Shown here: positions 1-39,834 of the stretch, one piece after another
How the letters are laid out: every line of letters begins with the position of its first letter
How positions within the stretch are numbered: position 1 is the first letter of the stretch
DNA from: Lentisphaerota bacterium
Lineage (GTDB): Bacteria; Verrucomicrobiota; Lentisphaeria; Victivallales; Victivallaceae
Direction: 5' to 3'
Assembly (NCBI GenBank): GCA_015061525.1
Contig: SUWK01000019.1
Location: 1-39,834, forward strand
Length of the DNA stretch: 39,834 nucleotides
Notes under the pieces: generated by a model
Seen by the model: the letters and a program-made list of their open reading frames with translations, nothing else
Told to the model about the DNA's origin: nothing
Databases searched by the model: none
Made by a program: the position numbers and the translations under genes

Positions 1-2
1 GA

Positions 3-767
<765 letters not shown>

Positions 768-803
768 GTGGTTTTAACAGTGTAAAAAAGGGAAAAAAAG
801 ATA

Positions 804-2675
804 ATGTTGAAGAAAATCTCGATCGTTACCGCAACAGCCGTTCTGGCCTGCGGTGCAGTGGAACTGCCGGAACGCATCATGTCCGGTTACGGCGGCCACT
901 TTCTCGGGCAGCAGGTTGAAAACGGTCACATCTGGCGGATGATCGGCAAACTTGGCGAACAGAAGTTCAACTCCATTGAGGTGAAGTTTCAGCAGACTTT
1001 GCCTCCGGGGGTCCGCAAAGTACAGGTGGATAAATTCAAAGGCGACATTGCCAAACTTTACAATCATGCCAAAAGCCGCGGACTGCTCTTTCAAATTTAT
1101 CTCTATCCCGCCTCCAATGCCGGTAAACGTTTTGTCGCCTGGGAAGAACATGCCGCCTGTCCGGCGGTGGTTTCCGCTGACGGGCTGGAGATTCCTGATG
1201 TGTTTGCCATCAATGACATCCGTTCATGGAGAGCGTTGTTTGAGCACGCCTACTCTTTTGCAAAGATCCATAAGGAAGTTCCATTTGCGTCACTCAAATT
1301 TGATATTGAGGTAACTCCTTTCATCTACAGCTACGATGATGCGACCTGGGGGCGTTTCTGCGCCGCCAATGCCGGTTTTGCTGCGGATACTCCGGCGGCA
1401 AAGCGCGCTGCGCTGCTCAAGGAGAAAAATGCTGAAGCTCTCTACAAAAAGTTTTTTGAAGATGAGGTTGGTAAAGCGATCAAAACTTTTGCTGATGAAC
1501 TTCACGCCATCGCTCCGGAACTGATCCTCGGTTTCATGCCCAGTCATCACGGGGTGTTTTCGGAATTGATGGAAAAGAACCTTGCCACGGACAAAGTTCC
1601 GGCGATCGTTGACGGCTGGGAACTCTACAACGGTGCCGGGTATGAGGATTATATCCGCAAAAATGCCGCCCGTGCCAAAAAGAACCATCCCAATAACCGC
1701 TATGTCACCTGGCTGCGTCCGGATAACTACGATGCCGAGGATATCGCCATCCATGCTTACCATGCCGGAGCAAATCTGGATGGTTATTCCATCTGGGTAT
1801 TGTGGATGCTCGATGAAGCGCAGCCCAAATCGATTCCCAAAGGTTTGAATGCTGCCGGACAACTGGCGGCATTCGGCAAAGCCAACAATGCTTTGCGTGC
1901 TGATATGGCGGCAAAGACGCTGGCAAAAACGCAGCGTATCGCTTTCAAAAAGGCGAAAACCAAAGTCGCGCCGATCGTTTACAAAGATCTGGTCATCCCC
2001 ACATTGAAACCGGTCGGTTCCGGTAATATGGCCGGTTCGGTCAAACAGTACATCCTGCGCGAACAGCAGGTGACTTTGATCTATGCCAAAGCCGGAGAAA
2101 ATATTGATGTGACCCTTGCCCATCTGGCGGGCAAATCCCGTCCCACCGGATTGCAGTATGCGGTTTTGGATCAGCAGAAAAATATTTTGCGCAACGAGTC
2201 GCTCACCTACGGAACGAGAGCCAGTTTCCAGATTCAGGCTCCCCATACCGGAACGTATGCTCTGGTGACCAGCGCCGGCTGGGGCGGTCAGTCATGGTAC
2301 AGCGTAGAGGTCAAAACTCCGTTCGCGGCACTGCTCGCCGGTTTCGGCAAAGCCAACAACGCGCGTAACAGCAGCATGATCTATCTTTTCAGTCCGCAAA
2401 AAGTTTTCCTGCCGGGCAAAGCTGCGGGGAATCCGGGTTTTCGGTTTGAAACCACCGACAATGAGTCATGGCATCTTGCAGTGGATAAAGGGGTGGTGCA
2501 GAAGCTCAAACGTCCGAAAAAGCTTCAGGTATCACTGCCGGATAAAGCGGTGACAGAGGTGCTTTTCGGTAAAGCTGATGTGGATTACAGCCAGAATATT
2601 TTCCTCTATTTCCCCGGTGGAAAAAATCCGCTGATCTTCTTCGGACCGGAGCGTACCGTGGAGATAGTGAAATAA
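804..2675 (+). CDS. Secreted TIM-barrel-like protein, possible glycoside hydrolase
   Basis: A 623-residue protein with a short signal peptide (MLKKISIVTATAVLACGA) and probably two parts. Residues about 25-370 alternate helices and strands in a way that suggests a TIM barrel, with acidic residues at strand ends (LKFDIEVTPF near residue 165; GYSIWVLWMLDEAQ near 330). The carboxy-terminal 230 residues look beta-rich, like a carbohydrate-binding or accessory sandwich domain. I do not recognise a defined GH family, so hydrolase activity is inferred from fold style and from the adjacent pseudopilin, a common pairing in these genomes. The ATG at 804 has only a purine-rich, poor Shine-Dalgarno (GGGAAAAAAAG). 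A clear terminator follows at 2698. Confidence 0.75.
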   Translation: MLKKISIVTATAVLACGAVELPERIMSGYGGHFLGQQVENGHIWRMIGKLGEQKFNSIEVKFQQTLPPGVRKVQVDKFKGDIAKLYNHAKSRGLLFQIYLYPASNAGKRFVAWEEHAACPAVVSADGLEIPDVFAINDIRSWRALFEHAYSFAKIHKEVPFASLKFDIEVTPFIYSYDDATWGRFCAANAGFAADTPAAKRAALLKEKNAEALYKKFFEDEVGKAIKTFADELHAIAPELILGFMPSHHGVFSELMEKNLATDKVPAIVDGWELYNGAGYEDYIRKNAARAKKNHPNNRYVTWLRPDNYDAEDIAIHAYHAGANLDGYSIWVLWMLDEAQPKSIPKGLNAAGQLAAFGKANNALRADMAAKTLAKTQRIAFKKAKTKVAPIVYKDLVIPTLKPVGSGNMAGSVKQYILREQQVTLIYAKAGENIDVTLAHLAGKSRPTGLQYAVLDQQKNILRNESLTYGTRASFQIQAPHTGTYALVTSAGWGGQSWYSVEVKTPFAALLAGFGKANNARNSSMIYLFSPQKVFLPGKAAGNPGFRFETTDNESWHLAVDKGVVQKLKRPKKLQVSLPDKAVTEVLFGKADVDYSQNIFLYFPGGKNPLIFFGPERTVEIVK

Positions 2676-2697
2676 AAAAACATGCTTGAACAGAAGG

Positions 2698-2727
2698 GCC
2701 GCTGCAAAAATTTTGCAGCGGCTTTTT
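2698..2727 (+). terminator. Rho-independent terminator of the pseudopilin/TIM-barrel operon
   Basis: GCCGCTGC and GCAGCGGC arms (2698-2722, with further A:T pairing towards the centre) are followed by TTTTT. It lies 22 bp after the stop codon of the upstream gene. Confidence 0.9.
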
Positions 2728-2857
2728 GCTGTCAAAAAAGCGGCAATGGATGATGAAGTTTCACCGTACAGGTCAAACCACATGCTGTTTACTATCGTCC
2801 GAAACGCGACAACGGCGCGTTGAGCAGAATCGTTTTTATTTAGCGTACTTTTCTTTT

Positions 2858-3544
2858 AGCTCTATTCCCAATATAGGTTGACAACATATTGCGCACACAA
2901 GTTGTGGAGGGTGTTACTCTATTGAGTTTTTTGCAAAGCTTTTTTCAAAAGCGTCGATCAAGCCGCGACCTCGGAGCGGCGCGACATATCGTTTTTCTTT
3001 TGCGTACTTTTCTTTTTTCCGTAAAAAGAAAAAAAACGGCGGGTGTTATTCCACAGGGGTTTTGCAAAGCTTCTTTTCAAAAGCGTTTTTTGCTTTGCAT
3101 TATGGTCAATCCCGCGCCTTGCTGGCGTCGCTCGCGCAGTCACATACATAGTATGCTCCTTTGCTTGCTCCTTGCAAAACCCGGGCTTGCCGCATACTGC
3201 TGTGCAAAAAATAAATCGATCAAGCCGCGACAGCGGAGCGGCGCGACAGTTCGCTTTCTTTGCCAAGCTTTCTTTCTTGCGAAAGAAAGCGGGCTTCCCG
3301 TGACTGTTGCGGGGCATTGGGTTCTTCCATTAAGTTATTGCGCCTGCGCTCCCGGGGCGAGTGCCTTTTGGCACTCTTTCCGGTCGCTCGCGGCTTATTG
3401 CTCGTCCTCCGCTCATCCTCGCGACATTTGTCGCGTCGGCTTTGCTCGCATGTAAATGCTCGCAAAGTTCATTCGCATGCGGACTGCGCGCTCGGCGGCA
3501 ACCGCCTCGCACCCGTGCGTTGAACGTGCCACGGAGGTCATCAA
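2858..3544 (-). mobile_element. Truncated, nested copy of the 497-bp MITE-like element
   Basis: From 2858 (AGCTCTATTCCC...) the sequence matches the reverse complement of the intact element at 33260-33756, with only 2 differences in the first ~69 bases. Homology stops near 3544 (CATCAA), where the intact copy runs into its other terminal repeat, so that end is lost here and no target duplication can be found. Compared with the intact copy it carries an extra ~262 bp: a 32-bp segment (2955-2986) is repeated at 3217-3248, flanking unrelated palindromic sequence. It also lacks the GA-rich stretch found at about 33530-33586. No transposase reading frame is present. The open frames here are best explained as chance translations of the repeat. 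Confidence 0.8.
2987..3216. repeat. Insert between 32-bp direct repeats within the damaged element
   Basis: This segment is absent from the intact copy at 33 kb. It contains a CTTTTCTTTTT/AAAAAGAAAA hairpin (about 3007-3032) and a degenerate second copy (3037-3087) of a block also seen at 2906-2954: GGGTGTTA-T-C, then TTTTGCAAAGCTT, then TTTTCAAAAGCGT. It looks like a further repeat unit that inserted with, or by recombination at, the flanking repeat CGATCAAGCCGCGAC. Confidence 0.55.
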
Positions 3545-3586
3545 AAAGAAAAACCCAGCGGGGGTTACTCCGCTGAGTTTTCTTTG

Positions 3587-3614
3587 CCTATTTTCTTTTG
3601 CAAAAGAAAGTAGG
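3587..3614. repeat. Hairpin of the CCTACTTTTCTTTT family, copy 1
   Basis: CCTATTTTCTTTT and AAAAGAAAGTAGG form an almost perfect stem with the second family member at 3634 close by. It lies in the gene-free stretch 2728-3678, which holds only such repeats. Confidence 0.7.
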
Positions 3615-3633
3615 GTAATTCGTTTTTCTTTTG

Positions 3634-3667
3634 CCTACTTTTCTTTTTTCGTAAAAAGAAAAGTAGG
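3634..3667. repeat. Hairpin of the CCTACTTTTCTTTT family, copy 2
   Basis: A perfect 15-bp stem (CCTACTTTTCTTTTT with AAAAAGAAAAGTAGG) and a 4-base loop. It begins 11 bp beyond the stop of the leftward lipoprotein gene, so it could help end or protect that transcript, but no T-run follows on the minus strand. Confidence 0.75.
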
Positions 3668-3678
3668 ACAGCGGAGCG

Positions 3679-4236
3679 TTATTTACCGGCATTTTTGCGG
3701 ATGACGGCGGCAAACTGCTCCTTATCAGAGTTATCCATCCGGCTGATCAATAATTCCGCGATATCCAGAGGGGAGGATTCATTGACTTTACTGACATTCA
3801 AAGACTCCACGTGACCGTCAACAAACAAGACGGAGAGCGTGGTACTCAGCTCCGGCAGCCGCCGGGGGTCTTCGATGACTGCCGGGAATTTGCCAGGTGC
3901 GCGCAGAGCGGTGACTTTGATTCTGCCGGGCAGATAGATGTAAGAGGATTTACCGTTTTTGCTCTTTTTGTCATAGGGAGCTGTCAGCAGATCTCCGGGC
4001 AGATTCAATTCGCTCAAATCTGCCGGAAAACGGCCGTTATCGGCTTCAAAGATAAACAGCATGGTAGCGATCTGTTTGAGATTACTGTTGGAATTGATCC
4101 GGTGGGCGCGGGTCAGTCTGCTGCCGGTCTCTTCACTTCCGGTACCGGCGGCAGATTTCTTTTCCGCTTTTTTGCATCCGGTGAAAAACAGCACGGACAA
4201 TGCGATAACGGCAGTTGCGGCAAAAAGTTTTTTCAT
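3679..4236 (-). CDS. Lipoprotein with a pseudopilin-like (GspG/DGHV-type) domain
   Basis: A 185-residue predicted lipoprotein: signal peptide MKKLFAATAVIALSVLFFTGC with lipobox and acylation Cys near residue 21. The mature part resembles the globular half of pseudopilins: SNLKQIATMLFIFEADNGRFP about residues 53-75 (compare NNLKQ...YADANDG in the window's first pseudopilin) and VLFVDGHVESL near 136-146. It has no FTLIE leader, so the domain seems to be held at the membrane by lipid instead of a pilin helix. Its ATG overlaps the stop codon of the upstream Sel1 gene (ATGA), so the two are translationally coupled and probably act together in the periplasm or at the cell surface. Confidence 0.8.
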   Translation of the reverse strand: MKKLFAATAVIALSVLFFTGCKKAEKKSAAGTGSEETGSRLTRAHRINSNSNLKQIATMLFIFEADNGRFPADLSELNLPGDLLTAPYDKKSKNGKSSYIYLPGRIKVTALRAPGKFPAVIEDPRRLPELSTTLSVLFVDGHVESLNVSKVNESSPLDIAELLISRMDNSDKEQFAAVIRKNAGK

Positions 4237-7200
4237 CGTCTGCTTCTCCTTCTGTTCTTACGTTTTAATCTGTTTCCGGTGGGATTACTCTTCTTTTGAG
4301 CTTTTTTCAGCTCATCGATCTGATCCAGCATTTTGTCGGTCTTTTCTTTGAGGCTGGGATCTTTTTCCACAGCTTTTTTCAACAGAATTTCTGCAAAGGT
4401 GAGATTTTTATCAACTCCATCGCCATCGAAGTAGCATTTGCCGAGCAGATATAAGGCAAACGGGATGGAGCTTTCAAAATTGCCGTCTTTTTTCTTCACG
4501 ACTTTTTTGAGATATTTGACAGCTTCAACAGTGTTTTTCTCCACTCCGCGTCCGGCATAAAAATGTATTGCGATCAGCAAATGAAGTTTATCTTTTTTGT
4601 TATTGTCCCAGAAATCGTCACTTCCGGTTTTATTGCCCAATTTACCGGCGGTATACTGCAAAGATTCAAAGACAGTTTTCTGTTCCGGAGTTTTCAACGA
4701 TTCATCTTGAACATACGCTTTGGCGACCTCTTCTTTGGCTGCTGTGATGCTGTTCTTTGCCGCCTGGCAGAACCAATGGAAACCTTCCTGCGGTATGTTC
4801 TTTTTATGATACAGACCGTATCCCAGAAGATACTGGGATTCCGGGTGGTTTTTCGCCGCATTCTCCTTGTAGTATTTGAATGCCTCTTCATTATCCCACT
4901 TGCCGGAGTTGAGGTCAAAGGAGGTGTATTCATCAAAACTGCCGAATATCAGATAATTGGCATACAGATATTTCGCTTTGGGTGAGCCGCTGTCAGCTGC
5001 CCGCTTGAGCCACTCCATTGCACGGTCAAGATTTTTTTCAATTCCGATACTGTCACGGTAAGCCAGAAACACTTCTGTCTGGGCATCTGTGATATTCTGA
5101 TAACCGGCTTTCTCCATCCAGTACAGGGCGTTTTTGGCGTTTTTCTGCTCCGTGGTTCCGCGCTGGTGGCAGATCCCGTAAATGAACTGGGCGATCCTGT
5201 CGCCGTTGTCAGCAGATTCCCGGTACCAGACGGCATACTCTTTGTCAGTGATCTTTTTATTGTCGGAGTAAATGGCGCGGAGTTTCTGCAAAGCAGGGTA
5301 ATAGTTGTGCTGGGCAGCTTTGTGATACCAGACCACCATCTGCTGGAAGTTGTATTCAACACCGAGACCGGCAGCGTAAAGTTCGGCAAGCTCATACTGC
5401 GAACGCACATGCTCCTGTTCGGCTGCCAGCCGGAAGAATTTGGCGGATTTTTCCCACTCTTTGATGCTCTTGTAATAATCGCCCAGAGTGTATTGTGCTT
5501 TAATGTGTCCTTTCTCTGCCGCCAGTTCCAGATATTTGATCGCCTGGGTGACATTTTTGGCAACCCCCTCACCGAACAGATAGCAGTAACCGAGGTAGTA
5601 ATAGGCGTGGAAGTTATTCTGCCCGGCTGCTTTCATAAACCACCGTACTGCCTCGGGACGGTCACGGGGAACCAGCTTCTGCTGAAGCAGAACCATGCTG
5701 TCATTGGACAAACTCAAATCTTTGAAGATCACTCCGCCGGTAATATTCACCCCGTGGAAGAGGTTGAGTCCGTGGATATACTGGCTGTAGTCACTGCCCC
5801 ATGTTGCCGAGGCGGCATACTGCAGTACGGCATACGCAGTATTGTTGCGCAGTTCCGGCTGGATGTTGAATCCATCGTAGCGCAAGCGATAGTTTACACG
5901 GTCAAGTATTTTCAGGTCGTTGATATTCTGCGGCGGCATCTGAGCGCGTGCCGCAGTCAGGATTTTTTTCATTTCCAGATATTTATTGGCTTTTTCCTTG
6001 TGGTATGCTTTCAGTTCTGCGTCAGTGGGGATATAGATGAGTTTACCTGCTTTGAATTTTTCGGTCAACTCTTCCTGATGCTTTTTGATCTCTTCGATTT
6101 CCCGTTTACCGGTTTCAACTGCCGCGTTGAATACTTCTTTTATCAGAGCGGCGCGTTGTTCCGCTTGCTTACGGTTGTTGAAATCAGTGATCCGCTCTTT
6201 GGCAAAGTATTTCAGGAACTTCTGATCTTTCTCGACCTCGTTTTCAGCAGCCAGATAAGCTATTTCGTTTTCGGAGAACAATTTGATAAGCTCATCTCCG
6301 CTTTCCTGCAATTCTTTTTTCAGCTCTTTATCTTTTGAGATAGCTTTTTTGAATACGTTTATGATGAAAGTTTTGCGTTTTTTCGGATCATTTTTGATCT
6401 CATCGCTGTTGAGTTTAACCCGTTCTTCTTTGGTAAAGTGCTTCACATACTCTTCATCCTGTTCCACGTTTTCAGCGTCGAGATAGAGTATTTCACCTTT
6501 GGCTATTTTGCCGAGCAGCTCTTTTTCAAGCTGCCGGAGCCGGACTTCCTCTCTTTCGCGGATCGCTTCAGCAAAGGTGCTGTTGATAAACGATAAACGC
6601 TGTGTGAAAATCATAGAGTTGAATTTCGCGCGTGCTCCATCGGGGAAGTATTTCAGATGCTCTACAGTGCGAATGACCGGGATCTCCTCTTCACTGATTT
6701 TATTTCTCTGATCGTTGGCTTTTTTCAACTCGTCATCGTAGTGTTTTCTGTACTCAGCCAGACGTTTGCGCAGAACCGGTTCAAATGTGTAAAGATCTTG
6801 ATCCGCACAGTTTTTGAACATGATATAGTTGGCGAACTGCCGGGCGGCCTCTTTGCCGCCGTTGTTGGCTCCGCGGTAGAGCATACGCAGAGCTTCTTCC
6901 TCATCTTTATCAAACTTCCAGTTACCGGTGAAAAGGCACTGTGCCAACGTGAAACAGGCGTCACCGTTATTCTGTTCAACAGCTTTTTTCAAATACTCCA
7001 CAGCTTTGATCAAATTGATTTTCAAACCGAAGTCGCCTTCGGCAAGGAATTTGGCATACAGATTCTGCGCCGCCGGGAAACCGTTATCTGCCGAATCCTG
7101 CAGCAGTTTGATACCCTGCTCCGTTGAGGCGGTAATGTCACCTTTGCCGAACAGATAGATTTTCGCCAGTTCAAACTGGGCAGCCGGATGGAGCAGATCC

Positions 7201-9593
7201 GAGGCACGGGTCAGCAGTTCGACCTCTTTGACAACATCGCGGATCGCCGGATATTTGCTGTAACATGCTGCAATGTTGAAAATAAGCTCTTTATCATCGC
7301 TCAAAGCGGCTTTTTCCAAAAATGCTTTTGCCTCTTCAGTTTTTTTCAGTTCCAGAAGATAATATTTGCCGATCTCAAGTGCCATGGCGTGGGATTGAGC
7401 GGCTGCATTATCGAAGTGTACTTGAGCTTCATCGGGCTTTTTCCGGGCAATACAATCTTTGCCGAGTTGATATATCGCCTGCAGGACATTTTGTTCCGCG
7501 CCTTTAAGCAGCCACTTCAGACGGGCATCGGCGTTGCCGTCAAGTTCATAGAATCCGGCGATCTTCAATGCGTTCTGCGGGTCACTGTTGAAAAATTCCT
7601 CCAGAACAGCTTCATCATCAGTTTGCTGCGCCAGACGCAGTTTTGCCGGGGCGAAATCTTTGGCAGCGGCTTTTTTCAGCATTTCGACCGCCTGATCTTT
7701 ATTTTTCTCTTTGATGAACTGCAGTGCCAATTCGTACTGGGCGACGGGCATACCGTTTTTGGCGGCTTCTGTCAGAAAATAGTGTGCGAAATGAGAATCG
7801 GTTTTCCACATGATATCTTTCCAGAAATTCAATCCTGCCGGAGCGAATGCCGGAACAAGCTCGATGCCGAATCCATCCGTGTAAAACACCGACAGCATAT
7901 ACTGGAACTCTGCAACTCCCCGGAGTGCCGCATACGTCAGAAAATACGGTGCATACCGTATATACCGTGCCGGAAGATTGTTATCGTATTTGTTGTTATT
8001 GTTATTTCTTCTGGACACACCGTCAATAAAATAGGTGTTATTGTCGTTGCTGCGTCGGCGTCTGTTGCTATTATAAGTGACAACCGCGTCGATGTAACTT
8101 TTTATTTTTGAAGAAGCAGCGTTGGCAAATTTTTCTTCATAAGAGATAAAGTCGCAGTCCGGATCCGGTCTGAGGGTGCCATTTTCAAAACGGTTGACAG
8201 CATCCCGGTGATAATTTTTCTGCATATCAGCGAGATACTGGCGGAATGTTACCGGATCAGTCTGGTCAATGTGTCCGAAAAGATACCAGTTGGCAAAACT
8301 TTTGATCGCTTCCAGATGCAATCTGCCGGAAAGTTTGGCGTTGCCCTTGGGATGGGTCAAAGTCCAGTACAGCGTGTCGGGTTCTTCCAGAATTTTCCGG
8401 GAGGCATCGAAAATAAACGCCGCTCCGAGTTCCTGATCAAGTTGAGTTCCGTAACCTTTGATCTTGCACACCCCGAACCGGTAGATCGCATCGCAGTAAT
8501 TATTGGCAGCGGCAAACAGGAAATATTTAGCCGCTTCTTCCGGGTTTTCTGCAATGCCGATGGAGTTGCGGCAGCACATCGCGTAACGGTACATCGCATT
8601 GATGACCCCGTTATCTGCCGCCATTTTGAAGAAATTAGCTGCTTCTGCCGGATTTTTTTCCACGCCGAAGCCTTCGGTCAGGCAGAGAGCCAGAGCGTAC
8701 TGGGCATCCGGATGATTGCGGTTAGCCGCCTCTCTGAAAAGTTTAGCCGCCTCTTCCGGATTCTTTTTGGTTCCCAGTCCCAGAGCATGCAGTCTGCCGA
8801 GGATGAAGAGCGCGTCCGGATGCCCCTGCTTGGCAGCCATGGTAAAATATTCGATCGCTTTTTCATAGTAGCGCATGAAAAATTTACCGAAGTTGTAACA
8901 CTTGCCGAAGTAATACTGGGCATGGACAAAGTCATTACCGACAGATTTGAGCAGCCAATCCTGAGCTTTCTGGATATCCTTTTCACAACCTTTAGCTGAA
9001 GCGTAACAGATTCCCAGAAAATACTGGGCGAAGGGGTTTCCTGCTTCGGCAGCGGGGAGAAAATCTTCAGCATTGAGAAAGTCATTTGTCATCCTGTGGA
9101 AACAGAAAATACCGAAAATATATTTGGCATCCGCATCACCGTCTTTTGCTGCTTTGCGGTAAAAATCAATTGCTTTGCGGAAGTTTTCAGCCTGGTTTTT
9201 CGTATTTTTATCGTTGATCAGTTTTTCCTTGAAACGCCGCATGTTTGCCTCGGTGTCGCGGTCGTAGTATGTCACTGCGGGGAATATTTCTGCAGGGAGA
9301 GTTGCCAACGGGGTGAGATCGGGATTTTCAAATGATCCGGTAAGGTGGTAGTTCGCCAGACGCAAAGAGGCTTTGGCATGATCTTTTGCGCTGGCTTTTT
9401 CGTACCAGAGCAGAGCGTTCGGAATTTTTTTAGTTACGCCGGAACCGGTGGCATAACACTCGGCAAGGTCGAACATCGATTGGATATCACCGCCGCGGGC
9501 TTTCTGGTATATTCCCTTGATATCAGCGGCAGAGAGCGTAAACACAAAAGCGGAACACAAAAAAACAGCAGTAAGAAAAACAGTTTTTCTCAT
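4233..9593 (-). CDS. Giant secreted Sel1-like (TPR-related) repeat protein
   Basis: A 1786-residue protein with signal peptide MRKTVFLTAVFLCSAFVFTLSA. Residues about 25-950 and 1215-1750 are filled with Sel1-like repeats of about 36 residues (for example PEEAAKLFREAANRNHPDAQ, YALALCLTEGFGV, AIKYLELAAEKGHIKAQYTLG), a helical solenoid used as a protein-binding scaffold. Two inserts break the solenoid. An Asn/Arg-rich low-complexity stretch lies near residues 500-540. A charged helical segment at about 960-1210 contains its own degenerate repeats of about 70 residues, starting near 967, 1034, 1110 and 1184 (ILYLDAEN-VE, IAYLAAEN-VE, LIYIPTDAE). The carboxy terminus is strongly basic (NRLKRKNRRRSRR). 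A near-consensus promoter and AGAGGA ribosome site precede the ATG. The partner is unknown, and the coupled lipoprotein is one candidate. Confidence 0.9.
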   Translation of the reverse strand: MRKTVFLTAVFLCSAFVFTLSAADIKGIYQKARGGDIQSMFDLAECYATGSGVTKKIPNALLWYEKASAKDHAKASLRLANYHLTGSFENPDLTPLATLPAEIFPAVTYYDRDTEANMRRFKEKLINDKNTKNQAENFRKAIDFYRKAAKDGDADAKYIFGIFCFHRMTNDFLNAEDFLPAAEAGNPFAQYFLGICYASAKGCEKDIQKAQDWLLKSVGNDFVHAQYYFGKCYNFGKFFMRYYEKAIEYFTMAAKQGHPDALFILGRLHALGLGTKKNPEEAAKLFREAANRNHPDAQYALALCLTEGFGVEKNPAEAANFFKMAADNGVINAMYRYAMCCRNSIGIAENPEEAAKYFLFAAANNYCDAIYRFGVCKIKGYGTQLDQELGAAFIFDASRKILEEPDTLYWTLTHPKGNAKLSGRLHLEAIKSFANWYLFGHIDQTDPVTFRQYLADMQKNYHRDAVNRFENGTLRPDPDCDFISYEEKFANAASSKIKSYIDAVVTYNSNRRRRSNDNNTYFIDGVSRRNNNNNKYDNNLPARYIRYAPYFLTYAALRGVAEFQYMLSVFYTDGFGIELVPAFAPAGLNFWKDIMWKTDSHFAHYFLTEAAKNGMPVAQYELALQFIKEKNKDQAVEMLKKAAAKDFAPAKLRLAQQTDDEAVLEEFFNSDPQNALKIAGFYELDGNADARLKWLLKGAEQNVLQAIYQLGKDCIARKKPDEAQVHFDNAAAQSHAMALEIGKYYLLELKKTEEAKAFLEKAALSDDKELIFNIAACYSKYPAIRDVVKEVELLTRASDLLHPAAQFELAKIYLFGKGDITASTEQGIKLLQDSADNGFPAAQNLYAKFLAEGDFGLKINLIKAVEYLKKAVEQNNGDACFTLAQCLFTGNWKFDKDEEEALRMLYRGANNGGKEAARQFANYIMFKNCADQDLYTFEPVLRKRLAEYRKHYDDELKKANDQRNKISEEEIPVIRTVEHLKYFPDGARAKFNSMIFTQRLSFINSTFAEAIREREEVRLRQLEKELLGKIAKGEILYLDAENVEQDEEYVKHFTKEERVKLNSDEIKNDPKKRKTFIINVFKKAISKDKELKKELQESGDELIKLFSENEIAYLAAENEVEKDQKFLKYFAKERITDFNNRKQAEQRAALIKEVFNAAVETGKREIEEIKKHQEELTEKFKAGKLIYIPTDAELKAYHKEKANKYLEMKKILTAARAQMPPQNINDLKILDRVNYRLRYDGFNIQPELRNNTAYAVLQYAASATWGSDYSQYIHGLNLFHGVNITGGVIFKDLSLSNDSMVLLQQKLVPRDRPEAVRWFMKAAGQNNFHAYYYLGYCYLFGEGVAKNVTQAIKYLELAAEKGHIKAQYTLGDYYKSIKEWEKSAKFFRLAAEQEHVRSQYELAELYAAGLGVEYNFQQMVVWYHKAAQHNYYPALQKLRAIYSDNKKITDKEYAVWYRESADNGDRIAQFIYGICHQRGTTEQKNAKNALYWMEKAGYQNITDAQTEVFLAYRDSIGIEKNLDRAMEWLKRAADSGSPKAKYLYANYLIFGSFDEYTSFDLNSGKWDNEEAFKYYKENAAKNHPESQYLLGYGLYHKKNIPQEGFHWFCQAAKNSITAAKEEVAKAYVQDESLKTPEQKTVFESLQYTAGKLGNKTGSDDFWDNNKKDKLHLLIAIHFYAGRGVEKNTVEAVKYLKKVVKKKDGNFESSIPFALYLLGKCYFDGDGVDKNLTFAEILLKKAVEKDPSLKEKTDKMLDQIDELKKAQKKSNPTGNRLKRKNRRRSRR

Positions 9594-9635
9594 GGTAATT
9601 ATCCTCTGTGGTGAACAAAAATATAAAATGTATAT

Positions 9636-9664
9636 ACTATACCTCCAAAGACTTTAATTGTCAA
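9636..9664 (-). promoter_or_regulatory. Sigma-70-type promoter of the Sel1 protein/lipoprotein operon
   Basis: Read on the minus strand: TTGACA (9664-9659), a 17-bp spacer, then TATAGT (9641-9636), about 43 bp before the ATG at 9593. This is an excellent match to the housekeeping consensus. Confidence 0.8.
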
Positions 9665-9718
9665 GAGCTTTTTGCATTTTTCCGTCAGAGAGGGTGTTCA
9701 GGATCTGTTTTTTGCGGT

Positions 9719-10603
9719 TCAGCGGAGTTTTGCTGCGGCAAGTTCTTTATGCAGACGGTGTTTGAGCCGGATGTACCCGGCAAGATTCCACCATTTCCGC
9801 CGCTCGTAACGGTAGATGGCAAAAGGTTCACCGAGAAATGCCCGTTTATAGTCGTATTCACCGGGGCCCATGAAAAAATATTTCAGTTCCGGGTGGTCGG
9901 CAAGCAGTTTCATAACTATGCAGAATGTCAGATAATATCCCGGCGAATATTTATCAAATTCCCCCCCTATGCTCCGGGTCAGATGTGTGTAGTTGTACGC
10001 CGTCCCGTTGAAGTATCCCAGCGCGGCGGCAAGCGGTTCACCATCGGCTGAAAGCAGCAGAAAACTGAAACTGCGTTTCTGCCGGATGAACTCCTGATAA
10101 ATGCGCCATACCGCCTGATTATCGGCACAGCCGGGGGTGTATTTGGAAAATTGGGTACAGTAGAGCTGCTCAAATTTTGCAAAATCTGCCGCACTTTCCA
10201 GCGGTACGACCTGACAGCCGAGTTTGGGTACGGCATTGCGCAGCCAACGCAGTTTTTTGCGGTTTTTCGGCGAAAGCGCACGGAAAAAACTTTCCTCATC
10301 ACTGAATGAACCCAGATCCAGCACCCGGTGGCTGGAAACCCGTAATTTCCAGAAATCACCGTCCCTTTCGATCGCCGCCGGAATATCTGCCGGATCAAAG
10401 GTGACTGCGTTGAATTTTTTCCCCGCCGGTAAAGGTGCATAGAATGTCTGCAGTTTTCCTGCCGGGTCGATATGGGCATTCGCCCAGAAAACATGGCTCA
10501 ACAGATGGTCGGTATCCGGCAGACCGGCGAGCAGGGAACGCATCTGACCGGCATCTTCAGAACGCAATTCGCTGTAAGAATTGAAAAGGGATTCGTAACT
10601 CAT
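9719..10603 (-). CDS. GNAT/FemAB-like acyl- or aminoacyltransferase
   Basis: A 294-residue cytoplasmic protein of the BioF2/CelD-like GNAT group often found in exopolysaccharide clusters. Features are SPKNRKKLRWLRNAV (about 118-132, the basic segment of this family), FEQLYCTQF, a core FSFLLLSADGEPLAAALGYF and the carboxy-terminal FMGPGEYDYKRAFLGEP. No signal peptide or membrane segment. Its ATG overlaps the stop of the deacetylase gene (ATGA), so it is the last gene of the leftward polysaccharide operon. It may transfer an acyl or aminoacyl group to a precursor of the polymer that the MBOAT system modifies. The substrate cannot be predicted. Confidence 0.75.
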   Translation of the reverse strand: MSYESLFNSYSELRSEDAGQMRSLLAGLPDTDHLLSHVFWANAHIDPAGKLQTFYAPLPAGKKFNAVTFDPADIPAAIERDGDFWKLRVSSHRVLDLGSFSDEESFFRALSPKNRKKLRWLRNAVPKLGCQVVPLESAADFAKFEQLYCTQFSKYTPGCADNQAVWRIYQEFIRQKRSFSFLLLSADGEPLAAALGYFNGTAYNYTHLTRSIGGEFDKYSPGYYLTFCIVMKLLADHPELKYFFMGPGEYDYKRAFLGEPFAIYRYERRKWWNLAGYIRLKHRLHKELAAAKLR

Positions 10604-11457
10604 TTCTGCTCCTGATAAAAATCATCAAAACAGACTTTTTCGGTGTGAAAGAGCCCGTGGAGTTTCTCCAGCAGAGCGTTACGGAAAACGATGCTGTTTT
10701 TGTGAAATTTTTTCCACCGCGATACTCCGATGCGCGGCAAAACAAGACGGCGATCGGCAGGTTTGCATGCCCCTTTGTATACAGAAAACTGTATATCATA
10801 TCCGCACTCTCTGACGATCTGTGCCGCCGGGTTGCTGTAGTGACCGTACGGCCAGAAAAATACTTTGCCGGTTCTGCCGGTGAGGTTATCCAGATATCTG
10901 CGGCTGTTGAGAATGTCGGCACGCAGTTTTTCTGCAAATTCCGCATCACTTTCCCCTTGCGGAGCAGCGAGGACGCTCTTACCGAGAGAACCGGTCATGT
11001 GGCGCGTGCCGTGGGCCTCCAGACTCCAGACGCCGGATCCCATGAGCATTTTCAACTCTGCTTCATTCAGATAACTTGCCGGGTTCCCTGCGCGGGCACT
11101 GGCAGCAGATTTTTCTATCGGGCGCAGCAGAGTTTCCCGGTCAATAGTTTCCCGCACACTGCCGGAGTGGGCAAAACCGGCGGAAACTGCCATCATCGCC
11201 TGAAGTCCGCGCTTTTTCAGTTCATCTGTCGCGTAGAAAAGATTGTCTGCCCAGCCGTCATCAAAGGTCAGAGCGGCACAGCATTTTTTCCCGGCCGGCA
11301 CGATGCCGTCACGGATATAGCGGCAGCACTCATCCGGAGTGAGCAGTTGAAAATTTTCCTGCATATAGTCCAGCTGCCGCCGGAAAAGCGGCAGATCGAC
11401 TGCCTCCGGGTGAGGTTCCGGCAGAACCCGGTGATACATGAAAACGAGCAGTGGCAT
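10600..11457 (-). CDS. Polysaccharide deacetylase family protein (NodB/CE4 fold)
   Basis: A 285-residue member of carbohydrate esterase family 4. Motif 1 is LTFDDGWAD (about 63-71: catalytic base and metal Asp). Motif 2 is EAHGTRHM (about 147-154, HxxxH metal ligands). Motif 3 is FFWPYGHYS (about 198-206), with Trp where Arg is usual. The start MPLLVFMYHRVLPE is the normal opening of this family, and no signal peptide is seen, so it may act on a lipid-linked intermediate or be exported otherwise. It would remove N- or O-acetyl groups from a sugar polymer. It sits between the SGNH gene and the overlapping GNAT gene in one leftward operon. Confidence 0.88.
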   Translation of the reverse strand: MPLLVFMYHRVLPEPHPEAVDLPLFRRQLDYMQENFQLLTPDECCRYIRDGIVPAGKKCCAALTFDDGWADNLFYATDELKKRGLQAMMAVSAGFAHSGSVRETIDRETLLRPIEKSAASARAGNPASYLNEAELKMLMGSGVWSLEAHGTRHMTGSLGKSVLAAPQGESDAEFAEKLRADILNSRRYLDNLTGRTGKVFFWPYGHYSNPAAQIVRECGYDIQFSVYKGACKPADRRLVLPRIGVSRWKKFHKNSIVFRNALLEKLHGLFHTEKVCFDDFYQEQK

Positions 11458-11529
11458 AAATTATTGTTCTTCCTGTATTAGAGATTTACATAATGCAATG
11501 CGGCAAATGGTTCCGGCCGGCAGCCGGAA

Positions 11530-12654
11530 TCACTTTTTGTGCCGTATGGAGTTGAAAGTACCGTAATATTTCTCTGCAAGCAGCCGGATCATTCCGGTGC
11601 GTTCTTTGAATTCTTCCCGGGTGAAGCGGCAGCTGCCGTCGCGGATACCCCGGATTATCCGGGTATTTACCTGCGGGGAATAATGCATGACATCGGCGTA
11701 ATGTTCTTCATTCAGAATAATATTTGTGTCACACTGAAAGTCGTGGATGACCGCATTTGGCAGTGCGTACAACTGTTCTGCCAGAAATTCCCGGCTGCGC
11801 AGATAATCTTCCAGAACACCATTTTCTTTCAGGTAGCACCAGTAATAGACACTGTACGGGGGCAGGAAGATATCGAACTTCACATTTTTGTGATTTCTGA
11901 TATGGTCGATGAGCTGCTGCTGCATCGCGCTGCGCGAAGCAGCATCCGGAGTGACCGGCTTTCTTACCAATTCGCGGATGTCTTTGCGGAGCAATTCACC
12001 GGAAAACTTCATCCGGCTCGGCTTGTTGCCGAACATCAGGGAGTAATTCAACTGATGCCGTGAGTCCTGATGGTAGATCGCCCGGATATTCAGCCGCACC
12101 ATGTCATACATCGCTTCAAAAGTGTCTGCCGATAAGAAATATTCCGGATCGAATGGCGACTCGTCATAGAGATAACTGTAAGCTTTCCAGAGTTTTGAAT
12201 CATTTTTTGCAAAGGCAAAGGTATCCACGCCGATCAGACAGCGTTTCAATGTTTTCCGGTGATCGTTAAGGGCGATTTTGAGATACTGATCCATATCGCT
12301 GCCGGTAAGTCCGGCACTGGTGGCTTTGATGCAGTTGACCCCCAGTTCCCGGTTGATTTCGCCAATGTCAAAATTCTGGGTCATGGAACTGCCGCAGATC
12401 ATGGTATCATAATCGTAACGGCGCAGTATCCCGGGGATCATCGCCCGGGAATTGGTGTAGGTCTGCTTGAGAAAAAATGCCTTGTGAAAGCAGATATACG
12501 GATCAAGGAACCATACCAGCATTACCCAGATGAGCAGAAATATGACCAATGCCAGAAAAAAACGGCGCAGAAACACTTTGGGGGCAAGCGGCTCTTGGAA
12601 ATAAGCCGCTGTTTTCCGGAAAATTCCATGATTTTTTTTCTGTCCGTTACTCAT
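11530..12654 (-). CDS. Membrane-anchored SGNH-like protein, partner of the MBOAT acyltransferase (copy 1)
   Basis: A 374-residue protein with a short cytoplasmic amino terminus, one transmembrane helix (about 29-50, FFLALVIFLLIWVMLVWFLD) and an extracytoplasmic domain. It has the catalytic style of DltD/AlgJ-like SGNH proteins: CGSSMTQNF with Ser90 as likely nucleophile and, near the carboxy terminus, YADVMHYSP giving Asp321-x-x-His324. The family transfers acetyl groups delivered through an MBOAT protein to an exported polysaccharide. The MBOAT gene ends only 14 bp upstream, and the deacetylase gene follows. A paralogue with the same length and motifs is encoded divergently at 14272. Function is inferred from motif and context. 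Confidence 0.8.
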   Translation of the reverse strand: MSNGQKKNHGIFRKTAAYFQEPLAPKVFLRRFFLALVIFLLIWVMLVWFLDPYICFHKAFFLKQTYTNSRAMIPGILRRYDYDTMICGSSMTQNFDIGEINRELGVNCIKATSAGLTGSDMDQYLKIALNDHRKTLKRCLIGVDTFAFAKNDSKLWKAYSYLYDESPFDPEYFLSADTFEAMYDMVRLNIRAIYHQDSRHQLNYSLMFGNKPSRMKFSGELLRKDIRELVRKPVTPDAASRSAMQQQLIDHIRNHKNVKFDIFLPPYSVYYWCYLKENGVLEDYLRSREFLAEQLYALPNAVIHDFQCDTNIILNEEHYADVMHYSPQVNTRIIRGIRDGSCRFTREEFKERTGMIRLLAEKYYGTFNSIRHKK

Positions 12655-12668
12655 TTGTCATTTGCCTG

Positions 12669-14054
12669 TCAGAAGTTGAAATAAATAAACGGTGATATCC
12701 GGTTGAAGCAGAATATACTGCTCAACAACAGTATAAATGCGGTGGTCAGATGCCATCTTTTCGGTTGGAACTCTTTACTTGCAAAGGAGTTCGCCGGAGG
12801 AAGAAAGATTATGATAAAAGCGGAAACGACGAATAAGCCGAGTGTATTCAGAGAATATTCATCGGTGAACTCCCGGAAGCCGGCTGCATTGAAATCGGTA
12901 AAACCTGCCAGAACTTTTCCTGCTTGCGCAGCATTTTCCGCCCGGAAAAATATCCAGACCAGCCAGACGAAAACAAAAGTCAGCACTGTTCCGGCAAGTT
13001 TGGGCATTTTCATTTTCAGTTCCCTGCTCCAGATGCGGTGGATCACGATCGCCGTACCGTGCAGCGCACCCCAGAGGATCATCATCCAGTTCGCACCGTG
13101 CCACAGACCGCTGACCAGAAAGGTGACTGCCAGATTAATGTAGGTGCGTACCCTGCCTTCGCGGCTGCCGCCGAGGGGGATATAGACGAATTGCGACATG
13201 AATCTGCCCAAAGTTATGTGCCACTTGCGCCAGAATTCCTGAATATTTGCTGACAGATACGGGGCGTAAAAATTCACCGGCAGTTTGATATTGAAGATCA
13301 GACCGATACCGATCGCCATATCGCAGTAACCGCTGAAGTCGAAGTATATTTGCAGACAGTATGCCAGGGTTCCGGTAAACGAATCGGCAAACATCGGTAC
13401 TGCCATATTGAATGTACGGTCAGCGATGCCGGCAAAGTTGTCTGCCAGCAGCATTTTTTTTGCCAGTCCCAGAGAAAAAACGAATATTCCGCAGCTCAAA
13501 TTGTGTTCATCCGGTTTGAGATTGCGCTCATCGGCGAACTGCGGCATCATCTCGTTGGCAAGGACGATGGGACCTGCCACCAGCTGCGGGAAGAAAGTGA
13601 CAAACAGAGTATAGGTCAGCGGAGAATATCTTTCCGCAAGTTCCCGGTGGTACACGTCGCAGAGATAAGATATCTGCTGAAAGGTGAAAAAACTTATCCC
13701 CAGCGGCAGCAGCAGGTTTTTCAGTACCAGATCAGTTCCGAATATCCAGTTGATATTCTCCACGAAAAAGTCATAGTATTTGCAGTAGCCCAGCAGTAAA
13801 ATATTGACTGCAATGCCGAATGCCAGCAGCAGACGGTCGGCTTTTTTCCACAGCAGCATACCGGTAAGATAGTTGAATACCAGCGAGGCTGCGAGCAAAA
13901 GCAGATATGCCGGATTGAAGTAACCGTAAAAGAAGAATGATGCTGTTAGCAAGTAGAGTTTTCCTGCTTTATGATGCCATTTGTTCAGCAGAAAATATCC
14001 CGCAGCTGTGAGCGGCAGAAAAAGCAGAACGAATACGTATGAACAAAAAAGCAT
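12669..14054 (-). CDS. MBOAT O-acyltransferase, AlgI-like (copy 1)
   Basis: A 461-residue polytopic membrane protein of the AlgI/DltB type. Hallmarks are PLGISFFTFQQISYLCDVYHRE, FFPQLVAGPIV, FWRKWHITLGRF, VYIPLGGSREG and GLWHGANW with the invariant His at residue 319. It moves an acyl (usually acetyl) group across the inner membrane for O-acylation of an exported glycan, working with the SGNH protein encoded next. It is the first gene of the leftward operon, and the promoter at 14095-14123 has 17-bp spacing. The start at 14054 has an AAAAGAG ribosome site and gives the normal family amino terminus. Confidence 0.93.
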   Translation of the reverse strand: MLFCSYVFVLLFLPLTAAGYFLLNKWHHKAGKLYLLTASFFFYGYFNPAYLLLLAASLVFNYLTGMLLWKKADRLLLAFGIAVNILLLGYCKYYDFFVENINWIFGTDLVLKNLLLPLGISFFTFQQISYLCDVYHRELAERYSPLTYTLFVTFFPQLVAGPIVLANEMMPQFADERNLKPDEHNLSCGIFVFSLGLAKKMLLADNFAGIADRTFNMAVPMFADSFTGTLAYCLQIYFDFSGYCDMAIGIGLIFNIKLPVNFYAPYLSANIQEFWRKWHITLGRFMSQFVYIPLGGSREGRVRTYINLAVTFLVSGLWHGANWMMILWGALHGTAIVIHRIWSRELKMKMPKLAGTVLTFVFVWLVWIFFRAENAAQAGKVLAGFTDFNAAGFREFTDEYSLNTLGLFVVSAFIIIFLPPANSFASKEFQPKRWHLTTAFILLLSSIFCFNRISPFIYFNF

Positions 14055-14094
14055 CTCTTTTACCCGGAACAGTTACAGTGACAACGGTTTTTAT

Positions 14095-14123
14095 AATATA
14101 CATCCATCAGGAGGATATTGCAA
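14095..14123 (-). promoter_or_regulatory. Promoter of the leftward MBOAT operon
   Basis: Read on the minus strand: TTGCAA (14123-14118), a 17-bp spacer, TATATT (14100-14095), about 40 bp before the ATG at 14054. Confidence 0.65.
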
Positions 14124-14176
14124 GTATCCCTGCGGTGGAGAGTTGAGGATAAAAAACTGAAGATATTTGAGAAAAT

Positions 14177-14215
14177 ATTTGCATATTATCCGTGGTAAAT
14201 GTATAGTATGCAAAT
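14177..14215 (+). promoter_or_regulatory. Promoter of the rightward SGNH-MBOAT-GT2 operon with a dyad
   Basis: TTGCAT (14179-14184), a 17-bp spacer, TATAGT (14202-14207). A perfect 9-bp inverted repeat, ATTTGCATA (14177-14185) and TATGCAAAT (14207-14215), covers the -35 box and abuts the -10 box. This is a plausible operator for a dimeric regulator, though none is encoded beside it. Confidence 0.6.
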
Positions 14216-14271
14216 GTATTCCGGCGCAAATCCGGCGTTGTGAGAAAATTCCTGAAACTCATGAGGTGTAT

Positions 14272-15393
14272 ATGAAAAAAATCCGGGAAATCTTCCGGAA
14301 GATCTTTCTGGCGGAACTTTCCTGCCGCCGGTGGTGCATTCTGGTTGTTTCACTTTCGCTCGGCATCGTGCTGGGTGCGGCATTGCTGGCGGTGGTGGTC
14401 GATCCGCATTACCGTTACCATGAACCGTGGTTCTACGACAAGGTCTACTACGAATTATACGCTACAGCTCCCAATATCCTGCAGCATGAAAATTACGATC
14501 TGCTGATGCTCGGCACTTCAATGACCCGCAATTTTTTCCTTGAGGATATCGCAAAGAGTTTCCGCTGTAAACCGTTGAAACTTGCAGCATCCGGCGGAAC
14601 TCCGGAGGATCTGCGCAAGTTCTTTGAGATTGCCCGTGCCGCCCGGGGCAGAAAGCTTGACCGGGTCATCCTCTCGCTGGATATCTATTCTCTCAACAAA
14701 ACTCAACCGCACTGGAAAGAGTTTGAGTACCTCTACCGGGACGATCATCTGGAAGATTACCGTTATCTCTTTTCCAGACAGACTTTTTCCAGCATGATCT
14801 ACCTTATCAAGCGCAAGACCAGTCCCAAAAAACAGCGTCCGCACCAGAGCGACCGCAACCGGATGTTCGCTACCGAATACAACGGAAAACCTTACGGCTT
14901 TGCCGAGGTGATTGCTGATGCCCTTGCCAATGAAGAACTTCACCATACGCAAGCTCCTTATGATCCGGAAGCTCATTTGAAAAATCTTTACGGTAAGCTC
15001 CTGCCCATGTTCGATGACAATCCGGATATCACATTTACCGTTTATCTGCCGCCGTACCACATCTACACCTGGTGTCAGAGTGAATTTTTCCATGAGGCTG
15101 AAGGATTGCTGAAACAGCGTGTGATGGTACTCAATGAGCTTATCAAACGGCACAATGTGACCGTGTATGACTTCCAGAGCGACCGTAGATATGTGAGCAA
15201 CTTCGACCATTACGCCGATGTCCAGCACTTCGGCAATCCGGCGGCAAAGGAGCTGCTGCAGGATATTTCCGGCAGAAAAGCTCCGTTGAAAAGCTCTGCT
15301 GATATCATCGCTGCAGATAAGGCTCTGAGGGAGTTGATCCGGGACACCATGCCGGAATTCCGGCGCAACATGGAACAATACAGGGGGAAATAA
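14272..15393 (+). CDS. Membrane-anchored SGNH-like protein (copy 2)
   Basis: A 373-residue paralogue of the protein at 11530-12654. It has a membrane helix about residues 22-43 (ILVVSLSLGIVLGAALLAVVV), LMLGTSMTRNF with Ser83, and YADVQHFGN with Asp316-x-x-His319. ATG 14272 is preferred over an upstream in-frame start because it has a GAGGTG ribosome site at the right spacing, and the resulting amino terminus (MKKIREIF) is a normal membrane-protein start that matches the length of copy 1. It is the first gene of the rightward operon and ends 3 bp before the MBOAT gene, so the pair probably works as one O-acylation module. Confidence 0.8.
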   Translation: MKKIREIFRKIFLAELSCRRWCILVVSLSLGIVLGAALLAVVVDPHYRYHEPWFYDKVYYELYATAPNILQHENYDLLMLGTSMTRNFFLEDIAKSFRCKPLKLAASGGTPEDLRKFFEIARAARGRKLDRVILSLDIYSLNKTQPHWKEFEYLYRDDHLEDYRYLFSRQTFSSMIYLIKRKTSPKKQRPHQSDRNRMFATEYNGKPYGFAEVIADALANEELHHTQAPYDPEAHLKNLYGKLLPMFDDNPDITFTVYLPPYHIYTWCQSEFFHEAEGLLKQRVMVLNELIKRHNVTVYDFQSDRRYVSNFDHYADVQHFGNPAAKELLQDISGRKAPLKSSADIIAADKALRELIRDTMPEFRRNMEQYRGK

Positions 15394-15396
15394 ATA

Positions 15397-16767
15397 ATGC
15401 TGTTTCCGACATTCACATTTATTCTCGGTTTTCTGCCGCTGACTGCCGCCGGCTACTTTCTGCTGGCGAAAAGCAATCTCCGGCTCGCCCGGTACTACCT
15501 GATAATCGCTTCGTTCGTTTTCTACTCCTGGTTCAACTGGAGTTACTCACTCATCCTTGCCGGTTCCATTCTCGGCAACTGGTGCTTTGCGCAATGGCTG
15601 ATCCGGAACCGTTCCAAAGTGGTTCTGGCATTGGGGATCACCGTCAACGTGATATTGCTGGGGTACTTCAAATACTATGACTTTTTTATCGGCAATATCA
15701 ATGCGGTTTTCGGCACATCGCTGCTTTTCAAGCACATATTGCTGCCGCTTGGAATAAGTTTTTTCACCTTTCAGCAAATATCATTTCTGCAGTTGGTCTT
15801 TGCCGGAGAACTGGGAATGCGTCTTACTTTCAGCAATTACGCGCTTTTTGTCTGTTTTTTTCCGCAGCTGATCGCAGGACCGATCGTGCTGCCCAATGAG
15901 ATGATGCCGCAGTTTGACCGGAAGGAAAACAGCCGTCCGAATGCGGCGAATATCGCTTCCGGGCTGTATATTTTTGCTCTCGGTTTGGCGAAAAAAATCC
16001 TGTTGGCAGACTTTTTTGCGGAGATTGCCGATGCGGGGTTTGCGGAGTTGGACGGAAACTTTTTTTCCGCGTGGAGCAGTGTGCTGGCGTATGCATTCCA
16101 GATATATTTTGACTTCAGCGGCTACTGCGATATGGCAATCGGTGTCGGGCTGATCTTCAATATCCGGCTGCCGGTCAACTTCAATGCTCCGTACCGGGCG
16201 GAAAATATAGCGGATTTCTGGCGCAAATGGCACATCACTCTGGGCAGATTTCTCATGTCAGGCGTCTACATCCCGTTGGGCGGCAACCGCAAAGGTAAAG
16301 TCCGAACTCTGCTGAATTTGCTCATTACATTTTTCATCAGCGGTTTGTGGCACGGGGCGAGCTGGCTTTTTGTCCTCTGGGGAATGCTTCACGGTGCGGC
16401 ACTGATCATCCACCGGGTCTGGAGCAAATTTTTCAACTGCCAAATGGCGAAACTGCCGGCTCAAATGCTGACGTTCTTTTTCGTTATGCTGGCATGGATA
16501 CCTTTCCGGGCTCCGGATTGGCATAGCTGCTGCACCATATTTAAAACGCTTTTTGCTCCGTCTTCGTGGCACTTTTCCATGCCGCAGTGGCAGAATATCC
16601 TGCTGTTTGTTTCGGCGATCGTGATCGTACTCTTTTTCACTCCGGCACCGGAAATGGAGAAAAAGTTCCGTCCGACCTGGGTCAATGCGCTGCTGACAGC
16701 GGCACTGATCGTCTGGTCGATGTTTCTGTTTGTTAAAGTTTCACCATTTATTTACTTCAATTTTTAA
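15397..16767 (+). CDS. MBOAT O-acyltransferase, AlgI-like (copy 2)
   Basis: A 456-residue paralogue of the MBOAT at 12669-14054. It retains LPLGISFFTFQQIS, FFPQLIAGPIV, FWRKWHITLGRF, VYIPLGGNRKG and GLWHGASW with His319. It differs at the usual YLCDVYHRE segment, which here reads FLQLVFAGE, so the conserved Asp and Tyr are gone. This may reflect a different acyl donor, glycan or partner. It begins 3 bp after the SGNH gene and is followed by the glycosyltransferase after 1 bp. The carboxy terminus (SPFIYFNF) is the same as in copy 1. Confidence 0.92.
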   Translation: MLFPTFTFILGFLPLTAAGYFLLAKSNLRLARYYLIIASFVFYSWFNWSYSLILAGSILGNWCFAQWLIRNRSKVVLALGITVNVILLGYFKYYDFFIGNINAVFGTSLLFKHILLPLGISFFTFQQISFLQLVFAGELGMRLTFSNYALFVCFFPQLIAGPIVLPNEMMPQFDRKENSRPNAANIASGLYIFALGLAKKILLADFFAEIADAGFAELDGNFFSAWSSVLAYAFQIYFDFSGYCDMAIGVGLIFNIRLPVNFNAPYRAENIADFWRKWHITLGRFLMSGVYIPLGGNRKGKVRTLLNLLITFFISGLWHGASWLFVLWGMLHGAALIIHRVWSKFFNCQMAKLPAQMLTFFFVMLAWIPFRAPDWHSCCTIFKTLFAPSSWHFSMPQWQNILLFVSAIVIVLFFTPAPEMEKKFRPTWVNALLTAALIVWSMFLFVKVSPFIYFNF

Positions 16768-16768
16768 T

Positions 16769-17635
16769 ATGAATTACCCTCTTATTTCAATCGGTGTATC
16801 AGCTTACAACCGCAAAGATTACCTGCGGCTCTGCCTCAACTCTCTGCTCGGACAGAGTTATCCTGCCTGTGAGATCATCGTAGTCGATGACGGTTCCACT
16901 GACGGTACAAAAGATATGATGGCAGCGGAGTTCCCGCAGGTCAGGTATATCTGTCAGGAAAATGCCGGTGATGCCGCAGCGAAAAATCATGCCGCGCGCG
17001 AGGCAAAAGGGGAATATATCATCTTCAACGACTCCGATGACCTCTTTCTGCCGGATACTGTGGAACGGCTTTTTGCCGCCATGCCTCCGGGGGAGACCGC
17101 CTGTACTTACGGAACTTATCAGACCATTGATGCTGAAGGCAGAAAAGTGCCGACCAAACGGAAAGCTGCGGTATATCCGTCAGGTATGATAACCGGCGAA
17201 CTGCTCTCTCACGTGCTGGTCAACAGTACCGGAGTGCTTTTTCCCCGTAAACTTTATCTGGATAACGGCGGATTTGATACCTCATTGCGCGTGGCACACG
17301 ACTATGACCTCTTTTTGAAACTTTCTCTGCAGTGTCCGTTTTACGCGGTTCAGGAACCGGTATTTCTGCGGCGGCGGCACGGCGGGAACCTTTCTGCCGG
17401 GTCTTACAGTAAAATGCTGATAATGGCAGATGTTTTTGAAAATTTTGTTGCGGCTCACCCCGAGCTGCAGAAGGATTTCAGTAAAGTCATCCGCCGCCGT
17501 CAGGCTGATATGCAGAACAAACTGCGCCGGGAGGCTCTCAAGGAAAACATGCGTGAAAAAGCCCGGGAACATGCGGCAAATGCCTTCCGGCTTGCCCCCG
17601 GGCTGAAAACGTTCTTCCGCAAAATTTTTGCGTGA
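16769..17635 (+). CDS. Glycosyltransferase family 2
   Basis: A 288-residue GT-A fold enzyme. It begins with SIGVSAYNRKDYLRLCLNSL, then has VVDDGSTDG (about 35-43, nucleotide-sugar binding) and FNDSDDLF (about 86-93, DxD-like metal site), and later GGFDTSLRVAHDYDLFLKLS, the acceptor/catalytic region with ED-like acids. Upstream in-frame starts lie inside the MBOAT gene. ATG 16769 follows its stop by 1 bp and gives the canonical family start. No membrane helix is present. It probably adds a sugar to the polymer modified by this operon. The donor and linkage cannot be told. Confidence 0.88.
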   Translation: MNYPLISIGVSAYNRKDYLRLCLNSLLGQSYPACEIIVVDDGSTDGTKDMMAAEFPQVRYICQENAGDAAAKNHAAREAKGEYIIFNDSDDLFLPDTVERLFAAMPPGETACTYGTYQTIDAEGRKVPTKRKAAVYPSGMITGELLSHVLVNSTGVLFPRKLYLDNGGFDTSLRVAHDYDLFLKLSLQCPFYAVQEPVFLRRRHGGNLSAGSYSKMLIMADVFENFVAAHPELQKDFSKVIRRRQADMQNKLRREALKENMREKAREHAANAFRLAPGLKTFFRKIFA

Positions 17636-17647
17636 TACAGCAGCTTA

Positions 17648-18238
17648 TTACAAGGAACCTTTGGTGGAAAGCACACCTTTGACCCGTTCATCAAATGAAA
17701 GAGCCTGATCCAGAGCTTTTGCCAATCCTTTGAAGATCGCTTCAAAGAGGTGGTGGGTTTCGCAGGAAACGATCATGCGTATATGCAGATTCAGACCGCT
17801 TCTGACGGCGAATGACTGGAAAAATTCGTGGAATAACCGCGTGTCGATATTGTTGAGCTGCTGGGCAGGCGGAGTCACATCATAGTAAAGTCCGCCTCTG
17901 CCGGAAAGGTCAAGCGCGATCATTACCAGTGTTTCATCCATGGGCAGCAGGAAGTTGCCGTAGCGGCGGATGCCGGCTTTGTTTCCGGCGGCTTTTGCCA
18001 GCAGATCACCGAGGACGATCCCCAGATCTTCCATGGTGTGATGGCAGTCCACTTCCAGATCGCCCTTTGCGGAAACGTTCAGATCAAAAAATCCGTGTTT
18101 TGCAAAGAGGGTCAGCATGTGATCCATAAAAGGTATTCCGGTGGCGATGACCGATTTCCCCGAACCATCAAGATTGATGGAAGCGGTGATGTCAGTTTCG
18201 GCGGTTTTGCGGGAAATTTCTGCGATTCGTGCTGTCAT
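17648..18238 (-). CDS. hisB: Imidazoleglycerol-phosphate dehydratase
   Basis: HisB catalyses the sixth step of histidine synthesis, imidazoleglycerol phosphate to imidazole acetol phosphate. This is the monofunctional 196-residue form without the phosphatase domain of enterobacteria. Metal-binding motifs are clear: FMDHMLTLFAKHG (about 36-48), DCHHTMEDLGIVLG (about 64-77), LFHEFFQSFA and CETHHLFEAIFKGLAKAL (about 158-177). The start at 18238 lies 3 bp after the folD stop, so the two are one leftward operon. It converges with the glycosyltransferase gene, 12 bp from its end. No other his gene is in the window. Confidence 0.96.
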   Translation of the reverse strand: MTARIAEISRKTAETDITASINLDGSGKSVIATGIPFMDHMLTLFAKHGFFDLNVSAKGDLEVDCHHTMEDLGIVLGDLLAKAAGNKAGIRRYGNFLLPMDETLVMIALDLSGRGGLYYDVTPPAQQLNNIDTRLFHEFFQSFAVRSGLNLHIRMIVSCETHHLFEAIFKGLAKALDQALSFDERVKGVLSTKGSL

Positions 18239-18241
18239 GGT

Positions 18242-19129
18242 TCACTTCTCCAGTTTGAGCTGCAAAGCGATGCAGGCGTTGCGGAGCAATCCGGCGATGG
18301 TCATCGGACCGACACCGCCGGGGACGGGGGTGATAAAGGAAGCTTTTTCCGCTGCTTCATCGTATTTGACGTCGCCGACCAGACGGTTTTTACCGAGAGT
18401 TTCGTCGAAAATGCGGTTGATGCCGACGTCGATGACCACGGCACCATCTTTGATCATGTCACCTTTGACGAATTCCGGTTTGCCGATAGCGGCGATCAGA
18501 ATGTCGGCATCCAGAGTGTAACGGCGGATGTCGGGCGTTCCGGAGTGGACAATTGTCACCGTGGCATTGGCACCGGCAGCTTTCTGCATGAGCAGTGCCG
18601 CCATGGGTTTGCCGACGATGTTGCTTCTGCCGATGACGACCGCGTGTTTGCCCTTGGGGTCGATACCGGAACGTTTGAGCAGTTCCATAACTCCCCACGG
18701 AGTGCAGGGGTGGAACCCTTTTTTCTCGCCGATGAGCAGTCTGCCGACATTGCGTTCGGCAAAGCAGTCGACATCTTTATCCGGATCGATGGCGAGGATC
18801 ACCGCTGCCTCATCCACCTGCGGCGGCGGAGGGGACTGCACGAGGATGCCGTCGATGGTCTCATCGGCGTTGAGTTCGGCAATAACTTTGAGAACCTCTT
18901 CCGTGGTGCTGCTGGCGGGCATGGCGATCATGCGTGACTCGATGCCGGTTTCACCGCAGGCGCGGACTTTGTTGCGGACGTAGACCGCACTGGCAGGATC
19001 ATCGCCGACCAGCACGACGGCAAGTCCGACTTTTCTTCCGGCTTTACGTGCCAGATCTGCGGCAATTTGAGCAGTTTCCCGGTTGATCGCCTGAGCGATG
19101 GCTTTTCCGTCAATGATCTTTGCAGACAT
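18242..19129 (-). CDS. folD: Methylenetetrahydrofolate dehydrogenase / methenyltetrahydrofolate cyclohydrolase
   Basis: FolD, bifunctional one-carbon metabolism enzyme, 295 residues, the usual length. Visible motifs are SAVYVRNKVRACGETGI (Tyr/Lys active-site pair, about 47-63), ILVQSPPPPQVDE, IDPDKDVDCF, the Rossmann segment VVIGRSNIVGKPMAALL (about 163-179) and PVPGGVGPMTIAGLLRNA near the end. It gives 10-formyl- and methylene-THF for purines, thymidylate and formyl-Met. It is the first gene of a two-gene unit with hisB. The ribosome site AAAGGA precedes ATG 19129. Confidence 0.97.
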   Translation of the reverse strand: MSAKIIDGKAIAQAINRETAQIAADLARKAGRKVGLAVVLVGDDPASAVYVRNKVRACGETGIESRMIAMPASSTTEEVLKVIAELNADETIDGILVQSPPPPQVDEAAVILAIDPDKDVDCFAERNVGRLLIGEKKGFHPCTPWGVMELLKRSGIDPKGKHAVVIGRSNIVGKPMAALLMQKAAGANATVTIVHSGTPDIRRYTLDADILIAAIGKPEFVKGDMIKDGAVVIDVGINRIFDETLGKNRLVGDVKYDEAAEKASFITPVPGGVGPMTIAGLLRNACIALQLKLEK

Positions 19130-19173
19130 GATTTTTCCTTTTATTTTTTGTATTTTATTAAGTTGTATACGTC

Positions 19174-19211
19174 ATCCGGTGAAATATAACACCGGATCGC
19201 CGTTAAAACAA
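19174..19211 (-). promoter_or_regulatory. folD-hisB promoter with a dyad around the -10 box
   Basis: Minus strand: TTGTTT (19211-19206), 17 bp, TATATT (19188-19183). A perfect 8-bp inverted repeat, ATCCGGTG (19174-19181) and CACCGGAT (19190-19197), brackets the -10 box. It could be an operator or an early-transcript hairpin. Confidence 0.6.
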
Positions 19212-19318
19212 GGTGTGTATACGATTTTTTTTGTTCAATTCTCCAAAGAGGTACGGTGACGGGCGGCAGAGATTTGAAGATTTTTTGAAATAACCCCGGT
19301 TTACTTTGAAATTATCTC

Positions 19319-19347
19319 TTGACTAACAGCGCGAAAGGGTGTATATT
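19319..19347 (+). promoter_or_regulatory. carB promoter
   Basis: TTGACT (19319-19324), a 17-bp spacer, TATATT (19342-19347). The leader to ATG 19424 is about 70 nt and ends in an AGAGGT ribosome site. No attenuator or riboswitch was recognised in it. Confidence 0.75.
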
Positions 19348-19423
19348 ACATCCCGGTCTTATGCGGCGACCCTTTGAGTGTGTTTTACGCAATTTATAAA
19401 TATTACGGGAAAAGAGGTTTCTT

Positions 19424-22400
19424 ATGGCACAGAGGACAGATATCAAGAAAGTTCTCATTATCGGTTCCGGTCCGATCATCATCGGACAGGCATGTGAATT
19501 TGACTACTCCGGTACACAGGCTTGCAAAGCTCTGCGTGAACGCGGCTACGAAGTGGTGCTTACCAACTCCAACCCCGCGACGATCATGACCGACCCCGGC
19601 ATGGCGGATCACACTTATATCGAGCCGCTTACCGTTGACAGTCTGGAGCGTATCATCTCCAAAGAAAAACCCGATGCCCTGCTCCCCAACCTCGGTGGAC
19701 AGACCGCGCTCAATCTCGCTATTTCTCTCAATGATGCCGGTATCCTGGAAAAGTATGGCGTTCAGGTCATCGGAGTTGATCTCGAAGCGATCAAACGCGG
19801 CGAGGACCGTATCGAATTCAAGAACACCATGAACCGCCTCGGTATCCCGATGGCGAAATCCGAACCCTCTTACTCTGTCGAAGAAGCCGAGAAGATCGCC
19901 GCTGATCTCGGTTATCCGGTCGTTTTGCGTCCTGCCTACACGATGGGCGGAACCGGCGGCGGTATCGTTTATAATGTAGAAGAGCTGCGCGAGGTCGTTT
20001 CCCGCGGTCTCGCAGCCAGTTTGATCGGTCAGGTGCTGGTTGAAGAGTGCGTGCTCGGCTGGGAAGAGCTGGAGCTGGAAGTTGTCCGCGATGCCAAAGG
20101 TCAGAAGATCACTGTCTGCTTTATTGAAAACGTCGATCCGGTCGGTGTCCATACCGGTGACAGTTTCTGTGTTGCTCCCATGCTGACCATCTCCAAAGAG
20201 GTTCAGGATGAGCTGCAGGAGTACAGCTATCGTATCCTTGATGCCATCGGCGTTACCGGCGGCTGCAACGTTCAGTTCGCCCGCAACCGCAATGACGGCA
20301 GAGTGATCGTTATCGAAATCAACCCGCGTACCAGCCGTTCCAGTGCACTGGCGTCCAAGGCCACCGGTTTCCCGATCGCCAAAATATCCACCGTGCTGGC
20401 TACCGGTGTCACCCTTGATGAACTGCCCTACTACCGCGACGGTTCTTTGGATAAATATACTCCCTGCGGCGATTATGTGGTTGCCAAATTCGCCCGTTGG
20501 GCGTTTGAGAAGTTCCCGCAGGCGAAGGATGCTCTCGGCACCCAGATGAAAGCGGTCGGCGAGGTGATGAGTATCGGTAAAGATTTCAAAGAAGCCTTCC
20601 AGAAAGCGATCCGTTCTCTGGAGATCGGCAGAAGCGGTCCGGGTTGCATCCGCAAGATCGAAGCATTGTCGCTGGATGAACTGCGTCCGCTGGTCTCTTC
20701 GCCCTCCAGCGAAAGATTTTTCCACCTCTATGAAGCATTCAAAAAAGGCTTGAGTGTCGATGAAGCATTCAAGATGACCAGTATCGCCAAATTCTTCCTC
20801 GGTGAGATTCAGGAACTGGCACTCTTTGAGCTGGAGTTGAATAAATACACTTGGATGTCACTGCCTGATGAATTGCTCATCAAGGCGAAAAAGTTTGCCT
20901 TCTCCGATAAATATCTTGCCAAATTTTTCAACGTTTCGGAGAAAAACATCCGTGAACGCCGCATCAAGCTCGGTTGTGTCGCCTCCTATTGCCGCGTGCC
21001 GGTTTCCGGTGCCGAAGGCAGTGAAGATTACTACTACTCCACCTACTCCGGTGTGCCGGATGAGGTTCCGGTCTCCGATAAGAAGAAGATCATGATTCTC
21101 GGCGGCGGCCCCAATCGTATCGGTCAGGGTATTGAGTTTGACTACACCTGTGTTCACGCGGCATTTGCTCTGCGCGATGCCGGTTATGAGTCGGTGCTGG
21201 TCAACTGCAACCCCGAAACGGTTTCCACCGACTACGACACCAGTGACAAGCTCTACTTTGAACCGCTTACCACTGAAGATGTTTTGAGTATCTACTACAA
21301 AGAGAAACCCGAGGGCGTTATCGTACAGTTCGGCGGACAGACTCCGCTCAATATCGCTCAGGAACTCAAAGATGCCGGTGTCCGTATCGTCGGCACCCAA
21401 CCGGAGGGTATCCGTCTTGCTGAAGACCGTGAGTATTTCCGCGAAAGAATGCTCGCCCTCAAGGTGAATCAGCCGGAATCCGGTATTGCCCGTTCTCTGG
21501 ATGAGGCGATCGCACTGGGCCGTAAGATCGGTTATCCGGTGATGGTTCGCCCCTCGTTCGTTCTCGGCGGCCGCGGTATGGCGGTGATCTATGATGAAAA
21601 GACCCTTGAGCGTTACGCGATCGAGGCTATTCAGGTGAGTCCTGAGTATCCGATGCTGATCGACCGTTTCCTCGACCCCGCGATCGAATGTGAAGTTGAT
21701 GCCATCTGTGACGGCCAGGATGTGTATATTCCTGCGGTGATGGAACACGTTGAGCTTGCCGGTATCCATTCCGGGGATTCTGCATGTTCCATTCCGCCGG
21801 TGACACTGGCGAAAAAACATCTGGATACCATTGCGGAAAAGGCCGCTGCCATTGCCCGCGATTTCCGCGTGATTGGTATTCTCAATGTGCAGTTCGCTGT
21901 CTGTGAAGACAAAGTGTGGATCATCGAAGCCAACCCGCGTGCATCACGTACCGTGCCGATCGTTTCCAAAGTGACCGGTGCGCCGATCGCCCGTATCGCC
22001 ACGAATCTGATGCTTGGAGCCAAGTTGAGCGAGTTCAAATCTCTTCTGCGCAATCCGCCGACCAAATATTTCGGTGTGAAAGAAGCGGTGTTCCCCTTCA
22101 ACATGTTCCCGGAAGTCGACCCGATCCTCGGACCGGAAATGCGTGCTACCGGTGAGGTTATGGGACTTGCTCCGACTTTCGGCATGGCGTATTACAAGGC
22201 GCAGCAGGCTGCCGGTTCCCAGCTGCCGTTGAAAGGCAAAGTTCTGGTCACTGTGCGCCGCCGTGACCGTGAAGAGATGCTGCCGATCGTCAAAGGTCTG
22301 GCAGAAATGGGGTTTGAGCTGATTACTACTGAGGGAACCGGTGAGTTCCTTGACGAACACGGCATCAAGCACGGCAATGTCTGCAAACTCAACGAGGGCA

Positions 22401-22630
22401 GACCCAACGTTGCCGATCTGATCCGCAACCGTGAAGTCGATCTGATCATCAATACTCCGATGGATAAGTTGAGCAAGATCGACGACAGCTGCATCCGGAT
22501 GCTGGCGATCCAGTACAAGATCCCCTACATGACTACTATTGCCGCTGCCCGCGCCACCGAAACCGGTATCCGCGAAGCCCGGCAGGGAGATCCGGTACTC
22601 AAATCATTGCAGGAGTATCTGGCAGACTGA
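19424..22630 (+). CDS. carB: Carbamoyl-phosphate synthase large subunit
   Basis: CarB makes carbamoyl phosphate from bicarbonate, ammonia and two ATP for pyrimidine and arginine synthesis. It is full length at 1068 residues, with two homologous halves. Half 1 starts VLIIGSGPIIIGQACEFDYS, and its ATP-grasp domain includes RPAYTMGGTGGGI (about 169-181) and IEINPRTSRSSALASKATG. Half 2 starts MILGGGPNRIGQGIEFDYT (about 557-575) with RPSFVLGGRGM and IEANPRASRTVPIVSK. The carboxy-terminal allosteric MGS-like domain (about 930-1068) contains NTPMDK. The small subunit gene carA is not in the window. A phosphatase gene follows after 21 bp. Confidence 0.98.
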   Translation: MAQRTDIKKVLIIGSGPIIIGQACEFDYSGTQACKALRERGYEVVLTNSNPATIMTDPGMADHTYIEPLTVDSLERIISKEKPDALLPNLGGQTALNLAISLNDAGILEKYGVQVIGVDLEAIKRGEDRIEFKNTMNRLGIPMAKSEPSYSVEEAEKIAADLGYPVVLRPAYTMGGTGGGIVYNVEELREVVSRGLAASLIGQVLVEECVLGWEELELEVVRDAKGQKITVCFIENVDPVGVHTGDSFCVAPMLTISKEVQDELQEYSYRILDAIGVTGGCNVQFARNRNDGRVIVIEINPRTSRSSALASKATGFPIAKISTVLATGVTLDELPYYRDGSLDKYTPCGDYVVAKFARWAFEKFPQAKDALGTQMKAVGEVMSIGKDFKEAFQKAIRSLEIGRSGPGCIRKIEALSLDELRPLVSSPSSERFFHLYEAFKKGLSVDEAFKMTSIAKFFLGEIQELALFELELNKYTWMSLPDELLIKAKKFAFSDKYLAKFFNVSEKNIRERRIKLGCVASYCRVPVSGAEGSEDYYYSTYSGVPDEVPVSDKKKIMILGGGPNRIGQGIEFDYTCVHAAFALRDAGYESVLVNCNPETVSTDYDTSDKLYFEPLTTEDVLSIYYKEKPEGVIVQFGGQTPLNIAQELKDAGVRIVGTQPEGIRLAEDREYFRERMLALKVNQPESGIARSLDEAIALGRKIGYPVMVRPSFVLGGRGMAVIYDEKTLERYAIEAIQVSPEYPMLIDRFLDPAIECEVDAICDGQDVYIPAVMEHVELAGIHSGDSACSIPPVTLAKKHLDTIAEKAAAIARDFRVIGILNVQFAVCEDKVWIIEANPRASRTVPIVSKVTGAPIARIATNLMLGAKLSEFKSLLRNPPTKYFGVKEAVFPFNMFPEVDPILGPEMRATGEVMGLAPTFGMAYYKAQQAAGSQLPLKGKVLVTVRRRDREEMLPIVKGLAEMGFELITTEGTGEFLDEHGIKHGNVCKLNEGRPNVADLIRNREVDLIINTPMDKLSKIDDSCIRMLAIQYKIPYMTTIAAARATETGIREARQGDPVLKSLQEYLAD

Positions 22631-22651
22631 CGGCAATCTGCAGGAATTGGT

Positions 22652-24046
22652 ATGACAACAGCTCTGGTAATAATATCTGTACTGCTGGTAATCACGATAG
22701 TGATTGCGGTGTCTTTTTACCGCAAAGCCTACGAATTGCGTACCGATTTGACCGGTGCGGTGATGAGCCGCACCGAGATTTCCAACTTTCTTTCCCGTTT
22801 TGCCTCGGGGATAAATTGTGAAGACGGGCTGGATGGTGCATTGCACTCTTCAGCCTGTTATGTTTGTGAACAGGTCGAAGCCGGTTCAGTGGCGATTTAC
22901 GGACTGAATGACCGGAAACTTACTGCGCTCGGGGTTTGCGGAGAATATCCGCTTTTTTCCGGTAAAGCCGGAGAATCCCGGCAGAAACTGCTGGAAGATC
23001 TGCGTATTGAAGTTATTACCGCTGGAGAGGGGTTTCTCGGCAAAGTTGCTGAATCCCGCCATGGTGAACTGGTTCCGCTGGCGAGTGTTGATGAGCGTTT
23101 TACGGAGTATCCGTCATGTTCGACACTTGGCAGTGTGATGGCAGTACCAATGCTGAAGGAAGGGATAGTTTACGGGGTGATCTGTGCGGTGGATAACCGG
23201 ATGCTTACCGGAAAACCTTTTTCCAATGCCCAGTTTACCCGGTTGAAATCACTTGCTGCGCAGGTGTTGATGGTTCAGCAGCTTGTCCAGGTTTACGGAG
23301 AGATCAGCCGCCGCGAAAGGATCGATCAGGAGCTTGCGTTTGTGCGGCAGTTCCAGAATTCACTGCTGCCGCCGGCATCGGTGACGCTTGGTGATTTTTC
23401 GGTTTGCGCCCGTACGGCCAGTGCCAAAGAGGTCAACGGTGATTTTTACGATATGGTGAAAATCGACGGGAACCGTCTGCTGGTGATGGTTGGCGATGCC
23501 TGCGGCAAGGGTATGCCGGCATGTATACTTGCTTCGATGACCCGCAGCTTTGCCCGTGCGATGGCGGCGCAGTTTACGACGTTGAGCAAATTTCTGCGGG
23601 ATGTGAATGCCAATTTGAACCGTGATTCTGATGCCGACCGTTTTATTACCATGGGATGCTGTCTGATCGACAAGCGCGGCGGTCTGATCGAATTCGGACG
23701 GGCAGGGCATACGGATATGGTCATGCATGTACACAACCATCTGCGCCGTTTATCTCCACGGGGAACGGCATTGGGGATGCTGCCGGACGAGGATGCGGAA
23801 TTTGACACGATCTGTCTGGCGGTTGATCACGACACCAGTATAATGCTGTTTTCCGATGGTTTGAGTGAAGCATTGAATTACGAGAGAACAGAGTTCGGTA
23901 CGGAAAGACTTGCCAATGCGTTCCATGTGGCATGTGATCACCGGGACACCCCGGAAGAGATCATTGACGATGTGATGGCAGCAGTTCACGAGTTTGAATA
24001 CGAGCAGAATGATGACCAGACTATGTTGCTGATCCGCCGCAGCTGA
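22652..24046 (+). CDS. Membrane-anchored GAF-domain PP2C (SpoIIE/RsbU-type) phosphatase
   Basis: 464 residues: an amino-terminal transmembrane helix (about 3-24, ALVIISVLLVITIVIAVSFY), a GAF-like sensor domain (about 45-215), a short helix, then a SpoIIE-type Ser/Thr phosphatase domain (about 245-464). Phosphatase motifs are NGDFYDMV, GDACGKGMPA, AGHTDMVM, LFSDGLSEA and DDQTMLLI, with the metal-binding Asp residues intact. Such proteins usually dephosphorylate an anti-anti-sigma factor to control a stress or surface response. No STAS or HPK-like partner is encoded nearby. It is 21 bp after carB and probably co-transcribed at least in part, with a strong terminator behind it. Confidence 0.88.
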   Translation: MTTALVIISVLLVITIVIAVSFYRKAYELRTDLTGAVMSRTEISNFLSRFASGINCEDGLDGALHSSACYVCEQVEAGSVAIYGLNDRKLTALGVCGEYPLFSGKAGESRQKLLEDLRIEVITAGEGFLGKVAESRHGELVPLASVDERFTEYPSCSTLGSVMAVPMLKEGIVYGVICAVDNRMLTGKPFSNAQFTRLKSLAAQVLMVQQLVQVYGEISRRERIDQELAFVRQFQNSLLPPASVTLGDFSVCARTASAKEVNGDFYDMVKIDGNRLLVMVGDACGKGMPACILASMTRSFARAMAAQFTTLSKFLRDVNANLNRDSDADRFITMGCCLIDKRGGLIEFGRAGHTDMVMHVHNHLRRLSPRGTALGMLPDEDAEFDTICLAVDHDTSIMLFSDGLSEALNYERTEFGTERLANAFHVACDHRDTPEEIIDDVMAAVHEFEYEQNDDQTMLLIRRS

Positions 24047-24081
24047 CGCAAATTCAGATATCTGTGCTTTGCGGCACAGTG

Positions 24082-24127
24082 AATGAAGGTATTATGAAAA
24101 ATTTTCATAATACCTTCATTTTTTTTG
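24082..24127 (+). terminator. Strong rho-independent terminator after the phosphatase gene
   Basis: A perfect 19-bp stem (24082-24100 with 24102-24120; arms begin AATGAAGGTATTATG and TTTTCATAATACC) runs straight into a run of T. It separates carB-phosphatase from the GntR locus. A smaller CTGTGC/GCACAG hairpin lies just before it at about 24062-24079. Confidence 0.92.
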
Positions 24128-24176
24128 GCTTGGTTACTGCCTGACGATAAAATCCATTAAAAAAAATCGACAGCTA

Positions 24177-24205
24177 TTGCAATTTTATTTTCTTCATGCT
24201 AAATT
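24177..24205 (+). promoter_or_regulatory. Probable promoter of the GntR-type regulator and its locus
   Basis: TTGCAA (24177-24182), 17-bp spacer, TAAATT (24200-24205, continuing into ATAGAT), in AT-rich DNA about 65 bp before ATG 24272. Confidence 0.5.
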
Positions 24206-24271
24206 ATAGATACAGAGACGTAAGTGGATGAATACAAAATAGATACAGATTTTTCTCTGGAGGGGTGTTAT

Positions 24272-25270
24272 ATGTTGAAATATCAGAAAATGCGGCAGAT
24301 TCTTGAAGAGCTGCTTAATAATATGGAACCCGGAATGGCGTTTCCTCCGGTTCGGGAGTTGATGGCGACCTATGGTGTTTGTCAGAGTACTGTTTTACGT
24401 GCCATCGGAGAGCTGGAGGAAGCAGGATTACTGCAGCGTAAAGCGAAATCCGGTATTTTTGTTTCCACTCCTCCGAAAAAACGTTCGGTGACTGCTCTTT
24501 TATTGAGTTATCCCATGAGCCGCAGCAGTAACGACATCATCCGGGGAGTTCAGGAACGTTTGCTGGAGAGCCGGAGAGGTTTGCTGCTTCTGACATGGGC
24601 GGGCATCGGTTTCCAGAAATTGGAAAAAATTCTGGACGACAACCAGATCGGTTCAGCTATCATTCAGCCGAGTTCCGACGACGTGGACGATGTTGAATTT
24701 ATCAATTTTGTCCAGCGTTTGGAAAAACGCGGTATCCGTCTGGTAATTGCGGATGTGGCGGTGCCGGGATGCCGGGCATCTTTTGTCGGCGAGGAAAACA
24801 GTCATCCTTTCCGTGAGATGACCTTAGAGATGCTGTCAAGCGGTGTCAAATCATTGACTGTTGCCGGAAAAATGGGTAATCGTGTATATGCAAAACGGCT
24901 GGCAGGTATACGCAACGCGTTGAAAAAAACAGATATATCTTTGAAACAGGTGGATTTGTCGGAGTATTCCACGGCGGAACAAAAAGCAGCTGCGATTTTG
25001 AAATCAGGCGGCAAGGGGATTCTTCTGACCGATGCCGGCAGTTCCACTGCGATCGCTTATGAGCTGCGTCTGGCGATTCCGGAGCAGGATTTGTCCGGAT
25101 ATTATATCGGCGGAGTTGTGGAACCGGGAGAGAGCTGGCCGATCAGCGGTAAAGGAAGTGCCTGGCTGCAGAAGCAGAGTCTGGAAATCGGACATCAGGC
25201 TGTAGATATGCTGCAGAGCCAGCAGAGTTCTCCGAATATCAAATTATTGCCGTTGATCAAAGGACAATGA
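24272..25270 (+). CDS. GntR-type DNA-binding regulator with LacI-like sugar-sensing domain
   Basis: 332 residues. The first ~70 form a winged helix of the GntR class (YQKMRQILEELLNN..PGMAFPPVRELMATYGVCQSTVLRAIGELEEAGLLQRKAKSGIFV). Residues about 75-332 resemble the periplasmic-binding-protein fold of LacI regulators (VTALLLSYPMSRSSNDIIRGVQ; NSHPFREMTLEMLSSG), as in AraR-type sugar repressors. ATG 24272 is chosen because GGAGGGG lies 6-13 nt ahead of it; a longer GTG start at 24224 has no such site. As first gene of the locus it probably represses the following genes until a sugar binds. Confidence 0.85.
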   Translation: MLKYQKMRQILEELLNNMEPGMAFPPVRELMATYGVCQSTVLRAIGELEEAGLLQRKAKSGIFVSTPPKKRSVTALLLSYPMSRSSNDIIRGVQERLLESRRGLLLLTWAGIGFQKLEKILDDNQIGSAIIQPSSDDVDDVEFINFVQRLEKRGIRLVIADVAVPGCRASFVGEENSHPFREMTLEMLSSGVKSLTVAGKMGNRVYAKRLAGIRNALKKTDISLKQVDLSEYSTAEQKAAAILKSGGKGILLTDAGSSTAIAYELRLAIPEQDLSGYYIGGVVEPGESWPISGKGSAWLQKQSLEIGHQAVDMLQSQQSSPNIKLLPLIKGQ

Positions 25271-25295
25271 CCGGTGGTAATCAATACAAAACACA

Positions 25296-25406
25296 AAGGA
25301 GGGTTTTCAAATAAAAAATTTCACTATTTATCGCGCAGTTGCATCCCGAATGAAAGAAAATCATCACTTTTCACTAACAATCAAAAAAAGGAGGCTTCCC
25401 GGATGA
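25296..25406 (+). other. Possible vestigial leader ORF ahead of the pseudopilin
   Basis: A strong ribosome site, AAGGAGGG (25296-25303), is followed at the right distance by ATA (25311) rather than ATG. The frame is open for 31 codons and contains ATG 25350 ([11 protein letters not shown]...). It ends in a TGA that overlaps the true pseudopilin start (ATGA, 25403). It could be a decayed start of an older pseudopilin (FSLTI resembling FTLIE) or a short leader peptide. It may also be chance. Confidence 0.3.
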
Positions 25407-26380
25407 AACAACACAACTTATTTACTCTGATAGAATTACTCGTTGTCAGCTCACAACTCTGCCGTGATTTTTTCAAACGCTTTATTTGTACGGATCAGTA
25501 CGGATATGTACGGAAACATACGGAGAGTGCCGCTCACAAAAATATGCCGCATCATACTTGCAAAGCAAACACTTCATGCAGCAACGCTGCGCTTCACACG
25601 GCGGAGCATGATTTATCATCACAAAGAAGTCCGCTTTTTTTGAAAGAGAAAGGGGGCGCGGGGGAAAGGGAAAACTTTTTTTCCCGTGAAAAAAAGTTTT
25701 CCTTGTCCCCCGCACACTCATTTACCTTGATCGAATTGCTGGTGGTTATCGCCATCATTGCCATTCTTGCGGCGATATTGCTCCCGGCGTTGAACAGTGC
25801 GCGTGAGCGCGGGCGCAGTGCCAGCTGTATCAACAATATGAAGCAGTTGGGGTTGAAAAGTCAGATGTATACTGATGATAACGAAAACCGCTGGGTTCGT
25901 TGGAACTTTCCCGGGGGGAAATACTGGCACGGTTGGGGTGACTATTTTGCCGGTCCTTATCTGGGGTTCACAGAAAAAGCCAACAGTTGTTATCAACCGG
26001 GCAAAGTCACCGATTGTCCAAGTAATATTCCGGAAATGAATACCGATTATTTCGGCAGCGATCCGGTTTGGTGGGATTATGGTTTGTGTACTTTTGTCAC
26101 AAATAATTCGACTCCGTCATCAGTCAAACAGCATTCCAAGTGGATTTTGATGTTTGAGGGACAGAAATCCACCAATGCCGCGGACGGAGGATTCAATACC
26201 GCCGGCAAGGAATCCGGGGTCAAGTGGGGATTCGGCCGGGTCTGGAACCGGATCGTCCACAACAATACGACCAATTTGTTGTTCCTTGATGGTCACGTGG
26301 AGAATATAAGTTGTGTGACACATGAAGAATATGATGTTTATGAAGGCAGTCATTATTGGCTGGACACCCGGGAAAATTGA
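25403..26380 (+). CDS. Pseudopilin with two tandem prepilin leaders
   Basis: 325 residues from ATG 25403, which has a good AAAAGGAGG ribosome site 8 nt ahead. Residues 7-15 read FTLIELLVV, but the hydrophobic helix that should follow is replaced by 91 residues of Cys/His-rich sequence. A second FTLIELLVV at 107-115 then continues normally into [25 protein letters not shown] and a globular domain ending in [10 protein letters not shown]. The second leader has no in-frame start of its own nearby. At the DNA level the two FTLIELLVV copies differ in 7 of 9 codons, so this is not a fresh tandem duplication. Processing by prepilin peptidase could occur at either leader, or the gene may be impaired. 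It lies between the regulator and the glycosidase-like gene. Confidence 0.75.
25489..25524 (+). repeat. Four TACGGA motifs at exact 10-bp spacing
   Basis: TACGGA occurs at 25489, 25499, 25509 and 25519, one helical turn apart, within the segment between the two pseudopilin leaders. Confidence 0.6.
25669..25702. repeat. Palindrome with CCGT loop, in front of the second leader
   Basis: A perfect 15-bp stem (GGAAAACTTTTTTTC with GAAAAAAAGTTTTCC) around CCGT (25684-25687), 18 bp before the second FTLIELLVV. It is the same type as the palindrome at 19-58, but translated in a different frame relative to the loop. Confidence 0.75.
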
Positions 26381-26429
26381 TCATCGCCGGATAAAGAATT
26401 ATAAGTTACGGTAAATGGATGAGTGTTAT

Positions 26430-27722
26430 ATGAGAAAAATTTGGACTGTTTTTTTGTTATTGGCCAGTTTTACTGTTTTCGCCGAAAAGGCAATGATCCG
26501 CGGCGATGGAACTCTGGTCGTGGAGGGGAAACCGGTGTTTCCGGTCGGATACCGTGCTGAAAGTCTTGCCGATGTAAAAGAGGGCGCAAGTGTCGGTTTC
26601 AATCTGGTAATGGGGTCCGGAGAATGGGGGGAGCCGCAATTTGACTATGCCGCAGCCAAAGGCATGTGGATCATCGGCGGTGACTGTTATTTGCACTTTC
26701 ACGGGACCCAGGACGGGATAGATCTGCACGCCAGAGAAGATGCTGTTATCGCCAATTTTCTGAAACATACCAAAGATCAGAGCGGCAGGAGCGTTCCGGA
26801 GGCTTTGGATACTTTCGGAAATAAAGACCGGGTGATCGGCTGGATCATCAGCGATGAACCGGAGGCAAAACAGACAGAGGTGGCTGAAGCTGCTTATGAG
26901 GTTGTCAAGGGGTATATGCCGGAAAAACTGGTGTTTTCCATCAGTTGTGATGTCAGATGGCTGCCCGGATATCTCAACTCTGCAGATGTGATAATCTATG
27001 ACCGGTATCTGCTTCAGGGGACGAAGGAGAATGCCGAATCATTTTATCATACGGATAATACCATGTCTGATTATCTGGATTTCGCCTGCAAACAATGGGA
27101 ATCCAAATCGCTCTGGTATATGCCTCAATTGTATCAGCCGAGTTATTTTTCGCTTCAGCCGCAGGATCTGTTGGAAAAACGTGATTTGCGCGCTCAATGC
27201 TACACGGCGGTCATATCCGGTGCCAAAGGACTTGTCTTTTACACCTGGGATGCGTTGAAGGTCACTTATAAATCTGACAATGGCAGACGCAAAGAGATAC
27301 CGCTGACAGCGGAACAGACCAGTCAGCAGCTTGATATGCTGCGCGGAATCGTTGCTGAATTCAAATCACTCAATGATATATTGTGCGACGGCCGCCCGTC
27401 CCGGGAAGTTTTTGTCAACTGGACAGCTCCGGGAATCAGAGGTCCCGGCAGTATCCGTCACCGGATTTTGGATCATTACGGGAAATATTATCTGATAGTA
27501 CACAATCCTCTGCCGTTTGATGTGACCGGTATTGCGCTGAATGCAGATGTCAATCATGCCAACAGCAGCCGGAATTTTACCGGAAAACTTATCACCGGGA
27601 AAGAGGATATCGTTTTGAGCCGCCGCAAGGAAGGCATGGTTCAATTTACCATCCGTCCTCACGGCTGCGGTGTTATTGAATTGACCCGTAAGAACATTAT
27701 TCCCCGGTATACAAAGGAGTGA
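26430..27722 (+). CDS. Secreted glycoside-hydrolase-like TIM-barrel protein
   Basis: 430 residues with a signal peptide (MRKIWTVFLLLASFTVFA). It opens with GDGTLVVEGKPVFPVGY, the entry strand common in clan-A glycosidase-like proteins. It continues with GFNLVMGSGEW, GMWIIGGDCYLHFH, VIGWIISDEPEAKQ (about residues 135-148; an Asp/Glu pair where the acid/base would sit), VIIYDRYLL and GLVFYTWDALK. The last ~90 residues look like a beta-sandwich. I cannot assign a GH family. ATG 26430 is preferred over 26415 because it starts the signal peptide and has GGATGAG about 8 nt ahead. The next gene follows after 3 bp, so they are co-transcribed. Confidence 0.75.
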   Translation: MRKIWTVFLLLASFTVFAEKAMIRGDGTLVVEGKPVFPVGYRAESLADVKEGASVGFNLVMGSGEWGEPQFDYAAAKGMWIIGGDCYLHFHGTQDGIDLHAREDAVIANFLKHTKDQSGRSVPEALDTFGNKDRVIGWIISDEPEAKQTEVAEAAYEVVKGYMPEKLVFSISCDVRWLPGYLNSADVIIYDRYLLQGTKENAESFYHTDNTMSDYLDFACKQWESKSLWYMPQLYQPSYFSLQPQDLLEKRDLRAQCYTAVISGAKGLVFYTWDALKVTYKSDNGRRKEIPLTAEQTSQQLDMLRGIVAEFKSLNDILCDGRPSREVFVNWTAPGIRGPGSIRHRILDHYGKYYLIVHNPLPFDVTGIALNADVNHANSSRNFTGKLITGKEDIVLSRRKEGMVQFTIRPHGCGVIELTRKNIIPRYTKE

Positions 27723-27725
27723 GCA

Positions 27726-29006
27726 ATGCTTTCTTCATGGGAATACTGCGGTGCTTTGTGCCGCGGGGAGATAAAACCTGGAGTTTTTTGTGTACAGCCC
27801 TCCGGACCGGTTGAGATCGCTCCTGACCGCTGGTTGTCGCTGTATACGATGGTGGATGGACGTGGACACGATGCCAACTGCGGCATATACGGTGAATTAC
27901 GGGCGGATGCTCCGGATGGCATGGTGTTGAGATCCCGGATACTTGTCGCCGGAGGAGATGGTACAAATTACTCTCCTTGCGGTGACGGGGTGGAGTATTT
28001 CCGTTGTGCCGGACAGGCACATGTTTTCGGTTCTCAAAAAACGGGTGTTTTTGCCGTCACATATTATCAGCATGTCCAGAAGTGGGAGAATGGCGTTTTG
28101 CAGAATCCCGGTTCATGGCACTGGCGGCAAAAGCATGGTTCGATGCTCATGTCCGGTACGCTCCGGGTCTGTATGCTGCATTTGGAATACGATGCACAGG
28201 CGGATGATTGGCGGATCATTGAACAGCCGCATTTACTCGCTCAAGACGGATGGGAAAATTCCCCGGATGCGTTTTGTGAATTCGGCCCCGGATTTTCCTT
28301 GAACCATGCTTTGGAACCGCCGGTTCCATTGAATGATGACGGTACGGAGTTTCTGGAATATCTGACCATCACGGCGTATGATGATCCGTATGCTGTCGGA
28401 GGTCACGGAACCGTTGTGCCGGTCCGGTATAAGTTCGATCCGGAAACGCGCCGTTACCGCTGGGTTCAAACCGGTAAAAGATGGCGTGACGGGAACGACA
28501 CTCTGGGGGAAGTCAGTATTGTCAGAATACCCGACGGCAGTGGGGATTTCCTGCTTTCAGTACGGCAGTTCCTCGGTACAGGTGATATAATACTTGCCCG
28601 GGTGAGTGACCCATTCGTTGAAGGTATCAGAAAAGTACACCGTTACAAGGGCAGCTCCGCACCGCGAACTTTGGGGGTGCGTTCCGACGGGTTGATGCGT
28701 ATTTTTATCAATGATTCAGATATGTCGCCATATAAACATGAACGCAATCCGCTGTATGAGTATCAGATATATCCGGATCTGCGTCTTGGAGAACCTCATG
28801 TGGTCGCAGATGCTGTTCAGCAGAAACTGCCCTGGCCGGAACCATTTCTGGATATGGGCAGGTATCTGGAGTATGCTCCGGGCAAAGAGATGCTCTGTTT
28901 CCGGGCATTTGACCGGGTGCAGATAGTTGGCAATGAAGGAAGTGAACCGTTGAGCGCAGAAGCGGCGGATCTTTATGGAGTTCATTATTTGAAAGCAGAT
29001 TTTTAA
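27726..29006 (+). CDS. Unrecognised protein, possibly a sialidase/GH43-like beta-propeller
   Basis: 426 residues, no signal peptide and no membrane segment. The composition is rich in Trp, Tyr, Gly and Asp, with repeated short strand-like segments ending in acidic turns (SIVRIPDGSGDFLLSVRQF; RSDGLMRIFINDSD; YEYQIYPDLRLGEP). This suggests a five- or six-bladed propeller such as sialidases or GH43-like enzymes have, but no Asp-box series or catalytic triad is certain. The ribosome site AAAGGAG overlaps the end of the preceding gene, so the two are tightly coupled. A role in breaking down or recognising the locus substrate is inferred only from position. Confidence 0.6.
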   Translation: MLSSWEYCGALCRGEIKPGVFCVQPSGPVEIAPDRWLSLYTMVDGRGHDANCGIYGELRADAPDGMVLRSRILVAGGDGTNYSPCGDGVEYFRCAGQAHVFGSQKTGVFAVTYYQHVQKWENGVLQNPGSWHWRQKHGSMLMSGTLRVCMLHLEYDAQADDWRIIEQPHLLAQDGWENSPDAFCEFGPGFSLNHALEPPVPLNDDGTEFLEYLTITAYDDPYAVGGHGTVVPVRYKFDPETRRYRWVQTGKRWRDGNDTLGEVSIVRIPDGSGDFLLSVRQFLGTGDIILARVSDPFVEGIRKVHRYKGSSAPRTLGVRSDGLMRIFINDSDMSPYKHERNPLYEYQIYPDLRLGEPHVVADAVQQKLPWPEPFLDMGRYLEYAPGKEMLCFRAFDRVQIVGNEGSEPLSAEAADLYGVHYLKADF

Positions 29007-29050
29007 CTGCTCATAAAATACAATTAAAAAAACAAAAAAGAGGTTTCAAA

Positions 29051-30292
29051 ATGAAAAAAATCCAATTACTGTTCTTTATGTTATGTTCGGCATTTAGTGT
29101 GCTGTCTGCAGAAAAACTGATCACGGCGCAAACACCGTGGCTCTCCAATCCCGGAGATACGACTTTCAGCATCAGCTTTGTGATGCCGTCAAGCGACACC
29201 CGGACATTTACGGTGGAATACCGCAATGTGATCGACGATGGTGCGTGGAGCAAACAGGCCGCAGAAGCTGCTGAGCTGGAAGGGCAAAATATTTTTCAGG
29301 CAAATCTTAAAGAGTTGAAACCCGGTAACTCCTATGAATACCGGATTATTGCTTCCGATGGCGCAGTTACGGAAAACCGGATTTTCAAAACTCTTGACTC
29401 CACACGTAAACGGCACAAGATTTTTTTGAATTCCGATATCCATCACCGTTCAAGTATGTTGAAATTTATGATGGGCAAAGGTGTCAAAGCTAATTGCGAT
29501 GCTTTTATACTGCTGGGTGATCAGATCGGCAACCGGATGGATCCGAACAGCTTTGTCGCGATTTTTGATGGTTTCCTGACGGATGCCGCCAAAGCAGCCG
29601 ATGGACGTTGGCCCATTGTGGCAGCGCGCGGAAATCACGAGTGTCGGGGCAGAGGAACCAGTACTGACAACTGGTTCAAGGTATTCCGCGATTCCGACGG
29701 CGGAGATCGTACATGGCAGAGTTTCCGCATTGGTCCGGTCTGGTATATGGTTCTGGACAGTGCGGACTTTGATTCCGATTATCAGGCTGATAAAGTCTAT
29801 CCCCGGCAGAAAGAGTGGATCGCAAAAGAATTGGAATCTGAAGCCTGCAAAACCGCGACTTTCCGCGTAGTGATGGTACACATTCCGAACTCATGTATCG
29901 ATGAAAAAGTCGAAGAACTTATCTGGGACAAAATGGGGGGAGAATTGTTGAAGTCGACCGATCCTGCCAAACGGATCCATCTGATGGTTTCCGGTCATCG
30001 CCACCGTTATGTCCGGTCAGATGCCGGCAGTCCGCTGTTCAAAGTCAATTGCAGCCGTGTCGGGGATAATCCCAGCGGCAAGCCCAACAAAGATCTGCCC
30101 TATACCTCGGTGATTTTAGATGCCCGCGGCAATGGCGGAGTGGAGTATTGTTACGCTATAATGGAATCCACACCGGAAGCGATCGTGTTTCAGGCGTTTG
30201 ACGGTCAGACGTTGAAACCGATAGACCATTTTTCCATCACGCCTGACGGCAAAGTGAAGGATTTGATGGAAGTACCGTCATTTGAATATTGA
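29051..30292 (+). CDS. Secreted metallophosphoesterase with N-terminal FnIII-like domain
   Basis: 413 residues with signal peptide MKKIQLLFFMLCSAFSVLSA. Residues about 24-115 resemble the fibronectin-like domain of purple acid phosphatases (LKELKPGNSYEYRI). The calcineurin-like catalytic domain shows all metal motifs: NSDIHH (about 127), LLGDQIGN (154), ARGNHECRG (192), MVHIPN (275) and SGHRHR (314). It would hydrolyse phosphate mono- or diesters outside the cytoplasm. Its place in a sugar-use locus suggests a phosphorylated glycan or phosphodiester-linked substrate. The ribosome site AAAAGAGG precedes ATG 29051. Confidence 0.87.
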   Translation: MKKIQLLFFMLCSAFSVLSAEKLITAQTPWLSNPGDTTFSISFVMPSSDTRTFTVEYRNVIDDGAWSKQAAEAAELEGQNIFQANLKELKPGNSYEYRIIASDGAVTENRIFKTLDSTRKRHKIFLNSDIHHRSSMLKFMMGKGVKANCDAFILLGDQIGNRMDPNSFVAIFDGFLTDAAKAADGRWPIVAARGNHECRGRGTSTDNWFKVFRDSDGGDRTWQSFRIGPVWYMVLDSADFDSDYQADKVYPRQKEWIAKELESEACKTATFRVVMVHIPNSCIDEKVEELIWDKMGGELLKSTDPAKRIHLMVSGHRHRYVRSDAGSPLFKVNCSRVGDNPSGKPNKDLPYTSVILDARGNGGVEYCYAIMESTPEAIVFQAFDGQTLKPIDHFSITPDGKVKDLMEVPSFEY

Positions 30293-30336
30293 TAAAAAAC
30301 AACTGTTGTTCAGGCAATTTTAAGAAAGTGTATATC

Positions 30337-31146
30337 ATGGAAGGTAAAAATTTATCAAATCTGCTGGATTTTCACGGTAAGTGTGTCATGGTTACCGGCG
30401 GATGCCAGAACTTCGGCAAGGAGATTTCTGATGGATTTGCCGAGTTCGGTGCAAATCTGGTAGTCACCTCCCGCGATGCAGTCAAAGCGCAGCATCGTGC
30501 AGAGGAACTGACCGGTAAGTACGGAGTGAAAGCGATCGGTATCGGCATGGATGTTACCGAAGAAGCATCCGTGCAAAATGCTTTCAAAACCGCCGCCGCT
30601 GAATTCGGGGAGATCGCCGCTCTGGTGAATAATGCCGGTGGACACGGCAAAGGAACGACCGGAACTTTGGTGGATGAACCGCTGCCGGTATGGGATTTCT
30701 ATTTGAAAGCCAATTTGACCGGAACATTTTTGTGTTTGCGTGAGTATGCCAGACTGATGATCCCGCACGGCTATGGTGCAGTGGTGAATATTGCTTCGGT
30801 TACTTCGCTTTTGGGGCGTGACCGCCGGGTCTATCAGGATTTGCCGATGACACCCAACCCGATACCGTACACGACTGCCAAAGCCGGAGTCATCGGATTG
30901 ACGTATGATTCAGCGGCAGTTCTCGGTAAACACGGTATCCGGGTGAATGCCGTTTCCCCGGGGGGATTTGAGCGCGGTCAGCCGGAACCGTTTATTCAGG
31001 CTTATTCAGAACGGGCAATGCTCGGCAGAATGGGGCGTGACGGAGTTGATCTGAAAGGAGCGGTCGTGTTTCTGTGTTCCGATGCAGCAGGATACATTAC
31101 CGGTCACAACTTATATGTGGATGGCGGCTTCAGCCGTTTCAAGTGA
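30337..31146 (+). CDS. Short-chain dehydrogenase/reductase
   Basis: A 269-residue classical SDR: cofactor motif VTGGCQNFGKEI (about 18-29, slightly unusual for TGxxxGxG), LVNNAGG (about 100-106), catalytic IASVTS and YTTAK (Tyr/Lys about 184-188), VNAVSPGG, and the ending SDAAGYITGHNLYVDGG. ATG 30337 is chosen over a TTG at 30289 that overlaps the upstream gene. It probably oxidises or reduces a sugar or sugar acid, as gluconate-dehydrogenase-like SDRs do. The Gfo/Idh/MocA gene follows after 3 bp. Confidence 0.88.
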   Translation: MEGKNLSNLLDFHGKCVMVTGGCQNFGKEISDGFAEFGANLVVTSRDAVKAQHRAEELTGKYGVKAIGIGMDVTEEASVQNAFKTAAAEFGEIAALVNNAGGHGKGTTGTLVDEPLPVWDFYLKANLTGTFLCLREYARLMIPHGYGAVVNIASVTSLLGRDRRVYQDLPMTPNPIPYTTAKAGVIGLTYDSAAVLGKHGIRVNAVSPGGFERGQPEPFIQAYSERAMLGRMGRDGVDLKGAVVFLCSDAAGYITGHNLYVDGGFSRFK

Positions 31147-31149
31147 AAA

Positions 31150-32112
31150 ATGGAAAAGATGAAAATTTTAGTTGCGGGCTGCGGGTCTATCGGTCTGCGT
31201 CATTTGAGATGCCTGACACGCAGGGATGATTGCCGGTTGATGGCGTGTGATTCCAATCCGGCGGTCGGGACGCAGATAAAGGAGATCCATCCGGAAATTC
31301 TCTTTTTTGATGATTATCAGAAAGCTCTGGCAGCCGTTCCGGAACTGGTGATCGTCTGCACGCCTAATGAGATGCATGAAAAATTTGCGACAGAAGCGTT
31401 TGAAGCCGGTGCGCATGTGCTTTGTGAAAAACCGGTCGCTCACACGATAGAATCCGGTGAACGGATCGTCGCTGCAGCAAAACGTACCGGCAAGGTGCTG
31501 GCTGTCGGATATACGGAGCGGTTCCGTCCGGCATTCGGATATATTCTGGAAAAAGTCAGATCCGGCGATCTTGGCAACCTTACCGGCGGTCGTTCAATGG
31601 TTGGCAGTTACAAGACATTGATGTGTGCAAAAAGTGACTTCCGCAGTCATACATTCGGTGTTATTCTGGCAGATTTTACTCATGAACTGGATATGCTTCA
31701 AGCCATATTCGGTCAGGCGGCGGATGTGGCTTGCAAAGCCAATACTCTTGCACAGAAAAAACTTTCTGCCCAGCCGTCAATGGTGGCGATGCTGCTGGAG
31801 TATTGTTCCGGAGCAACAGTATCGATCCATTTTGACTATGTTCAGCATCCCCAGCGGCGCATCATCGATATCTACGGTGATAAACAGACGCTGGTCTATG
31901 ATATGGAAGCAAATACCGTGACCGTCTTTGATGAGGAGCGTCCGGAACCGGAAGTATTCTCTTTCCCCTGTGAAAGAGATACTCTTTTTGAGCATGAACA
32001 TGAGAATATGATCCGGGCGATCCGAACCGGGACACCGGTCATGGTCAATGGTGAACAGGCTTTGCGGTCACTGGCGATCGCTGAACAGGCTGTAAATATG
32101 CTGAAAGATTGA
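31150..32112 (+). CDS. Gfo/Idh/MocA family oxidoreductase
   Basis: A 320-residue NAD(P)-dependent sugar dehydrogenase-type protein. Rossmann start KILVAGCGSIGLRHLRCL, then VIVCTPNEMHEKFATEAFEAG and the signature CEKPVAHT (about 92-99), followed by the GYTERFRPAF helix and a beta-sheet substrate domain (SVHFDY-like VSIHFDYVQHPQRR; DFTHELDM). ATG 31150 follows the SDR stop by 3 bp; ATG 31159 with GGAAAAG ahead is also possible. It may act on the same sugar as the SDR, for example in an oxidation-reduction epimerisation. The substrate is not predictable. Confidence 0.87.
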   Translation: MEKMKILVAGCGSIGLRHLRCLTRRDDCRLMACDSNPAVGTQIKEIHPEILFFDDYQKALAAVPELVIVCTPNEMHEKFATEAFEAGAHVLCEKPVAHTIESGERIVAAAKRTGKVLAVGYTERFRPAFGYILEKVRSGDLGNLTGGRSMVGSYKTLMCAKSDFRSHTFGVILADFTHELDMLQAIFGQAADVACKANTLAQKKLSAQPSMVAMLLEYCSGATVSIHFDYVQHPQRRIIDIYGDKQTLVYDMEANTVTVFDEERPEPEVFSFPCERDTLFEHEHENMIRAIRTGTPVMVNGEQALRSLAIAEQAVNMLKD

Positions 32113-32189
32113 GCCGTGCGGTAATGTCCGGGATCTTATTTGCGCGGCAGATTAAACAATAACAATTTATAATCAGGGAACAAATTAAA

Positions 32190-33089
32190 ATGTCAAAACT
32201 CGTTATCAGTGCAACTGTCACTCCCCTTCTTGAAAACCGTAAATTGGATAAAGAAGGATTGAAGAATATTTTTAACCGCAACATCCGGCATGGGATGAAC
32301 GGAGTTTTTCTCTTCGGTTCAATGGGTGAATGGGGAAGTTTTTCCGATGCGTTCAAAGAGGAAGCTGTGGAGTTCGCCTCTGATGTAATTGGCAAACGTA
32401 TGCAGCTTCTGGTCGGTATCAACGGGACGAGTGTTTACCGTTCGCTGGAGATCATGGACAGTTACAAGAAATACGATTTTGATGCGTATGTCTTTATGCC
32501 TCCGGCTAAAACTTCCGCGCTGGATCCGGTAAGATCCATGTTGAAAATTCTGGATGCCGCCGATCGTCCCGCTTATCTTTACCATTGTCCGCCCAACAAC
32601 GGGATCAACTTCACACTCAAACAGTTTGCCGAGATGATGAAACATCCCAATCTGAAAGGTATCAAAAACTCCTCATCAAATATGTGGCTGCGCCGTGAAA
32701 TGCTTTTGATGCGCGAAGAACAGGGGTTCAAAACGCTTTTCTTTGAAGGTCAGGAGTGGGCAGCCGACGAAGCACTGTTTGCCGGATATGACGGTATGAT
32801 CTGCGGTATGGGTGCGCTCTGTTCCAAGATGATGAAAAAACTTGCTGTCTGCGCGGATAACGGGGATATCAAGGGTGCCACTGCCGCACAGAACAATATG
32901 ATCCGCCTTTTCCACGGTATTTACGGTATGGATATTGAAAACTGCTGGAACGGTCAGAAATATGCTCTGCATAAACTCGGCTTGATCTCCACACCGCTCA
33001 CATTGGCGCAGGAGATGGATTCTCTGACCGATATGGCAAAAGCCCGTATTGAGAAATGCCTTGCAGATATGAAAGATGAGCTGGACTGA
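32190..33089 (+). CDS. DHDPS/N-acetylneuraminate lyase family aldolase
   Basis: A 299-residue TIM-barrel aldolase or dehydratase of the DapA/NanA superfamily. Substrate loop LFGSMGEWGSFS (about 42-53, in place of GTTGE), active-site Tyr in YLYHCPPNN (about 129-137) and Schiff-base Lys in LKGIKNSSSN (about 154-163). The changed loop and the neighbouring sugar genes argue for a 2-keto-3-deoxy sugar acid or sialic-acid-type substrate rather than lysine synthesis. It would provide the cleavage step after the SDR and Gfo/Idh/MocA enzymes. A terminator follows. Confidence 0.85.
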   Translation: MSKLVISATVTPLLENRKLDKEGLKNIFNRNIRHGMNGVFLFGSMGEWGSFSDAFKEEAVEFASDVIGKRMQLLVGINGTSVYRSLEIMDSYKKYDFDAYVFMPPAKTSALDPVRSMLKILDAADRPAYLYHCPPNNGINFTLKQFAEMMKHPNLKGIKNSSSNMWLRREMLLMREEQGFKTLFFEGQEWAADEALFAGYDGMICGMGALCSKMMKKLAVCADNGDIKGATAAQNNMIRLFHGIYGMDIENCWNGQKYALHKLGLISTPLTLAQEMDSLTDMAKARIEKCLADMKDELD

Positions 33090-33122
33090 AAAGCCGTCGG
33101 AATAAACTGCAAATAACCCGGG

Positions 33123-33158
33123 GCCGCTGCAAGACTTTTACAGCGGCTCCATTTTTTG
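33123..33158 (+). terminator. Rho-independent terminator after the aldolase gene
   Basis: GCCGCTG (33123-33129) and CAGCGGC (33141-33147) arms, then CTCCATTTTTT. The arms are the same as in the terminator at 2698. Confidence 0.85.
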
Positions 33159-33195
33159 TCTGACGGTATTTTTTCCTCCGGCGGTGTTCCGCGGA

Positions 33196-33223
33196 TTGTA
33201 TTTTTTTTTAATGGAGTTATATT
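33196..33223 (+). promoter_or_regulatory. Possible promoter now separated from its gene by the mobile element
   Basis: TTGTAT (33196-33201), 16 bp, TATATT (33218-33223). Without the 497-bp insertion it would stand about 60 bp before the phosphodiesterase start codon at 33784. Confidence 0.4.
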
Positions 33224-33251
33224 ATATTTGTAATACATGTGTCAGTGGAAT

Positions 33252-33259
33252 ATTTATTT
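33252..33259 (+). repeat. Target-site duplication, left copy (ATTTATTT)
   Basis: Identical to 33757-33764 and directly abutting the terminal inverted repeat. Confidence 0.9.
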
Positions 33260-33756
33260 GGCTCTATTCCCGATATTGGTTGATGCCCTCCGTGGTATGT
33301 TCAACGCTCGGGTGCGAGGCGGTTGCCGCCGAGCGCGCAGTCCGCATGCGAATGAACTTTGCGAGCAAAACCATGCGAGCAAAGCCGATGCGACAAATGT
33401 CGCGAGGATGAGCGGAGGACGAGCAATAAGCCGCGAGCGACCGGAAAGAGTGCCAAAGGCACTCGCCCCGGGAGCGCAGGCGCAATAACTTAATGGAAGA
33501 ACCCAATGACCCGCAACAGTCACGGGAAGGCCCTTGAGGGAGGGGAGTTTGAGGGGAGGGAAACGAAGTGTCCCGCCCCTCTCCGCTTTCTTTCGCGAGA
33601 AAGAAAGCTAGGCAAAGAAAGCGGACTGTCGCGCCGCTCCGCTGTCGCGGCTTGATCGACGCTTTTGAAAAAAGCTTTGCAAAAAAACTCAATAGAGTAA
33701 CACCCTCCACAACTTGTGTGTGCAATATGTTGTCAACCTATATTGGGAACAGAGCT
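33260..33756. mobile_element. Intact 497-bp MITE-like non-autonomous element
   Basis: The ends are imperfect inverted repeats, 20 of 24 positions identical (left GGCTCTATTCCC..., right reverse complement AGCTCTGTTCCC..., both continuing to GGTTGA). They are flanked by perfect 8-bp direct repeats ATTTATTT (33252-33259, 33757-33764), the signature of transposition. End style and 8-bp duplication recall ISL3-family insertion sequences; that assignment is an inference. There is no transposase. The inside is GC-rich and full of short hairpins, such as GCGACAAATGTCGC, GTGCCAAAGGCAC and CTTTCTTTCGCGAGAAAGAAAG, plus a GA-rich stretch. Open frames are present but look like chance translations. A damaged inverted copy lies at 2858-3544. 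Confidence 0.88.
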
Positions 33757-33764
33757 ATTTATTT
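33757..33764 (+). repeat. Target-site duplication, right copy (ATTTATTT)
   Basis: Identical to 33252-33259. Confidence 0.9.
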
Positions 33765-33783
33765 TTGAAAAGGTTTTCATGCT

Positions 33784-34563
33784 GTGAAAAAAATTTTTAT
33801 GATCCTTATTGACGGAATGCGGTCAGATGTATTGGCTGCAGTCGATCACCCTTTTATCAAAGAGTTGATGAAAACATCGCGTTATGCGATCGAATGCCGC
33901 AGTGTGATGCCTTCGGTAACACTGCCTTGTCATATGTCGATTTTTCACAGTGTGGAACCTTGCCGTCACGGTACAGTTACCAATACTTACGCTCCGCAAG
34001 TCCGTCCGGTTCTGGGACTGTGTGAAGTTTTGCACGGAGCGGGTAAAAAGGTTGATTTCTTTTTTGACTGGGAGCCATTGCGTGATATCAGCCGTCCATT
34101 GAGTTTGAACCGCAGTGATTTTATCAATGCGCATATTCATGGATATGATACGGCAGATCAGGTGTTGACTGAATGTGCCGGAAGCCGTATCAAAGCCGGG
34201 GAAGTTGCCGATTTCACCTTTTTTTATCTTGGTCTGGTTGATGACACCGGTCATAAACACGGCTGGATGAGTAAAGAATATATTGAATCGGTAAAAGTCA
34301 GTCTTGACCGGGCGCAGAGACTTGCCGGACTTTTGCCGGAAAATGTGGATTTTATCCTGACTGCTGATCACGGCGGGCATGAACGTTCACACGGGACAGA
34401 TGCCGCTGAAGATATGAACGTACCGCTTTTTCTGCGCGGGGAAAATATTGTTCCGGGAGCAATGAAGCAAAGCTGCTGTATCATCGATATAGCCCCGACG
34501 GTCGTCGCCAGGATGGATTTGCCTGCCGATACGGATTGGGAAGGTAAAGTAGTATTTGATTAA
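33784..34563 (+). CDS. Type I phosphodiesterase/nucleotide pyrophosphatase family protein (alkaline phosphatase superfamily)
   Basis: A 259-residue compact member of the alkaline phosphatase superfamily. Metal and catalytic residues in order: ILIDGMRSD (Asp10), PSVTLPCHMS (nucleophile Thr46), VDDTGHKHG (about 157-165), LTADHGGHERSHGT (about 199-212). There is no signal peptide, so it is probably cytoplasmic. It would cleave a phosphodiester or phosphonate-type bond and fits with the metallophosphoesterase of the same locus. The start is GTG with an AAAAGG site ahead; the ATG 5 bp upstream meets a stop at once. The mobile element ends 27 bp before the start, so expression may have changed. Confidence 0.85.
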   Translation: MKKIFMILIDGMRSDVLAAVDHPFIKELMKTSRYAIECRSVMPSVTLPCHMSIFHSVEPCRHGTVTNTYAPQVRPVLGLCEVLHGAGKKVDFFFDWEPLRDISRPLSLNRSDFINAHIHGYDTADQVLTECAGSRIKAGEVADFTFFYLGLVDDTGHKHGWMSKEYIESVKVSLDRAQRLAGLLPENVDFILTADHGGHERSHGTDAAEDMNVPLFLRGENIVPGAMKQSCCIIDIAPTVVARMDLPADTDWEGKVVFD

Positions 34564-34566
34564 CGC

Positions 34567-35085
34567 TTAACCTAAAACTGCGATACCGGGATAATGGCGG
34601 TACTTTTCTTCGGAATCCATTCCGCAACCGATAAGATAGCGGTCATCCATGAAAAATCCTGCCCAATCCGCATGTGCGACACCATCCGGACGGTCAAGTT
34701 TCTTTTCAACAAGTACTGCTGTTTTTACACTTGACGCACCCATTTCCATGAGAGTTTTCTGAACAGCTTTGAGGGTTCTTCCTGTATCAAGAACTTCATC
34801 TACTATAAGGATATTACGTCCTTTGGGGTCGAGTTTCAATGCGGAACGCAACTGTACAACTCCGGTACTGACATCGTGTTTATAGCTCCCGGCTGCAATG
34901 GAATCAATATAAAAATCTTCCAGTTTTATTGATTCTGCCAATTTTGCCCCGAAAAACAGACCGCCATTCATGACTACGATCATCGTTAACGGCGTTGATC
35001 CGCAACACCGGGTGATTTCGGCACCAAGCTCATGGATTCTTTCATTCACCTCATCGGGGGATTTGATGATTTCAATATGTTCCAT
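34567..35085 (-). CDS. hpt: Hypoxanthine phosphoribosyltransferase
   Basis: A 172-residue purine salvage enzyme: hypoxanthine (or guanine) plus PRPP gives IMP (or GMP). The PRPP-binding motif ILIVDEVLDTGRTL is about residues 91-104. Others are VVMNGGLFFGAKL, the flexible-loop region SIAAGSYKHDVSTG, and DDRYLIGCGMDSEEKYRHYPGI at the end, all typical of the family. ATG 35085 is preferred because GCAGGA lies about 8 nt before it; a TTG 15 bp upstream is an artefact. It converges with the phosphodiesterase gene (3 bp between stops), with no terminator between them. Confidence 0.93.
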   Translation of the reverse strand: MEHIEIIKSPDEVNERIHELGAEITRCCGSTPLTMIVVMNGGLFFGAKLAESIKLEDFYIDSIAAGSYKHDVSTGVVQLRSALKLDPKGRNILIVDEVLDTGRTLKAVQKTLMEMGASSVKTAVLVEKKLDRPDGVAHADWAGFFMDDRYLIGCGMDSEEKYRHYPGIAVLG

Positions 35086-35223
35086 TTTTTTATCCTGCAA
35101 ATTTATAATTTATATTGAAGTCATAAACACAAATATTCAGCATTGAACAAAAGTGAAAGCAGATAATAATTTTATTTATCATAAAACCAATCAGCTTTCG
35201 GGAAATAATATATCACGGCAAAA

Positions 35224-35249
35224 GAAAAATTCAAGGCGGCAATGCCGCC
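35224..35249 (-). terminator. Probable terminator of the radical SAM operon
   Basis: On the minus strand GGCGGC-ATT-GCCGCC (35249-35235) is followed by TTGAATTTTTC. The T-run is interrupted, so this is a moderate call. Confidence 0.5.
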
Positions 35250-35311
35250 GTTTAAGCGAAGCGCAATTAAAAAACTACACCATCCTTTGCGGAAAAGTAA
35301 ATTAGCAAAAA

Positions 35312-36568
35312 TTAAAGTTTCATGCTTCGGGGGAATGCCTCAAGGCGTAGTAAGCCCCACATTTTGTCAATATACGCCAATGTATAAAAACTTTCATAGT
35401 AGTGAAAGTAAAATGCTCCTTTATCCGTCAGCTCCAATACGCCATTTTTTTCAATAATCATGCCGGTAAGCCGGGCAATTGTCAACTCTGCACCAAATGC
35501 TTTTTTCAACGGAACTCCAAAGAATTTTTCAAAATCAGCAATTACAACTTTCGTCGTGTACGCCCGCCAGAAAAGCCAATAAATCATCCGTTGCCGTACG
35601 GAAAAATCACAATGTAATGCCGTCGGTAACAAGCCATGATCAATTCTTTTGCAGTATTCTTCGACGGAGAAAGTATTGATCCTGAATTGATCTTTAAGCA
35701 GTGAGGTCGCAGAACAGCCGAATCCGATAAAATTATCCCGGGTCATGGATGAATATTTATGTGTCCTGCTTTTGGCAAATGTCCAAATCGAATCCCGGTG
35801 ACAGCCAATAGAACGGAAATATTCTGTGATTTCGTTCAAAAGATGCCTTTTCTCATTTTTTCTCATCTCCTTTAACGGTGTCGAAGTAAAAGAAAAGTCA
35901 ATAAATGGATAAATGGCTGTATGATTTGCACCACAGTCAAATGCCCTTTGGATGTCGAGTTTCAAGTCTGTTGCCTTTTGCCCCGGTAACGCAAAAATAA
36001 AATCCATTGATATGGTTTCAAATTCAGTTGACGACAAAACTTTTTTCATTTCCTGAATATCAATGACTGATCGACCTAATAAATCCTGGAAACGTTTCTG
36101 AAAAGATTGTATGCCGATACTGATGCGGGTAACTCCGGCAGCTTTTAACTTTTGCAACGTGTCCGTATTGACATCCTGCGGATGAAGCTCGACACCGATG
36201 CCTTCCGTGATCCGGTAATATTTCTGCAAATGCGTGATGATCTCACCGAGCCTGTCTGCCGCCAGTGCCGGAGAGCCTCCGCCAAAATAAAGTGATGATA
36301 CCTCTTTAGGAATGCTTATTTCTGCTGAAACAAGAGCGATTTCGGTTTTCAATGCATCAATATAACGGTTGTATAAATCAGAATCATAAACAACTTTGCA
36401 GTATGGACAAAAGTTGCAAAGTGTACGGCAAAATGGGATATGAACATATAATCCGGGTTTCTCCACGGCAGCAAGATCAAGTTTTCTGTTCCCGTCAGCC
36501 GGAGTAAAGGTAAACGGCTTGAATGAACGGGTAAGGTACATTCTGGTTGCAGTAGTGATCATGCTCAT
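35312..36568 (-). CDS. HemN/HemW-like radical SAM protein
   Basis: 418 residues. The opening YVHIPFCRTLCNFCPYC gives the HemN-type CxxxCxxC cluster ligands (Cys47, Cys51, Cys54) plus Cys57. SAM-binding segments are YFGGGSPAL (GGG-P type), VELHPQDV, RISIGIQSFQ and MDFIFALPGQ, all in HemN/HemW order. The carboxy-terminal third has a HemN-like winged-helix region (IDHGLLPTALHCDFSVRQRMIYWLFW; LELTDKGAFYFHYYESFYT). True coproporphyrinogen oxidase activity is uncertain, because many relatives are haem chaperones or methyltransferases. The start ATG at 36568 overlaps the stop of the upstream radical SAM gene by one base (TGATG), so the two are coupled. Confidence 0.85.
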   Translation of the reverse strand: MSMITTATRMYLTRSFKPFTFTPADGNRKLDLAAVEKPGLYVHIPFCRTLCNFCPYCKVVYDSDLYNRYIDALKTEIALVSAEISIPKEVSSLYFGGGSPALAADRLGEIITHLQKYYRITEGIGVELHPQDVNTDTLQKLKAAGVTRISIGIQSFQKRFQDLLGRSVIDIQEMKKVLSSTEFETISMDFIFALPGQKATDLKLDIQRAFDCGANHTAIYPFIDFSFTSTPLKEMRKNEKRHLLNEITEYFRSIGCHRDSIWTFAKSRTHKYSSMTRDNFIGFGCSATSLLKDQFRINTFSVEEYCKRIDHGLLPTALHCDFSVRQRMIYWLFWRAYTTKVVIADFEKFFGVPLKKAFGAELTIARLTGMIIEKNGVLELTDKGAFYFHYYESFYTLAYIDKMWGLLRLEAFPRSMKL

Positions 36569-37470
36569 CAGATGTACCTCAAATATGTTTTGAGCATATC
36601 GAACATGATCCGGAGATTTCCCCGGAAAAGCAAGGTATATTCTGCCACAAAGAAATAGCCGCATTGCTCACACAATCCCGGGATCTCAATGCATCTGCCG
36701 CATGTGCTGATCTTGCCGTTTTCAATAACAACGCACTGATGACACGGTGTGGGGAAAGAATTATTGACAAGATAAGGCAATGCGCTTTTCAGATTGAAGA
36801 TCGGAGAGCCTTTCTCAATCGCATCTCTGATCACAGATGCGCACTGTTGTTTTTCATCCAAAGAGAGCATCAAGTCCGCAGTATCCGGATATGGCGTATG
36901 AAAATTGAAAGAAACTGACCGGATATTGCGCTCGGTTTCAGCTGTTTTTATGACATCCTGAACGGTTGATACGTTCAATTTGTTGATTGCCATATATAAA
37001 ACAATATTATCAGAAGCGGCACTTCTGATGTTTTTCATAATCGTGTCATAGGTTTCGCCTCTGATCAGATTATGTCTTTCCCGATCGCCATCAAGAGAGA
37101 GCAGAATAAGATCGGCTTCCGGCAGATCAAGAGTAAAGGTTCCGTTGGTTACCACATTGACGATGAGAAAACCCATTTGCTTTGCTTCGATGACCAGGTC
37201 GCGCACAGATTTTTCGCCATCCCGCCACAGAAAAGTTTCTCCTCCGCAAAAGAAAAGGATGCGGCAGCCCATACTGTAAAGGGTCTGCATTTCATTGCGG
37301 ATTTGAGAATAAGGATGTATGACAGCTGTAATGTTATTGACAGAGCAATGCTTACACTTCAAGTTGCATTTATCTGTAAGGATCACTGTCCCGAGGATCG
37401 GTTTTTTCTGCCGGAATAAAATCGTTTTTATTCCAAAAGCTGCAAAATATGTAAATGCAGAAAGTTTCAT
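36568..37470 (-). CDS. Radical SAM protein with C-terminal cysteine cluster
   Basis: 300 residues. ILTDKCNLKCKHC provides the 4Fe-4S ligands Cys35, Cys39 and Cys42. LFFCGGETFLW is the SAM-binding GGE motif, followed by VVTNGTF and LLSLDGDRERHNLIRG. Near the end, CHQCVVIENGKISTCGRC and GLCEQCG give about six further cysteines, suggesting an auxiliary iron-sulfur cluster as in SPASM/Twitch enzymes. The final ~25 residues are hydrophobic and basic and may touch the membrane. The overall style is close to HpnH-like and lipid- or peptide-modifying radical SAM enzymes. First gene of a coupled pair; no substrate gene is adjacent. Confidence 0.82.
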   Translation of the reverse strand: MKLSAFTYFAAFGIKTILFRQKKPILGTVILTDKCNLKCKHCSVNNITAVIHPYSQIRNEMQTLYSMGCRILFFCGGETFLWRDGEKSVRDLVIEAKQMGFLIVNVVTNGTFTLDLPEADLILLSLDGDRERHNLIRGETYDTIMKNIRSAASDNIVLYMAINKLNVSTVQDVIKTAETERNIRSVSFNFHTPYPDTADLMLSLDEKQQCASVIRDAIEKGSPIFNLKSALPYLVNNSFPTPCHQCVVIENGKISTCGRCIEIPGLCEQCGYFFVAEYTLLFRGNLRIMFDMLKTYLRYI

Positions 37471-37505
37471 ATTTCAATACCGTTATAAATTAATCACTCA
37501 CCGGT

Positions 37506-37540
37506 AATATACCATCTCCCGCAGGTGTTTACAACTGCGG
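37506..37540 (-). promoter_or_regulatory. Promoter of the radical SAM pair with a dyad over the -35 box
   Basis: Minus strand: TTGTAA (37534-37529), 17 bp, TATATT (37511-37506). The inverted repeat CCGCAG (37519-37524) and CTGCGG (37535-37540) spans the -35 region and could be an operator. Overlapping CCCGCA/TGCGGG arms (37518-37548) followed by T8 could instead be a plus-strand terminator. Confidence 0.5.
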
Positions 37541-38029
37541 ATTGCGGGTTTTTTTCGTTTTTTAGGGGCGTGTCGCGGCAGTTACGGCAAGGTTCGGGTA
37601 AATGGCAAAAAGCAGCGGAAAAGCCCTTGTGAAGCGGTTTTGTGAAAAAAACTTCACAGAATTTTTGGCGAGAGTTGAAAAAATGGTCAGCGTTTTTTTC
37701 TCTGCCCCCATTACCTCGATAAGAATTGATGATTTTTGAGGGTAAAATGTCGGTAAAAATCCCAATAGACCATTGGGGGAAGCAAGCATATCGCCATAAA
37801 TATTTGATATATAAATCCATTCTTGCAGCGGCTCTTGTTTGTCACTGAACCTGTGCCGAACAATTTCCATCTGCAATCTTTGAATTTCTATTTACTTTAA
37901 CGCAACCCGCCATTCTGAAACGCTTTTTGAGGCTGAAACTTCAGAATTTTGCTGTGAAATGAAATTCTGAAAATCGCTTCACTTTGGTTCAGAAAACTTC
38001 AGATTGCCTTTGATAAATTTTCACCTCGA
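37541..38029. other. Gene-free stretch with TTCTGAA/TTCAGAA repeats
   Basis: No convincing gene. Minus-strand frames of about 104-108 codons exist (37494-37820, 37562-37876) but have no ribosome site, domain or typical codon use, and they overlap each other; a gene remnant is possible. At 37911-38003 TTCTGAA and TTCAGAA recur several times. A 10-bp stem pairs 37940-37949 with 37962-37971. It lies just beyond the RND gene and might end its transcript, but there is no T-run. Confidence 0.5.
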
Positions 38030-39834
38030 TCAATGTTTATTTTTTACCTTTTCACGGGCTTTCTGGAAAAGTGTATATAACGGCGGGATAAATGCCACAC
38101 CGAGAATGGTTGCGGCTAACATCCCCCAGAACGTCGTTGTTCCTATAACGCGGCGGCTTTCCGCTCCCGCTCCGGAGGCAAACAGCAACGGCAGAACACC
38201 GAAAATAAAACTCCACGCCGTCATCAGCACCGCACGGTAACGGTAATTTGCTCCGTTAAGGGCAGCTCTGACCACGGACTTGCCGGCTGCACGCTCCTGC
38301 ATTGAAAATTCCACCATCAGAATCGTACTCTTGGCACACAAGCCGATAAGCATAATCAAACCAAGCTGGGCATAAATATCCAGCAGCATATCCGTCATCC
38401 ACAATGCTGCAACTCCACCCAGCATAGCGAATGTGACTGAAAGAATGACCGGCAGCGGTACTGTCCAGGACTCATATTGCGCAACCAGAAAGAGATAACC
38501 GAAAATGACTGCCAATGTCATCAGAATAAGAATCCGGCCGTCATTATTTTTTTCCTGGTAACTCATATCAGTCCAACCAACTGTATAATGATTGGGGAAA
38601 TCCTTTTTAACCATTGCTTCAATTTTATCCATAATCTCTGCTGACGAAGCTCCGGGGACAGGAATTACCGTTATTGCCGCAGACATATTCTGGTCAAAAC
38701 GTTCGATTTTACGGGCTCCAAGCATAATTTTGGGGGTAGTAAAAGCAGATAAAGGAACCATATCTCCGTTGTTATTCTGCACCATTGTTTCCTCCAAAGC
38801 ACTTAAAGTGGAACGCTCATCGCCATCCAACTGAATTTTCACCTTGAAAGAATAGCCTTTTATATTGAAGTCATTGACATACAAACTGGCAAAACTGCTC
38901 TGCATAAAAGTCATAATGCGATCAGTCGGAATTCCGAGAGCTTCAGCCTTTTCACGGTCGATGTCCAGAAACACCTGCGGCGTGCGGGCGTTGAATCCAC
39001 TGAACGCAAAAGCAACCTCCGGCATCATCTGCTTATTATTGAGCATTCCCAGGAGTTTGCCCATTTGCTGTTCAAATTCCTGCGGAGTTTCTCCCCCTGC
39101 AGTACGGAATGCAAAAGTTACACCGCCGGTAACCCCCAATCCCATAATTGCCGGAGGCTGAAAAGCACGGACTTCTCCCTGGGGAATAGTTGATCCCATT
39201 TCCATGATCTTGCCGCGGATGGCAGAAATGGATAAATCCGGCGTGGTGCGTTTACTCCAGTCATCCAGCGTAACAATGGCAAAGCCGAGGTTCTCACTTG
39301 CTCCGGACATAATGGAAAAACCGGATACGGCAATTACTTCTCTTACACCTTTGATTTTCTGAACTTTTTCACTGAATTCCAGCATTGCATTGTTTGTACG
39401 CGGCAATGCTGCTCCGGGAGGAAGTTCAACTTCACACATCAACACCCCTTTATCTTCGTCAGGCAAAAATCCGCCGTTGAGGTTTTGAGAAATAAAACAG
39501 GTTGCAATCAAAGCTCCCAGCATAAGAACTGCTGCCAGCAGAAGACGGCGCAGCATTATCCGGCTGAAACACAGAAATCCATTTTTTGTCGCGTTCAGAG
39601 ATGTATCAAACCAGCGGAACAAAATGAATTTTTTCTTCTTCATCTGATCTGCCGGACGCAGGATCAACGCACACAGAGCCGGACTCAAGGTCAATGCGTT
39701 AAAAGCAGAAATACACAATGCAATACACATCGTTACTGCAAACTGCATATAGATCGTGCCGACAATACCGCCATAGAAGGCAATCGGCGCATAGATTGCC
39801 GCCGATACGAGTGTTGCGGCAATCACCGGGCCGG
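38030..39834 (-). CDS. RND multidrug efflux permease (AcrB/HAE1 family), 5' end outside the window
   Basis: About 601 residues of the carboxy-terminal part of an inner-membrane RND pump (full members have about 1040). The visible part starts in the GPVIAATLVSAAIYAPIAFYGG helix (about residue 430 of AcrB) and runs through the second periplasmic loop (GFLPDEDKGVLMCEVELPPGAA) to helices 8-12. The proton-relay Lys is in GLCAKSTILMVEFSMQERAAG, and the end ESRRVIGTTTFWGMLAATILGVAFIPPLY is typical. The paired Asp residues of helix 4 would be beyond the edge. Membrane-fusion and outer-membrane partners are not visible and would lie to the right. It is probably intact; only the window cuts it. Confidence 0.93.
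   Translation of the reverse strand, partial: GPVIAATLVSAAIYAPIAFYGGIVGTIYMQFAVTMCIALCISAFNALTLSPALCALILRPADQMKKKKFILFRWFDTSLNATKNGFLCFSRIMLRRLLLAAVLMLGALIATCFISQNLNGGFLPDEDKGVLMCEVELPPGAALPRTNNAMLEFSEKVQKIKGVREVIAVSGFSIMSGASENLGFAIVTLDDWSKRTTPDLSISAIRGKIMEMGSTIPQGEVRAFQPPAIMGLGVTGGVTFAFRTAGGETPQEFEQQMGKLLGMLNNKQMMPEVAFAFSGFNARTPQVFLDIDREKAEALGIPTDRIMTFMQSSFASLYVNDFNIKGYSFKVKIQLDGDERSTLSALEETMVQNNNGDMVPLSAFTTPKIMLGARKIERFDQNMSAAITVIPVPGASSAEIMDKIEAMVKKDFPNHYTVGWTDMSYQEKNNDGRILILMTLAVIFGYLFLVAQYESWTVPLPVILSVTFAMLGGVAALWMTDMLLDIYAQLGLIMLIGLCAKSTILMVEFSMQERAAGKSVVRAALNGANYRYRAVLMTAWSFIFGVLPLLFASGAGAESRRVIGTTTFWGMLAATILGVAFIPPLYTLFQKAREKVKNKH

What the first reader, a model, noticed from the sequence alone, without database searches (positions are those of the whole stretch)
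25403..25780. Pseudopilin with two FTLIELLVV leaders 100 residues apart
Residues 7-15 and 107-115 are both FTLIELLVV, but their codons differ at 7 of 9 positions. The first leader stops exactly where the hydrophobic helix should begin. This fits recombination or cassette insertion at the conserved leader, bringing in a leader from another pseudopilin gene. It suggests that leader regions of the large pseudopilin family are exchanged, a possible diversification mechanism. A weaker third leader-like sequence ([11 protein letters not shown]) lies just upstream at 25350.
Basis: partly seen in the sequence, partly recalled or inferred. Interest (0 to 1): 0.75.

Follow-up and report, generated by a model that had tools for sequence, protein, structure and literature searches.

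The report
Mobile DNA inserting at pilin leaders
A family of small mobile DNA pieces in gut Lentisphaerota bacteria inserts exactly inside the cleavage-signal codons of pilin-like genes and brings a fresh copy of that signal along, so the finished protein may stay unharmed; a phage-type integrase found at the same site is the likely source.

Summary
The two FTLIELLVV leaders are real. The first is the gene's own. The second arrived with a 300-bp insertion (window 25444-25743) between bases 23 and 24 of the leader codons; three syntenic congeners are empty. The insert belongs to a dispersed family: 33 of 91 leader groups examined have 2-4 leaders, and all 52 sense clusters in the fetched own-genome loci sit at a leader. 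Inserts keep frame (68 of 70) while their peptide evolves about neutrally. One pseudopilin in this genome is split at the same point by a 6.0-kb element with a large serine integrase; its ends match the 5' heads of A, C, D and N inserts, not directly those of B, the commonest type. Homologous integrases lie beside pseudopilins broken at this site in 19 of 30 loci fetched (own included), 11 genera of three families. Best reading: the prepilin leader is the attachment site of these integrases, and the repeats are non-autonomous derivatives carrying half an attachment site plus a new leader that prepilin peptidase could cut. How the small inserts move, and which leader is cut, is inferred.

The parts
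25403..26380 (+). pseudopilin gene (325 aa; DUF1559/N_methyl family) carrying the insertion
   Evidence: Pfam N_methyl and SBP_bac_10/DUF1559
25421..25443 (+). native leader codons FTLIELL-GT (nt 1-23); the site that was split
   Evidence: agrees with the syntenic empty site L205 at 0.92 of 24 leader bases
25444..25743 (+). 300-bp in-frame insertion, absent from L204, L205 and L206
25444..25479 (+). insert 5' head, matching the terminal repeats of the 6-kb serine-integrase element; read as an attP half-site
   Evidence: score 44 against the element's right end and 30 against its left, 0 of 1000 shuffles as high in either
25446..25607 (+). A-type body made of short hairpins
   Evidence: 85% identity to unit A of L033
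25621..25720 (+). B1-type tail (the window's unit is an A/B1 mosaic)
   Evidence: 100 of 100 bases identical to B1 of L038
25658..25713 (.). long palindrome inside the B1 tail
   Evidence: stretch 25621-25720 folds at -52.1 kcal/mol, z -6.6; self-complement hit
25721..25743 (+). leader copy carried by the insert; the only one followed by the hydrophobic helix
25744..25840 (+). native gene resumes ([17 protein letters not shown])
   Evidence: matches L205 from this base on
1..97 (+). second copy: B2-type tail and its leader at the start of the window's contig, in the pseudopilin 3-767

Best explanation
SHOWN: the window gene carries a 300-bp insertion between nt 23 and 24 of its leader codons (...CTN-GT|N); the insertion has its own leader at its 3' end; three syntenic relatives are empty; inserts of the same family sit at the same point in dozens of sister genes, in frame and with no sign of strong peptide-level constraint. 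A 6.0-kb element with a large serine (phage-type) integrase is integrated at this same point in one sister gene, and its inverted ends match the 5' heads of insert types A, C, D and N. Homologous integrases in 11 genera lie next to pseudopilins broken at the leader. INFERRED: the prepilin-leader codons are the attB of these integrases with GT as crossover dinucleotide; the small inserts are non-autonomous derivatives consisting of an attP half-site, hairpin-rich filler and a captured pseudopilin leader, spread by the integrase (exchange at GT between the leader/head junction of a circular insert and a leader). INFERRED: they persist because prepilin peptidase can cut at the last leader, so the 36-198 extra residues are shed as an over-long propeptide and the mature protein is unchanged.
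For: Empty sites: L205 keeps the window's 5' flank (0.80 of 70 nt) and leader (0.92) and lacks only the insert; L204 and L206 are syntenic and empty. Own gene L103 is empty and its relative L200 filled. Precision: 22 of 22 own leaders before B units end GT|A, while their nt 1-23 are as varied as the 41 clean leaders; 10 leaders after A units are identical over nt 7-12 and 19-23 and vary at nt 24. Frame: 68 of 70 units a multiple of 3; frame 0 open in 70 of 70, the other two in 24 and 14. Near-neutral peptide, in the 32 of 70 units of standard length: variable columns by codon position 20/27/23 (A), 13/13/13 (B1), 11/11/13 (B2); nonsynonymous fraction 0.69-0.76 against 0.76-0.77 expected. Cleavage site: residue -1 of the insert-borne last leader is A or S in 42 of 42 own genes, G/A/S in 15 of 49 clean ones (only a few independent insert types). 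One prepilin peptidase gene. Integrase: PF00239 + PF07508, phrog_95 E 2.6e-45; element ends inverted, 0 of 2000 shuffles; joined flanks read [16 protein letters not shown]. Ends match heads A, C, D, N (0-5 of 1000 shuffles against the right end); B heads match the N head (1 and 13 of 2000). Other genera: 19 of 30 integrase loci (own included) beside a leader-broken pseudopilin, 12 of 30 within 120 bp of the integrase start, 15 of 16 attR-type junctions with GT at the core; control: of 12 PF07508 loci in the genus only the own element.
Against: Small inserts have only the left half-site; their right end is a leader, not the inverted second half-site, so they are not plain deletion derivatives. 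Their movement would need a leader/head (attL-like) site to react with attB, and PMC3783163 (abstract and passages) states that serine integrases do not recombine other site pairings. B is the commonest head in this genome (27 B, 16 A, 7 other) yet does not match the integrase ends above shuffles (72-156 of 1000); it links only through N. Against the element's left end several heads are weak too (C1 48, D 14, D2 169, N 25 of 1000). None of the 24 insert-bearing congeners has an integrase homolog at 1e-10; weaker ones (E <= 1e-3) in G011, G017 and G029 are not beside leaders. B1 second leaders resemble the host's first leader in their 3' half (0.867 vs 0.812, P 0.003, uncorrected), hinting at homologous exchange. 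L317's two ends are not detectably inverted. 11 of 30 integrase loci show no such junction, and in L314, L328 and L330 the bases before the core still look partly leader-like. No tree of the integrases was built. No protein data.
Confidence: 0.68

Rival explanations
1. Homologous recombination or gene conversion between leader-coding stretches of paralogous pseudopilins spreads the segment; no dedicated enzyme.
For: About 90 paralogs share the leader and the following helix; 3' halves of B1 second leaders resemble the host's first leader (uncorrected P 0.003); mosaic A/B1 units such as the window's own; insert-bearing congeners without a close integrase homolog.
Against: The left junction shows no spread inside the leader: first leaders before B units are as varied as clean ones up to nt 23 and then switch at one base; clean leaders average only about 0.7-0.85 identity; an integrase element uses the identical point.
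Confidence: 0.2
2. RPE-like palindromic selfish repeats insert at random and only insertions at the shed propeptide survive selection.
For: Palindromic, in frame, near-neutral peptide, as described for Rickettsia palindromic elements (PMC2229807 and PMC10969869, passages).
Against: Survival alone would leave copies between genes; of 52 sense clusters in the own-genome loci none lies away from a leader, though the rest of the genome was searched only with the window segment. Exact nucleotide, one orientation, leader copy carried. One relative (L186) does hold the hairpin module alone away from a leader.
Confidence: 0.07
3. The long propeptide has a function, or insertion and loss switches pseudopilins on and off, so the inserts are a host diversification system.
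For: Frame is kept; arrays differ between relatives (L112 against L164).
Against: Changes fall about as in neutral sequence (A slightly below expectation); unit types and lengths vary; 9 of 33 congeners gave no match.
Confidence: 0.04
4. Assembly artefact of a repeat-rich metagenome bin.
For: Several contigs end inside a unit.
Against: Dozens of copies with unique flanks on both sides, the same units in bins from other samples, frame kept in 68 of 70, integrase-only element in a one-contig genome (L327).
Confidence: 0.01

Closest known systems
Large serine recombinase (phage-type serine integrase) elements
   Same: Resolvase plus Recombinase domains; element ends form an imperfect inverted repeat around a central dinucleotide; integration inside a gene; joined flanks restore the site. 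Multi-targeting serine integrases, and enrichment of competence genes among targets, are described in PMC10083194 (passages).
   Different: Here the target is the signal-cleavage codons of a large paralogous family, giving dozens of potential sites per genome, and small inserts outnumber the integrase element.
Rickettsia palindromic elements (RPE) and Wolbachia palindromic elements
   Same: Short, palindromic, translated in frame inside host genes (passages).
   Different: RPEs enter unrelated genes at assorted positions and intergenic DNA; these inserts hit one codon position of one protein family and carry a copy of the host motif.
PARCEL repeats (PMC2996958, passages) and bacterial MITEs
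   Same: Palindromic coding repeats spread through a genome.
   Different: No tandem amphipathic repeat was noted, no terminal inverted repeats found in the small inserts, no ordinary target duplication at the window locus.
Integron gene cassettes (recalled)
   Same: Arrays grow by repeated insertion at one short site regenerated at the 3' end of each cassette.
   Different: Cassettes stay in frame inside a host gene; a serine, not tyrosine, recombinase is implicated; attC features were not examined.

Membership tests
Large serine recombinase element (the 6.0-kb element at G000:C18) | Resolvase catalytic domain plus Recombinase domain | tested here: met
   PF00239 1.3e-9, PF07508 5.1e-10, phrog_95 2.6e-45
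Large serine recombinase element (the 6.0-kb element at G000:C18) | attP an imperfect inverted repeat around a core dinucleotide | tested here: met
   own element 0 of 2000 shuffles; related L327 25 of 2000; related L317 not met, 563 of 2000
Large serine recombinase element (the 6.0-kb element at G000:C18) | precise integration: joined flanks give an uninterrupted site | tested here: met
   own, L317 and L327 all translate as [16 protein letters not shown]
Large serine recombinase element (the 6.0-kb element at G000:C18) | recombination activity | not testable with these tools
   needs an in vitro or plasmid assay
Non-autonomous derivative of that element (the small inserts) | shares the element's ends | tested here: inconclusive
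   left head met for A, C, D, N against the element's right end; B not directly, only via N; right end is a leader instead of the inverted end
Rickettsia palindromic element | in-frame, translated palindromic insert | tested here: met
   translation itself inferred from frame conservation
Rickettsia palindromic element | found in assorted genes and intergenic regions | tested here: not met
   0 of 52 sense clusters in own-genome loci away from a leader; loci were chosen
MITE | terminal inverted repeats | tested here: not met
   blastn self-comparison of one example each of A, B1, B2, long B, C0, C1 and D gives no end-to-end inverted match
MITE | target-site duplication | tested here: inconclusive
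   native leader not duplicated at the window locus; B1 units hint at shared 3' halves
Integron cassette | attC recombined by a tyrosine integrase IntI | not tested
   three tyrosine recombinases exist but were not typed

The most novel reading that the evidence does not exclude
A group of serine integrases spanning several families of Lentisphaerota has evolved to use the codons of a protein-processing signal, the prepilin leader, as its attachment site, and has spawned non-autonomous passengers that re-create the signal at their 3' end. Host proteins then discard the passenger at the peptide level, a protein-stage counterpart of an intron, which lets copies pile up in a third of a bacterium's pilin-like genes at little cost.
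Probability: 0.45. Interest if true: 0.87.

Novelty: new variant of a known kind. Interest (0 to 1): 0.78.

Why it matters
It would be a concrete case of mobile DNA made harmless by the host's own protein maturation: the target is chosen so that the insert is cut off. It offers natural attachment-site sets (dozens of similar sites per genome) and a set of integrases with a defined target, useful for genome-engineering work and for studying how integrases come to tolerate degenerate sites. It also asks how long a propeptide prepilin peptidase can accept, and it explains why assemblies of these genomes break at pseudopilins and why doubled leaders appear.

Tried and rejected
Y1/RAYT transposase as mover: one PF01797 protein, but its locus L110 shows no leader or matching hairpin flanks; rejected. 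Translational bypassing: not needed, because the inserts are open in frame. Other PF07508 recombinases of the genus as movers: 12 loci, only the own element beside a leader. Integrase in viral contigs: no match to its patterns, and no match to one exact head pattern; in phage records the 8 rows shown have 23-25% identity. A solved relative of the first 446 residues: none at 0.01; NCBIfam: none. I found no paper on this; the searches were made; only listings, abstracts and passages were seen (passages), and subscription journals are missing from the library. Limits: copy numbers are lower bounds, since one search scored 40 of 109 candidates; outside the fetched loci the genome was searched only with the window segment, not with C, D or N units; relatives were found with a query that includes the leader, so weak hits may be leader only and leader context there is biased;'s 371 relatives the best 80 were kept; one search gave loci for 30 of its 48 listed matches; the leader patterns miss divergent leaders (for example the first leader of L036); the 23 synonymous to 2 nonsynonymous leader codons are biased, because leaders were picked by motif; one search used 32 of 70 units. 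In one search my brackets for the second helix covered the wrong columns, so only its helix 1 is used. No structure was predicted.

Full report
What was checked. The window is contig C41 of a 2.83-Mb bin (122 contigs, 89.6% complete). Relatives carrying the same segment are Lentisphaerae/Lentisphaeria bins, by their record titles, several from sheep colon, roe deer gut or yak cecum. The gene at 25403-26380 encodes a DUF1559-type pseudopilin. Both FTLIELLVV stretches exist, 100 residues apart, with 7 of 9 codons different.

A repeat family. The segment has 71 matches in this genome. I fetched these places and the other N_methyl sites and found 91 distinct leader groups: 58 with one leader, 28 with two, 4 with three, 1 with four; some of the 58 are cut by contig ends. 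Unit types, named here: A (231-bp period), B1 (180), B2 (183), a longer B, C, D and a cut N, alone or in arrays. In these loci and the window, sense matches to the units merge into 52 clusters: 32 have a leader on both sides, 18 a leader on one side and a contig end on the other, 2 a leader on one side with a looser fit on the other (L030; L109, near a contig end). 35 further clusters are antisense hits of the palindrome to itself within units.

Empty sites. L205 (G001) shares the window's upstream gene, 5' flank, native leader and downstream gene and lacks the 300 bp; the window aligns to it up to base 25446 and again from 25718, both alignments reaching the single leader of L205. L204 (G020) and L206 (G004) are syntenic and empty as well, with different DNA just before the leader. 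Own gene L103 is empty while its relative L200 is filled, again with shared 5' flank. L038 and L025 are filled with empty relatives L208/L211 and L209, but there the upstream DNA differs. So the native leader is the first one and the second came with the insert.

Exact junction. Before B units, 22 of 22 leaders end in GT|A, yet nt 1-23 vary as in clean genes (mean pairwise identity 0.80/0.71/0.76/0.81 against 0.83/0.71/0.79/0.85 in 41 clean leaders). After A units, 10 leaders agree completely over nt 7-12 and 19-23 (0.92 over 13-18), and nt 24 varies. Both junctions therefore sit between nt 23 and 24. Against this tidy picture, the 3' half of the leader after B1 resembles the host's own first leader more than shuffles do (0.867 vs 0.812, P 0.003, 15 genes, uncorrected, 24 tests run), while A and B2 show no clear effect.

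Selection. Of 70 complete units (39 own, 31 from relatives) 68 are a multiple of three and none of these holds a stop; frame 0 is open in 70, frames 1 and 2 in 24 and 14. L044 is the own exception, and L023, cut by a contig end, shares its variant. Within the 16 A, 8 B1 and 8 B2 units of standard length, changes fall evenly on the three codon positions and 0.69, 0.76 and 0.74 are nonsynonymous against 0.76-0.77 expected. The frame matters; the peptide seems hardly to. Residue -1 of insert-borne last leaders is A or S in 42 of 42 genes, against G, A or S in 15 of 49 clean ones, though the 42 represent only a few insert types. One prepilin peptidase gene was found. I infer that the last leader is the one cut.

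The integrase. Reading on past the last leader of L057 led to a 587-aa serine recombinase starting 79 bp away. In the 14-kb stretch L288 the pseudopilin resumes 6.0 kb later; between lie the integrase, a small resolvase, a nuclease homologue and a phage family of unknown function in two pieces. The element's two ends are inverted copies, GGTCACCTCATATCTCTACTGCCATTGATTTTTTCAA and GGTAACATCACATCTCTGCTGTGATTTTTTCAA, placed around GT; joining the flanks gives [16 protein letters not shown]. The right end matches the heads of A, C, D and N units (0-5 of 1000 shuffles); the left end matches A clearly and C1, D and N weakly or not. B heads, the commonest (27 of 50 classified), match neither end above shuffles but do match the N head (1 and 13 of 2000).

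Other genera. Homologs at E 1e-10 or better occur in 38 of 388 genomes and 23 of 185 genera, own included. Of the 30 loci fetched, 19 have a pseudopilin broken at the leader within the flanks held, 12 of them within 120 bp of the integrase start; 15 of 16 junctions on the helix side keep GT at the core, although a gene that has lost its leader should no longer be selected for it. The 19 fall in 11 genera of three families (handles). L327, in a one-contig genome, is an integrase-only element of 1.9 kb with both ends. As a contrast, of 12 PF07508 loci in the genus only the own element is beside a leader. This is the strongest evidence that leader codons are the attB of these integrases. Whether the leader-targeting ones form one clade was not tested. 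A result against an integrase role in spreading the small inserts: none of the 24 congeners with unit matches has a homolog at that threshold; bins are incomplete.

How the small inserts arose and move. They have a half-site head on the left and a leader on the right. D units end in a hairpin plus leader that looks like the upstream region of an ordinary pseudopilin, so capture of a leader region behind a half-site is a natural origin. A circular insert would then carry a leader/head junction; exchange at GT with another leader gives exactly the observed product. Known serine integrases are reported not to recombine such pairings (PMC3783163, abstract and passages), so this step is the weakest. 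Homologous exchange at leaders is the main alternative and may contribute.

Compared with the known. Serine integrases that use many targets, and competence genes as frequent targets, are described (PMC10083194, passages). In-frame palindromic elements are described in Rickettsia, Wolbachia and others (PMC2229807, PMC10969869, PMC2996958, passages). None of the passages read describes an element aimed at a processing signal that it rebuilds. I call it a new variant of a known kind.

Noticed in passing
own loci L041, L045, L049, L050, L075, L076, L086, L087, L089, L094, L095, L105 and others, 34 to 11 nt before the leader: Native leaders often carry a hairpin with at least 8 of 10 pairs at or near -34 to -11: 17 of 88 own and 24 of 191 in all, against 5 of 9550 mononucleotide shuffles. 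In 17 of the 24, which were picked for pairing, stems covary (98% paired, 8 of 10 pairs changed on both sides) and the right arm also pairs with the leader's own first bases. Origin and role unknown.
   Followed up: partly
window 2857-3544 and 33280-33757: Two long intergenic repeats, 82-91% alike in inverted order, full of chance open frames.
   Followed up: no
L204, L205, L206 and window 25274-26380: Leader/5' region and mature domain have different histories: the window protein is 90% like L204 in its mature part but its 5' flank matches L205, whose mature part is only 54% alike.
   Followed up: partly
L287 (G017:C38), minus strand: Leader, insert and second leader are fused to a large enzyme-like protein (837-aa open stretch) rather than to an ordinary pseudopilin.
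   Followed up: no
L186, 217-324: The B-type hairpin module stands alone, away from any leader, in a relative: it may be an older intergenic palindrome captured by the inserts.
   Followed up: no
L044 and L023: Two genes share a length variant in the B1 hairpin that puts the downstream leader out of frame.
   Followed up: no
L110 (G000:C110): Single Y1 transposase-like gene, with a Fic-like open frame nearby by eye, not linked to leaders.
   Followed up: partly
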